In this document: positions 1 to 45,076 of the stretch, piece by piece
Layout: each line of letters opens with the position of its first letter
Numbering within the stretch: the stretch's first letter is position 1
DNA from: Chlamydia trachomatis
GTDB taxonomy: Bacteria > Chlamydiota > Chlamydiia > Chlamydiales > 2-12-FULL-49-11
Length of the DNA: 45,076 nucleotides
Assembly (NCBI GenBank): GCA_945862365.1
Contig: CAMAXK010000003.1
Span: 1-45,076, forward strand
Direction of reading: 5' to 3'
Notes under the pieces: generated by a model
Seen by the model: the letters and a program-made list of their open reading frames with translations, nothing else
The model's database searches: none
Told to the model about the DNA's origin: nothing
Translations under genes and position numbers: made by a program

Positions 1-910
1 TACCTGATGTAATTAAAGCATCCCCTATACGAAATAAAGGTATAGAAGTTTCTGCATGAATAGACCTTGGCGCACCTTCTTCATCGCCAAAATCATAGTT
101 AAACCCTGTCCCTTGAAGGGTAAAACTTCGAGATCTCCAAACAGGGTGACTGCTGCCGGATAAAAAACCCTTTCCCAGAAACTCTGAGATATCATCTTGT
201 TTCTGAACATCAATATAGCGATTAAGCTGATCGACTAAATCTACTGATTTTTCTGATTCTTCCAAAGAGAGGACATCTTTTAGTTTCAAACATTGATTCT
301 GAATAAATACATTTTGCTCATAGCCGCGTATACAATATACAGCAGGGGTAAGTCTTGAATCGGTGATTAGTCGAACTAAACTTTTATGTTTACCCACCTT
401 TTCAATCACCCCAATTAAATGATCTCCAACCACCACAGGGCTATCTACCGCTACAATCTCTTTTTTCAAAAGCTTATTTTGATAAGTGCCTACATCTACC
501 CAAATGGCACTGCTCCAACTTGCAGGTTCTCGAAAGATCACATTAGCCGAAATGCCCCATTTAGTTACATTTAGTAAATCCACAAGCTGATCAAGTCTTC
601 GTCTATAAAACGAGGCAAAGACAGAACCTTCCTTTTCCTCATATTTTTGGCACTTTTCTAATAGATTAATAATATGATCTTCTTGATTAAGGTAAGCTTT
701 TACCTCTTCAATCTGCTCTTTAAGAGTACGATTTTCCGCCTTTAGCTCTGCAATTTCTAATGTCTTACTATTTGAGGCACCTTTTGCAAAAAGCTCTTCA
801 AAACCAAAAAAAGGGCCTCGTATTTTTTCTAGTGAGATGAATCGTACATTTAAAAGCACAAAACAAACAAAAGCTAAAAAAAAGTAGGAAAAACTAGCCC
901 ATTTTTTCAT
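1..910 (-). CDS. mreC: Rod shape-determining protein MreC (3' end cut by window edge)
   Basis: MreC is a bitopic inner-membrane scaffold of the elongasome that links MreB to peptidoglycan synthases; in chlamydiae, which lack FtsZ, MreB-based division uses it. Seen: an ATG at 910, a short basic start, one membrane helix (about residues 6-22), a heptad-like coiled coil (about 45-80), then the beta-rich MreC core with segments such as ISANVIFREP and VVVGDHLIGVIEKVG. The frame stays open to base 1, so the C-terminus lies outside the window. The start is 1 nt after the aminotransferase stop (TAA-A-ATG), so the two genes are almost certainly co-transcribed and translationally coupled. The order aminotransferase-mreC matches C. 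trachomatis CT637-CT638 (from memory). Confidence 0.88.
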   Translation of the reverse strand, partial: MKKWASFSYFFLAFVCFVLLNVRFISLEKIRGPFFGFEELFAKGASNSKTLEIAELKAENRTLKEQIEEVKAYLNQEDHIINLLEKCQKYEEKEGSVFASFYRRRLDQLVDLLNVTKWGISANVIFREPASWSSAIWVDVGTYQNKLLKKEIVAVDSPVVVGDHLIGVIEKVGKHKSLVRLITDSRLTPAVYCIRGYEQNVFIQNQCLKLKDVLSLEESEKSVDLVDQLNRYIDVQKQDDISEFLGKGFLSGSSHPVWRSRSFTLQGTGFNYDFGDEEGAPRSIHAETSIPLFRIGDALITSG

Positions 911-911
911 T

Positions 912-2093
912 TTACGTTTGTTTTACCTTTTTAAGAGAATCAATTACATATTGAAAACTTTTACTCAAGAGCCCTGGTAAAGAAATTCTCCCAGAATCAG
1001 TAACATATACCCCAAATTCTTTTTTTAATCGGTTAATCTCTGTAAGTGTTAATGGAAGCTCACAGAAAAACCCGCTCCCATCTCTAATTTGGAGATAAAC
1101 ACTTTCACCAAAAATAGGCTTTAGTTCTATGGCAAGACGCTCTCTTATAGAATTTATACGATTGCGTTGCTCTGAAAGTTCTTCTACCCACTGCTCATAT
1201 AATTCAGGGGTTTTTAACACCGATTTTATACATGAGGAACCATGAGCTGGTGGGTTTGAATAATTAACCCTAACAAGGCGTAATAAATTTCTCATCACAA
1301 GTCCCATCGCATTTTTGTCTTGAATTACGGCAAATAAAGCACCTACACGCTCATTATAAATAGCAAAAGATTTAGAAAATGAATGAGCCACCAAAAGGTC
1401 ATGCTCTTGTTGCACAAAATAGGCAATTGCCCAAGTATCTTCTTTTAGTGAATGAGCAAATCCCTGATAGGCCGAATCAAAAAATGGAAATAATTTTCTT
1501 TTTTTACAAATCTTTGAAATCTCCATCCATTGCTCTTTTGTAAAATCAATCCCTGTTGGGTTATGACTTTTTGCTTGCAATAGAACCACAGACTTTTCAG
1601 GTAGAGAGTAAAGATGGTCAGTTAAGACGGAAAAATCAACCATCGCCTTCAGGTGAGGGTAGGTTACAATTGTATATCCTAGATCAGATAGAATTTGGTG
1701 ATGATTTGCCCAAGTAGGATCTGAAATACTTACATGTGAAAATCCGTTTTTCTTTAAAAACTCAAATCCTGTTCTTAAAGCTGAAGTTCCACCTACAGAC
1801 TGAATCTTTGCAAGCTTTTCTTGATCAATATCTCCAAAAACAAGCTTTGCTGTTAGGGTTAAGTATTCTTCATCCCCTGCAATTCCTAAATAATTTTTTG
1901 TCGATTCATTTTTTAAAAGTTGTTCTTCTGCTTTTTTCAAAACTCTCATAATAGCAGGAGGTTTTCCATCTTCATCGGTATAAACACCAATGGTTAAATT
2001 GATTTTAAAATCACGTTCATCCTTTTTATACTCAGTTTGAAGTCCAAATATAGGATCGGTACCAGGATCTGATAAATGATGAATAAATGCCAT
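912..2093 (-). CDS. tyrB: Aspartate/aromatic-amino-acid aminotransferase, class I PLP family
   Basis: This is a cytoplasmic PLP enzyme that exchanges amino groups between aspartate or aromatic amino acids and 2-oxoacids. Seen in 393 residues: GGTSALR near 101, the SHNPTG motif (176-181), the cofactor-binding FFDSAYQG (D206, Y209), and the Schiff-base lysine K241 in AHSFSKSFAIYNERVG. Length and motifs fit the AspC/TyrB branch of the family. The ATG at 2093 has a GGGG-rich ribosome site just upstream. It lies 37 bp downstream of tRNA-Ala and 1 nt before mreC, so tRNA, aminotransferase and mreC may share a transcript. Chlamydial homologues are called TyrB or AspC; substrate preference cannot be read from sequence. 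Confidence 0.93.
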   Translation of the reverse strand: MAFIHHLSDPGTDPIFGLQTEYKKDERDFKINLTIGVYTDEDGKPPAIMRVLKKAEEQLLKNESTKNYLGIAGDEEYLTLTAKLVFGDIDQEKLAKIQSVGGTSALRTGFEFLKKNGFSHVSISDPTWANHHQILSDLGYTIVTYPHLKAMVDFSVLTDHLYSLPEKSVVLLQAKSHNPTGIDFTKEQWMEISKICKKRKLFPFFDSAYQGFAHSLKEDTWAIAYFVQQEHDLLVAHSFSKSFAIYNERVGALFAVIQDKNAMGLVMRNLLRLVRVNYSNPPAHGSSCIKSVLKTPELYEQWVEELSEQRNRINSIRERLAIELKPIFGESVYLQIRDGSGFFCELPLTLTEINRLKKEFGVYVTDSGRISLPGLLSKSFQYVIDSLKKVKQT

Positions 2094-2130
2094 ATTGCCC
2101 CTATATAGATTTTTAGATCTGTCACAAATT

Positions 2131-2203
2131 TGGAGTGTAACGGATTCGAACCGATGACCTCAACACTGCCAGCGTTACGCTCTACCAACTGAGCTAACAC
2201 CCC
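2131..2203 (-). tRNA. tRNA-Ala (anticodon GGC)
   Basis: On the minus strand the 73-nt sequence folds as a full cloverleaf. The acceptor GGGGTGT pairs with ACACTCC (one G-U) and the discriminator is A. The D arm is GCTC...GAGC. The anticodon stem TAACG/TGTTG carries loop CTGGCAG, giving anticodon GGC (Ala, reads GCC/GCU). The T loop is TTCGAAT. No CCA beyond the discriminator is encoded. The T stem has one U-U opposition at the second pair (50-64), which is tolerable. Confidence 0.96.
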
Positions 2204-2217
2204 ATATTGCATCTACA

Positions 2218-2246
2218 ACTATAGTACAATAGGAAGAAAAATTCAA
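2218..2246 (-). promoter_or_regulatory. Sigma-70-type promoter for tRNA-Ala
   Basis: Reading the minus strand, TTGAAT (2246-2241) is followed by a 17-nt spacer and TATAGT (2223-2218), close to the housekeeping consensus. The expected start, about 7 nt further, falls just before the mature tRNA 5' end at 2203. It sits in the 57-bp gap between the rpoD stop and the tRNA, so the tRNA-tyrB-mreC transcript need not depend on the rpoD promoter. Confidence 0.6.
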
Positions 2247-2260
2247 GAAAAGAAGTCTGG

Positions 2261-3934
2261 TTAAGCTGATTTTCCTTTCTCAATTGCTTCTAAAAACGCT
2301 TGAAGCTGACTGGCCCTTGTTGGGTGTCTCATTTTACGCAAAGCTTTTGCCTCAATTTGACGAACTCTTTCTCTTGTTACCTTAAAATGAACCCCAACTT
2401 CTTCCAAGGTTTTAGGCTTTCCATCAAGTAAACCAAACCTCTCGATTAAGACAGTACGCTCTCGCTCTGTAAGAGATTCTAACACCTCATTAATACGGGC
2501 TTTTAAAATGGCATAACCAGTAGCATCAGATGGTGATTCAACCGATGTATCCTCTAAAAAGTCACCAAATTGACTCTCCCCACTATCTCCAACTTCTGCC
2601 TGTAAAGAAATCGGATGTTGCGCAATTTTATAAATTTCTCTTACACGATCCGGAGTAAGACCTAACTCCTTTGCAAGTTCCTCTGGTGTCGGCTCTTTAC
2701 CTGTTTCCATCATTAATTTTTTAGCACCACGTAAAACCTTATTAATGGTTTCAATCATATGTACAGGTATACGTATAGTTCTTGCTTGATCGGCAATTGC
2801 CCTTGTTACCGCCTGACGGATCCACCATGTTGCATAAGTAGAAAATTTATAACCTCTTCGGTATTCAAACTTCTCCACAGCTTTCATCAGTCCCATATTT
2901 CCTTCCTGAATTAAATCAAGGAATGAAAGACCTCTATTTGTATATTTTTTTGCAATGGAGATCACTAAACGAAGGTTGGACTCTACCATCTCCCTTTTTG
3001 CCTCACGGCTTTTATCCATCCACCTTTGAAGCATCCTCACATCTTTTTTAAACTCATCAAGAGTTCGTCCTGCAGCAAGCTCCCTTCTTTTCATTTTCTC
3101 TGTGGCTGAATAAAGCTTTGCTTTTGCAAATCGATTTTTCTCTGCTCGAGGAATAAGATCGGCTATTTCCTTTTCAAGTTTTAAAAAGATTTCATAACTT
3201 GATAAAACCACCTCTCCTAGATCTTCAATGATATCATATCTAAAGTGCATTCTTCTTAAATAGGCTTGTACTCGAATTCGGCTTTTTTCAATCTCCTCCA
3301 TTACCTTTACCTTGGTAATTTTTGAAATCCCTTCTTCAATATAACTTTTAAGATAGTTATTTAATCGCTCATCTTCATCCCCCATTAAGGAGTCTAACTT
3401 TGGGAGTAAGGCAAAAAATCTCTTTTTATCGGGTATTTCTTTTTCAGTCACAATTTTATCAAATCGCTCTTTACCCTTATTTAAAAACTGAATCATCGAT
3501 CTTGTCTCAGAAAGAGCATATCTAAATCGTAAAATAATTTTTTCTATCTGCAGTTGCGCTTTTTCAATACGCTTAGAAATTTCAACCTCTTCCTCACGAG
3601 TGAGTAAAGGGACAGAACCCATCTCTTTAAGATACATGCGCACTGGATCATCTGAGGATCCTTCTGATCTTTTCGAAAGAGTTTCAACTTCTTTAACTTC
3701 TTTTTTACGCTCTTTTTGACGCTCAACTTCTGCTTGGTTGAATATCTGAATATCCATCCCACTTAAAAAAATCAAGATCTGATCTATCTCATCGGCTGAG
3801 TCAAAACTCATGGGAAGGATGTCATTAATCTCCTCATAAGTGATATACCCTTGATCTTTGGATATAGCGACAATCTCCTCGATCTTCTGTTGATACTGAG
3901 GGTCAAACGTTTTAGAACTCTTAGAGTTGGTCAT
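2261..3934 (-). CDS. rpoD: Housekeeping RNA polymerase sigma factor (sigma-66/sigma-70), canonical copy
   Basis: This is the primary sigma factor directing RNA polymerase to -10/-35 promoters. Seen in 557 residues: a region 1.1-like N-terminus ([17 protein letters not shown]), region 1.2 ([20 protein letters not shown], about 96-115), a diverged non-conserved region (about 120-290), region 2 (about 315-385, with [17 protein letters not shown]), region 3 ([18 protein letters not shown]) and region 4 with the helix-turn-helix [20 protein letters not shown]. Gln374 and Thr377 occupy the places of E. coli Q437 and T440, which read the -10 element, so this copy keeps the usual residues. Length is near that of C. 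trachomatis sigma-66. A close paralogue lies 81 bp upstream in the same orientation. Confidence 0.96.
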
Positions 3935-4015
3935 GTAAACCTACAAGCATGAAGGATTAGTTCATACTATCAGTTTAAGTTAATATTGTAAATTATTTAT
4001 TATACAATCTAACAC

Positions 4016-5680
4016 TTACGCACATTTAGCTTTGCTAGCAACTTCTAAAAATGCTTGCAGCTGTGAGGCTCTTGTCGGATGACGCATTTTTCTAAGTGCC
4101 TTAGCTTCAATTTGCCTTACACGCTCTCTTGTCACTTTAAAATAAACCCCAACTTCTTCAAGGGTCTTTGGTTTACCATCAAGGAGTCCAAATCTTTCAA
4201 TTAAAACAGTTCGCTCTCTATCGGTTAATGAGCTAAGTACATCATTAATTTTTTCTTTCAATATAGAGTAACCTGTAGCATCTGATGGAGACTCTGCACC
4301 TTGATCTTCTAAGAAATCTCCAAATTGGCTATCTCCTGAATCCCCCACCTCTGATTGTAATGAAATAGGATGTTGAGCAATTTTATAGATTTCACGAATT
4401 CTATCTGGAGTAATACCTAATACACTAGATAGCTCCTCTGGAGTAGGTTCTTTGCCCGTCTCCATCATTAAGCGTTTTGCTCCACGAAGAACTTTATTAA
4501 TCGTTTCAATCATATGAACTGGGATACGGATTGTTCTTGCCTGATCAGAAATTGCTCTTTGTACCGCTTGTCTTATCCACCAAGTAGCATAAGTTGAAAA
4601 CTTATACCCTCTTCGGTATTCAAATTTTTCTACCGCCTTAATAAGACCCATATTCCCTTCCTGAATTAAATCAAGAAATGAAAGGCCTCTGTTTGCAAAC
4701 TTTTTGGCAATAGAGATCACGAGCCGAAGATTAGACTCCACCATCTCACGTTTAGCTTCTTGGCTTTTATCAATCCATCGCTTTAACATTTTTACATCTT
4801 TTTTAAACTCTGCCAAAGAACGACCTGCTGCCGCCTCTTTCTTCACAAGCTTTTGCTTAATCGAGTAAAGCTTTGCTTTTGCATATTTATTTTTTAAAGC
4901 CCTTGGAGTAAGTTCTTTGATCTCTTCTTCAATTTGTAAAAAATCCTCATAACTGGAAATAATTACTTCCCCAAAACTTTCAATAATTTCATAACGGCAA
5001 TGCAATCTTCTAAGATATGCAGCAGTTCTTATGCGACTTTTTTCAATTTCTTCTAAAACTTTTGCCTTCTCAACTTTTGAAAGAGTTTCATCGGCTGTCA
5101 AAATAAGATAGTGGTTTAATTTTTCATCCTCATCCTTCATGAGCTTATAGAGCTTTGGAAGAATATTAAAAAAATGATTCTTATCAGCTACTTGTTTTTC
5201 AATGACCACTTTATCAAATCTTTCTTTCCCATGAATCAAAAAATTCACAATAGATAACGATTCTGTGATTGAATATCTAAACCGTAAAATAATTTTTTCT
5301 GCCTGCATTTGCGCTTTTTCAATACGCTTAGAAATTTCCACCTCTTCTTCACGGGTAAGTAAAGGTACAGTTCCCATCTCCTTTAAATACATACGAACTG
5401 GATCATCAGAGGAGCCTTCACTACGAGTTCGGGTAGCGCCCACCTCTTTCATCTCTTTAACACGCTCTCCTTGTCGATCCACCTCTGCTTTATTTAGAAT
5501 CTGGACATCCATTCCAGTTAAATAAATGATGATCTGATCAATTTGATCCCCTGTGTCTATCGACATTGGAAGAGTGTCGTTCATGTCCTCATAGGTGATA
5601 TAGCCTTGATCTTTTGCAATTGCTATCATTTCCTCAATCTTTTGACCAAAAGAAATATCTTTGGTATCTGAATGCACCAT
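4016..5680 (-). CDS. rpoD2: Second sigma-70 (RpoD) paralogue, full length
   Basis: A second complete primary-type sigma factor of 554 residues lies immediately upstream of the canonical rpoD. Every sigma-70 region is present and regions 2-4 are nearly identical between the copies, while residues about 1-90 and 130-290 have diverged. The DNA differs at many synonymous sites, so the duplication is old and both copies have been under selection. The notable change is in region 2.4: [14 protein letters not shown], with Gln374 where the other copy and E. coli (T440) have Thr. One residue in the region 4.2 helix-turn-helix entry also differs (VGVYFKV against VGVHFKV). The ATG at 5680 has a strong AGGAG site (about 5691-5695). 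It is probably an alternative or stage-specific sigma; no function can be assigned directly. Confidence 0.93.
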
Positions 5681-5741
5681 AAACGCTCATCTCCTATAAA
5701 AATGCAAAAATGGTAACAACTATTCACTATTTTGTCTATTA

Positions 5742-6368
5742 TTGAATGGAAAACTTACGAAAAATACATATTTGAAACAAACATACATTAATAATAGGCT
5801 TCATTTGGCGGTACAAATGGCTATTAAAGCAATGTTCCCCGAAGGCTCTGTCATCTTAGAGCAAAGGTTTAAGGGTCATATTGCAGATATTTATTGGCCT
5901 GAAAAAAGGATCGTTTTTGAGGTGCAATGCTCCCCTATTTCCTATGAGGCAGCAAAAAAACGAACCGAGGATCTTGAAAAGCTTGGTCTTACCGTAATTT
6001 GGATACTTCATCAAAAAACATTTAATAAAAAACACCTATCTCCCTCAGAGCTCTATTTTGTAAATAAAAAACGCTCTTACTATACTAATATATCCCAAGC
6101 TGGGGAGGGGTGGGTTTTTGATCAAGAAGAGGCTATTTTTGATTTCAACAGATTAGCCAAAAGCCCGCCTAGAGAAATTGACTTATCTGAACTATTACAC
6201 AAAAAATATAACGTTTGTTTTAAAAACGAGGTAAAATCTCTTGGCTTTATAACCCGAATTGCTCTTTATAAAGACATCTGGAAAGTTAAACTAAAAATCT
6301 TTTTAATAATCATCAAAAGAGAATTTACCTATTTTTATACCTATTTTAAGTGGAAAATTTCTCTTTAA
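5742..6368 (+). CDS. CoiA-like PD-(D/E)XK nuclease-fold protein
   Basis: The central segment (about residues 33-95) has the competence-CoiA / restriction-endonuclease-like core: ADIYWPEKRIVFEVQCSPIS with Asp49, Glu60 and Gln62 in the D...E-x-Q arrangement, followed by a helix and the strand TVIWIL. CoiA acts on incoming DNA in transformable Firmicutes. The role here is unknown; DNA uptake or repair is an inference. The C-terminus is basic and ends in a hydrophobic stretch (about 183-205). The frame opens at TTG 5742 without a clear Shine-Dalgarno; a TTG at 5772 is also possible, and the conserved part begins near residue 15. It diverges from the second rpoD with a 61-bp gap, and its last 23 bp overlap the convergent gene. 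Confidence 0.7.
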   Translation: MNGKLTKNTYLKQTYINNRLHLAVQMAIKAMFPEGSVILEQRFKGHIADIYWPEKRIVFEVQCSPISYEAAKKRTEDLEKLGLTVIWILHQKTFNKKHLSPSELYFVNKKRSYYTNISQAGEGWVFDQEEAIFDFNRLAKSPPREIDLSELLHKKYNVCFKNEVKSLGFITRIALYKDIWKVKLKIFLIIIKREFTYFYTYFKWKISL

Positions 6369-6810
6369 GCCTAGAAAAATAAATAAACACTCCTAACGCA
6401 ATTAAACTATACACCATTGCTTTATACGGAAAAACTCTCTCCATAGATACAGATGGATTGTTTGGATTACCATACCAATAACACTTCCAATCCTCCAATT
6501 GCTTTTCTTCGATAAATTGCTGGGCCAAACTCTCCGTTAAAAAAGGGGTTTTTTCAAACAAGTGCGATGAAACATATTCCTCTGTCCCATTGGTTTGGAA
6601 CCGAAAATCTGCACAAACCACAAACTTATCTTCATCCATTTCAACTACACCCCACTCAAAGACTTCGGCAGGTGACGGGCTACCCTGCTTCATGTAAATA
6701 AAATACTTTACGGTAAATTCTGCAAAAATCCATAAAAACACAAAAAGTGAAGCCATGACAAGACAAGACCAGAGAGTTTTTGGATGAATTATTTCTTTAA
6801 TTGCTGTCAT
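6346..6810 (-). CDS. Small membrane protein of unknown function
   Basis: I do not recognise this 154-residue protein. It has an N-terminal membrane helix (about 14-36), a central soluble domain of about 85 residues rich in acidic and aromatic residues, and a second helix near the C-terminus (about 128-146), so both ends probably lie on the same face of the inner membrane. The ATG at 6810 follows an AGGTAGG ribosome site. The 3' end overlaps the convergent CoiA-like gene by 23 bp. It diverges from rpsT with a 98-bp gap holding the rpsT promoter. Its position beside rpoD and rpsT recalls the CT615-CT617 neighbourhood, but I cannot establish that it is the CT616 counterpart. Confidence 0.75.
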   Translation of the reverse strand: MTAIKEIIHPKTLWSCLVMASLFVFLWIFAEFTVKYFIYMKQGSPSPAEVFEWGVVEMDEDKFVVCADFRFQTNGTEEYVSSHLFEKTPFLTESLAQQFIEEKQLEDWKCYWYGNPNNPSVSMERVFPYKAMVYSLIALGVFIYFSRLKEKFST

Positions 6811-6832
6811 ATCGCCTACCTTACAATTTTCT

Positions 6833-6862
6833 TTGACTTAAATAGCATCTACACCTTATACT
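6833..6862 (+). promoter_or_regulatory. Sigma-70-type promoter of rpsT
   Basis: TTGACT (6833-6838), an 18-nt spacer and TATACT (6857-6862) form one of the best housekeeping promoters in the window. They sit about 46 bp before the rpsT start, where a strong ribosomal-protein promoter is expected. Confidence 0.65.
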
Positions 6863-6908
6863 TTGTCTTGAAAATAATTTCACTACAAATATTGTTAGGG
6901 GTCCAGTA

Positions 6909-7187
6909 ATGGCAGATGATGAGAAAAAAGAAGGGAAAGTTTACCCTAAAAAGAAACCTACAGCACTAAAGCGTCATATTCAAGATGAAAAGAAGCATAT
7001 GCGTAATAGAACATGGAAAAGAAGGATCCAAACAGCGCGTGCGCAGTTTGAGAAAGAGGGTTCAGCAGAAGCAAAAGCTCCTCTTCTTAAGACCCTTTAC
7101 AGCCTTGTAGATAAAGCTGTGAAGAACAAAGTGATAAAGAAAGGAAAAGCTTTAAGATTAAAATCACGTTTTGCTAAAAAAGCTTAA
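6909..7187 (+). CDS. rpsT: 30S ribosomal protein S20
   Basis: S20 is a helical 16S-rRNA-binding protein of the small subunit. Seen in 92 residues: a lysine/arginine-rich chain with the S20 features ALKRHIQDEKKHMRNRTWKR near the N-terminus and LYSLVDKAVKNKVIKKGKALRLKSR at the C-terminus. The first 18 residues (acidic, then KKK) form a small extension relative to E. coli. The ATG follows AGGGGT at a suitable distance. It is transcribed alone from its own promoter and ends in an intrinsic terminator. Confidence 0.96.
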   Translation: MADDEKKEGKVYPKKKPTALKRHIQDEKKHMRNRTWKRRIQTARAQFEKEGSAEAKAPLLKTLYSLVDKAVKNKVIKKGKALRLKSRFAKKA

Positions 7188-7215
7188 TTCAGTTTTTAAA
7201 ACTTGTTCAAAAATT

Positions 7216-7246
7216 AAATCTCCTCATTTAGAGGAGATTTTTTTTT
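7216..7246 (+). terminator. Intrinsic terminator after rpsT, probably bidirectional
   Basis: AAATCTCCTC (7216-7225), loop ATTTA and GAGGAGATTT (7231-7240) form a perfect 10-bp stem followed by a T run (7241-7246). It lies 28 bp after the rpsT stop. On the minus strand the hairpin is followed by AATTTTTG, so it may also terminate the convergent TpsB gene that ends at 7257. Confidence 0.9.
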
Positions 7247-7256
7247 CTATAATAAG

Positions 7257-8939
7257 TTAATAGTTGGCGATAAGTGAGAAGTAAAATCTTAGCCTGTCGT
7301 TAAAGGTAGCCCCAAAAGGTACATCGGTTAATCTTATCCCTAAATCAAATTTTGTATAAAGGTTGGTAGAAATATCATAACGAAGTCCAGGTCCAATACC
7401 TGCTAAAAAGTAGTATGCTGGTTCAGAGGCCACTGTCGTATAGAGCCACCCATTACCTAGATCAAGAAATGCCACAGCTGAAAGCTTATCGACCACGCGC
7501 CATTTTGGATTCATATATTGTAGTACAGATACTTTTGGGGACTGTATTTCAAAATTAAAAAGCATAGCACTATCTACGTTTACCTCTCGCTCTACATAAC
7601 CTCTAACGCTTTGTACCCCTCCTAACCCAAATTCTTCCACAGGAATCAAAGCTGAGGTAGAAAGTTGCCCTACAAATCGAATTTTTGCCGAAATGTTTTT
7701 ATTATCCCCTGTATCAAATAAATATTGCACATGCCCCTTAGTATAGGCGTAGTAAGGATTTGCATTTGGTCTTAGTGAACTATATGCTGCCTGTTGCATA
7801 GAGCTGCCCATTAAGATAGGTTGTACATAACCTTCTATCGTTCCAAGGATACGGTGAGGTCCTAAAGTTATTCCACCACTATAATCAGCAGCTGCTTGGA
7901 CAATGGTAATAAAGGAATTGGAAATAACCCCTTCACCCACAGTTAAATCGTTGTTTGTGCTTTTATAATCAAGACCTACATTAAACTTTTGGAATACGCG
8001 AAGGGATTGAGGAAGATGAATGTTATACCTTGCTGATAATTGCCAAGATTGCCCATTTTGTACTGGTTGTGGTACAGCCTTTTCTCCTTGAGTGTATGAA
8101 TAACCTCCAAAAACTCTTAATGCATCATCATTTGGTAAAGGAGCTGTATAATCTAGAACAAATGATTGATAATCTTCAAAATTCGGAGAGGCTGTGTAAT
8201 TAAAGGCAAGGAGTTGATCCTGGTTAAACATATTGCCCCAGTTAAATCCAATATACAAACGAGAGTATTGAGTGACTTTAAATCCTGTATTATCTGCCCC
8301 TGCATAAAACTGAATAGGCTTTTTATCTTTTACCACAAGCTCAATATCTGTTTCCCCAGGATTTTCCCCCGCCTTATAGACGACATCGGCTTTCACAAAG
8401 GGGCTATTATTAATGCGCCTTAAATCTGCTGTTATTTGTTTACTGTCAAGCAAACTACTTTTCCCTAAACTGATTTTACTTAGATAGTACTCATCTGAAA
8501 AATGGGTATTTCCTGTGATAGAAATGGTTCCCACTTTAGATTCTACAACACGTAATTCTACAACACCATTTGTACAATCTTGCTCAGGAAGCACTACAGC
8601 AACGTGAATATTGCAACATGTTAAATAGTAATTGGCGATCTCTTTTTTGTATTGATTGATATCTGAAAAAGTAATTGGTCTGCCAATTGCTCTTCTTTCT
8701 AGATTCTTTGCAAAATTAGTTTGATCGCTTATATTCTTTGGCACGTTAATTCTGTAAAACAAAACACCTGTTGTTGTCTTAATTACATAGTCAGGACAAG
8801 GAAAATCATCCCCAGAGATGATCAATCCTCTTAACTTTTGAACAATCATCTCTTGATTGTCAATATACGGTTCCCTTGAAGATCCAAATACTAATGAGGA
8901 GGATAGTATAAATAAGGATAATAAAAATCTAAATACCAA
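7257..8939 (-). CDS. TpsB-type outer-membrane transporter (ShlB/FhaC family, Omp85 superfamily)
   Basis: TpsB proteins are 16-strand outer-membrane barrels that use two periplasmic POTRA domains to export a large TpsA partner (two-partner secretion). Seen in 560 residues: a signal peptide (1-19, ending LVFGSS), a POTRA_2-type domain (about 50-135) with a CC pair, a second POTRA (about 136-210; VGTISITGNTHFSDEYYLSK), then a beta-barrel to the C-terminal aromatic residue. The superfamily lid-loop motif is present as SVRGYVEREV. The likely start is TTG 8939; no ATG lies before the signal peptide. No large TpsA-like gene is nearby, so the substrate is unknown. It diverges from an outer-membrane barrel gene with a 59-bp gap. 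Confidence 0.86.
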   Translation of the reverse strand: MVFRFLLSLFILSSSLVFGSSREPYIDNQEMIVQKLRGLIISGDDFPCPDYVIKTTTGVLFYRINVPKNISDQTNFAKNLERRAIGRPITFSDINQYKKEIANYYLTCCNIHVAVVLPEQDCTNGVVELRVVESKVGTISITGNTHFSDEYYLSKISLGKSSLLDSKQITADLRRINNSPFVKADVVYKAGENPGETDIELVVKDKKPIQFYAGADNTGFKVTQYSRLYIGFNWGNMFNQDQLLAFNYTASPNFEDYQSFVLDYTAPLPNDDALRVFGGYSYTQGEKAVPQPVQNGQSWQLSARYNIHLPQSLRVFQKFNVGLDYKSTNNDLTVGEGVISNSFITIVQAAADYSGGITLGPHRILGTIEGYVQPILMGSSMQQAAYSSLRPNANPYYAYTKGHVQYLFDTGDNKNISAKIRFVGQLSTSALIPVEEFGLGGVQSVRGYVEREVNVDSAMLFNFEIQSPKVSVLQYMNPKWRVVDKLSAVAFLDLGNGWLYTTVASEPAYYFLAGIGPGLRYDISTNLYTKFDLGIRLTDVPFGATFNDRLRFYFSLIANY

Positions 8940-8998
8940 AAATCTTTACCTAAAAAAAGTTTTACCTTACAATAGGTTTATATATTAAAGCTGTCAAT

Positions 8999-10207
8999 AT
9001 GAAAAAACTTCTTGCTACCTTTTTTCTTCCATTCCACTTTATTTTTCTATACGGGACAGCAGAGGATCAAAATCTTGAAGCGTTAAAAGAATGGATCGCC
9101 ACAAAACGTGCCCTTACCATTGATGAGCGTGGTGGATCACTGTCCATAAGTGGTGATATCCGAGTTGAATATTATACCCTTTCTGAACAGAAAAATGGGA
9201 TAAAGAACTTAGGGCCTAATTCGTTACATCCTTTGATTCCTCAAGATCAATTTGATATAGAACTTAACCTAATGTTTGATTTCCAAGCAGATGTTACCTG
9301 GGCTTCAGCAAAGCTTGAATTCGATAACAACATGGGTACGTATAACGGCAATTTTGACTCCTTATTCTTAGAAAGAGCTTTCTTTGGATTAAAGGTTTAT
9401 GAGACGGAAATGTCGATAACAGAACTTGAATTTGGTAGAAGAATTATAGGGTATACCTTTGACTCACAGATTCAATTTGGAGCCACCATGGATGGGCTTT
9501 TACTAAAATACAATCAATCCACCAATAATTATGGTGATTTCTATATTTATGCAGCCCCATTTGTAGTAAATGAAGTAGCCTCCTATTTTTCTTTTGTGAT
9601 TGAAACAGGTCTATTAAACATCTGTAATACTGGCTTTTATGCAAAGTACTCCATCATTGACTGGGATACAAAAGACTTTACAAATGACAGATTGGATAGA
9701 ATGCATCAATTTCTCAATAGTCAATTTATTTTAGGCTATAGATTTAACAACCCGTTCTTTAATGCAGTAACTGTCCTTTACGGTGCGTTTTTAATCAACA
9801 CTGCAGCTTCAAAATACGAAATCCTAAATAACAGAAAGGACAATCTTGCAGGGTATGCAGGAATTTCAATGGGTGAAATTCGTAAGAAAAATGATTGGTC
9901 CTTTGACTTTAATTTTCAACTCGTTCAACCTCAAGCAATACCCTATGTAGACTTTTCTGGTATTGGGATCGATAACCCTGATAATTTTGGACTCTATTTC
10001 ATTGTACCAGATGGTACCGGACTTGAAGTTATTAGTGAAACGGCAGTTTCAAATTCTAATTTTTGGGGGTTTAAGGCCTCTTTTCTTTACGCTATTGACG
10101 ATACAATCACTTTATCCCAAGGATTTAGCTTTTCAAGACCATTAATGCATTTGAATAATAAATTTGATTATCAAAGTTATAAACTTGCGCTAATATATGC
10201 CTGGTAA
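8999..10207 (+). CDS. Putative outer-membrane beta-barrel protein
   Basis: This 402-residue exported protein has a signal peptide (about 1-19) and a short helical stretch (LEALKEWIATKRALTIDER). It then has many alternating amphipathic strands separated by polar loops, for example GSLSISGDIRVEYYTL and FDIELNLMFDFQADVTWASAKLEF, and ends in an aromatic residue (LALIYAW), as outer-membrane barrels do. I cannot place it in a named family; it does not look like the Legionella-MOMP-like porins near 44 kb. It heads a tight three-gene plus-strand set (13 bp to the next gene) divergent from the TpsB gene, so envelope co-function is a reasonable inference. No strong ribosome site precedes the ATG. Confidence 0.78.
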   Translation: MKKLLATFFLPFHFIFLYGTAEDQNLEALKEWIATKRALTIDERGGSLSISGDIRVEYYTLSEQKNGIKNLGPNSLHPLIPQDQFDIELNLMFDFQADVTWASAKLEFDNNMGTYNGNFDSLFLERAFFGLKVYETEMSITELEFGRRIIGYTFDSQIQFGATMDGLLLKYNQSTNNYGDFYIYAAPFVVNEVASYFSFVIETGLLNICNTGFYAKYSIIDWDTKDFTNDRLDRMHQFLNSQFILGYRFNNPFFNAVTVLYGAFLINTAASKYEILNNRKDNLAGYAGISMGEIRKKNDWSFDFNFQLVQPQAIPYVDFSGIGIDNPDNFGLYFIVPDGTGLEVISETAVSNSNFWGFKASFLYAIDDTITLSQGFSFSRPLMHLNNKFDYQSYKLALIYAW

Positions 10208-10220
10208 TTATCATTAATTT

Positions 10221-10907
10221 ATGAAAAGCTTATATAATGATGGGTTTATACCTGGGCCAGAAGAGTCTGAGAGAGAATTTTTTGAACGAGTTAACATAGT
10301 AAAAAAAATAGTTGAAGATCCTAAAAAATATTTACCATTTAAAGGCACTATGAAAGCTTTAAATGGCGCTACATTATCCATTCAATCTAAAAGCCTCCCC
10401 TTTCATGCCGCCTCTACCCTTATTATTGAAATTGCAGGAACAACTCTTTCCATCATCAAAGAGCCCTCACGGTTATCTTTGCTTTTTGTTTCCCATCAAG
10501 AGGTGATCAATCATGAACTCGTTCATGCAAAAAGAGCAATGTTTAATGAGCCGGGGTTTGAAGAGATGATTGCTTATCAAACCTCTTCATCAAAATTGAG
10601 AAAAACTCTTAGTCCAATGATAAACTCTACCCATGAAACACTTCTTTTTATACTATTATCTTTTTTGATTCCCTTTTCAGCCCTTCCGTTTTTAGTCTAT
10701 TTCAGCTATCTTTTGCTCAGGTTGTGGAAAAAAACTATGATATTTAATAGATGTAAAAAGCATTTAAAACTCTCTTCTGATTATAATGAAAAATTTCTTG
10801 AAGGAATGACGGATAAAGAAATTCTTCTTGTTGCCTCAGGCGGGCTCAAAAAGCTTAACACCTCCTCATTTCGATGGAAATTTCTAAAAGAGGTCTATGG
10901 AAAATAA
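10221..10907 (+). CDS. HExxH zincin-like membrane protein
   Basis: I recognise no named family for this 228-residue protein. It carries a clear zinc-metallopeptidase signature: H98-E-L-V-H102 in the context VINHELVHAKRAMF, and FEEMIAY 12-13 residues later (E114/E115), which resembles the third-ligand EE-x-x-A element of gluzincins. A hydrophobic segment of about 32 residues (139-170) could form one long or two short membrane helices, so the peptidase domain would be membrane-anchored. The gene starts 13 bp after the barrel gene and its end overlaps the next start by 11 bp, indicating an operon. A membrane-bound protease acting on envelope or exported proteins is an inference. Confidence 0.72.
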   Translation: MKSLYNDGFIPGPEESEREFFERVNIVKKIVEDPKKYLPFKGTMKALNGATLSIQSKSLPFHAASTLIIEIAGTTLSIIKEPSRLSLLFVSHQEVINHELVHAKRAMFNEPGFEEMIAYQTSSSKLRKTLSPMINSTHETLLFILLSFLIPFSALPFLVYFSYLLLRLWKKTMIFNRCKKHLKLSSDYNEKFLEGMTDKEILLVASGGLKKLNTSSFRWKFLKEVYGK

Positions 10908-11550
10908 CAGATTCATGAAAAAAGTCCTATGGATCATTCCTCTTGTTTTGTTTGGCTCTCTCTTTGTTAAAAAGGATGATCCACTAACAATTGCTCCATC
11001 TGACAATGAAATGTATCTTTCCAATCATGAATTTAATTTTATACATATTCATAAAGAAGATGACCCCTTTGCGCTCGGGGCAATAGAGGCGATGCTTAAT
11101 CAAGACTATGACAATTTTCATATCTATCTTTTAATAAATGACAAAGAGCTTTCATTCAAAAGCAAGGTGGAACTTTTTGCTAAAAAAGAAAATAAAGCTC
11201 ACCTACTTACCATTATTCCTATTGAAGATGACTCCCCGCTTCCTCTAATCATCAATGATTTAGCAGAAGGTATGAATCAAGATAGTTTTGTCGTTTACCT
11301 AGAAGATCATTGTCTTTTTGCTCACCATGAACTTTTAAAGGAATTAAACACCCTTTATCTTGAAGGCGGAGAAAAACTACTAATTTTTGGCAATTACAGA
11401 CACTATCCTTCCTATCAAAAAAATACAAAGCCTCTTGATTTTTCCACCTGCCCATTTAAAGCCTTTTCAGTAAAGCATTTACAAGGGATGGATCATCAAG
11501 ATGAAACATACCATTTTCTAGATGAACCATGCTATTTAAAAGCTCGATGA
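10897..11550 (+). CDS. Membrane-anchored or exported glycosyltransferase-like (GT-A fold) protein
   Basis: The protein has 217 residues, or 211 if it starts at the ATG at 10915. The N-terminal hydrophobic segment (KVLWIIPLVLFGSLFV) is a signal peptide or anchor. What follows reads like the Rossmann half of a family-2 glycosyltransferase: FIHIHKEDDPFALGAIEAML, then NQDYDNFHIYLLIND, and VYLEDHCLFAHHELLKELNT where a DxD motif would be. The DxD is degenerate (LED) and the acceptor half is short, so activity is uncertain. It overlaps the HExxH gene by 11 bp and the convergent rpoN by 19 bp. Glycosyltransferases of this family normally work in the cytosol, so the export signal is odd; a second example is at 19186-20064. 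Confidence 0.6.
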   Translation: MENNRFMKKVLWIIPLVLFGSLFVKKDDPLTIAPSDNEMYLSNHEFNFIHIHKEDDPFALGAIEAMLNQDYDNFHIYLLINDKELSFKSKVELFAKKENKAHLLTIIPIEDDSPLPLIINDLAEGMNQDSFVVYLEDHCLFAHHELLKELNTLYLEGGEKLLIFGNYRHYPSYQKNTKPLDFSTCPFKAFSVKHLQGMDHQDETYHFLDEPCYLKAR

Positions 11551-12701
11551 TATACTCCAGGGATCGATAAAGCCTTTCTATATTTTGCAATAGATCTTCT
11601 TGAGCAGACAATCCCTTTTGTAAGCAGCAACTTTCTTAACAGTTCATCTGGATAGGGTTTTTTCTTATTTTCTGTCGCAATCAGTTCTTTTAAAATCTTC
11701 TTAGCTTTTTTTATCGATCCATCCTCAGCAATAGAACCAGCTGCTTTTGTAAAAAAATGTCCTAATGAAAAAATGCCGATTGGTGTTTCAATGTATTTTT
11801 CTGAAAGAATTCTTGACAATGTACTTTCTGAAATATCTAGTTTCTTCAATATGTCTTTGCGTAACAACGGTAGAAGATCCCCCTCTCCAAGAAGATAAGA
11901 GGCTTGCATTTTTACAATGGTTGCCACAATATATTCTAATCGTTGTTTACGTTGATTCATCTGATACATAAACTTTTTAGCATCCTGCCTTGCCTTGCCG
12001 CTTGAATTTTTTATGATTTTACATGTTGGATAAAACTCTTTTACGAAGCTAAGGTGCCATTTTCCATCAAAGGTTAACTGCATCTCAGCGGTGACATAAC
12101 TTGCTTGAAATGAGCCGTAACCTCTACCAGGAAAGGGGTGTAAAACTCGAATTTGCTCAATTGCAAGATGGATATCTTCTAAAGATACAAAAAACTGTTT
12201 TACTAGTTTATTAAAATCTTTAAGCAAAAAGTATTTATAGGCTCTACTTAGAATCATATAAGATAAGGAATGCTCTTTACCCAGTTCTTTTAACTGAATA
12301 AGTAATGCCTCTTTAGGAGAGGCAGTTGCAACTCCTACTGGATCTAATCTCCATAACTTTTTTACCACAGGAGTTATCTCTCCTAAGTAAAATCCATCTT
12401 TATCTAAGTCTCCTGCAACAGTAATTGCCTCTTCCTTTTCTTCCTGATTAAATGAGGTGTTTATTTGATAGACTAAATGCTCATATAAACTCTCTTCTTT
12501 ATGGATAGTTGAATAATCAAACTCTACCGGCTTTGAATAATTATGCATTAGTCGTACCGCCTTATTTTCAAGGCAAAACTCATGTACAAAATCAACAAAC
12601 TGTGGGCCTGGTAACCATTGCATGCTTTGAATCATTTGCATGTCAAAACCCTGAACTATTGTTTGTTCAAGTCTAACACCCATTTTTTGTTTCATCTTCA
12701 T
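11532..12701 (-). CDS. rpoN: RNA polymerase sigma-54 factor RpoN
   Basis: This enhancer-dependent sigma factor recognises -24/-12 promoters and needs an AAA+ activator; in Chlamydia it is paired with the CtcB/CtcC (AtoS/AtoC) system, not seen here. Seen in 389 residues: a Gln/Met-rich region I (MGVRLEQTIVQGFDMQMIQS), the core-binding region (about 80-210), the helix-turn-helix domain (DISESTLSRILSEKYIETP), and the signature RpoN box as CSRRSIAKYRKALSI near the C-terminus. It is shorter than E. coli RpoN (477), mainly in the acidic linker. It is near uvrD, as in C. trachomatis (CT609-CT608), but a small extra gene lies between them here. Confidence 0.95.
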   Translation of the reverse strand: MKMKQKMGVRLEQTIVQGFDMQMIQSMQWLPGPQFVDFVHEFCLENKAVRLMHNYSKPVEFDYSTIHKEESLYEHLVYQINTSFNQEEKEEAITVAGDLDKDGFYLGEITPVVKKLWRLDPVGVATASPKEALLIQLKELGKEHSLSYMILSRAYKYFLLKDFNKLVKQFFVSLEDIHLAIEQIRVLHPFPGRGYGSFQASYVTAEMQLTFDGKWHLSFVKEFYPTCKIIKNSSGKARQDAKKFMYQMNQRKQRLEYIVATIVKMQASYLLGEGDLLPLLRKDILKKLDISESTLSRILSEKYIETPIGIFSLGHFFTKAAGSIAEDGSIKKAKKILKELIATENKKKPYPDELLRKLLLTKGIVCSRRSIAKYRKALSIPGVYHRAFK

Positions 12702-12745
12702 GATTTTTTAATAATCGAAGATTAATTCAAAGTAAAGGTTTTATC

Positions 12746-12774
12746 TTGAGCATAACTAAGTTTTATGCCATACT
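12746..12774 (+). promoter_or_regulatory. Sigma-70-type promoter for the small helical gene
   Basis: TTGAGC (12746-12751), a 17-nt spacer and CATACT (12769-12774) lie 32 bp before the ATG at 12807. An AAAGG ribosome site lies at about 12795-12799. This supports the small downstream gene being a real, independently transcribed unit. Confidence 0.5.
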
Positions 12775-12806
12775 CTTTTTAATCTTAATGTTATAAAGGT
12801 ATTAAA

Positions 12807-13112
12807 ATGGAAAGAACATCCCCAGAAACAACTCTTGCAATCGAAATAGTAAGACTACAAAATGATGCAGAAAAGGCAGCAAAAGCTTTTGTTCTAAAAC
12901 CTGAAGCCCAAAAAGTTAACCGTTATTCAAGAGGCGAAGCCCTTACCTCTAAAGAAAAATTTGCCTTATCCATGACAGCAGAAAAAGTAGAACAACTTGC
13001 CGAGGCTGCTAAAAAAATCCGTGAAGATGCTTCATCCCCTGCAAAAGAAAAAGCTGATAGACTAAAAGAGCTTTGTAAAAACGCATTTCAAACTATTAAA
13101 CCTACCCTATAA
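12807..13112 (+). CDS. Small helical protein of unknown function
   Basis: This 101-residue protein is predicted to be almost entirely alpha-helical (many Ala, Glu, Lys; for example EVEQLAEAAKKIRE-type segments), with no signal peptide or membrane helix. I recognise no family. It is supported as a gene by a good promoter (12746-12774), a ribosome site, and codon use like its neighbours. It lies between rpoN and uvrD, both on the opposite strand, and its last 11 bp overlap the uvrD 3' end. It could be a small nucleoid, stress or regulatory protein, but nothing in the sequence decides this. Confidence 0.7.
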   Translation: MERTSPETTLAIEIVRLQNDAEKAAKAFVLKPEAQKVNRYSRGEALTSKEKFALSMTAEKVEQLAEAAKKIREDASSPAKEKADRLKELCKNAFQTIKPTL

Positions 13113-15216
13113 TCGTAAGTTTTGCATAACGAGCTACTAAAGTTCTTTTCTGATGATCTCTTTCAAAGATAATATCATAGGTCTTTCCATATGAAGTTTC
13201 ATAGATCTTCTCAATGATTCCTCTACCAAATGTTTGATGAGATACAGTTGATCCAATACTTACATCTTCTGAAGAACCCTGAGGAGTAACCATCCCATTT
13301 TCCCCTAAAATATGCTCTTTAGGAAGCTCCCCAATAAATCTTGAAGCTTTCATAATCTTTTCAGCGCCCCATAAAAAGCGTCTTTTAGCAAATGTAATAT
13401 GCAAAAACCTTTTTGCCCTAGTCATGCCTACATAAAAAAGGCGCCTTTCCTCTTCTACCTGCTCAAATGAATTTATAGAGCGAATATGAGGAAATACATC
13501 TTCTTCCATTCCAACGATAAAACAGCAGGTAAATTCCAACCCTTTTGCATTGTGAATGGTCATAAGCGAAATCTTTTCTTCTATCCCATCATCTTTTGTA
13601 TGCTCCACATCAAGACAAACATCTTCTAAAAACTTCTGCAATGTTCCCTCTTTTTGCTTATCATAAGCATCGGCCTTGGAAATTAATTCATCTATATTTT
13701 CCAATCGATCATGCATGGTTTCTTTCTCCTCAGAAAGTACCAATCGATAGTTAGAATGCTCAAATACCTGTAATATTAATTCAGCGATGGAAACACCCTT
13801 TTCTATCATTGCTGTGATCTTGTCATAAAACTTCATAAAGGAGATGAATCCTTCTTGTGCTTTTGCAGTAAGTTTAAAGGAACCTTTACCAAGAAGTAAA
13901 TTTCTCAACTGATCTATAATGGAAATTTCTAAAAGAGCGCTCTCCTTTAGCACTTTTTCCAGAGTTTTTTCCCCAATACCACGTTTTGGAAGATTAATGA
14001 TTCGAGAAAAGCTGACAGGATCAAATGGGGAAACAAGAGTTCTTAAATAAGAGAGTAGATCTTTAATTTCCCTTCTTTGGTAGAAGGAAAATCCTCCAAT
14101 AATTTTATAGCTGATCCCATTTTCAATTAAACCATCTTCAAACATCCTTGATTGCGAGTTTGTGCGATAAAAAATCACAATTTCAGAGGGATCGATCCCA
14201 CTTTTTAAAAACTCTTTAATTTTACGTACAACAAAGCGAACCTCTTCATAACCATTAGAAAAAGCATGCACGCCCACTTTTTCCCCATCCCCTTGGTCAG
14301 AAAACAGACGCTTCTCATAGAGTCTACTGTTTTTTTCAATCACATGATTTGCCGCAGATAAAATATGTCCTGTGCTGCGATAATTCTGCTGCAATGAAAT
14401 CACTTTTGCCCCAGGAAAATCACTTTCAAAGTTTAAAATGTTACTAATTTTTGCCCCACGCCAAGAGTAGATAGATTGATCAGGATCCCCCACTACAAAT
14501 AAATTCCCATGCTTTGAGCACAGCGCTCTACAGATTAAGTATTGCGCTTGATTTGTATCTTGATACTCATCTACCAAAATATATTTCCATCGAGCAGCAT
14601 ACTTTTCTTTGAGCGTTTCATCTTTTAAAATAAAGACCGTTAACATGATCAGATCATCAAAATCTACTGCATTTGCCATCTTTAGTCTTTCATTGTAAAT
14701 TCGATAAACTTCTAAAAATAAACTTTTTTGAGCCTCTGTTTCAAAAAACAGTTCTTTCATACGATCAGAAGGTAGTAAAAGTTTTGACTTAGCATTACTA
14801 ATCAATTGCTTGATCTCAGCTGTTACCTTTTTATCTTTTTTATCTGTAATTTCAAAAATAATCTGGGAAATAAGAGACGTTGAATCAGAGGAGTCAAAGA
14901 TTAAAAAATCATTTTGAAAACCAAAATGATGAATAGATTCACGAAGAATTTTTACACCAAGGGCGTGAAACGTTACAGTTAAAGGGGGGATAAGATCTTT
15001 AGCTTTTAACCTTTCTCTCATTTCATTTGCTGCTTTATTGGTAAAAGTTAGAGCTAAAATATCACTTGAAGGAACACCCAGGCTAAGTAAATGAGAAATC
15101 CTTTCCACAACAACCCTGGTTTTCCCAGAACCTGCACCTGCAAGAACAACCAAAGGGCCATCGATATGGTCGCATGCTTGCTGCTGAGGCTTGTTTAATA
15201 AAGGTTTATTTGACAT
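13102..15216 (-). CDS. uvrD: UvrD/PcrA superfamily 1 DNA helicase
   Basis: This is a 3'-5' helicase of nucleotide-excision and mismatch repair that removes UvrC-incised oligonucleotides and displaces RecA or stalled polymerase. Seen: the Q motif (LNKPQQQACDH), Walker A AGAGSGKTRVV, motif Ia/Ib TFTNKAANEMRER, motif II DEYQDTNQAQ, motif III VGDPDQSIYSWRGA, motif IV QNYRSTGHIL, motif V MTIHNAKGLEF and motif VI EEERRLFYVGMTRAK. A C-terminal Tudor-like tail (VSHQTFGRGIIEKIYE) fits PcrA/UvrD. I place the start at ATG 15216 because AAAGGATCG lies at the right distance and the family N-terminus begins there; an ATG 75 bp further upstream adds 25 unconserved residues. It is divergent from namZ with a 36-bp gap. 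Confidence 0.96.
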   Translation of the reverse strand: MSNKPLLNKPQQQACDHIDGPLVVLAGAGSGKTRVVVERISHLLSLGVPSSDILALTFTNKAANEMRERLKAKDLIPPLTVTFHALGVKILRESIHHFGFQNDFLIFDSSDSTSLISQIIFEITDKKDKKVTAEIKQLISNAKSKLLLPSDRMKELFFETEAQKSLFLEVYRIYNERLKMANAVDFDDLIMLTVFILKDETLKEKYAARWKYILVDEYQDTNQAQYLICRALCSKHGNLFVVGDPDQSIYSWRGAKISNILNFESDFPGAKVISLQQNYRSTGHILSAANHVIEKNSRLYEKRLFSDQGDGEKVGVHAFSNGYEEVRFVVRKIKEFLKSGIDPSEIVIFYRTNSQSRMFEDGLIENGISYKIIGGFSFYQRREIKDLLSYLRTLVSPFDPVSFSRIINLPKRGIGEKTLEKVLKESALLEISIIDQLRNLLLGKGSFKLTAKAQEGFISFMKFYDKITAMIEKGVSIAELILQVFEHSNYRLVLSEEKETMHDRLENIDELISKADAYDKQKEGTLQKFLEDVCLDVEHTKDDGIEEKISLMTIHNAKGLEFTCCFIVGMEEDVFPHIRSINSFEQVEEERRLFYVGMTRAKRFLHITFAKRRFLWGAEKIMKASRFIGELPKEHILGENGMVTPQGSSEDVSIGSTVSHQTFGRGIIEKIYETSYGKTYDIIFERDHQKRTLVARYAKLTIIG

Positions 15217-15252
15217 AATCGATCCTTTGGCAAAACAAAAAGGGTACGATAA

Positions 15253-16479
15253 ATGTCGCAGTGTTTCAAGGTTTTTCTCCTTATTTTTCAAAGCTGTCTA
15301 GTTGCTACCGGAATTACCCTTGGGATCGACACCTTTTTGGAAAATGATCACTCTAAACCTTACACCGGCAAAAAAATAGGGGTGATCACCAATCATACCG
15401 CCATCTCAAAAGATGGGTCATTAACCATTGATCGCCTTTTAGGCCAAAAGCACCTTACCATTACAAAAATCTTTGCTCCAGAACATGGGTTTTTTGGTGA
15501 TTTAGCGGCAGAAAAAATAGTTAAAGATGATCTTTATGAAAAAAAAATCCCCATTTTAAGCCTTTATGGTGCCACAAGAAGACCTACAAAAGAGATGCTT
15601 AAAGATATCGATGTGCTTATCTTTGATATGCAGGATAATGGAGTTCGATCCTACACCTATACCTCAACTCTTTTTTATTGCATGGAAGAGGCAGCAAAAT
15701 ACGGGATCGAGGTTCTTGTTTTAGACAGGCCCAACCCAATGGGTGGGGAGATGTTTGATGGCCCTGGTATGGTTGAATCGTTACGCTCTTTTATTGGCTA
15801 CATCAACGTCCCCTACTGCCATGGGATGACAGTTGCTGAGCTTGCTCATTTCTTCAACACTGAATACAATGTGAAGTGTAAACTCAAGAGCTATAATATG
15901 AAAGGTTGGAAAAGGAGCCAGACATTTAAAGATACAGATCTTTTATGGGTACCCTCAAGTCCAAATATGCCAGAGGCTGAAACTGCCTTTTACTATGCAA
16001 CCACTGGATGGGTAGGATCATTATCCCTTGCCTACATGGGCATAGGCACCACTTTTCCTTTTAAAGTGATTGGAGCTCCATGGATCGATGGGAAAAATCT
16101 TGCTAAAATACTAAATAAGCAAGATTTAAAAGGGGTAATCTTTACTCCCTTTAGCTTTACCCCCAACTTAGGCTCAATGAAAAATATCTTGTGTACTGGG
16201 GTCATGATCCATATTACTGACTTTTCCATCTATAAGCCGATGAAAACAGGTTGTATGATCGCAGGTATCTTAAAATCCATTTACCCTAAAGAGACCAAAG
16301 ATCGATTAGATGGGGCGACTAATAATCTAGTAAGTATTGCCAATAAAGCCCTTGGTAATGAAACCTTTTTAAATATTTTAAAAACCGAACCGTTTCCGGC
16401 TTATAAATTGATTGAAGAGGGCTCTAAAGACCTTACAGCCTTTTCTCAGAAAAGAGAAAAGTACCTTCTCTACAAATGA
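15253..16479 (+). CDS. namZ: Exported exo-beta-N-acetylmuramidase NamZ-like (DUF1343, GH171)
   Basis: NamZ-type enzymes release terminal N-acetylmuramic acid from peptidoglycan glycan fragments. Seen in 408 residues: a signal peptide (about 1-20), the family signature APEHGFFGD (75-83, Glu77/His78), the DxxDxGVRSYTY block (FDMQDNGVRSYTYTS, about 129-143), VLDRPNPMGG (about 160-169) and YCHGMTVAELAHFFN. These cover the catalytic alpha/beta domain; the smaller C-terminal domain follows to the stop. An AAGGG ribosome site precedes the ATG. In a chlamydia, where peptidoglycan is scarce and confined to the division site, a likely role is muropeptide salvage or removal of immunogenic fragments (inference). 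The stop codon lies inside a 13-bp inverted-repeat arm. Confidence 0.88.
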   Translation: MSQCFKVFLLIFQSCLVATGITLGIDTFLENDHSKPYTGKKIGVITNHTAISKDGSLTIDRLLGQKHLTITKIFAPEHGFFGDLAAEKIVKDDLYEKKIPILSLYGATRRPTKEMLKDIDVLIFDMQDNGVRSYTYTSTLFYCMEEAAKYGIEVLVLDRPNPMGGEMFDGPGMVESLRSFIGYINVPYCHGMTVAELAHFFNTEYNVKCKLKSYNMKGWKRSQTFKDTDLLWVPSSPNMPEAETAFYYATTGWVGSLSLAYMGIGTTFPFKVIGAPWIDGKNLAKILNKQDLKGVIFTPFSFTPNLGSMKNILCTGVMIHITDFSIYKPMKTGCMIAGILKSIYPKETKDRLDGATNNLVSIANKALGNETFLNILKTEPFPAYKLIEEGSKDLTAFSQKREKYLLYK

Positions 16480-16586
16480 TTATTAAAACTTTCCTTGTCT
16501 TAAATACCCTTTATTGCCTATCCTTAATCCAAAACAATTTATTGCCTATGAAGGTACAACGTATTTTTGTTTATTAATAATCATTT
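16474..16586. repeat. 13-bp perfect inverted repeat flanking the namZ-topA gap
   Basis: AAATGATTATTAA (16474-16486) and TTAATAATCATTT (16574-16586) are exact reverse complements separated by 87 bp. The left arm contains the namZ stop codon and the right arm ends 39 bp before the topA ATG. The inside contains a 12-bp direct repeat. The arms are AT-rich, so chance is not excluded. A miniature mobile-element remnant or a regulator-binding pair are possible readings. Confidence 0.5.
16510..16549 (+). repeat. 12-bp direct repeat in the topA leader
   Basis: TTTATTGCCTAT occurs at 16510-16521 and again at 16538-16549, with a 28-bp period (close to three helical turns minus a little). It lies inside the inverted repeat in the 146-bp gap before topA. 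Paired sites on nearly one DNA face suit a regulator or a supercoiling-sensitive promoter, but no binding protein can be named. Confidence 0.5.
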
Positions 16587-16625
16587 AATTAGTAATAGAA
16601 ACTTGAACACCACAAAGAATCAAAT

Positions 16626-19160
16626 ATGAAAAAAGCACTAATTATTGTTGAGTCCCCAGCTAAAATCAAAACCTTAAAAAAGTTTCTAGGAAGCGACTAT
16701 ATATTCGAATCTTCAATAGGACATATCAGAGATCTTCCTCCAAATAAGTTTGGGATAGATATGGATAATAATTTTGAGCCTGAATATGAAACGCTGGAAG
16801 GGAAGACAAAAGTAATTACTGCCTTAAAAAAAGCGGCAAAATCTGCAGATTTAGTCTATCTTGCCCCCGATCCAGACCGTGAAGGAGAGGCAATTGCTTG
16901 GCACATTTCAGAAATACTACCAAAAGATACAAAATATCAACGTATTACATTTAATGAAATTACCAAAGAGGCGGTTAAAAAAGCGATTTTATCCCCTCGT
17001 AAAATTGATATGGATCTTGTTGATGCTCAGCAGGCACGCCGGTTTTTAGACCGAATTGTAGGTTACAAAATATCTCCCATCCTTCATCAAAAAATTAGAC
17101 GGTCCACACATTCTCTTTCTGCAGGACGAGTTCAATCTGTTGCCCTTAAAATAGTCGTGGATAGAGAGCGGGAGATTGATGCTTTTGTTCCTATTGAATA
17201 TTGGAATCTTTCTGCCCATCTTAAGAAGGGAAAAGAAACCCTTGTAGCATCATTACATACAGTAAATGAGATGCGCGTTGAAAAGGAAGAATCAGATAAA
17301 AAGAAAGTTTTTGTCATTGATAATAAGAAAACTGCCACCTCTGTTAAAGAGGCATTAGACCATAGTACCTATAAAATCGCAAAAATTGATAAAAAGGAGA
17401 AACGAAGAAAACCACCTGCCCCTTTTATCACCTCTACACTTCAACAAGAGGCCTCAAGACACCACCGGTTTTCTTCAAAAAAAACAATGATGGTAGCACA
17501 AAATCTTTACGAAGGTATTGATATTGGAGAAGGGACAGAAGGTTTGATCACCTACATGAGAACAGACTCTGTCAGAGTCTCCAAAGAGGCAGCAGACACC
17601 TGTAGACCTCATATCTCCATATTATATGGCGATGACTACCTACCTGAGCATCCTCCTATTTATGGATCTAAAAATTCAGCTCAAGATGCCCATGAAGCCA
17701 TTCGTCCAACTAATTTTGAAAACTCTCCAGAAAAGATCAAAAATTTTTTAAATCCTGATCAATATAAGCTTTACTCTCTTATCTGGAAGAGATTTTTTGC
17801 CTCCCAAATGAAAGAGGCAATCTATGACACTGTATCTGTAGATGTAGATGCTTTGCCACATGGTCATAAGGAAAAGTCAATCAAATCAATGATGATGAGA
17901 CTTACTGGATCACAAATTAAGTTCAAAGGATTTTTAGCAGCCTATGAAGAAAAAAGTGATGATGAAACATCAGAAACTGATACGATTTTACCACCACTTA
18001 CTGCTTTAGAAACTCTTCCTTTAGATAAAACAGAGATGACACAAAGCTTTACAAAACCTCCTGCAAGGTTTACCGAAGCTTCCTTGGTAAAAGAGTTAGA
18101 GCGCTCTGGTATTGGCAGACCGTCAACTTATGCAGCAATTATGAATAAAATTCAAAGCAGGGCTTATACGGTAAAGGAAAAAGGAACTTTAATCCCTACA
18201 GATTTAGGTAAAATCATTTGCGGCATGCTTGAAACAAGCTTTGAAGATATCATGAATATCCAATTTACTGCTGACATGGAAAAAACTCTTGATATGATTG
18301 CAGAGCATAAGGCTGACTGGAGAGAGTTTTTAGGTAAATTTTGGGAGAAATTTAAACCTGAGGTAGAAAAAGCTAAAAAGCAAGCCCACATCCCAAAATT
18401 ACCTACTGATATCGATTGTCCTAAGTGTCAAAAGCATAAGCTTAATAAAGTGTTTGCTAATGATAAGTATTTTTATGGCTGTAGCGGTTATCCTGAATGT
18501 GACTATAGCGCTCCACTTGAAGATGACAAGAGTAAAGAGATTGATAAAAGCGAATATGCCGATGATTTTGACTGGGATCAAAAATGCCCTAAATGTGGCG
18601 GTGAGATGAAAACAAGAACCTCAAGATTTGGTCTTTTTCTTGGTTGTGGCGCTTATCCAAAATGCAAAACTATTGTCAACATTCCTAAAAAAGGGGAAAT
18701 TCAACTCAAAAATCTTCCTCCCTGCCCTGCAAAAGGTTGTGATGGCAATTTAGTACAAAGAAAATCTCGCTACGGCAAAGCCTTCTTCTCCTGCTCAAAT
18801 TTTCCCGATTGCAATGTGATTGCCAATAGCATCGAAGAGGTTGCAGAAAAGTATAAAGATCACCCAAAAACAGCCTACGAAAAGAAAGGACGAGCAAAAG
18901 GTGCCGGTGGATCAACTCGAACATCACCATTTCTTAAAGTATCTGATGCCCTTAAAGCCTTAGTTGGTGAAAAAGAGCTTACCCGAGGCGAAATTACTAA
19001 AAAGCTTTGGGTCTATATCAAAGAGCACAACTTACAAGATGAAAAGAATAAACGCTTAATCGTCCCTGATGCTAAAATGGCTAAATTTTTCGGCAATAAC
19101 GATCCTTTAGATATGATGCAGCTTGCCAAATGCATATCCAAAAACATCGTCAAGAATTAA
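16626..19160 (+). CDS. topA: DNA topoisomerase I with C-terminal SWIB domain
   Basis: This type IA topoisomerase relaxes negative supercoils. Seen in 844 residues: a Toprim domain (IVESPAKIKTLKKFLG near 7-22; APDPDREGEAIAWH near 80-93), the catalytic Tyr310 in GLITYMRTDSVRVS, three Cys4 zinc ribbons (about 598-730: CPKC...CSGYPEC, CPKCGG...CGAYPKC, CPAKGC...CSNFPDC), and a C-terminal SWIB/MDM2 domain (about 766-844; LTRGEITKKLWVYIKEHNLQ). Fusion of TopA with SWIB is a known chlamydial feature. SWIB domains are otherwise typical of eukaryotic chromatin proteins, and the domain is proposed to help chromatin handling during the developmental cycle. It is preceded by a repeat-containing leader and ends 25 bp before the convergent gene. 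Confidence 0.97.
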   Translation: MKKALIIVESPAKIKTLKKFLGSDYIFESSIGHIRDLPPNKFGIDMDNNFEPEYETLEGKTKVITALKKAAKSADLVYLAPDPDREGEAIAWHISEILPKDTKYQRITFNEITKEAVKKAILSPRKIDMDLVDAQQARRFLDRIVGYKISPILHQKIRRSTHSLSAGRVQSVALKIVVDREREIDAFVPIEYWNLSAHLKKGKETLVASLHTVNEMRVEKEESDKKKVFVIDNKKTATSVKEALDHSTYKIAKIDKKEKRRKPPAPFITSTLQQEASRHHRFSSKKTMMVAQNLYEGIDIGEGTEGLITYMRTDSVRVSKEAADTCRPHISILYGDDYLPEHPPIYGSKNSAQDAHEAIRPTNFENSPEKIKNFLNPDQYKLYSLIWKRFFASQMKEAIYDTVSVDVDALPHGHKEKSIKSMMMRLTGSQIKFKGFLAAYEEKSDDETSETDTILPPLTALETLPLDKTEMTQSFTKPPARFTEASLVKELERSGIGRPSTYAAIMNKIQSRAYTVKEKGTLIPTDLGKIICGMLETSFEDIMNIQFTADMEKTLDMIAEHKADWREFLGKFWEKFKPEVEKAKKQAHIPKLPTDIDCPKCQKHKLNKVFANDKYFYGCSGYPECDYSAPLEDDKSKEIDKSEYADDFDWDQKCPKCGGEMKTRTSRFGLFLGCGAYPKCKTIVNIPKKGEIQLKNLPPCPAKGCDGNLVQRKSRYGKAFFSCSNFPDCNVIANSIEEVAEKYKDHPKTAYEKKGRAKGAGGSTRTSPFLKVSDALKALVGEKELTRGEITKKLWVYIKEHNLQDEKNKRLIVPDAKMAKFFGNNDPLDMMQLAKCISKNIVKN

Positions 19161-19185
19161 ATTCTTTGTGTTTATTTTTTTCAGA

Positions 19186-20064
19186 TTATCGATCTATAAA
19201 AGTAAAATGCATATCTTGATGCACAGACTCTACTTTTGAATTATCGATAGAAAGAATATCCATCTTCTTACCCTGCAAAAAGACTTTCAGTAAATCTTCA
19301 GCAGAATAATTCCCAATAATATCATTAGGGACATCGGTATTAACACGATTCATCGGCATATTCACCATTTTGCTATGACCATAGCAAAGACCAAACTTCC
19401 CTTTAGGCCCTCTTCCAGCTAATTCTCCTTCTAAAGAATTAGGGTGTTTATAAGGCAGTCTATAGAAAGCATTTTTAAATGTAGACTTTCTATATAGGGT
19501 AAAATCTAACGTATTTGGGTATCTCCAATCAGGATTACCTTTTGAAAAGTCCCAGGAAAAGACATCATTGCCTCTATTTTTTAAGGGAGGAATGCCTGTT
19601 TGAGTGGATCTTATAAATTCTGCTTTTGTGATGTTTTTTCCTAAGCGATAATAAAAACCATGCACATTTCTATCACTATTAAGTAGGGCGCATCCTTCTA
19701 TTAAATCGATCCTATCTAAAATGACCATATCATCCATAGCAAAGAGAAAATAGTTTGCATCGGTACTTCTGTTTTCATACAAAACATCTAATACAATAGG
19801 TTTAAACGAGTTTTCTACATTATTTACTGATTGATAAATAAATTCGACATGGGGGAAAGCCTCCTCTACAATCTTATATGATTCACTATAAGGGGCATCT
19901 GATCGACAGATCACAAAAATCTTATTATACCCAGTAACCCATTTATCAAAAGATTCAAGCAAAGCATAGGCTTGCAGCGGTCGATTAAAAGAGCACACCA
20001 CAATATCTGCCCCTTGCGCAAAAATGGTAGAAAGCATTAGTAAACATAGGCATAGTAGTCTCAT
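19186..20064 (-). CDS. Exported glycosyltransferase-like protein (GT-A fold)
   Basis: This 292-residue protein has a clear signal peptide (MRLLCLCLLMLSTIFAQG). The mature chain begins like a family-2-type glycosyltransferase: ADIVVCSFNRPLQAYALLES, then YNKIFVICRSDA, with a metal-binding-like acidic pair in FLFAMDDMVILDRID (D111/D112), followed by a region with many aromatic residues (FYYRLGKN, FSWDFSKG, FTLYRKST). I cannot assign donor or acceptor. It has a strong AAGGAG ribosome site and starts 41 bp after uvrB, the last gene of the greA-tyrP-uvrB set. Export of a nucleotide-sugar-using enzyme fold is unusual; it may act in the periplasm, at the surface or in the host, or be a lectin-like derivative. 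Confidence 0.7.
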   Translation of the reverse strand: MRLLCLCLLMLSTIFAQGADIVVCSFNRPLQAYALLESFDKWVTGYNKIFVICRSDAPYSESYKIVEEAFPHVEFIYQSVNNVENSFKPIVLDVLYENRSTDANYFLFAMDDMVILDRIDLIEGCALLNSDRNVHGFYYRLGKNITKAEFIRSTQTGIPPLKNRGNDVFSWDFSKGNPDWRYPNTLDFTLYRKSTFKNAFYRLPYKHPNSLEGELAGRGPKGKFGLCYGHSKMVNMPMNRVNTDVPNDIIGNYSAEDLLKVFLQGKKMDILSIDNSKVESVHQDMHFTFIDR

Positions 20065-20105
20065 GAGATCTCCTTAAAAGTGGGTTTGATTATAGTAAAA
20101 GTATT

Positions 20106-22079
20106 CTAATCGAGCAACAAAAGATTCGAAAAATCTTTTATCTGATCTCTTAGGCTTGCTGCCTCTTCAAATTGGTAGTTATCGGCTGCTTTTCTCATTG
20201 CCTTTTCAAGTACTTTGATCTTTTTCTCAATAGCTTTTGGATCATTTTTAACGATTTCAGGAAGGGTATCAAGGGCTTGAAATAGACTTTTTGAAGAGCT
20301 TGCTGTGGTACTTTTTGGTGTAACGTTATTCTTTTTATTATACTCTTCTTGAACGAGCCTTCGTTCCTTTGTAGTATCGATACACTTTTGCATAGAGGCT
20401 GTCACTTTATCTCCGTAAAGGATCACCCTGCCGTAGATATTTCTTGCCGCACGACCGCAGGTTTGAATAAGGGCTGTTTCACTGCGCAAAAAACCTTCTC
20501 TATCGGCATCTAAAATGGTCACCAAGCTCACTTCAGGAATATCAAGCCCCTCTCTTAAAAGGTTAATTCCCACAATTACATCGATATGGCCCATGCGTAA
20601 TTTATTGATGATCTCCATCCTCTCAAGAGTCTTAATATCGCTATGAAGATATTCAGCTTTTACCCCAATTTCTCGAAGGTAGGTAGTGATCTCCTCTGAT
20701 AGCTTTTTTGTTAAACAGGTAACCAGCGTGCGTCTTTTAGCCTTTGTCTCTTTAGCAATTTCTGCAATTGCATCATCTAATTGATTTGTCCCAGCTCTTA
20801 CTTCTACGTTTGGATCTAAAAGATAAGTTGGGCGAATCACTTGAGTAACCACCTCTCCTTCTGCCTCTTTTATTTCCCATTCAGTAGGTGTTGCCGATAC
20901 ATAAATAGTTTGTCGCTTTTTCTCATAAAATTCTTCAAAGGTTAAGGGACGATTATCGTAGGCAGAAGGTAGGCGAAAGCCATAATCTACCAATGACTTT
21001 TTTCTCGAACGATCCCCATGAATCATGGCTCTTACTTGCGGTATACTCTGATGCGATTCATCTACAAATAAAATATAATCCTCGGGAAAATAGTCCATCA
21101 AACAAGAAGGAGGCTCCCCAGATAAGCGTTTATCAAAATGGAGGGAATAATTTTCTATCCCTTTACAAAATCCCATCTCCTTAATCATTTCTAAGTCATA
21201 TCGTGTTCTTTGTCGAATTCTTACCTCTTCGGCAAAAGCCTCTTTTTCCTTAAAAAAGGCGATTCTACTATCTAGTTCATGATCAATAGATAATAACGCT
21301 TGCTCCCTTACTTCCTCAGGGGTCACATGGTGAGATCCTGGATAAATTTTGATCTCTTTTACCCTTTCCAATACCTTCCCGGTCAAAGGATCGATAATAC
21401 TTATCCTTTCAATCTCATCACCAAAAAATTCGATTCTATAACAACTTTTATCTTCATATGTAGGGAACAGTTCAACCACATCCCCTCTTACTCTAAACGT
21501 CCCTCTAGAAAAATCCATATCAGCACGTTTAAAATGCATCATTATAAGTTGTATTAGCAATCGGTCTCTAAGAATTGTCTCCCCAGTTTTAATACTAAAA
21601 ACCATTTCCTCGTAGTTTTTTTTAGAGCCAAGACCGTAAATACATGAAATTGAAGCAATAATTATGACATCATCCCTTTCCACAAGAGAGCGTGTAGCAG
21701 AAAGTCTCATCCGATTAATCTCTTCATTGATCGCAAGATCCTTCTCAATATAAGTATCACTTCGGGCAAGGTACGCCTCTGGCTGATAATAATCATAGTA
21801 AGAGACAAAATACTCTACCGCATTATCGGGGAAAAACTCTTTAAACTCTTGATAGAGTTGCGCTGCTAACGTTTTATTATGCGCCAAAATAAGAGCGGGC
21901 CTTTGCGTCTTAGCAATCACATTTGCCATAGTAAAGGTTTTACCCGAACCTGTGACTCCTAATAAAACTTGAGAAGACTTGCCTGCATTTAAACCTGAAA
22001 CTAATGCTGGGATCGATGTTAACTGATCTCCTTTCGGCTCAAACTTACTTTGAAGACTGAATTTTTTTTTCAGTATCAA
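20106..22079 (-). CDS. uvrB: Excinuclease ABC subunit B
   Basis: UvrB is the damage-verifying helicase-like subunit of UvrABC nucleotide-excision repair. Seen in 657 residues: Walker A GVTGSGKTFT (41-50), the DNA-gripping beta-hairpin region YVSYYDYYQPEAYLARSDTY, motif II DESHQSIPQV, helicase motifs TCLTKKLSEE, GINLLREGLDIPEVSLV and QTCGRAARN, and the UvrC-binding UVR domain at the C-terminus (LEKAMRKAADNYQFEEAASLRDQI). The start is TTG 22079, because the family N-terminus (FSLQSKFEPKGDQLTSI) begins just after it and no ATG lies before Walker A. The TTG overlaps the tyrP stop as TTGA, indicating translational coupling. Confidence 0.97.
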   Translation of the reverse strand: MILKKKFSLQSKFEPKGDQLTSIPALVSGLNAGKSSQVLLGVTGSGKTFTMANVIAKTQRPALILAHNKTLAAQLYQEFKEFFPDNAVEYFVSYYDYYQPEAYLARSDTYIEKDLAINEEINRMRLSATRSLVERDDVIIIASISCIYGLGSKKNYEEMVFSIKTGETILRDRLLIQLIMMHFKRADMDFSRGTFRVRGDVVELFPTYEDKSCYRIEFFGDEIERISIIDPLTGKVLERVKEIKIYPGSHHVTPEEVREQALLSIDHELDSRIAFFKEKEAFAEEVRIRQRTRYDLEMIKEMGFCKGIENYSLHFDKRLSGEPPSCLMDYFPEDYILFVDESHQSIPQVRAMIHGDRSRKKSLVDYGFRLPSAYDNRPLTFEEFYEKKRQTIYVSATPTEWEIKEAEGEVVTQVIRPTYLLDPNVEVRAGTNQLDDAIAEIAKETKAKRRTLVTCLTKKLSEEITTYLREIGVKAEYLHSDIKTLERMEIINKLRMGHIDVIVGINLLREGLDIPEVSLVTILDADREGFLRSETALIQTCGRAARNIYGRVILYGDKVTASMQKCIDTTKERRLVQEEYNKKNNVTPKSTTASSSKSLFQALDTLPEIVKNDPKAIEKKIKVLEKAMRKAADNYQFEEAASLRDQIKDFSNLLLLD

Positions 22080-23290
22080 GGGATCAAGCCTCCAATTTTT
22101 TCAAGACCTTTAGTAAAAAAATCCCATTGTATCAATATATTTACTAAAATGACACAAAACGAAAACGCTATCGTAAGCATAATGATTGCTCTTCCAAAAG
22201 TACTTTTATAAAACTTATGCCCTTTTAATTTCCAAACCATGGCAGAGGGGATAAAAACAAGTAAAATAGCCACAAAAGCCCCTGCATATTGGAGTGCAAG
22301 CATAAACCCCTTTTGGTAGGAATAGACAAAAATAAGTGGAGGAATAAAAGTTAAGGCAATAGCAAGTAATCTTCCTTCCCATCCTTTTCTGATTTTTAAA
22401 CCATCAATCAAAAAATCTGATAGACTCAAAGCAACCCCTAAAAATGAGGTTAAAATGGCAAAAAATGAAAATAAATAAACTCCGATAGATAAAACTCCAG
22501 AGGGTACAAAAGAGGCAAGAGCAGGCGTTATCGGTCCTCCCCCTTTCCAAACCAAAGCAAGAGTATGCAAAGGAAGTACCCCTAAAACCAAAAATATCCA
22601 AATGATATTTACCGCTAAAGAAATGATACTTCCGTAAATTACAGATTTTAACATCATCGAGCGATTATAATGCATGTAAGAGCCAAGCGTTGGGATAATA
22701 ATATGATACCCAAACCCTGTAATTACCACAGGTAAAGCATATAAAAAGGGTCCTATTTCAAATTGAGTCAAATTTTGCCATTGAATATGTCTAGGAAGTA
22801 ACGAAACAAGTAAAAAATATGCAATCACTAGCCCTACCATCATAAATCTATTGATTATGTCCACACCTGTAACTCCAAGATAGATTACCCACCCAAAAAG
22901 AAGAGGGAGCAAAAACATCGCAATTCTCGAAGGGATCTCAATCTCAAAAAAAGCGCTTGATGCTACCTGAAATAAAGGGGCGCAACCTGCTATGTAAAGA
23001 GCCATCAAGGAATAAAGTAGTAAAAGGTAAGATATCCAAGATAAAGCCATGCCCCATCTTCCAATGGTATGCTCTGCCATGGAGATCATATTCACCTTTT
23101 TTTTGATATCACATGTTACATCGACAAAATAAAACCCTGTAGCAAGCATAAAAGCCCAAACAATCAAAAATAGGATTAAAGAAGGGATAAATCCCATAAA
23201 ACTACACATTGCCGGAAGGCCTAAAAGACCTGCGCCAATTGTAGTCCCGCTCACAAGTAAAACTCCGCCTAACATTTTACTACTGCGCAC
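22076..23290 (-). CDS. tyrP: Aromatic amino acid (tyrosine/tryptophan) transporter, HAAAP family, copy 1
   Basis: This inner-membrane proton-coupled importer has 404 residues, about 11 membrane helices, and the family N-terminus LLVSGTTIGAGLLGLPAM. The mid-segment VVITGFGYHIIIPTLGSYM is the other conserved HAAAP block. The start is GTG 23290: AAGGGGGG overlapping the greA stop sits 4-6 nt upstream, whereas the ATG five codons later is too far from it. It lies between greA (10 bp) and uvrB (4-bp overlap). A diverged second copy is at 28548-29765. Chlamydiae depend on host aromatic amino acids, which fits two copies. Confidence 0.92.
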   Translation of the reverse strand: MRSSKMLGGVLLVSGTTIGAGLLGLPAMCSFMGFIPSLILFLIVWAFMLATGFYFVDVTCDIKKKVNMISMAEHTIGRWGMALSWISYLLLLYSLMALYIAGCAPLFQVASSAFFEIEIPSRIAMFLLPLLFGWVIYLGVTGVDIINRFMMVGLVIAYFLLVSLLPRHIQWQNLTQFEIGPFLYALPVVITGFGYHIIIPTLGSYMHYNRSMMLKSVIYGSIISLAVNIIWIFLVLGVLPLHTLALVWKGGGPITPALASFVPSGVLSIGVYLFSFFAILTSFLGVALSLSDFLIDGLKIRKGWEGRLLAIALTFIPPLIFVYSYQKGFMLALQYAGAFVAILLVFIPSAMVWKLKGHKFYKSTFGRAIIMLTIAFSFCVILVNILIQWDFFTKGLEKIGGLIP

Positions 23291-23300
23291 AATGCCCCCC

Positions 23301-25448
23301 TTATAAAACAGATACTATTGACAATATCTCCCAAGAGACATCATTAAAATCTACCTTTTCGCCAATTTTTTTATCAAGTAATGTTTTGGCAAGCTTTGTT
23401 TGAGAGGAAATAATGTGTTTTTCTGAGTCAGCATCAAATGGTCCTAAAATAATGTAAAATATCTTTTCACCAAGGTGGTTTTTCATCTCTACCTTTGTTC
23501 CAACACTTACACAAGAGGTATCAATCGACTGTTTATCAATCACTTTCATTAACTTCATCTGCGCTGACAAGGTTTTGATCTCCCCTTGAAGTCTTGCTCG
23601 TTTTTCCATTGCAAACTTATATTCACTATTTTCTCTTAAGTCGCCATGAGCTCTTGCTATTTCAATTTCCTTGGCATTTTCAATCACCTCTTTTGTCGCA
23701 ATTTGCTCAATTCGATCGGTGATTTTTTTAAGCCCTTCAGAAGTAGTCCAAATTACCTCTTCTACAATTTCTACCCCGCCGGTACGAGAATGAGCAAACT
23801 CAGGATGTACTACCTCTGCTAAAGAATGTAAGATGTTAATGTCATGTATCGAAAGAATCTGACATTTAGTAGATAAAAGCAAAAGCTCTTTAATAGTGAT
23901 AAGATCAGCCCCTTTAAAAATTCTTCTTACAATTTCAAAACGATCTTCTGATAGCAGCGCATACATTTTTTTCGTTAAAGTTCGATCCTTCAAGGTCACT
24001 TCGACAAAGTGCATTAAAATAAAAAATGCCTCAAATAGCTTATTTAACGACTCTTGATCGGTAAATAAGGTCATTTTACCTTTCATCACACTTTGAAATA
24101 ACCAAATAAAGGCAGCAGGTGCATTAGTAGGTCTTTCAATAAGTGTTACAAGTCTTCCTTGTAGATCTCTTTCCTTTTTCTTAGAAACGATTTCCTCATA
24201 CAGAAAATCTCTAAGATTATGCTTATCTTCTAAAACAATTAAATCACAATATATCTGAAGCCAATCCTCACGATTTTTTTGAATTTCACTAAGTAGTCGT
24301 CTCTTATAGGCTAAAATTTCTATATTTTCGATAATCTTCAAAGGTCGCGTTATGGTTTTTACAATTTCACCAATTTTTTTTGCTGCCGGATCATTTAATT
24401 CACCTAGCAAAAATAAAATCTGAATTTCTTCAGCAGCAGTAAGTTCTTTGTTCTGCAAAATGTCAGCAAGTTCACCTCTTAGGTAAGTATTTAAATCCTC
24501 ATCCTTCACAAGGTTTAAAAAATCTCTTAAAAAGACATAAATGATTTCAATTTTACCAGAAATAAATGATTCAGTAGATAAGGCAGCTTTTAGTCGATCT
24601 TCATGGGTTACTTTTTTGGTATTTAATTTAAAGGGCTCTTTTAAAGTTTCAGGATAAACAATTTCTGCATCTTTTTTAAGTTTAGTTCGAACACCACTCC
24701 ACCATTTAGTCCACTCTTCTTCAGGAATAACAAGATCGGCCATCTCTTCTTTTATCTCAAAAGCAGTCATCTCGCCTAGATCCTTAAGAAGTAGCTTAAT
24801 GGCATCAATAGGATTAGCCCGCGTAAATGCTTCAAATTTTTCAGGATTGCCAAAACGTCTTGCTAAGAAATGGTCTGAAGGAATAGGGGTTAAGCTATGG
24901 AAGGCGTTAGTAAAACTAACCTCTTTTAAATCTGACACTAAATCAAATTCGATAGAAATTTCTCTACGTAAAAAAGAAATATCCATCACCTCTCCTACAC
25001 CCCAGCCGCCAGTGTGTAGACAAAAATTCCCCTTTTGTAAGTGAATAAGCAATTCAAAATTACGGATGCACCCTTTAAAAGATTCCCCTTCACGCAATCC
25101 AACAATTCTAAGCAGTTCGGGAAAAATATCGATCATGCCATATTTTTCTTTTAAATATTTATGAGCAAGTTCTGAATACATTGGACTGTTGGTCGTTTGA
25201 ATGTCAAAAATTAATTTTATCACCTCATTTTTATCTGAAGATGGTGCCAAATTACTCCATAAATCAAGCCCTTCTTCCACGTAAATACCAAAGGTATCGG
25301 CAAAAGGGGCATGTTTTACACTTTCTAAAATAAGTCTCATTTCGTAAGGATCTACCTCATCACTTTGACAGTACTCCTGCCATAAGGACACTGTTGAGGG
25401 TAAATTGTTCTCACCGATATGCTTTTTAAACTGCTTGAAATACTCCAT
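23301..25448 (-). CDS. greA: Transcription elongation factor GreA with large chlamydial N-terminal extension
   Basis: GreA enters the RNA polymerase secondary channel and stimulates cleavage of backtracked RNA. The 715-residue product is far longer than E. coli GreA (158). Residues about 1-560 are a helical extension shared by chlamydial GreA proteins (CT636, also about 715). The GreA part is C-terminal: a coiled coil carrying the acidic tip AHGDLRENSEY (D603, E606, the equivalents of the catalytic-loop acids) and a C-terminal FKBP-like domain (about 640-715; VSVGTKVEM, FYIILGPFDADS). It is the first gene of the minus-strand set with tyrP, uvrB and the GT-like gene, and diverges from nqrA. 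The extension's function is unknown. Confidence 0.95.
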   Translation of the reverse strand: MEYFKQFKKHIGENNLPSTVSLWQEYCQSDEVDPYEMRLILESVKHAPFADTFGIYVEEGLDLWSNLAPSSDKNEVIKLIFDIQTTNSPMYSELAHKYLKEKYGMIDIFPELLRIVGLREGESFKGCIRNFELLIHLQKGNFCLHTGGWGVGEVMDISFLRREISIEFDLVSDLKEVSFTNAFHSLTPIPSDHFLARRFGNPEKFEAFTRANPIDAIKLLLKDLGEMTAFEIKEEMADLVIPEEEWTKWWSGVRTKLKKDAEIVYPETLKEPFKLNTKKVTHEDRLKAALSTESFISGKIEIIYVFLRDFLNLVKDEDLNTYLRGELADILQNKELTAAEEIQILFLLGELNDPAAKKIGEIVKTITRPLKIIENIEILAYKRRLLSEIQKNREDWLQIYCDLIVLEDKHNLRDFLYEEIVSKKKERDLQGRLVTLIERPTNAPAAFIWLFQSVMKGKMTLFTDQESLNKLFEAFFILMHFVEVTLKDRTLTKKMYALLSEDRFEIVRRIFKGADLITIKELLLLSTKCQILSIHDINILHSLAEVVHPEFAHSRTGGVEIVEEVIWTTSEGLKKITDRIEQIATKEVIENAKEIEIARAHGDLRENSEYKFAMEKRARLQGEIKTLSAQMKLMKVIDKQSIDTSCVSVGTKVEMKNHLGEKIFYIILGPFDADSEKHIISSQTKLAKTLLDKKIGEKVDFNDVSWEILSIVSVL

Positions 25449-25544
25449 TACCTTAAACCTTCTTTCTTTAAAAACTGTACTTTAATAATCTATAATATAA
25501 ATAGTATACGCGAAAAAACCATTCTTTGCAATTGGAGAATAGCC
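25449..25544. promoter_or_regulatory. Divergent greA/nqrA promoter region
   Basis: This 96-bp AT-rich gap separates two divergent operons and must hold start signals for both. On the plus strand a perfect TATAAT lies at 25491-25496, about 48 bp before the nqrA ATG, but no convincing -35 box is seen 16-18 bp upstream. On the minus strand only AT-rich runs are visible. GGAGA (25534-25538) is the nqrA ribosome site and supports the ATG at 25545. Confidence 0.35.
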
Positions 25545-26858
25545 ATGGCATCAATATCCATTAAAGCAGGTCTTAACCTTCCATTTAAATATGAGGCAGA
25601 TCCACTGATTACTCGAATAATTCATTCAAAAACTATCTGTATAGATTTTGAGCCCTTCATCTACCTAAACTTAAAACTGACTAAAAACCTTAATGAGACA
25701 ATCAAAAAAGGGGAAATTTTAGCCAAAGACACCCTTGACCCCACTAGAGTTTATTTAAGTCATTGCTCTGGTGAAATTATCGATATCAGAAGAGGAGAAC
25801 GAAGAAAAATTACTGGCGTAACGATTAAACTGCTTGATTTAGAAGAGATTTTTCAAACAGAAATTGACTTAACTCTTCCTAAAGAAGGGTTAATGGAGGA
25901 GATATTTTCTAAGGGTCTTAGTTTTTTTATCCATAAAAGACCTTTTCATCGAGTGATTGAAAAAAATGATTTTCCTCGGTCCATTTTTATTAATACGGTC
26001 AATTCTGCTCCATACACCCCCTCATACAAACATATTTTTGAACCAAATAGCTCTATTTTTTCCATAGGATTAAACTTATTAAAAAGATTTGGCCCTGTAC
26101 ATATCATCGCTAATGAACCTTGTTTTAAAGTATTTGATGGATGCATAGTTCATGAAGTCCTTGGCCCCCATCCCATTGAAAGCCCCTCTCTTCATATAAA
26201 AGCAATCGATCCAATAACCTCTGTAACTGATATTATTTGGTCATTAGATGTCTACGATGTTCTTCAAATTGGGTTAATGGCAAAAAGTGGGTCTGTTTTT
26301 TCTGAAAAAATTATCGCTTTATGCGGAGAGACTATCTCTGAAAATGATCGTACCCTCATAAAAGCTATAAAAGGGGCAAATCTTTTTGATCTTTCCAATA
26401 AAACAGAGAATCTTATAGCTGGTGATCCTCTTACCGGGATCCTTAATAGCAAGTATCTGAGAGAAAAAGACACAGTGATTGTTGGGCTTTTGTCTAACGA
26501 AAAATGTGAAATACTCCCTTTTCTAAAGCTTGGCTGGAAAAAACCCACGGCGTCAAAAACCTATCTTGGGGGATTTTTTAGGAATCTTAGAAAACTTCGT
26601 CCTTCACAAAAACTCGGCGGAGAAGAAAGACCTTTTATCATCAAAGATCTTTATCAAAAACACCTACCTTTCAATCTATATATTGAACCGCTGATCAAAG
26701 CACTCCTATCAAAAGACTTTGATTTAGCAATAAAACTTGGCTTTCTTGATATTGATTCTAAAGATCTTGCGATTTCTGAATATCTTTGCCCTTCCAAAAT
26801 TCCTCTAATGAGTCTTTTTGAAGAAGGTAAGAAAGCTTACCTACTATCGATAAAATAA
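25545..26858 (+). CDS. nqrA: Na+-translocating NADH:quinone reductase subunit A
   Basis: This is the peripheral quinone-binding subunit of the Na+-NQR complex, which uses NADH oxidation to pump sodium at the inner membrane. Seen in 437 residues: the family N-terminus ISIKAGLNLPFKYEADP and the biotinyl/lipoyl-like motif with CSGEIIDIRRGERRKITGVT, followed by the Rossmann-like and SLBB-type portions (TVNSAPYTPSYKHIF; GGFFRNLRKLRPSQKLGGEE). I start at ATG 25545, which follows GGAGA and begins the conserved N-terminus; an in-frame ATG 126 bp upstream only adds unconserved residues that run through the promoter region. The other nqr subunits are not in the window, as expected from the scattered nqr genes of chlamydiae. 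Confidence 0.95.
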   Translation: MASISIKAGLNLPFKYEADPLITRIIHSKTICIDFEPFIYLNLKLTKNLNETIKKGEILAKDTLDPTRVYLSHCSGEIIDIRRGERRKITGVTIKLLDLEEIFQTEIDLTLPKEGLMEEIFSKGLSFFIHKRPFHRVIEKNDFPRSIFINTVNSAPYTPSYKHIFEPNSSIFSIGLNLLKRFGPVHIIANEPCFKVFDGCIVHEVLGPHPIESPSLHIKAIDPITSVTDIIWSLDVYDVLQIGLMAKSGSVFSEKIIALCGETISENDRTLIKAIKGANLFDLSNKTENLIAGDPLTGILNSKYLREKDTVIVGLLSNEKCEILPFLKLGWKKPTASKTYLGGFFRNLRKLRPSQKLGGEERPFIIKDLYQKHLPFNLYIEPLIKALLSKDFDLAIKLGFLDIDSKDLAISEYLCPSKIPLMSLFEEGKKAYLLSIK

Positions 26859-26910
26859 GTGCAATAATTGATGGGGAGTATTAGAATAGAGAACTACTAA
26901 AGGATGGGTT

Positions 26911-28539
26911 ATGGATGTAAAACATGAACATTTCACTGAAGATGAACAAAAACTATTGGAAAACTATGTAACCAATACGAATAAAAATGTGTTTGTTTTG
27001 AGAAATCTCCCAGAGGTGATTAAAGGCGCCTTGTTTTCACGCTACTCAAGATCAACTCTTGGATTAAGATCTTTGCTTATTAAAGATTTTATTACCAAAG
27101 AAGAGATGCTTTTTTCAAAAATGACAGGTTCGGTATCAGAGCAACAATCTGAAGCGATTACAAAAGCTCAAAACTTCTATGATCGAATCTTAGATGGCTA
27201 TGGCGATGACTCTATTGGAGAATTAGGCTCAGCTCATATGGCTTTTGAAAATATTTCAATGCTTGCTGCAAAAGCGATTGAAGATCCAAGAATTGGGGGT
27301 TCCCCTCTTGAAAAATCTACCCGCTATGTCTTTTTTGATCAAAAAGTAGAAGATAAATACTGCTACTATAGAGAGCCTGTGATTATGGCAACAGCTTATA
27401 AAGAGCTATACCTAAACACTTGTAATATGCTCTTTGATACCTACAGTGCATTAATCCCAAAACTTACCGATGAAATTGGGAAAACATTTCCCCATGATCC
27501 AAACATTTCAAAAGGAGCTTACAATGCAGCTCTTCGCGCTAAAGTATTAGACTGTTTACGAGGCCTACTACCTGCATCTACTATGACTAATATGGGAGTA
27601 TTTGGAAATGGACGCTTTTTTGAAACACTGCTTCAAAAACTATCTGTCAATAGCTTAACAGAGTTATCAAACATATCAAAACAAAGTTTTGAAGAATTAA
27701 GTAAAGTTATCCCTTCTTTTGTGCGACGAAGTGAAGAAACTCATCATCATAATATTGCTTATCAAAAATTTATGACCTCGATGAGTGAGGATTTTATAGA
27801 TCTTGGGGCCACTTTTCCTGGGGTATCTGAAAATATTTCTCAGCCTACTGTCAGATTGATTAAATCGACTGAAAATGCTCCTTTACATGTGGCTGCAGCC
27901 TTGATTTTCCCACACTGTAATGCAACATTTTCTGCAATAAAAGAGCGTATTTCTAAGACAAACAATGATGAAATCCAAGCGATTTTAGAAAAAGGATGGA
28001 AACATAGAACAAATAGACGCCATAAATCTCCTCGAGCCTTAGAACATGCCGAGTTTACTTTTGAAATCACTGCAGATTATGGAATCTATCGTGACTTACA
28101 AAGACATAGAATGCTCACTCAAGAAAAACAGCTCCTTTCATGCCGCTTAGGTTATTATGTACCTGCCGAGATCAAGGGTACTGAGATGGAGCAAACCTAC
28201 ATCCAAGCACTTGAGAAGGCAAAAATTAGCTATAACACCATTGCAAAGGATCTTCCCGAAGAGGCTCAATATATTGTTCCAATGGCTTACAATATTAGAT
28301 GGTATTTTCATATCAATCTAAGAGGACTTCAGTGGCTATGTGAGCTTAGATCACAACCTCAAGGTCATACCTCTTATCGAAAGGTTGCCCAAGAGCTATG
28401 TCATCAGGTAATGATCGCTCACCCTGAATTTAAAGAGTTTTTTGGTTTTGTAGACTTTGAAGGACACAGCCTCGGCAGACTTAATCAAGAAATTCGTAAT
28501 GAGAAAAAAAAGCTAAGCAATAGCGGATTATCCGTTTAA
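26911..28539 (+). CDS. thyX: Flavin-dependent thymidylate synthase, two-domain chlamydial type
   Basis: ThyX makes dTMP from dUMP using FAD and methylenetetrahydrofolate. The 542-residue protein is about twice the usual ThyX length and matches the chlamydial form (CT632). Two ThyX-like halves are visible. The N-terminal half has DRILDGYGDDSIGELGSAHM and SPLEKSTRYVFFD (about 131-143). The C-terminal half has QRHRMLTQEKQLLSCRLGYYVP (RHR at 398-400) and HINLRGLQWLCELR. The classical signature RHRxxSxNExSxRY is not intact in either half: RHR is kept in the C-terminal half and E-x-S-x-RY in the N-terminal half. SD AAGGA lies before ATG 26911. It is followed by tyrP with an 8-bp gap. Confidence 0.93.
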   Translation: MDVKHEHFTEDEQKLLENYVTNTNKNVFVLRNLPEVIKGALFSRYSRSTLGLRSLLIKDFITKEEMLFSKMTGSVSEQQSEAITKAQNFYDRILDGYGDDSIGELGSAHMAFENISMLAAKAIEDPRIGGSPLEKSTRYVFFDQKVEDKYCYYREPVIMATAYKELYLNTCNMLFDTYSALIPKLTDEIGKTFPHDPNISKGAYNAALRAKVLDCLRGLLPASTMTNMGVFGNGRFFETLLQKLSVNSLTELSNISKQSFEELSKVIPSFVRRSEETHHHNIAYQKFMTSMSEDFIDLGATFPGVSENISQPTVRLIKSTENAPLHVAAALIFPHCNATFSAIKERISKTNNDEIQAILEKGWKHRTNRRHKSPRALEHAEFTFEITADYGIYRDLQRHRMLTQEKQLLSCRLGYYVPAEIKGTEMEQTYIQALEKAKISYNTIAKDLPEEAQYIVPMAYNIRWYFHINLRGLQWLCELRSQPQGHTSYRKVAQELCHQVMIAHPEFKEFFGFVDFEGHSLGRLNQEIRNEKKKLSNSGLSV

Positions 28540-28547
28540 GAGGTTTT

Positions 28548-29765
28548 GTGAAAAAGCAGCAAACAGGTAGTATATTTGGAGCCTCCTTACTCATCGTAGG
28601 AAGCTGTGTTGGAGCAGGGATGTTAGGTCTTCCTATTCTTACAGGACTATCAGGTCTTATTCCCTCTATGTTTATGTTCATCCTTGCATGGGGCTTAATG
28701 ACTTCAACTGCATTATTGCTTGTAGAAACCGGTAGTTGGTTTAAGCATGATAGTAATTTTGCTAGCATGATTGGATCTTTGCTTGGAGAATTTGCAAAGT
28801 CTTTATGCTATATCCTTTATTTATCCCTTTTTTATTCTCTACTTGTTGCCTATATTTCAGATAGTGGTATTCATTCCTCGTCACTAATTGGATCCATTTA
28901 TCAGGGGAATGTAAAATCTTGGGTTGGAAGTACCTTTTTTGTGATTGTATTTGGCTGGATCGTTTATTTAGGAACTAAGCCAGTAGATCTACTCAATAGG
29001 GTATTAATGATAGTAAAAATTGCTGCATTTTTTATTTTTATCCTTTTGAGCATCCATTTAATCGAGATAAAAAATCTTACCTACACAAACCTTTACTATA
29101 CATTTTTTCCTCTACCCATTTTAGTGGTATCTTTTGGCTTTCATAACATGATCCCCACCATCACAAATTACTTATCTGGAGATATTGCAAGGGTTAAACA
29201 ATCAATTTTTCTTGGTTCTTTGATGACATTAACCATCTACCTTTTATGGATTTTTATCACTTTAGGATCTATCCCGGTATCTGGAGATATCAGCGTTAAG
29301 TCAAGCTACCTTAGCGGCTTTGATGCAGCAAAAACTATGGAAATGATCTACCCAGGGCTAAAGATGGCAGCCTCCACTCTTGCTTTTTCTGCAATTTTAA
29401 CCTCATTTTTAGCTCAGTCAATTAGTGTTGCACATTTTCTATCCGATGGCTTTAAAATCAAATCTTACCGCCGCACACCAATTGGTATCATCCTATTAAC
29501 CTTTATCCCTCCTCTTATTATTGCCCAAACTTACCCTTCGATCTTCTTTAAAGCATTAAATTTTGGTGGGATCATTGCTGTCATTTTATTTGGAATTTTC
29601 CCTGTATTTATGGTTTATAAAGGAAGGTATTTAGAAAAAAGGAAATCAACCTATCAACTTTTTGGAGGGAAATGGGCCTTACTTGTCATAACCCTTTTTT
29701 CCTTATTCATTATCACCTCTCAAATACTTCATCATATGGGCATAGAAATTTTTCCACTACCTTAA
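28548..29765 (+). CDS. tyrP: Aromatic amino acid (tyrosine/tryptophan) transporter, HAAAP family, copy 2
   Basis: This 405-residue polytopic protein has about 11 membrane helices and the HAAAP N-terminal motif LLIVGSCVGAGMLGLPIL, plus ILVVSFGFHNMIPTITNYL in the middle. It is a clear but diverged paralogue of the minus-strand tyrP 5 kb away. The start is GTG 28548, preceded by AGAGG that overlaps the thyX stop region, so translation is probably coupled to thyX. Substrate choice between tyrosine and tryptophan cannot be read. A short hairpin (29770-29786) separates it from rdgB. Confidence 0.92.
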   Translation: MKKQQTGSIFGASLLIVGSCVGAGMLGLPILTGLSGLIPSMFMFILAWGLMTSTALLLVETGSWFKHDSNFASMIGSLLGEFAKSLCYILYLSLFYSLLVAYISDSGIHSSSLIGSIYQGNVKSWVGSTFFVIVFGWIVYLGTKPVDLLNRVLMIVKIAAFFIFILLSIHLIEIKNLTYTNLYYTFFPLPILVVSFGFHNMIPTITNYLSGDIARVKQSIFLGSLMTLTIYLLWIFITLGSIPVSGDISVKSSYLSGFDAAKTMEMIYPGLKMAASTLAFSAILTSFLAQSISVAHFLSDGFKIKSYRRTPIGIILLTFIPPLIIAQTYPSIFFKALNFGGIIAVILFGIFPVFMVYKGRYLEKRKSTYQLFGGKWALLVITLFSLFIITSQILHHMGIEIFPLP

Positions 29766-29769
29766 AAAG

Positions 29770-29786
29770 AGGATACAAAGTATCCT
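29770..29786 (+). other. Short hairpin between tyrP and rdgB
   Basis: AGGATAC-AAA-GTATCCT forms a 7-bp stem with a 3-nt loop, 5 bp after the tyrP stop, followed by GCTTTCTAT rather than a real T run. It could be a weak terminator, an mRNA-stability hairpin, or neither. Confidence 0.35.
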
Positions 29787-29804
29787 GCTTTCTATAGGTG
29801 AAAT

Positions 29805-30416
29805 ATGAAACTACTCTTGGCCACATCAAATTTACATAAAATTTTGGAATTAAAAGCGATCCTGAAAGGGACTTTTCCGAAGATTGATCTTTACACCCTT
29901 AGGGATTTTAAGGACTACACCACCCCTGAAGAAACAGCTGAAACATTTGAAGAAAATGCTGAATTAAAGGCAGTAAGCGCTGCTAAATTTAGTGGTTTGT
30001 TAACTCTTGGGGATGATTCAGGGTTGGTTGTACCAGCATTAAATGGAGCTCCAGGGATTTTAAGTGCAAGGTATGCAGGACCTCACGCTACTGCTAAAGA
30101 AAATCAAGAAAAGCTTTTAGTCGAGATGGAAGATTTGACCGGAGATAAGCGAAATGCCTATTACAGTTGCAGCTTATGCTTAACAAGACCTGATAAGATC
30201 ATCAAGACAGTCTCAGGTATTGTCGAAGGAAGAATTGTTGAAGCTGCTAAAGGCGCCGGTGGCTTTGGCTACGACTCTATTTTTTTAAAACATGATTATA
30301 ATCATACGTTTGCAGAAATTACAGATGATATTAAACTGAAGATCTCGCATAGAAGAAGGGCATTTGAAAAGTTAAAACTTACGTTAGAAGCAGAGTTTCA
30401 GTGTACTATATCATAG
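29805..30416 (+). CDS. rdgB: dITP/XTP pyrophosphatase (RdgB/HAM1)
   Basis: This house-cleaning enzyme hydrolyses dITP, ITP and XTP to monophosphates, keeping deaminated purines out of DNA. Seen in 203 residues: the N-terminal substrate-binding ATSNLHKILELKAIL, the active-site TFEENAELKAVSAAK, GDDSGLVVPALNGAPGILSARYAG with the metal-binding acids, GFGYDSIFL and the C-terminal SHRRRAFEKL. All expected motifs are intact. It overlaps the NYN-domain gene by 16 bp. The Chlamydia counterpart (CT606) also lies close to uvrD and rpoN in that genome. Confidence 0.96.
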   Translation: MKLLLATSNLHKILELKAILKGTFPKIDLYTLRDFKDYTTPEETAETFEENAELKAVSAAKFSGLLTLGDDSGLVVPALNGAPGILSARYAGPHATAKENQEKLLVEMEDLTGDKRNAYYSCSLCLTRPDKIIKTVSGIVEGRIVEAAKGAGGFGYDSIFLKHDYNHTFAEITDDIKLKISHRRRAFEKLKLTLEAEFQCTIS

Positions 30417-30883
30417 ACGGTTATAATTTATTTTTTCAATTATCTGAAAAAAATCCCTCTATCGAAAATAGGCAAAATTTTGTAGAGCTCATTTCCACCC
30501 TAATGAAAAAAGCAAACCTTCAAGGCGAAATGATCTTTGATATGCCTATTCATCATCAAACAATGTATGCCCACAGCAATGAGGCCCCACCTCTAACTAT
30601 TGTCTATGCTCCAACTGCCCTTGAAGCAGATGATTTAATTGTAGAAAAACTCTACGCCATCAAGCGCCCTAAAGGCTATACCATTGTTACCTCTGATCGA
30701 GCCCTTATTCAAAAAGTAAAAGAGCAGGAAGCAAATGTAATCGGATCTTCTGCCTTTTTTTCATTACTTCAAAAGAAAAATAAAGTTTGTTCCAAAAATA
30801 AAAAGCCAGTTAAGGACTCCAGCTCTCAAATTGATCGACTGGAGGCTATCTTTCTGCGCAGGTTTCAGGATGAAAACGAATAA
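30401..30883 (+). CDS. YacP/Rae1-like NYN-domain (PIN-fold) ribonuclease
   Basis: The 160-residue protein has the NYN/PIN pattern of the YacP family: YIIDGYNLFFQL at the N-terminus with the first catalytic Asp, FDMP, LEADDLIVEKLYAI with an acidic pair, and YTIVTSDRALIQKVKE with the last acid. B. subtilis Rae1 (YacP) is a ribosome-associated mRNA endonuclease; the same role here is an inference. The start is GTG 30401, inside the last 16 bp of rdgB, which restores the conserved N-terminal strand. The 3' end overlaps the convergent NlpC/P60 gene by 38 bp, the longest tail overlap in the window. Confidence 0.85.
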   Translation: MYYIIDGYNLFFQLSEKNPSIENRQNFVELISTLMKKANLQGEMIFDMPIHHQTMYAHSNEAPPLTIVYAPTALEADDLIVEKLYAIKRPKGYTIVTSDRALIQKVKEQEANVIGSSAFFSLLQKKNKVCSKNKKPVKDSSSQIDRLEAIFLRRFQDENE

Positions 30884-31520
30884 AGCGGTACGGTTTAGTA
30901 ATAGCCTTCTTTCGCATATCCCACCGAGAAATTATCACCCCATCAATTTCTCTTGATTCAATCACCAAACCATTCCCTAAATAGATTAAAACATGTCCTT
31001 TAAAAACAATTAAATCAAGAGACCTTAGATCTTCTACAATGTGTCCAAACTCCATCAATTCCTTGGTGTTTCTTGGTGTATGACCACCTGTCACAAAGTA
31101 TAAAAGCCCAGAGCAATCAATGCCGTAAAGATTTGTATTTCTCATATAAAAAGGAATCGGGCCTAATTTAAGACCAAGATTTATCTTTTCAGTTATATTT
31201 CCCCCTAATAAATAGGGCATTTTAGGAAAATTGACTAATTTTTGAACTATATCATTTATAGACGGTAAGGGGTCCTTTTCTTCTGCACTACCATTTTCTA
31301 AAAAGGAGGTAAGGGTGTATAATGGTAAGGGGTGCGGATAATCAGAGCAATAGACTTCAGAAATCCCTTTGCATTCAGAGTAAACAATCATTTCACGTTT
31401 TGGGTAAATAATTGTTTCTAAGATGCGCATGTGAAACGTTTCATCTACTGGAGTATCTTCTAACAGCACTAAAAAATTAGGTGTATTAAATAATGGGGTG
31501 AAAACAGCTGTTCTAAACAT
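30846..31520 (-). CDS. NlpC/P60 family cysteine peptidase
   Basis: NlpC/P60 enzymes cut peptidoglycan stem peptides, usually gamma-D-Glu-diaminoacid bonds. Seen in 224 residues: an N-terminal region of about 95 residues (SH3-like or family-specific), then the catalytic core with the nucleophile in YGIDCSGLLYF (Cys136) and the general-base histidine in FKGHVLIYLG (His176). The third polar residue is probably Glu188 or Ser189 in LVIES. No signal peptide is seen, so it may act on recycled cytoplasmic muropeptides or leave by another route. A chlamydial NlpC/P60 enzyme has been reported to act in peptidoglycan degradation. The ATG at 31520 follows AGAGG. It diverges from oppA. Confidence 0.85.
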   Translation of the reverse strand: MFRTAVFTPLFNTPNFLVLLEDTPVDETFHMRILETIIYPKREMIVYSECKGISEVYCSDYPHPLPLYTLTSFLENGSAEEKDPLPSINDIVQKLVNFPKMPYLLGGNITEKINLGLKLGPIPFYMRNTNLYGIDCSGLLYFVTGGHTPRNTKELMEFGHIVEDLRSLDLIVFKGHVLIYLGNGLVIESREIDGVIISRWDMRKKAITKPYRFIRFHPETCAER

Positions 31521-31584
31521 TTATCCTCTTATGGTAAAATATAGTAGTTTTTTTTGAAATTTTCAATATTTTTCTCATTATTTC

Positions 31585-31612
31585 TTGATCTATAATTTAC
31601 ACTCTGTATAAT
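31585..31612 (+). promoter_or_regulatory. Sigma-70-type promoter of the oppA cluster
   Basis: TTGATC (31585-31590), a 16-nt spacer and a perfect TATAAT (31607-31612) lie 27 bp before the first oppA ATG, giving a short leader with AAAGGTG as ribosome site. It is in the 119-bp gap between the divergent NlpC/P60 gene and oppA. Confidence 0.6.
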
Positions 31613-31639
31613 ACTCAAACACGTTCAAAAGGTGATTTC

Positions 31640-33238
31640 ATGAAAACAAAGTTGTTTAACTATTTATTTATTTCCCTATTTCTATCCTTTATATCTTGCA
31701 GCAAGGAAGTAAGTGATAAAAAGAATTCTTCCTCACATAAAGTTACGATTAATATTCATGAAGAGCCTTCTACTTTAGATCATAGAAAAGCACGATTAAA
31801 TTTTGATTACAATACAATTAGAACCTTTAATGATGGGTTATTCCGAACAGATAAAAATGGAAAACCTTCACCTGCTATTGCTGAAAGTTATACTGTATCT
31901 CAAGATATGAAAACTTATGTTTTTAAGCTTAAAAAAACAAATTGGTCAAATGGGGCTCCCCTTTTAGCACATGATTTTATTTACTCTTGGAAATCTGCTC
32001 TAAATAAAAATTTTCCAGCACCAAACGCCTCTTTATTATTTGCTATAAAAAACGCCAAAGAGATTAAAGAGGGCGCTTTACCAGCCAGTATGCTTGGTGT
32101 ATATGCAGATGGGGATTTTACATTAGTGGTAGAGCTTGAAAGACCTATTCCTTTTTTTATTGACTTACTCACATTACCAATTTATTTTCCACTGAGTGAA
32201 TCTGTTGATCAGGCTTATTCAGATTGGTCACTTTGTGCAGAACATTACATTTGCTCTGGTCCCTTCAAAATGATAGATTGGAAGCATAAAAATGAAATTA
32301 TAGCGATCAAAAATGAACATTATTGGGATAAGGATCAGGTAAAAATAGAAAGCATGAACATGGTAATGGTTGATCCAGTGACTGCATTTAGCATGCAACA
32401 AAATGGTGAGCTATCTTGGGTTGGAGCTCCTTACTCAAACCTTCCTCCAGAGGCTCTTGAAATGCTTAAAGCAGCAGGAACTCTTCAAAAAGATCCTTTC
32501 CTTGCCACAAATTGGATTCGTACCAATACGAATTTTACCCCATTAAATAACACCGATTTTAGACACAGTTTAGCATTTGCTATTAATCGTAATGATATTA
32601 CTCAGCACGTTTTACAAGGTGAAGGGATAGTGGCTACTGGTATTGTCCCTATTTCAATGGGAATTCAAGAAAAGCCCTACTTCAGTGATAATGACGAAAA
32701 AAAGGCAGTTGAATTTTTAGCTAGTGCATTAAAACAGATGAATTTAACTAAAGAGACACTACCTGTACTTAAGTTAACTTTTGCATGTACTGAAAATAAT
32801 GAAAAAGTTGCTACTGCTATTCAGGACAATTGGAGAAAAGTATTGGGGATAAACGTTATTCTAGAACCAGTTGAGTCAAAGATTTATATAGATAAAATAG
32901 GAAAGGGTGACTATCAATTAGCTTGCGGAAGATGGGGCGCTGATTTTAATGATCCAATCAGCTTTTTAGATGTCTTTAAAACGCGCTCAAGCGGAACAAA
33001 TAACACTGGTTGGGAAAGCCCTGACTATATTTCTGCCATCGAGGATACCTACAAGTACATGGATTTTGAAATGAGAAAGTCAGGTCTTGCAAAAGCGGAA
33101 CAAATCTTAATAAATGATATGCCTGTGATTCCTGTGTACCATTTCACAATGCTACATGTACAAGATCCCTCATTAAAAGATGTTATTTTAACTCAATGCG
33201 GTGAAATTGATTTTAAATATGCCTATTTCAATAAGTAA
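31640..33238 (+). CDS. oppA: Oligopeptide ABC transporter substrate-binding lipoprotein OppA, copy 1
   Basis: This is a periplasmic peptide-binding protein (SBP_bac_5 family) that delivers peptides to an Opp-type permease. Seen in 532 residues: a lipoprotein signal peptide ending SFISC (lipid Cys20), EPSTLDHRKAR, FNDGLFR, KTNWSNGAPLLAHDFIYSW (the family YTFxLR-x-WSDG-x-AxDFxYSW block), the mid-domain FAINRNDITQHVLQG and LACGRWGADFNDPISFLDVF. Its end, EIDFKYAYF, is the usual cluster-5 C-terminus. It is first of three tandem paralogues and has its own promoter. No permease or ATPase genes are in the window. Confidence 0.94.
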   Translation: MKTKLFNYLFISLFLSFISCSKEVSDKKNSSSHKVTINIHEEPSTLDHRKARLNFDYNTIRTFNDGLFRTDKNGKPSPAIAESYTVSQDMKTYVFKLKKTNWSNGAPLLAHDFIYSWKSALNKNFPAPNASLLFAIKNAKEIKEGALPASMLGVYADGDFTLVVELERPIPFFIDLLTLPIYFPLSESVDQAYSDWSLCAEHYICSGPFKMIDWKHKNEIIAIKNEHYWDKDQVKIESMNMVMVDPVTAFSMQQNGELSWVGAPYSNLPPEALEMLKAAGTLQKDPFLATNWIRTNTNFTPLNNTDFRHSLAFAINRNDITQHVLQGEGIVATGIVPISMGIQEKPYFSDNDEKKAVEFLASALKQMNLTKETLPVLKLTFACTENNEKVATAIQDNWRKVLGINVILEPVESKIYIDKIGKGDYQLACGRWGADFNDPISFLDVFKTRSSGTNNTGWESPDYISAIEDTYKYMDFEMRKSGLAKAEQILINDMPVIPVYHFTMLHVQDPSLKDVILTQCGEIDFKYAYFNK

Positions 33239-33279
33239 GCGCACCCCCTCTTACCTAAGGTGATAATAGTATTAATTTT

Positions 33280-34866
33280 ATGAACTGGCAACGATTAAAA
33301 GTACTTATCTGTTTTCTTCTATTGGTTGTTCCATTAATCATAACTTCTTGTACCTCTTACAAAAAAAGAATCTGTATAAACATTCAGGCAGCGCCAATGA
33401 CGCTTGATCCTCGGATGGCCTGCGTCTTTAGAGATGTAAATCTTATTCGAACGTTCAATGAAGGTCTTTTCAGGATAGATCGATCTGGTACAAATGAAAA
33501 AGCTATTGCTGATATTTGCTTTCTTTCCCAAGATCAAAAAACCTATGTGATCACCTTAAAAAAAACCTTTTGGTCTAATGGCGATCCACTCACCTCTCAT
33601 GACTTTGTCAATGCATGGAAAAGCTCTTTGAATGCTGAAAATCCCTCTCCAAATGCTGCTTTATTTTTCCCCATAAAAAATGCAGAGGCAATAAAAAATG
33701 GGTCGATGCATTCAGATGCCCTCGGGGTACACGCAAGCGATGATTATTCGCTCGTAATAGAACTAGAAAGGCCTACCCCCTATTTTACAGAGCTATTATC
33801 TCTTCCAAATTTTTTCCCTATTCATAAATCTATTGAACATGGGGAATTAATTTGGATTAACAATGAGGCTGAATATATATGTAACGGTCCATTTAAAATT
33901 CATTCTTGGGAACAAGACAAAAGGATCTTAGCTAAAAAAAATCCCTATTATTGGGATAAAGATTCGGTAAAAACTGAGCAATTAACCATGATGATGGTAA
34001 ATCCAAAAACTGCTTTTAAGTTATTTAAATCTCATCAACTACATTGGATAGGTGCTCCTTATTCTCATATTCCAATGGATAAAATTGCTCCTAACAACAA
34101 AAGCAAACTGTTAAATAGAAAGTGTTTAAATGCTACTTATTTAATTAGGTTAAATACTGAAGTCTATCCATTAAGTAATAAATTATTCAGAAATAGTTTA
34201 GCACTTGGTATAAACCGGAAAGATCTTGTCGACTATGTATTAGATTTTACGGCTGAAATTGCCACAACGTTTGTACCTCCTTCTATGCTCGTGAATAAAG
34301 CTACTTATATTGAAGATGGAAATGTTTTAAAAGCTCAACACCTTTTGGATCAATCCTTAGCAGAGCTTAAAACCACAAGGAATGGTTTACCCACTTTAAA
34401 GCTCATCTATCCAGAAAAGGAGAGAAAGCATAAAATTGCCCTTGCCGTACAAGATAGCCTTCGTAAAACGCTTAATATTCACATCGAATTAGAGCCTGTT
34501 AACATGAAAGACTATATTAAAAGGATTCACAACAAAGAGTATCAACTAGCTTTAGGGGGTTGGTCTGCTGAATATCGCGATCCTATTAGTTTTTTAGATG
34601 TTTTTAAAACCAAAACCAATGGGTCAAACAATACAGGCTGGGAAAGTCAAGACTATGTCAATGCATTAGAAAATAGCTATCTTTCTACAAATCATATGAA
34701 ACGTATGGAAAGCCTAGTAGAGGCAGAAAGTATTCTTCTAAGTGATATGCCTTTAATTCCTTTATACCATTCATCCATGCTTAATCTTTCCGACGAAGAG
34801 CTTCAAGATCTAATTCTATTGGAAACAGGCGCCATTGATTTTAAGTGGGCCTACTTAAAAAAGTAA
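33280..34866 (+). CDS. oppA: Oligopeptide ABC transporter substrate-binding lipoprotein OppA, copy 2
   Basis: This 528-residue SBP_bac_5 lipoprotein (signal peptide ending IITSC, lipid Cys24) shares the same blocks: APMTLDPRMAC, KTFWSNGDPLTSHDFVNAW, LGINRKDLVDYVLD and LALGGWSAEYRDPISFLDVF. By eye it is the most diverged of the three copies in the N-terminal ligand-contact region. It follows copy 1 by 41 bp with only a distant AAGGTG ribosome site. Different peptide preferences among the copies are likely but cannot be read from sequence. Confidence 0.93.
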   Translation: MNWQRLKVLICFLLLVVPLIITSCTSYKKRICINIQAAPMTLDPRMACVFRDVNLIRTFNEGLFRIDRSGTNEKAIADICFLSQDQKTYVITLKKTFWSNGDPLTSHDFVNAWKSSLNAENPSPNAALFFPIKNAEAIKNGSMHSDALGVHASDDYSLVIELERPTPYFTELLSLPNFFPIHKSIEHGELIWINNEAEYICNGPFKIHSWEQDKRILAKKNPYYWDKDSVKTEQLTMMMVNPKTAFKLFKSHQLHWIGAPYSHIPMDKIAPNNKSKLLNRKCLNATYLIRLNTEVYPLSNKLFRNSLALGINRKDLVDYVLDFTAEIATTFVPPSMLVNKATYIEDGNVLKAQHLLDQSLAELKTTRNGLPTLKLIYPEKERKHKIALAVQDSLRKTLNIHIELEPVNMKDYIKRIHNKEYQLALGGWSAEYRDPISFLDVFKTKTNGSNNTGWESQDYVNALENSYLSTNHMKRMESLVEAESILLSDMPLIPLYHSSMLNLSDEELQDLILLETGAIDFKWAYLKK

Positions 34867-34875
34867 ATAATGTGT

Positions 34876-34926
34876 TTGAGTATTAATATGAAACATTATA
34901 CTATTCATAGTTTGTATTATACAAAC
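34876..34926 (+). promoter_or_regulatory. Candidate internal promoter and palindromic operator before oppA copy 3
   Basis: TTGAGT (34876-34881), a 15-nt spacer and TATACT (34897-34902) give a possible but short-spaced promoter. Eight bp downstream lies a perfect palindrome GTTTGTA-TTA-TACAAAC (34910-34926), near the expected transcription start and 15 bp before the ATG at 34942. This is a position where a repressor or an mRNA hairpin could control copy 3 separately. No T run follows, so it is not a terminator. Confidence 0.4.
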
Positions 34927-34941
34927 CGTTTAGGCATTTTT

Positions 34942-36552
34942 ATGAAGGTCAAAGTAAAGCTTAGGATTTATTTATCTCTACTTTCAACAGCCCTACTTTT
35001 CACTTCTTGCAGCTCATCCAGTGAAACAGCTGAGAAAAAATCCTGCAAACAGGAACTTAAAATCAATATAAAAAATGAACCTGCAAGTTTAGATTCACGA
35101 AGAGCCCGAATTCTTTCTGATTACAGCATCATTCAAACACTAAATGAAGGTTTGTATAGAAAAGGAAAAGATGGTTCGGTAGTAGAGGCAATTGCAGAAA
35201 GTCACGTTGTATCTAGCGATGGTTTGATTTACACATTCAAATTGAAAGAAACTCTTTGGTCTAATGGCGATCCATTAACCGCTCATGATTTTATCTATGC
35301 ATGGAAAACCTCCTTGGATAAATCTTTTCCATCCCCTTCTGCCTCACTTCTTTTCCCAATAAGAAATGCAAAAGCGATTAAAGAAGGCTCTTTACCAATG
35401 AGCATGCTTGGAGTTTATGCAAAGGACGATTACACACTTGTTGTGGAGCTGCAAACCCCTATCCCATTTTTTTCAAAACTTATCTGTTTACCCATATTTA
35501 ACCCTATCAATGAATCAGTCGCCAAGGAAAATCCTCTCTGGCATACAGATGCATCTACCTATGTTTCCAATGGACCTTTTAAACTTTCTTCATGGAAACA
35601 TGCCAATGAGCTTATCGCAATAAAAAACGACCGCTATTGGGATAAAAATTGTGTAAAACTTGAGAAAATTACCATGGTAATGGTAGATTCAGAAACTGAA
35701 TTTAAAATGTTTGAGAACAAAGAGCTTAACTGGACTGGATCACCTTATTCTGAAATCCCTCCAGAGGCGATTCAAACCCTAAATGAACGTGGCAGCTTAA
35801 AGAAAAAACCTCTGCTTGGAACCTATTTAATCAGAACCAATACGGATGTTTATCCTTTAAAAGAGCCCAATTTTAGAAAAGCATTAGCAGTTTCCATTAA
35901 TCGAAAAGAATTGATTGAACATGTGCTAGAAGGTGGCGCTGAAGTTGCAACAGGGCTTGTGCCCACCTCTATGGGGTTACAAGAACATGCCTATTTTAAC
36001 GATGGATCTGAAAAGGATTCTTTAGAATATTTAAATGTTGCTCTTAAAGTGCTCGGTATAAATAAAAAAAGCATCCCCCCTCTTACCTTAACTTATCCAA
36101 GCTCCACAAGAAGTCATAAGATTGCAGCTGCCCTGCAGGATGAATGGAGAAAAACTCTTGGATTAACAATTCGACTAGAGCCTTTGGAAACAAAAATTTA
36201 TTTAGATAAGATCGCCCGTGGTGATTATCAGCTTGCCTGTGGTAGTTGGACAGCAGACTTTCAAGATCCTATCACATTTTTAGAGGTGTTTAAGTCAAAA
36301 ACTGTGGGGACGAATAATACTAATTGGGAAAGCCTAGACTACACAAAGGCTATTGAAGCAACTTATACCTGCGGATCTGCTGCGGATCGAACTCTTGCGA
36401 TGAAAAATGCTGAAAAAATACTAATAGAGGCTATGCCAGTGCTTCCGATTTTCCATTATACAATGCTAAACTTACAAGATGATGATCTCCATGATGCTGA
36501 GTTATCAGATTTAGGACTTTTGGATTTAAAATGGGCCTATCTACAAAAATAA
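34942..36552 (+). CDS. oppA: Oligopeptide ABC transporter substrate-binding lipoprotein OppA, copy 3
   Basis: This is the third SBP_bac_5 paralogue, 536 residues from ATG 34942. I chose that start because it gives a compact lipoprotein signal (MKVKVKLRIY...LLFTSC, lipid Cys23) preceded by AGG at 7 nt; an in-frame ATG at 34870 would add 24 residues that run through the promoter/palindrome region. Blocks: EPASLDSRRAR, ETLWSNGDPLTAHDFIYAW, AVSINRKELIEHVLEGG, LACGSWTADFQDPITFLEVF and LDLKWAYLQK. By eye it resembles copy 1 more than copy 2. Its last 22 bp overlap the start of the Asp-box gene, and a terminator-like hairpin follows 24 bp after its stop. Confidence 0.94.
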   Translation: MKVKVKLRIYLSLLSTALLFTSCSSSSETAEKKSCKQELKINIKNEPASLDSRRARILSDYSIIQTLNEGLYRKGKDGSVVEAIAESHVVSSDGLIYTFKLKETLWSNGDPLTAHDFIYAWKTSLDKSFPSPSASLLFPIRNAKAIKEGSLPMSMLGVYAKDDYTLVVELQTPIPFFSKLICLPIFNPINESVAKENPLWHTDASTYVSNGPFKLSSWKHANELIAIKNDRYWDKNCVKLEKITMVMVDSETEFKMFENKELNWTGSPYSEIPPEAIQTLNERGSLKKKPLLGTYLIRTNTDVYPLKEPNFRKALAVSINRKELIEHVLEGGAEVATGLVPTSMGLQEHAYFNDGSEKDSLEYLNVALKVLGINKKSIPPLTLTYPSSTRSHKIAAALQDEWRKTLGLTIRLEPLETKIYLDKIARGDYQLACGSWTADFQDPITFLEVFKSKTVGTNNTNWESLDYTKAIEATYTCGSAADRTLAMKNAEKILIEAMPVLPIFHYTMLNLQDDDLHDAELSDLGLLDLKWAYLQK

Positions 36553-37340
36553 TTAAAATACTTCCCTTCCTCCTCGGGGGTGTGATAACACCCCTTTTCT
36601 CTGTTGCCATTACTCTCATTAACGATTCGGCCTATCCATTAAATGCACAGATCATAGATGCAAATGGAGAGCATTTAGCTCTTATTCATCTTATTGAAGG
36701 ACAAATGTATATCTATGATATTCCAGAGGGATCATTTGATGAAAACCCTAATGAAGCCTACACCCCATTAACTGTGATCTTTTTTTGTGAATCTGCCCGG
36801 CCTTATGACTATAGCACTCCCCCTCCAAAAGGGTCAAAAAATGAAAAGAAGGCAAACACATCTGAATATGTAGAGCAATTTGGTATTTGGACAGGTGTGC
36901 CACGAAGTGCAACAGTTACAGCACTTGGAGCCCCTGCCGGAACAAAATCTTGTGTCATGAAAAAGAATCCAAAGATTAAAGGCTTTAGTAAATCATCAAG
37001 ACTTGAAACAAATGGTTCCAACCGTTGGTCAAATGATGGAGGCTCTACCTGGACAAATGATGGGGGCTCTCCAAAAAGCCCTTGTGAATATGGGGGATGT
37101 TCTCAAAATGAAAGCCGCCTTTCTGGTGCAAATGATGCCGATGCTCCTTTAAACAAAAATGAAACCACCTTTACTGATGAAGATGGTGAAGTGCTCACAA
37201 AACCTTCTGCAGAGGAAGATAAAAAAGCAGAACACTCATCCTGGACCGAAGATGGCGGTAAAACATGGAAAAGCACTCAAAGCGATTCCCCGACTCACAC
37301 CCCTACCAAAAACACACCCCTTCCCTTTCAGCAACGCTAA
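36531..37340 (+). CDS. Secreted protein with Asp-box-like WxxDGGxTW repeats, unknown function
   Basis: I recognise no named family. The 269-residue protein has a signal peptide (about 1-26), a folded-looking N-terminal domain (about 26-150, beta-rich, with VEQFGIWTGVPRSATVTALG) and a low-complexity, polar, presumably flexible C-terminal half. That half holds three copies of W-[ST]-[NE]-D-G-G: W166-SNDGGSTW, W174-TNDGGS and W238-TEDGGKTW, matching the Asp-box (BNR) consensus S/T-x-D-x-G-x-T-W. Asp boxes normally sit in beta-propellers, which this chain is too short to form. It overlaps oppA copy 3 by 22 bp, so it is translationally linked to it. Confidence 0.75.
   Translation: MGLSTKIIKILPFLLGGVITPLFSVAITLINDSAYPLNAQIIDANGEHLALIHLIEGQMYIYDIPEGSFDENPNEAYTPLTVIFFCESARPYDYSTPPPKGSKNEKKANTSEYVEQFGIWTGVPRSATVTALGAPAGTKSCVMKKNPKIKGFSKSSRLETNGSNRWSNDGGSTWTNDGGSPKSPCEYGGCSQNESRLSGANDADAPLNKNETTFTDEDGEVLTKPSAEEDKKAEHSSWTEDGGKTWKSTQSDSPTHTPTKNTPLPFQQR
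36577..36598 (+). terminator. Terminator-like hairpin inside the next gene's signal-peptide codons
   Basis: GGGGTGT (36577-36583), loop GATA and ACACCCC (36588-36594) form a perfect GC-rich 7-bp stem followed by TTTTCTCTGTT. It is 24 bp after the oppA copy 3 stop, the normal place for an intrinsic terminator, but lies within the first 23 codons of the overlapping downstream gene. It may act as a partial terminator or attenuator that translation of the downstream gene would disrupt. Confidence 0.5.
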
Positions 37341-37377
37341 TTCATAAATAGACTTCTTTCAAAATGCCATTTGCTCA

Positions 37378-37920
37378 TTAAAATGTTATGCCCGCAGATA
37401 GAATCAGCGGAAGTGTTACGCTATTTTTTGTAAAGGCAGAAGGTAACGAGGTGCAATAGTTAATCATTTTTATATCTGCAACAAATGAAAAGGCTTTTAA
37501 GCCAATAGCTAAGTAATTTTGATAGACAATACTTGATCCAAAATCAATCTCCCCAAGAACCCCTTTTGAAAGATAGGTGGGACCTGCAAGACTTAGCTCA
37601 ATAAAGGGGCAAATCCCTAGCATTGATAGGGGGCAAAGGCGCGCTGCAAGAAAAGTTGAATAGGCATAAGTTTCATCATTGGGCACTTCCCATCTTGCAA
37701 TTGATGTAGCCCCTAGGATGCAAAGTGGTGATTTAGGATCATTGACTGGATAAGATAGCGAGAGTATAAATCCAGCATCAACATCCTTTTTCTCAATGTT
37801 TGTAATCGTATCTTCTAAGTGAATGTGATTTTTGGCATAGGTTGCCTTTTCAAAATAAGAAATCATCACCTCGTTTGAGTATAAGGTACAAAAAATTGTA
37901 GCAAACATTAAACAGCGCAT
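37378..37920 (-). CDS. Small outer-membrane barrel of PagL (lipid A 3-O-deacylase)-like fold, catalytic residues not conserved
   Basis: This 180-residue exported protein has a short signal peptide (about 1-16) and strands ending in an aromatic residue (SAGITF). The C-terminal half resembles PagL-type proteins: PFIELSLAGPTYLS, IDFGSSIVYQNYLAIGLKAF, then DIKMINYCTSLPSAF where PagL has its active-site H-x-S. Here those positions read N154-Y-C156, so classical His-Ser chemistry would be absent. It may be a structural or divergent relative; the family link is by eye only. It is last in the minus-strand operon and overlaps ygfA by 13 bp. Confidence 0.55.
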   Translation of the reverse strand: MRCLMFATIFCTLYSNEVMISYFEKATYAKNHIHLEDTITNIEKKDVDAGFILSLSYPVNDPKSPLCILGATSIARWEVPNDETYAYSTFLAARLCPLSMLGICPFIELSLAGPTYLSKGVLGEIDFGSSIVYQNYLAIGLKAFSFVADIKMINYCTSLPSAFTKNSVTLPLILSAGITF

Positions 37921-38429
37921 AATTTCCCCACATATATATCATGTTTTTCAAGCGGCAACAAACCTTCAAACAGTTGTTCTTTAAAGCAAACGCCAATGGT
38001 TTGAGCAGGATGTTCTTCTAAAAACCTATCGTAAAATCCCTTGCCAAAGCCCAAACGCCCCCCTTTTCTATCAAATACTACTCCAGGAACGATCACAAGA
38101 TCGATCACCTCACTTTTTATACAGCTAAAATCTGGTTCTAAAAAGCGGTGAGAAAAAGTTTTCAACTGGTTTTCCATATCGGTAACCCTATATGGAACAA
38201 GGGTCCTCTGCTCAATTCGTGGTAGTGATAAACGATTTTCTTCTGCAAGCATTTTATTAAAAGAGTTAAGACAAACTTCATCTTCTAAAGGGCTATAGGA
38301 TAAAATATTGTGATAGGGTGCACTCATCTCTCTAAGAAGTTCATAGATCCTTGAGTTTGCCTCCATACGCCTTTGATTCGATAAGCCTTTTCTTTGTAAA
38401 AGATATTGATTTCGAATCTCTTGTTTCAA
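37908..38429 (-). CDS. ygfA: 5-formyltetrahydrofolate cyclo-ligase
   Basis: This enzyme converts 5-formyl-THF to 5,10-methenyl-THF with ATP, feeding one-carbon metabolism. Seen in 173 residues: the N-terminal KQEIRNQYLLQRKGLS, the substrate-binding SYSPLEDEV, the phosphate/ATP-binding block VPGVVFDRKGGRLGFGKGFYDR and IGVCFKEQL near the end. The start is TTG 38429: it begins the family N-terminus and no ATG occurs for 21 codons. It follows the preceding gene's stop in the same frame (TAA-AGT-TTG), so re-initiation is likely. Position matches CT649. Confidence 0.93.
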   Translation of the reverse strand: MKQEIRNQYLLQRKGLSNQRRMEANSRIYELLREMSAPYHNILSYSPLEDEVCLNSFNKMLAEENRLSLPRIEQRTLVPYRVTDMENQLKTFSHRFLEPDFSCIKSEVIDLVIVPGVVFDRKGGRLGFGKGFYDRFLEEHPAQTIGVCFKEQLFEGLLPLEKHDIYVGKLCAV

Positions 38430-38432
38430 ACT

Positions 38433-39710
38433 TTACTCTACTGGGTTGCCATTATAATAGGTGATCTTACGTACTAAAAGACCATTTTTATCGTAGATAT
38501 AGGCATCACCGACGCCATCAATCACCCGAGAAATTGGAATATTATCACCCTTCCTTAGATATTTACCATTTAATAGGGTATCTTGTCGATATTCTTCTAC
38601 CATCATAAGCGAACTATCCATATACCATGAAAGATAGGTTCCCTCTTTTTTATGATCGATCATCTCTTTTTCACTTTCTAAAACACCATTTGGATACCAT
38701 GTACATACTCGGCCATGAATTAACCCTTCTCTCCAGGTAATTAAAAGCTTTTTAATAGGCTCGGCCCCGATTGCTGCTGGATAGTAAACAATTTCTTCCC
38801 CATCTTTTTTCCCATCTATCATGTTATAGCAAGACTCAACTGTACGATCTTTTCTAAACGTTGTGATCGTTCCCTGAATTTTTCCCTGGTTATACTCTTC
38901 TGTTCTTGCTAAAACCCCATTTTCAAAGATCGGTTTTATCCCTTTACTATTTTCTATTTCTGAGTAGAGTTTCCCATCTGTATCAAAATATTTTCCAAAA
39001 ACTAACCTTCCATTTCTATACACCTCTTCATAAGCTCCGGCCTCTACTGACCCATTGAAATAAGCTTCTCCTTCTTTGATCCCATCTAAATAATTGATCA
39101 TCAACGTCAAATTACCCTGCTCATCATACCCTCTTACCTGTCCTATGATCTTATTTTTTGTGTAAGGAATCTTTGTTTTTATCGCCCCATTTGGGTAAAA
39201 GTATTGAGCCTCTCCCTCTTGAACTCCTTTAACATAAGGAATTTTTGCTACAATATTTCCATTTGAATCATAAACAGTAGATATATCATCAAACACCCAT
39301 GAGGTTTTTGCCTCATCGGTTAGATCAGCAATCCCTTCGGTCACAAAACTTTTAATATGAAGCTTCCCAGCCGTATCATATTCTTCATAAACTCCATGGG
39401 CTCTGCCACCTTTTGTTTCCAGATATTGCCAAAGTAGTCCGCTATCATGATAAAGGGTGATTGCCCCTTCTTGATTTTTATCGTAAACCTTAATGATCTT
39501 TTCGTGCTGCGATGAACCTTTTACATCGGTAAACTCAAATTTCTTTATTTGATCAGGATCTGTCACAGTTTTTGTATAACCATTACGATCAACAATTTGA
39601 AGATGAACAATAGTTGCTTTGTCAGATTTATGACAGCCCAAAGCAATCACTGGTAAAAGGATAAAAAGTGCAAGTTTTTTTGATGATTTCAAGATTACCT
39701 CTTTTGACAT
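38433..39710 (-). CDS. MORN_2-repeat lipoprotein
   Basis: The 425-residue lipoprotein has a signal peptide ending VIALGC (lipid Cys26). The rest is made of MORN-variant (MORN_2, YwqK-like) repeats of about 22-24 residues, of the form Y-D-x-x-G-x-[IL]-x(6-8)-[DN]-G-x-x-x-G, for example YDSNGNIVAKIPYVKGVQEG, YDEQGNLTLMINYLDGIKEG and WYPNGVLESEKEMIDHKKEG. Such repeats form an extended beta-sheet surface, probably for binding. It corresponds to CT648 in order and size. It overlaps the PilO-like gene by 16 bp and leads into ygfA. Which membrane carries it, and its partners, are unknown. Confidence 0.85.
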   Translation of the reverse strand: MSKEVILKSSKKLALFILLPVIALGCHKSDKATIVHLQIVDRNGYTKTVTDPDQIKKFEFTDVKGSSQHEKIIKVYDKNQEGAITLYHDSGLLWQYLETKGGRAHGVYEEYDTAGKLHIKSFVTEGIADLTDEAKTSWVFDDISTVYDSNGNIVAKIPYVKGVQEGEAQYFYPNGAIKTKIPYTKNKIIGQVRGYDEQGNLTLMINYLDGIKEGEAYFNGSVEAGAYEEVYRNGRLVFGKYFDTDGKLYSEIENSKGIKPIFENGVLARTEEYNQGKIQGTITTFRKDRTVESCYNMIDGKKDGEEIVYYPAAIGAEPIKKLLITWREGLIHGRVCTWYPNGVLESEKEMIDHKKEGTYLSWYMDSSLMMVEEYRQDTLLNGKYLRKGDNIPISRVIDGVGDAYIYDKNGLLVRKITYYNGNPVE

Positions 39711-40324
39711 AGTTGTAGATCAACAGTAAATAAATCTGTTGCCCCTTTATTTATTCGTTTAATTTTAAGTTTTGAAAAATACATTTGCGGACGATTTGGA
39801 TTAGGATAAAAAGGCTCTAAAGCCTCCCCTTCCACTAACGTCACAAGATTTTTTATATCGTTGCTATTGATTTCCACTTTGCTTTTAAGCTCCCAAACAA
39901 TCATCTCTGGCTTTTCATACTTGTTGAATTTTAGCTGATTTAATCCGTTTTCTAAAAACAAGAGCCTCTCTTTTACTTTTGGATATATATCTTTTTCATC
40001 TACTTCAGAGCAGATTAAAGCAAGCTTCCTTCTATCCTCAGATAAAAATTTTAATTCTTCTAAAACAGTTTTTACATAATCATGGTCAATATTCATTTTA
40101 GGATCCTGTTGATCGATCTTTCCACATGAATTAAGCAACTTTTCAATATAGACCACTTCAGATTCAAGGCCCCTTAGGCTAGAAATTCCATTCATGATAA
40201 AGGCGGCAATTGCGAGGATATAAACAATAGGAATGCATAAAATCAGGGCAAAAAGATCCCTTCTCAACATCCAATTGGGTGCTTTAAAAAACTCTATCCA
40301 TTTTTTATATAGTCCATTTTTCAT
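39695..40324 (-). CDS. Bitopic membrane protein, PilO/GspM-like
   Basis: The 209-residue protein has a short basic cytoplasmic start, one membrane helix (about 24-46), a long charged helical region (about 50-135, likely coiled coil) and a C-terminal alpha/beta part (about 138-209; MIVWELKSKVEINS, MYFSKLKIKRI, LFTVDLQLCQ). This is the layout of PilO/GspM proteins of type IV pilus and type II secretion platforms. It overlaps the PilM/GspL-like gene as ATGA, the same pairing as pilM/N-pilO or gspL-gspM. It corresponds to CT647 by order. The assignment is structural inference; sequence identity to known GspM or PilO is not evident by eye. Confidence 0.62.
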   Translation of the reverse strand: MKNGLYKKWIEFFKAPNWMLRRDLFALILCIPIVYILAIAAFIMNGISSLRGLESEVVYIEKLLNSCGKIDQQDPKMNIDHDYVKTVLEELKFLSEDRRKLALICSEVDEKDIYPKVKERLLFLENGLNQLKFNKYEKPEMIVWELKSKVEINSNDIKNLVTLVEGEALEPFYPNPNRPQMYFSKLKIKRINKGATDLFTVDLQLCQKR

Positions 40325-41877
40325 CCACTAACCTTCATATTTATTACAGCCATATCCCCTGTTTGAGAAATTCTCGGCTCCTCTACAAAATGTAATTTTG
40401 TATCAGGATGGATCAACTGCTCTTTAAACAAATCAAGGCAGGTCTTGCCTGGATTATTAAAACTAATGGTTACATCCACAATATATTCCTGCAATGGATT
40501 TGCATCATCAGGGCCTTTAACCACTTCATAACTTATTTCATCTACATAATATTGCTCAAACTGACTGGATGTTAAAAATTTTTCAAGACTTGCAAAAGGT
40601 GTCGGTCCCTTTCCAATCTTATCCTTTAATTTTTGCCCTTTAATTACCCCAGCAAGCGCTTTTTTAGTCTCGAGCATCCCTTTAGGGGTGTAAGAAATTT
40701 TTCTCTTTTTATCGCCTTCTAATCCATCAATTGAGAAAACAGCTGACTCATACCTTTTTTTCAACTTAAGCTCTTTTTTGATAAAACAGGTGTTTAACAT
40801 GAAAAATATCATCAATGAACTTAATAATGAAAGACCTACATAACGGCTAAGGTATTTTTTTGCCTTTTTTTTCTGCGCAAAAGGGATAAATCTTCCCTCT
40901 CCCAGCTGCAAAGTTTGTTTGTCTGAAACAACTCGATCTAAGGCAAGTCCTATTTCAATAGCATAAGAACTAAGTTGTGAAACGCTAAATTCTAAATGGG
41001 GCAAAAGTTTAATCTCTTCTAAATCAAGGGGTGGTAAATAGGGTTTTAATTCCCTACTAAACTCAGCATACCCAGTAAATAAAATTTTATTTACACCTAA
41101 TGCTATTTTTTCACTCTCCATGATATAGGTCCAAGCTCTTGAGATTTCCCTCTCTACTTCAAAAAACACCTCAGTGGCATGAGTTTCTTTATTTTCCTCA
41201 ATTGCCTCAATAAAAAGCTCCTGCATTTTATGCATATCTACAGAATCTAATATTACCTGATCTTTTTGGACAGCATCGATGATGTTTTTAAGCCCTATCT
41301 TAAAAGAGGTCTCTTTTTTCATCTCTCCTTCAGAAAAGTACATCATTGAGGAGCTCTCCCAGCCTAAATGGAACAGAAAAAATGATTCTGTCTGGATGGC
41401 AAAAAACTGAACAAATCTTTCAAGCGCCCTAGAGACAGTACTTACCCACTCAGAATCAATGCCTAGGGTCTTTACATCTTGAAGATGACCTTCCATTGCT
41501 TCTTTAGTATAGCCGTAAAGATTAACCTCTGTTTCCTTCCCTTTTCTTTTTAATAAAGGGACAAAATATCTATCCTCTTCAGAATATAGTTCATCTGAGG
41601 AGAGTTGAAACTCTAGCGCTTTTCTAACCTTTCGATCCCCAGTTAATGGGATCATAAACTTACGCAAAAACACCTCTTCAGAAGGAAGGGCTGAGACAAT
41701 TTCAATGGTTGGGTGAAAAAAGGAGGTTTTTTTTTCTAAAATTCTCTTTAGTGCATTTAGATTGTCAATACTCTTTTTGAATTCCTTGATGAATTCAATA
41801 CGAATCTTTCCCCTTCTCTTAGAGATAAGAGAAACTTTAAAATAATCGCCATCGGAATATAGGCCAAGTACATACAT
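40321..41877 (-). CDS. PilM-PilN / GspL-like inner-membrane platform protein
   Basis: This 518-residue protein has a large N-terminal cytoplasmic part with the PilM/GspL actin-like pattern: YVLGLYSDGDYFKVSLIS at the start, IVSALPSEEVFLRKFMIPL, LKTLGIDSEWV-type turn at TLGIDSEWVSTVSRALERF, then FFLFHLGWESSSMMYFSEGE where the second phosphate loop would be, and ILFTGYAEFSRELKPYL. A membrane helix follows (about 345-366), then a periplasmic coiled coil and a ferredoxin-like end (about 440-518; YYVDEISYEVV, EYIVDVTISFNN). This matches GspL, or PilM fused to PilN. ATP-site residues look degenerate. AAGGAG precedes the ATG. It corresponds to CT646 by order. Confidence 0.65.
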   Translation of the reverse strand: MYVLGLYSDGDYFKVSLISKRRGKIRIEFIKEFKKSIDNLNALKRILEKKTSFFHPTIEIVSALPSEEVFLRKFMIPLTGDRKVRKALEFQLSSDELYSEEDRYFVPLLKRKGKETEVNLYGYTKEAMEGHLQDVKTLGIDSEWVSTVSRALERFVQFFAIQTESFFLFHLGWESSSMMYFSEGEMKKETSFKIGLKNIIDAVQKDQVILDSVDMHKMQELFIEAIEENKETHATEVFFEVEREISRAWTYIMESEKIALGVNKILFTGYAEFSRELKPYLPPLDLEEIKLLPHLEFSVSQLSSYAIEIGLALDRVVSDKQTLQLGEGRFIPFAQKKKAKKYLSRYVGLSLLSSLMIFFMLNTCFIKKELKLKKRYESAVFSIDGLEGDKKRKISYTPKGMLETKKALAGVIKGQKLKDKIGKGPTPFASLEKFLTSSQFEQYYVDEISYEVVKGPDDANPLQEYIVDVTISFNNPGKTCLDLFKEQLIHPDTKLHFVEEPRISQTGDMAVINMKVSG

Positions 41878-41968
41878 AGAGTCTTCTTCTCCTTTTCAGA
41901 AGAATAATAAAGGATGACGTAAAAGAATACTATGGTAAAATAGTAGAAAAAACCTCCTTAAGGATCTT

Positions 41969-42223
41969 ATGAATGCGTTTTTCATTATAAAGGCACTATT
42001 TTCTATTTATACCATCCTATTATTTTCTAGAATCTCCCTTTCTTGGTTCCCTTCTTTAATGAAATATGAAATTACAAAATTTCTTTTATACCTTACAGAT
42101 CCCTATATGAATCTTTTTAGAAAAATCATTCCTCCTATTAATGGGATTTTTGATCTTTCTCCCCTCCTTGCCTTATTTTCGCTACGTTTTCTTGAATCCT
42201 TTATCCTTCGCCTTCTCTCATGA
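41969..42223 (+). CDS. yggT: YggT family small membrane protein
   Basis: The 84-residue protein has two membrane helices (about 3-26 and 60-82) linked by the family segment YLTDPYMNLFRKIIPPING, then FDLSPLLALFSLRFLE. YggT/Ycf19-type proteins have been linked to membrane-protein assembly, osmotic shock and cell-division topology; the function here is unknown. It is followed by dus with an ATGA overlap, so the two are coupled. It corresponds to CT645 by order. AAGGAT precedes the ATG. Confidence 0.88.
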   Translation: MNAFFIIKALFSIYTILLFSRISLSWFPSLMKYEITKFLLYLTDPYMNLFRKIIPPINGIFDLSPLLALFSLRFLESFILRLLS

Positions 42224-43185
42224 AATATTTTAAGCCAATTACCATCAAAAATTTAAAGCTTCCTTCAAATATAGTTTATTCTCCTTTAGCTGGCTGCTCT
42301 GATCTTCCATTTAGAAGGATGGTCCGAAAATATACCAACAGCCTTATTTTTACAGAGATGACAAAGGCCGATGCTTTAGCACGTGGGGATAAGGGTACAT
42401 TTTCCATGCTCTCATTTACAAAAGAGATGCACCCAATAGGGGCTCAAATCTGCACAGAAAAAAAAGATATCGCAGGGGCAAGCAGTAAGATTATCGAAGA
42501 TTTAGGCTTTGATCTGATAGATTTAAACTGCGGATGCCCTGTAGATAAAGTAACTAAAGATGGCTGCGGTTCCGCCCTATTAAAGACCCCCGATAAAATT
42601 GGGGACATCATCTATGAAATGAAGAAAAACGTAGATATTCCTGTTACTGTAAAAATTCGCGCCGGTTGGGATGAAGAGTCTATCAATGCAAGGGAAGTCA
42701 CCAAGATTGCAGAGCAAGCTGGTGCTTCGGCTATCTTTATCCATGGAAGAACAAGAAAGCAAGCCTATAAAGGGCCAGCAAATTGGGATTACATTAAAGA
42801 TGCGTGCGATCAAGAGCGATCAATCTTAGTCTTTGCCAATGGCGATATTCGTTGCCTTGAGTCTGCACAAAAAGTGCTTGATCAAACAGGGGCCGATGGG
42901 GTTCTTGTTTCAAGAATCACAATGGGCACCCCCCATATTGCAAGAGACATCTTCTTTGGTGAAAATGCTCCAACACCTCCTGATCCGCTTACTCTGATTA
43001 AGGAACATGTAGAAGAGATTTGCGCCTATCAAAACCCAAGAAAAGCCCTCTCTGACATAAGGCGTGTTGCCTGTTGGTATCTTCGAGAGCAGATAGAGTA
43101 TACTGAGCTTCGAAGACAAATAAACATGTCAAAATCAGTTCAGGAGATTTTCATCTTTTTAGGTGATTGCGCGCTTCATGATTAG
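42220..43185 (+). CDS. dus: tRNA-dihydrouridine synthase
   Basis: This FMN enzyme reduces specific tRNA uridines to dihydrouridine, using NADPH. Seen in 321 residues, a TIM barrel: VYSPLAGCSDLPFRRMVRK, FTEMTKADAL, QICTEKKDI, the active-site block LNCGCPVDKVTKDGCGSALL (catalytic Cys106), VTVKIRAGWDE, IFIHGRTRKQAYKGPANWDYI, FANGDIRCLESA and DGVLVSRITMGTPHIARDIF. The C-terminal helical domain is complete. It is coupled to yggT; its stop overlaps the convergent porin gene by 4 bp. It corresponds to CT644 by order. Which Dus subgroup (A/B/C) is not clear, but the length fits DusB-type proteins. Confidence 0.96.
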   Translation: MKYFKPITIKNLKLPSNIVYSPLAGCSDLPFRRMVRKYTNSLIFTEMTKADALARGDKGTFSMLSFTKEMHPIGAQICTEKKDIAGASSKIIEDLGFDLIDLNCGCPVDKVTKDGCGSALLKTPDKIGDIIYEMKKNVDIPVTVKIRAGWDEESINAREVTKIAEQAGASAIFIHGRTRKQAYKGPANWDYIKDACDQERSILVFANGDIRCLESAQKVLDQTGADGVLVSRITMGTPHIARDIFFGENAPTPPDPLTLIKEHVEEICAYQNPRKALSDIRRVACWYLREQIEYTELRRQINMSKSVQEIFIFLGDCALHD

Positions 43186-44270
43186 AATAGATAGTTAAAG
43201 TCTAACACCGCACCAATCATCCCAAAGGTTCCATTTTCAATAATTGTTGGAAAAGAATTTAACCTTGTACTACTGCTACTATAAGCTTCTGAAGCTCTGT
43301 ATAATATTACAGGGTATTGATTAAAATAGATCCTTGCATCCATCCCAAGTTTAAAGCCCATCAAATGCTTCCCGCAAAAAGAAGTGGTTTTATAGTCGAT
43401 ACCAAAAATCCCTCTAATAGTAGGGGATATGACAAGGGATTGATCATTAGTTTTATCATATAAGGGAACCGTCTCTGTTGTTACAAACCCACTTTGATCT
43501 GTAAGGCTATTATTACCAAATAAAACTGCAATATTTGCAATAGAAAATAGTCCCCATCCGGTTCTAAATGCATAATTTGCCTCAGCGCCGGCCATGGGCC
43601 CTACCCCCCAAAAGTTCACCGTTGAAGTTTCTAGGAAAGAGGTATTTGCTGGCATAATAGTTGGTGTGGTAGATGCATCATCTAACATCGATCGAGAGGC
43701 GTTATAATAGATCCATGATGCCTCCAAACCAATGAATGGTTCATAAGAAACATAATTACTAATAATAGTACCTTTGTTTAGGCAAACATCTAGTAAAAAG
43801 TAATCAATATTTAAACTTGCATTAACTTTTTGGAAGAGAATAGGACTTGTGGTATTTGTTCCATAAAAAATATAAGGAAAATTGCTTGCTCGATACTCAC
43901 CACCTGAACTTACGCCGCCAGAAATTGACTCTTCCACATTAGCTTCTGTAGACATCCACTCAAATCCAGCAGAAAAAAGCCAATTATCATGATTTGTTTC
44001 ATAACCTAAGGCAAGCCTTAGCCCTGGATCTACATCAAAGGTGTATCTAATGGTATCGTCAGTGCGAAGAGATTGACTTGTTCCATCTCCGCTATAATGA
44101 TGCAAAGCTACAAGGGAATTTGAAACTCTTGCTTGTTCTAATAAAAGTCCTGCTTCAAAGTACCATTTTCCTTTATTTTCGCATGAAGGGGCTTTACAAT
44201 ATGAGGGCTCACTTGCATATATACTTTGAATCTTTACTACACTAAAAACAATTGCTAAAATTTTTTTCAC
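43182..44270 (-). CDS. MOMP-like outer-membrane porin (Legionella-MOMP/Lpg1974-type), copy 1
   Basis: This 362-residue exported protein has a signal peptide (MKKILAIVFSVVKIQSIYAS), a Cys-containing start of the mature chain (CKAPSC), and a regular beta-barrel: KWYFEAGLLLEQAR, TFDVDPGLRLALGYETN, NWLFSAGFEWMST, YFLLDVCLNKGTIISNYVSYEPFIGLEASWIYYN, WGVGPMAGAEANYAFRTGWGLFSIANIAVLFG. It ends with FGMIGAVLDFNYLF. This pattern fits the Legionella major outer-membrane protein-like family that is expanded in Simkania-type chlamydiae. The start is GTG 44270, because AGAGG sits 6 nt upstream; the TTG two codons earlier directly abuts it. It is tandem with a close paralogue. Confidence 0.8.
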   Translation of the reverse strand: MKKILAIVFSVVKIQSIYASEPSYCKAPSCENKGKWYFEAGLLLEQARVSNSLVALHHYSGDGTSQSLRTDDTIRYTFDVDPGLRLALGYETNHDNWLFSAGFEWMSTEANVEESISGGVSSGGEYRASNFPYIFYGTNTTSPILFQKVNASLNIDYFLLDVCLNKGTIISNYVSYEPFIGLEASWIYYNASRSMLDDASTTPTIMPANTSFLETSTVNFWGVGPMAGAEANYAFRTGWGLFSIANIAVLFGNNSLTDQSGFVTTETVPLYDKTNDQSLVISPTIRGIFGIDYKTTSFCGKHLMGFKLGMDARIYFNQYPVILYRASEAYSSSSTRLNSFPTIIENGTFGMIGAVLDFNYLF

Positions 44271-44328
44271 AACCAACCTCTAAAAATATTTTTCCCATTT
44301 TAACCGCTTAATTTTTTATTTAAAAGAA

Positions 44329-44362
44329 AAAAAAGGCTGGTAATTTCTTACCAGCCTTTTTT
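44329..44362 (-). terminator. Intrinsic terminator of the upstream MOMP-like gene
   Basis: GGCTGGTAA (44335-44343), loop TTTC and TTACCAGCC (44348-44356) form a perfect 9-bp stem extended by A/T pairs on both sides (44329-44334 with 44357-44362). On the minus strand the stem is followed by TTTTTTTTCTTTTA, a strong T run, 20 bp after the stop of the porin gene ending at 44382. The two tandem porins are therefore separate transcripts. Confidence 0.9.
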
Positions 44363-44381
44363 AACCATCTTGAATAAGAGT

Positions 44382-45076
44382 TTAGAAGTCCCAGCCTAGA
44401 TCTAACAATAATCCAACCATTCCAAAAGACCCATTCTCTATGATCGATGGATTACTCTGATGTGACATAAAAGTCACAGGATATTGGTTAAAGTAGTATC
44501 TTGCATCAAAACCAGCACGTAAGGCAACGTGCTGACTATCGCACATTACATACCTTTCATACTGAAGCCCTATAACTCCTCGCATAGTCGGGCAAAGTAC
44601 TTGAAGTGTTGTATCAACTTTATTCAAAACAGGTGTAGTCTCTATTGTTACCTCTCCGTCATAATAAGTTGAAGAAGATTCTCCTAAAAGAATAGAAAAA
44701 TCAGAGAGGGCAAAAATACTCCATCCTGCGGTCATATGGTAATTACTATTTAACCCTACCATTGGTCCTATGCCCCAAAAATCTATATCTGAAACGTATA
44801 ATTGCGTTTCATTTGAAGCTAAAGATGTATTTACAGATGTATTTAAAGATGTTAAACCTGTATTCCCAGTATAATAAATCCATGTCGCTTTAAATCCTGC
44901 AAGAGGCTCTAAAGAGTATTTGTTCGATATAAACGACCCTCTTGAAAGATAAACATCTAGCAAGAAGTAATCAATAAGTAATGTAGAATTTACCGCCGAA
45001 TAGTTATCAGTACCATCATCATACGTCACACAAAGAACCGTCGGAGCTATCACCTCTTTACTTAACGTTCCAGTTG
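44382..45076 (-). CDS. MOMP-like outer-membrane porin, copy 2 (5' end outside window)
   Basis: The frame is open from the window edge to a stop at 44382, about 231 residues of the C-terminal part. The GTG near 45053 is internal, since the paralogue aligns through it. It shares blocks with copy 1: LLIDYFLLDVYLSRGSFISNKYSLEPLAGFKATWIYYTG, FWGIGPMVGLNSNYHMTAGWSIFALSDFSILLGE, DARYYFNQYPVTFM and the end SFGMVGLLLDLGWDF. The loops between strands differ strongly from copy 1, as expected of surface-exposed segments. It ends in its own strong terminator. Confidence 0.8.
   Translation of the reverse strand, partial: TGTLSKEVIAPTVLCVTYDDGTDNYSAVNSTLLIDYFLLDVYLSRGSFISNKYSLEPLAGFKATWIYYTGNTGLTSLNTSVNTSLASNETQLYVSDIDFWGIGPMVGLNSNYHMTAGWSIFALSDFSILLGESSSTYYDGEVTIETTPVLNKVDTTLQVLCPTMRGVIGLQYERYVMCDSQHVALRAGFDARYYFNQYPVTFMSHQSNPSIIENGSFGMVGLLLDLGWDF

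Follow-up and report, generated by a model that had tools for sequence, protein, structure and literature searches.

A divergent GspL/GspM-type gene pair at the chlamydial CT646–CT647 locus

The locus and its conservation

The stretch of DNA analysed (the window, 45,076 nucleotides) lies on contig C3 of a genome that is 84% complete in 40 contigs. Near its end it carries three genes on the reverse strand, listed here with the basis of each assignment:

38433–39710, reverse strand: MORN_2-repeat lipoprotein, third gene of a tight operon, at the position of CT648 (Pfam match, conserved partner)
39695–40324, reverse strand: GspM/PilO-type platform protein of 209 residues, here called M (open reading frame, predicted fold, gene position)
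40321–41877, reverse strand: GspL-type platform protein of 518 residues resembling a fused PilM–PilN, here called L (open reading frame, family profile, fold)

The two platform frames were found with the lengths and at the places given in an earlier, sequence-only reading of the window, and they overlap by the four nucleotides ATGA at the junction GGATGAAA. The lipoprotein gene in turn overlaps M by 16 nucleotides. On its upstream side the pair is flanked by the YGGT and Dus genes, which are transcribed divergently, and on its downstream side by a 5-FTHF cyclo-ligase gene; this is the gene order of C. trachomatis CT644–CT649. Elsewhere in the window, a 364-residue protein (43182–44276, reverse strand) shows similarity (E = 6e-18) to the major outer membrane protein family of Legionella, and a neighbouring 223-residue open reading frame (44382–45053, reverse strand) looks similar to it by eye.

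L is matched in 206 of the 234 chlamydial genomes (132 of the 138 good ones), M in 196 (127) and GspF in 213 (136). Since nearly every genome has both L and GspF, their co-occurrence is weak evidence of a shared function. M directly follows L in the loci examined whose contig runs on, and the MORN gene is usually third; the exceptions are three genomes (G083–G085) in which L has moved away from M and the MORN gene. Of the 22 Chlamydiaceae genomes, 21 have a match to L, and in the loci read Dus and YGGT diverge from L–M. L has 459 and M 192 residues in three of these genomes, in agreement with the sizes published for CT646 and CT647 (PMC1403754). The pair had been said to keep the order of CT646–CT647, and this is borne out; by position, L and M are the orthologues of these two genes. 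Our literature search found no paper that assigns CT646 or CT647, and no interaction or phenotype data for them. Both belong with CT648 to the sigma-54 regulon and are co-regulated with it (PMC7482065). A scan of the window for sigma-54 promoter motifs was uninformative, with 233 matches against 224 expected.

Fold and family of the two proteins

Hydropathy gives L a single membrane segment at residues ~343–367. In the AlphaFold2 model (mean pLDDT 80.4, from an alignment of 17 sequences) residues 1–320 have an actin-like fold and residues 333–386 form a long helix. The predicted periplasmic part, of middling confidence (pLDDT about 75), consists of a coiled coil followed by a ferredoxin-like domain at 428–517 with the order alpha-beta-beta-alpha-beta-beta. 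L thus has, in a single chain, the layout of GspL, as had been proposed: an actin-like part, a single transmembrane helix and a C-terminal ferredoxin-like domain.

Taken as a single sequence, L matches the GspL model TIGR01709 with E = 0.0021 and 17.2 bits (curated cut-off 65) and the Pfam family T2SSL with E = 0.028 and 14.3 bits (cut-off 25.5), reaching neither cut-off, and has no match in the PDB. Judged by these scores, L is a divergent homologue and not a GspL equivalog. Searches with an alignment of 27 members of the L family are far more sensitive: TIGR01709 is matched by 15 of the 27 (best E = 1.8e-13), PilM (TIGR01175) by 14 (best 1e-15) and Amuc_1101 (NF045709) by 15 (best 6.8e-10). 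In the PDB, the best matches of the L profile are the PilM proteins of Thermus (9.8e-16), Myxococcus (1.2e-13) and Pseudomonas (1.4e-7), followed by GspL at E = 0.011. The AlphaFold2 model leads to the same proteins. In a Foldseek search of the PDB its first ten matches are all PilM (E from 1e-16 to 1e-14, best 1.4e-16), with FtsA next and GspL at E = 5e-9. The membrane and periplasmic part of L was aligned by hhalign with E. coli proteins; it pairs modestly with GspL (E from 5e-4 to 6e-4, probability 28–33%) and with no other protein tested, HofN (PilN) included. The homology of L to PilM and GspL is therefore established by profile and by fold. No second PilM-like gene scores above the cut-off in the genome of the window. 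Additional PilM-model matches seen in other genomes cover only model positions ~182–324 in frames of 361–415 residues and, from their size, may be MreB.

The PilM-type nucleotide-binding residues have been lost from the L family, as would be expected for GspL. The aspartate of the phosphate-2 loop is replaced by histidine or tyrosine in 25 of the 27 members and the canonical phosphate-1 motif is absent from the family, so that the actin-like domain is probably an ATP-dead pseudo-actin. GspL is generally held to be of this kind.

M also has a single membrane segment, at residues about 18–47 by hydropathy. Its AlphaFold2 model (pLDDT 84.4, from 15 sequences) shows a long helix at 22–72, in which the membrane helix runs on as a coiled coil, and a ferredoxin-like domain at 115–208 with the order alpha-beta-beta-alpha-beta-beta, the permuted form of the ferredoxin layout known from EpsM. 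The predicted architecture is therefore the bitopic, coiled-coil one of PilO and GspM that had been recognised from the sequence, with a ferredoxin-like domain at the C-terminus. Sequence searches of Pfam, NCBIfam and the PDB give no relevant match for the M family, GspM and PilO included, and hhalign of M with E. coli GspM and HofO gives scores no better than decoys. Foldseek comparison of the M model with the 350,542 chains of the PDB ranks PilO first, second and fourth, PulL–PulM third and Amuc_1100 seventh and eighth; the individual E-values are only 0.01–0.09, and the top of the list consists almost purely of this PilO/PulM/Amuc_1100 family. Lacking a sequence match and with such a list, M is assigned as PilO/GspM/Amuc_1100-like by its predicted fold, its architecture and its gene position, and not by sequence. 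Structure prediction had been put forward as the test of the original observation; an actin-like domain in L and ferredoxin-like domains in both proteins are predicted, and the observation is therefore not refuted.

Two other explanations of these likenesses can be weighed here. That the proteins are unrelated to the platform families and have their layout by chance is extremely improbable. The matches of L alone to GspL (E of 0.002–0.03) and the lack of any for M alone would allow it, but the family-profile and fold searches, which are independent routes, give E-values of 1e-13 to 1e-16 and refute it for L. Very unlikely, too, is a membrane-anchored division pair, with L resembling FtsA and M resembling FtsL or DivIC. 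Chlamydiae are not known to have FtsZ or FtsA; PilM apart, FtsA gives the best fold match for L, and two members of the M family weakly match DivIC (best E = 0.055) and one FtsL (0.17). However, none of the 27 L members matches the FtsA family at E ≤ 0.1, while PilM and GspL each match about half of them. A C-terminal ferredoxin-like domain, of the kind found in PilN, PilO, GspL and GspM, is predicted for both proteins, and the fold of M matches PilO, PulM and Amuc_1100. Relatives of L outside the chlamydiae, moreover, lie among type II secretion system (T2SS) genes, and we have set the division reading aside.

Relation to the gsp genes

The gsp genes of the same genome are on a separate contig, C23, in the order 414-residue protein, gspD, gspE, gspF, pseudopilin, pseudopilin; its GspE has an N-terminal MshEN domain. 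The 414-residue protein (L044:10614–11858, reverse strand) carries a membrane segment at its N-terminal end; its gene lies ahead of gspD and overlaps it, and the protein has no match in Pfam. Its homologues precede gspD in three other genomes (G083, G084 and G048), and it is a candidate for the GspC/PilP counterpart. Beside this gsp operon lies an 841-residue MORN_2-repeat protein (L044:2195–4720, forward strand); MORN_2 repeats are thus found at both loci, here and in the lipoprotein that is third in the L–M operon.

The pair had been described as unlinked from other secretion genes. This holds for the window and for most chlamydial genomes, in which L–M is not placed with gsp genes, but not for two: in G083, L divergently adjoins preD-gspD-E-F, and in G048 the order is gsp operon, recA, FTHF ligase, MORN gene, M, L. 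Since two linked cases among ~200 genomes could partly be due to chance, we regard them as support and not as proof. Outside the chlamydiae, the relatives of L sit in T2SS operons. A Nitrospirae contig has L followed by a GspM-like protein and then GspN; on one from Omnitrophota, L comes after pseudopilins and GspK and before an M-like protein.

Counter-evidence is provided by two nearly complete genomes, G049 (98%) and G052 (99%), which keep L, M and the MORN gene and in which GspD, E and F are undetected. This may reflect a recent loss of the machine, assemblies from which one operon is missing, or a further role of L–M. Also undetected in these two genomes (loci L079 in G049, L078 in G052) is the weaker second secretin match of their sister genomes, which is possibly the type III secretin. 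These genomes favour the reading that L–M is a real PilM-N/PilO-type pair that works mainly outside the GspDEF machine, its link to type II secretion being partial or ancestral. We know of no counterpart of the MORN lipoprotein in T2SS operons, and L, M and the MORN gene stay together where the gsp genes are usually elsewhere, both of which point the same way. A role in envelope organisation with the lipoprotein would be one example. Against this stand the near-universal joint presence of L and GspF, the two lineages in which L or L–M lies by the gsp operon, the T2SS operons of the relatives outside the phylum and the separation of L from M and the MORN gene in G083–G085, while G049 and G052 may reflect recent losses or assembly gaps. 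We therefore consider a main role outside the GspDEF machine unlikely, and envelope organisation, as its example, equally so.

The pseudopilins of these operons have features of their own. Of the 234 chlamydial genomes, only 4 give a match to prepilin peptidase (PF01478), which is undetected in the other 230, and none of the 17 chlamydial pseudopilin N-termini read has the glycine at -1 in the prepilin cleavage site, a residue that all four E. coli pseudopilins read possess (loci L044:4721–5576, reverse strand; L075:6093–8020; L034–L042). Because the enzyme and the glycine both appear to be missing in most of the phylum, the pseudopilins may be left uncut by prepilin peptidase, a suggestion we make tentatively. 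In G048, three further pilin-like proteins, one of them clearly DUF1494, and a 341-residue protein lie downstream of gspG (L075:6397–9045); these are candidate minor pseudopilins, which chlamydiae have been said to lack.

The platform model and comparison with known systems

A large survey found the chlamydial T2SS apparently without minor pilins and GspLM, and classed it as 'generic' for this reason (PMC6668835). L and M are a real, divergent GspL/GspM-type pair that fills the published gap. We think it likely that they form the inner-membrane assembly platform of the chlamydial type II secretion or type IV-pilus-like machine, and that L plus M is, with the same probability, equivalent to GspL plus GspM and to PilM–PilN plus PilO. 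The original proposal that these proteins complete the machine thus stands as regards the nature of the pair; a role in the machine is supported by the phylum-wide co-occurrence, the two gsp linkages and the operon context outside the chlamydiae, with G049 and G052 speaking against it.

In such a platform, the pseudo-actin domain of L would bind GspE, the ATPase, at its N-terminal MshEN-type region, and the coiled coils and ferredoxin-like domains of L and M would join the two in a heterodimer, as the overlap of their genes suggests. A ring of L and M could then pass on the ATP-driven work of GspE and GspF to growth of the pseudopilus and bring the platform into line with the GspD secretin, allowing CPAF and other folded proteins to cross the outer membrane. 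In a C. trachomatis gspE mutant CPAF secretion fails (PMC4067387), glycogen accumulates and fewer progeny are formed (PMC13158948). With CT646 and CT647 named as the platform pair, two conserved hypothetical proteins find an explanation, there are two specific genes to disrupt, and whether the machine is complete becomes a testable question. The machine as a whole might be a pared-down chimera of type IV pilus and T2SS, with a PilM-sized, ATP-dead GspL, a previously unrecognised GspM, a MORN lipoprotein and uncut pseudopilins, although we hold this wider picture to be somewhat doubtful.

Among known systems, the PilM-like Amuc_1101 family (NF045709) comes from a sister phylum, the Verrucomicrobiota, and matches more than half of the L members; its cut-off of 650 bits is not approached by the L family, and even the Nitrospirae relative scores only 95.8 bits. 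PilM itself (Thermus 2ych, Pseudomonas 5eou, Myxococcus 3jc8) has the full-size actin-like fold seen in residues 1–320 of L. It is a soluble, ATP-binding protein that holds the tail of PilN, whereas in L the domain continues into a membrane helix and a periplasmic domain of the same chain and has, in nearly all members, exchanged the second phosphate-loop aspartate.

With GspL (EpsL, PulL), L shares the actin-like part, the one membrane helix, the ferredoxin-like end, an M gene directly after it and the presumed lack of ATPase activity. It differs in that its cytoplasmic domain is the size of PilM, the form in GspL being shorter, in that the L of the window scores far below the equivalog cut-off, and in that L is usually unlinked from the gsp operon. 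For M, the comparison is with GspM (EpsM, PulM), PilO and Akkermansia Amuc_1100. Sequence similarity to these is undetectable, but M has in common with them the N-terminal membrane helix, the coiled coil, the alpha-beta-beta-alpha-beta-beta ferredoxin-like end and the place right after L.
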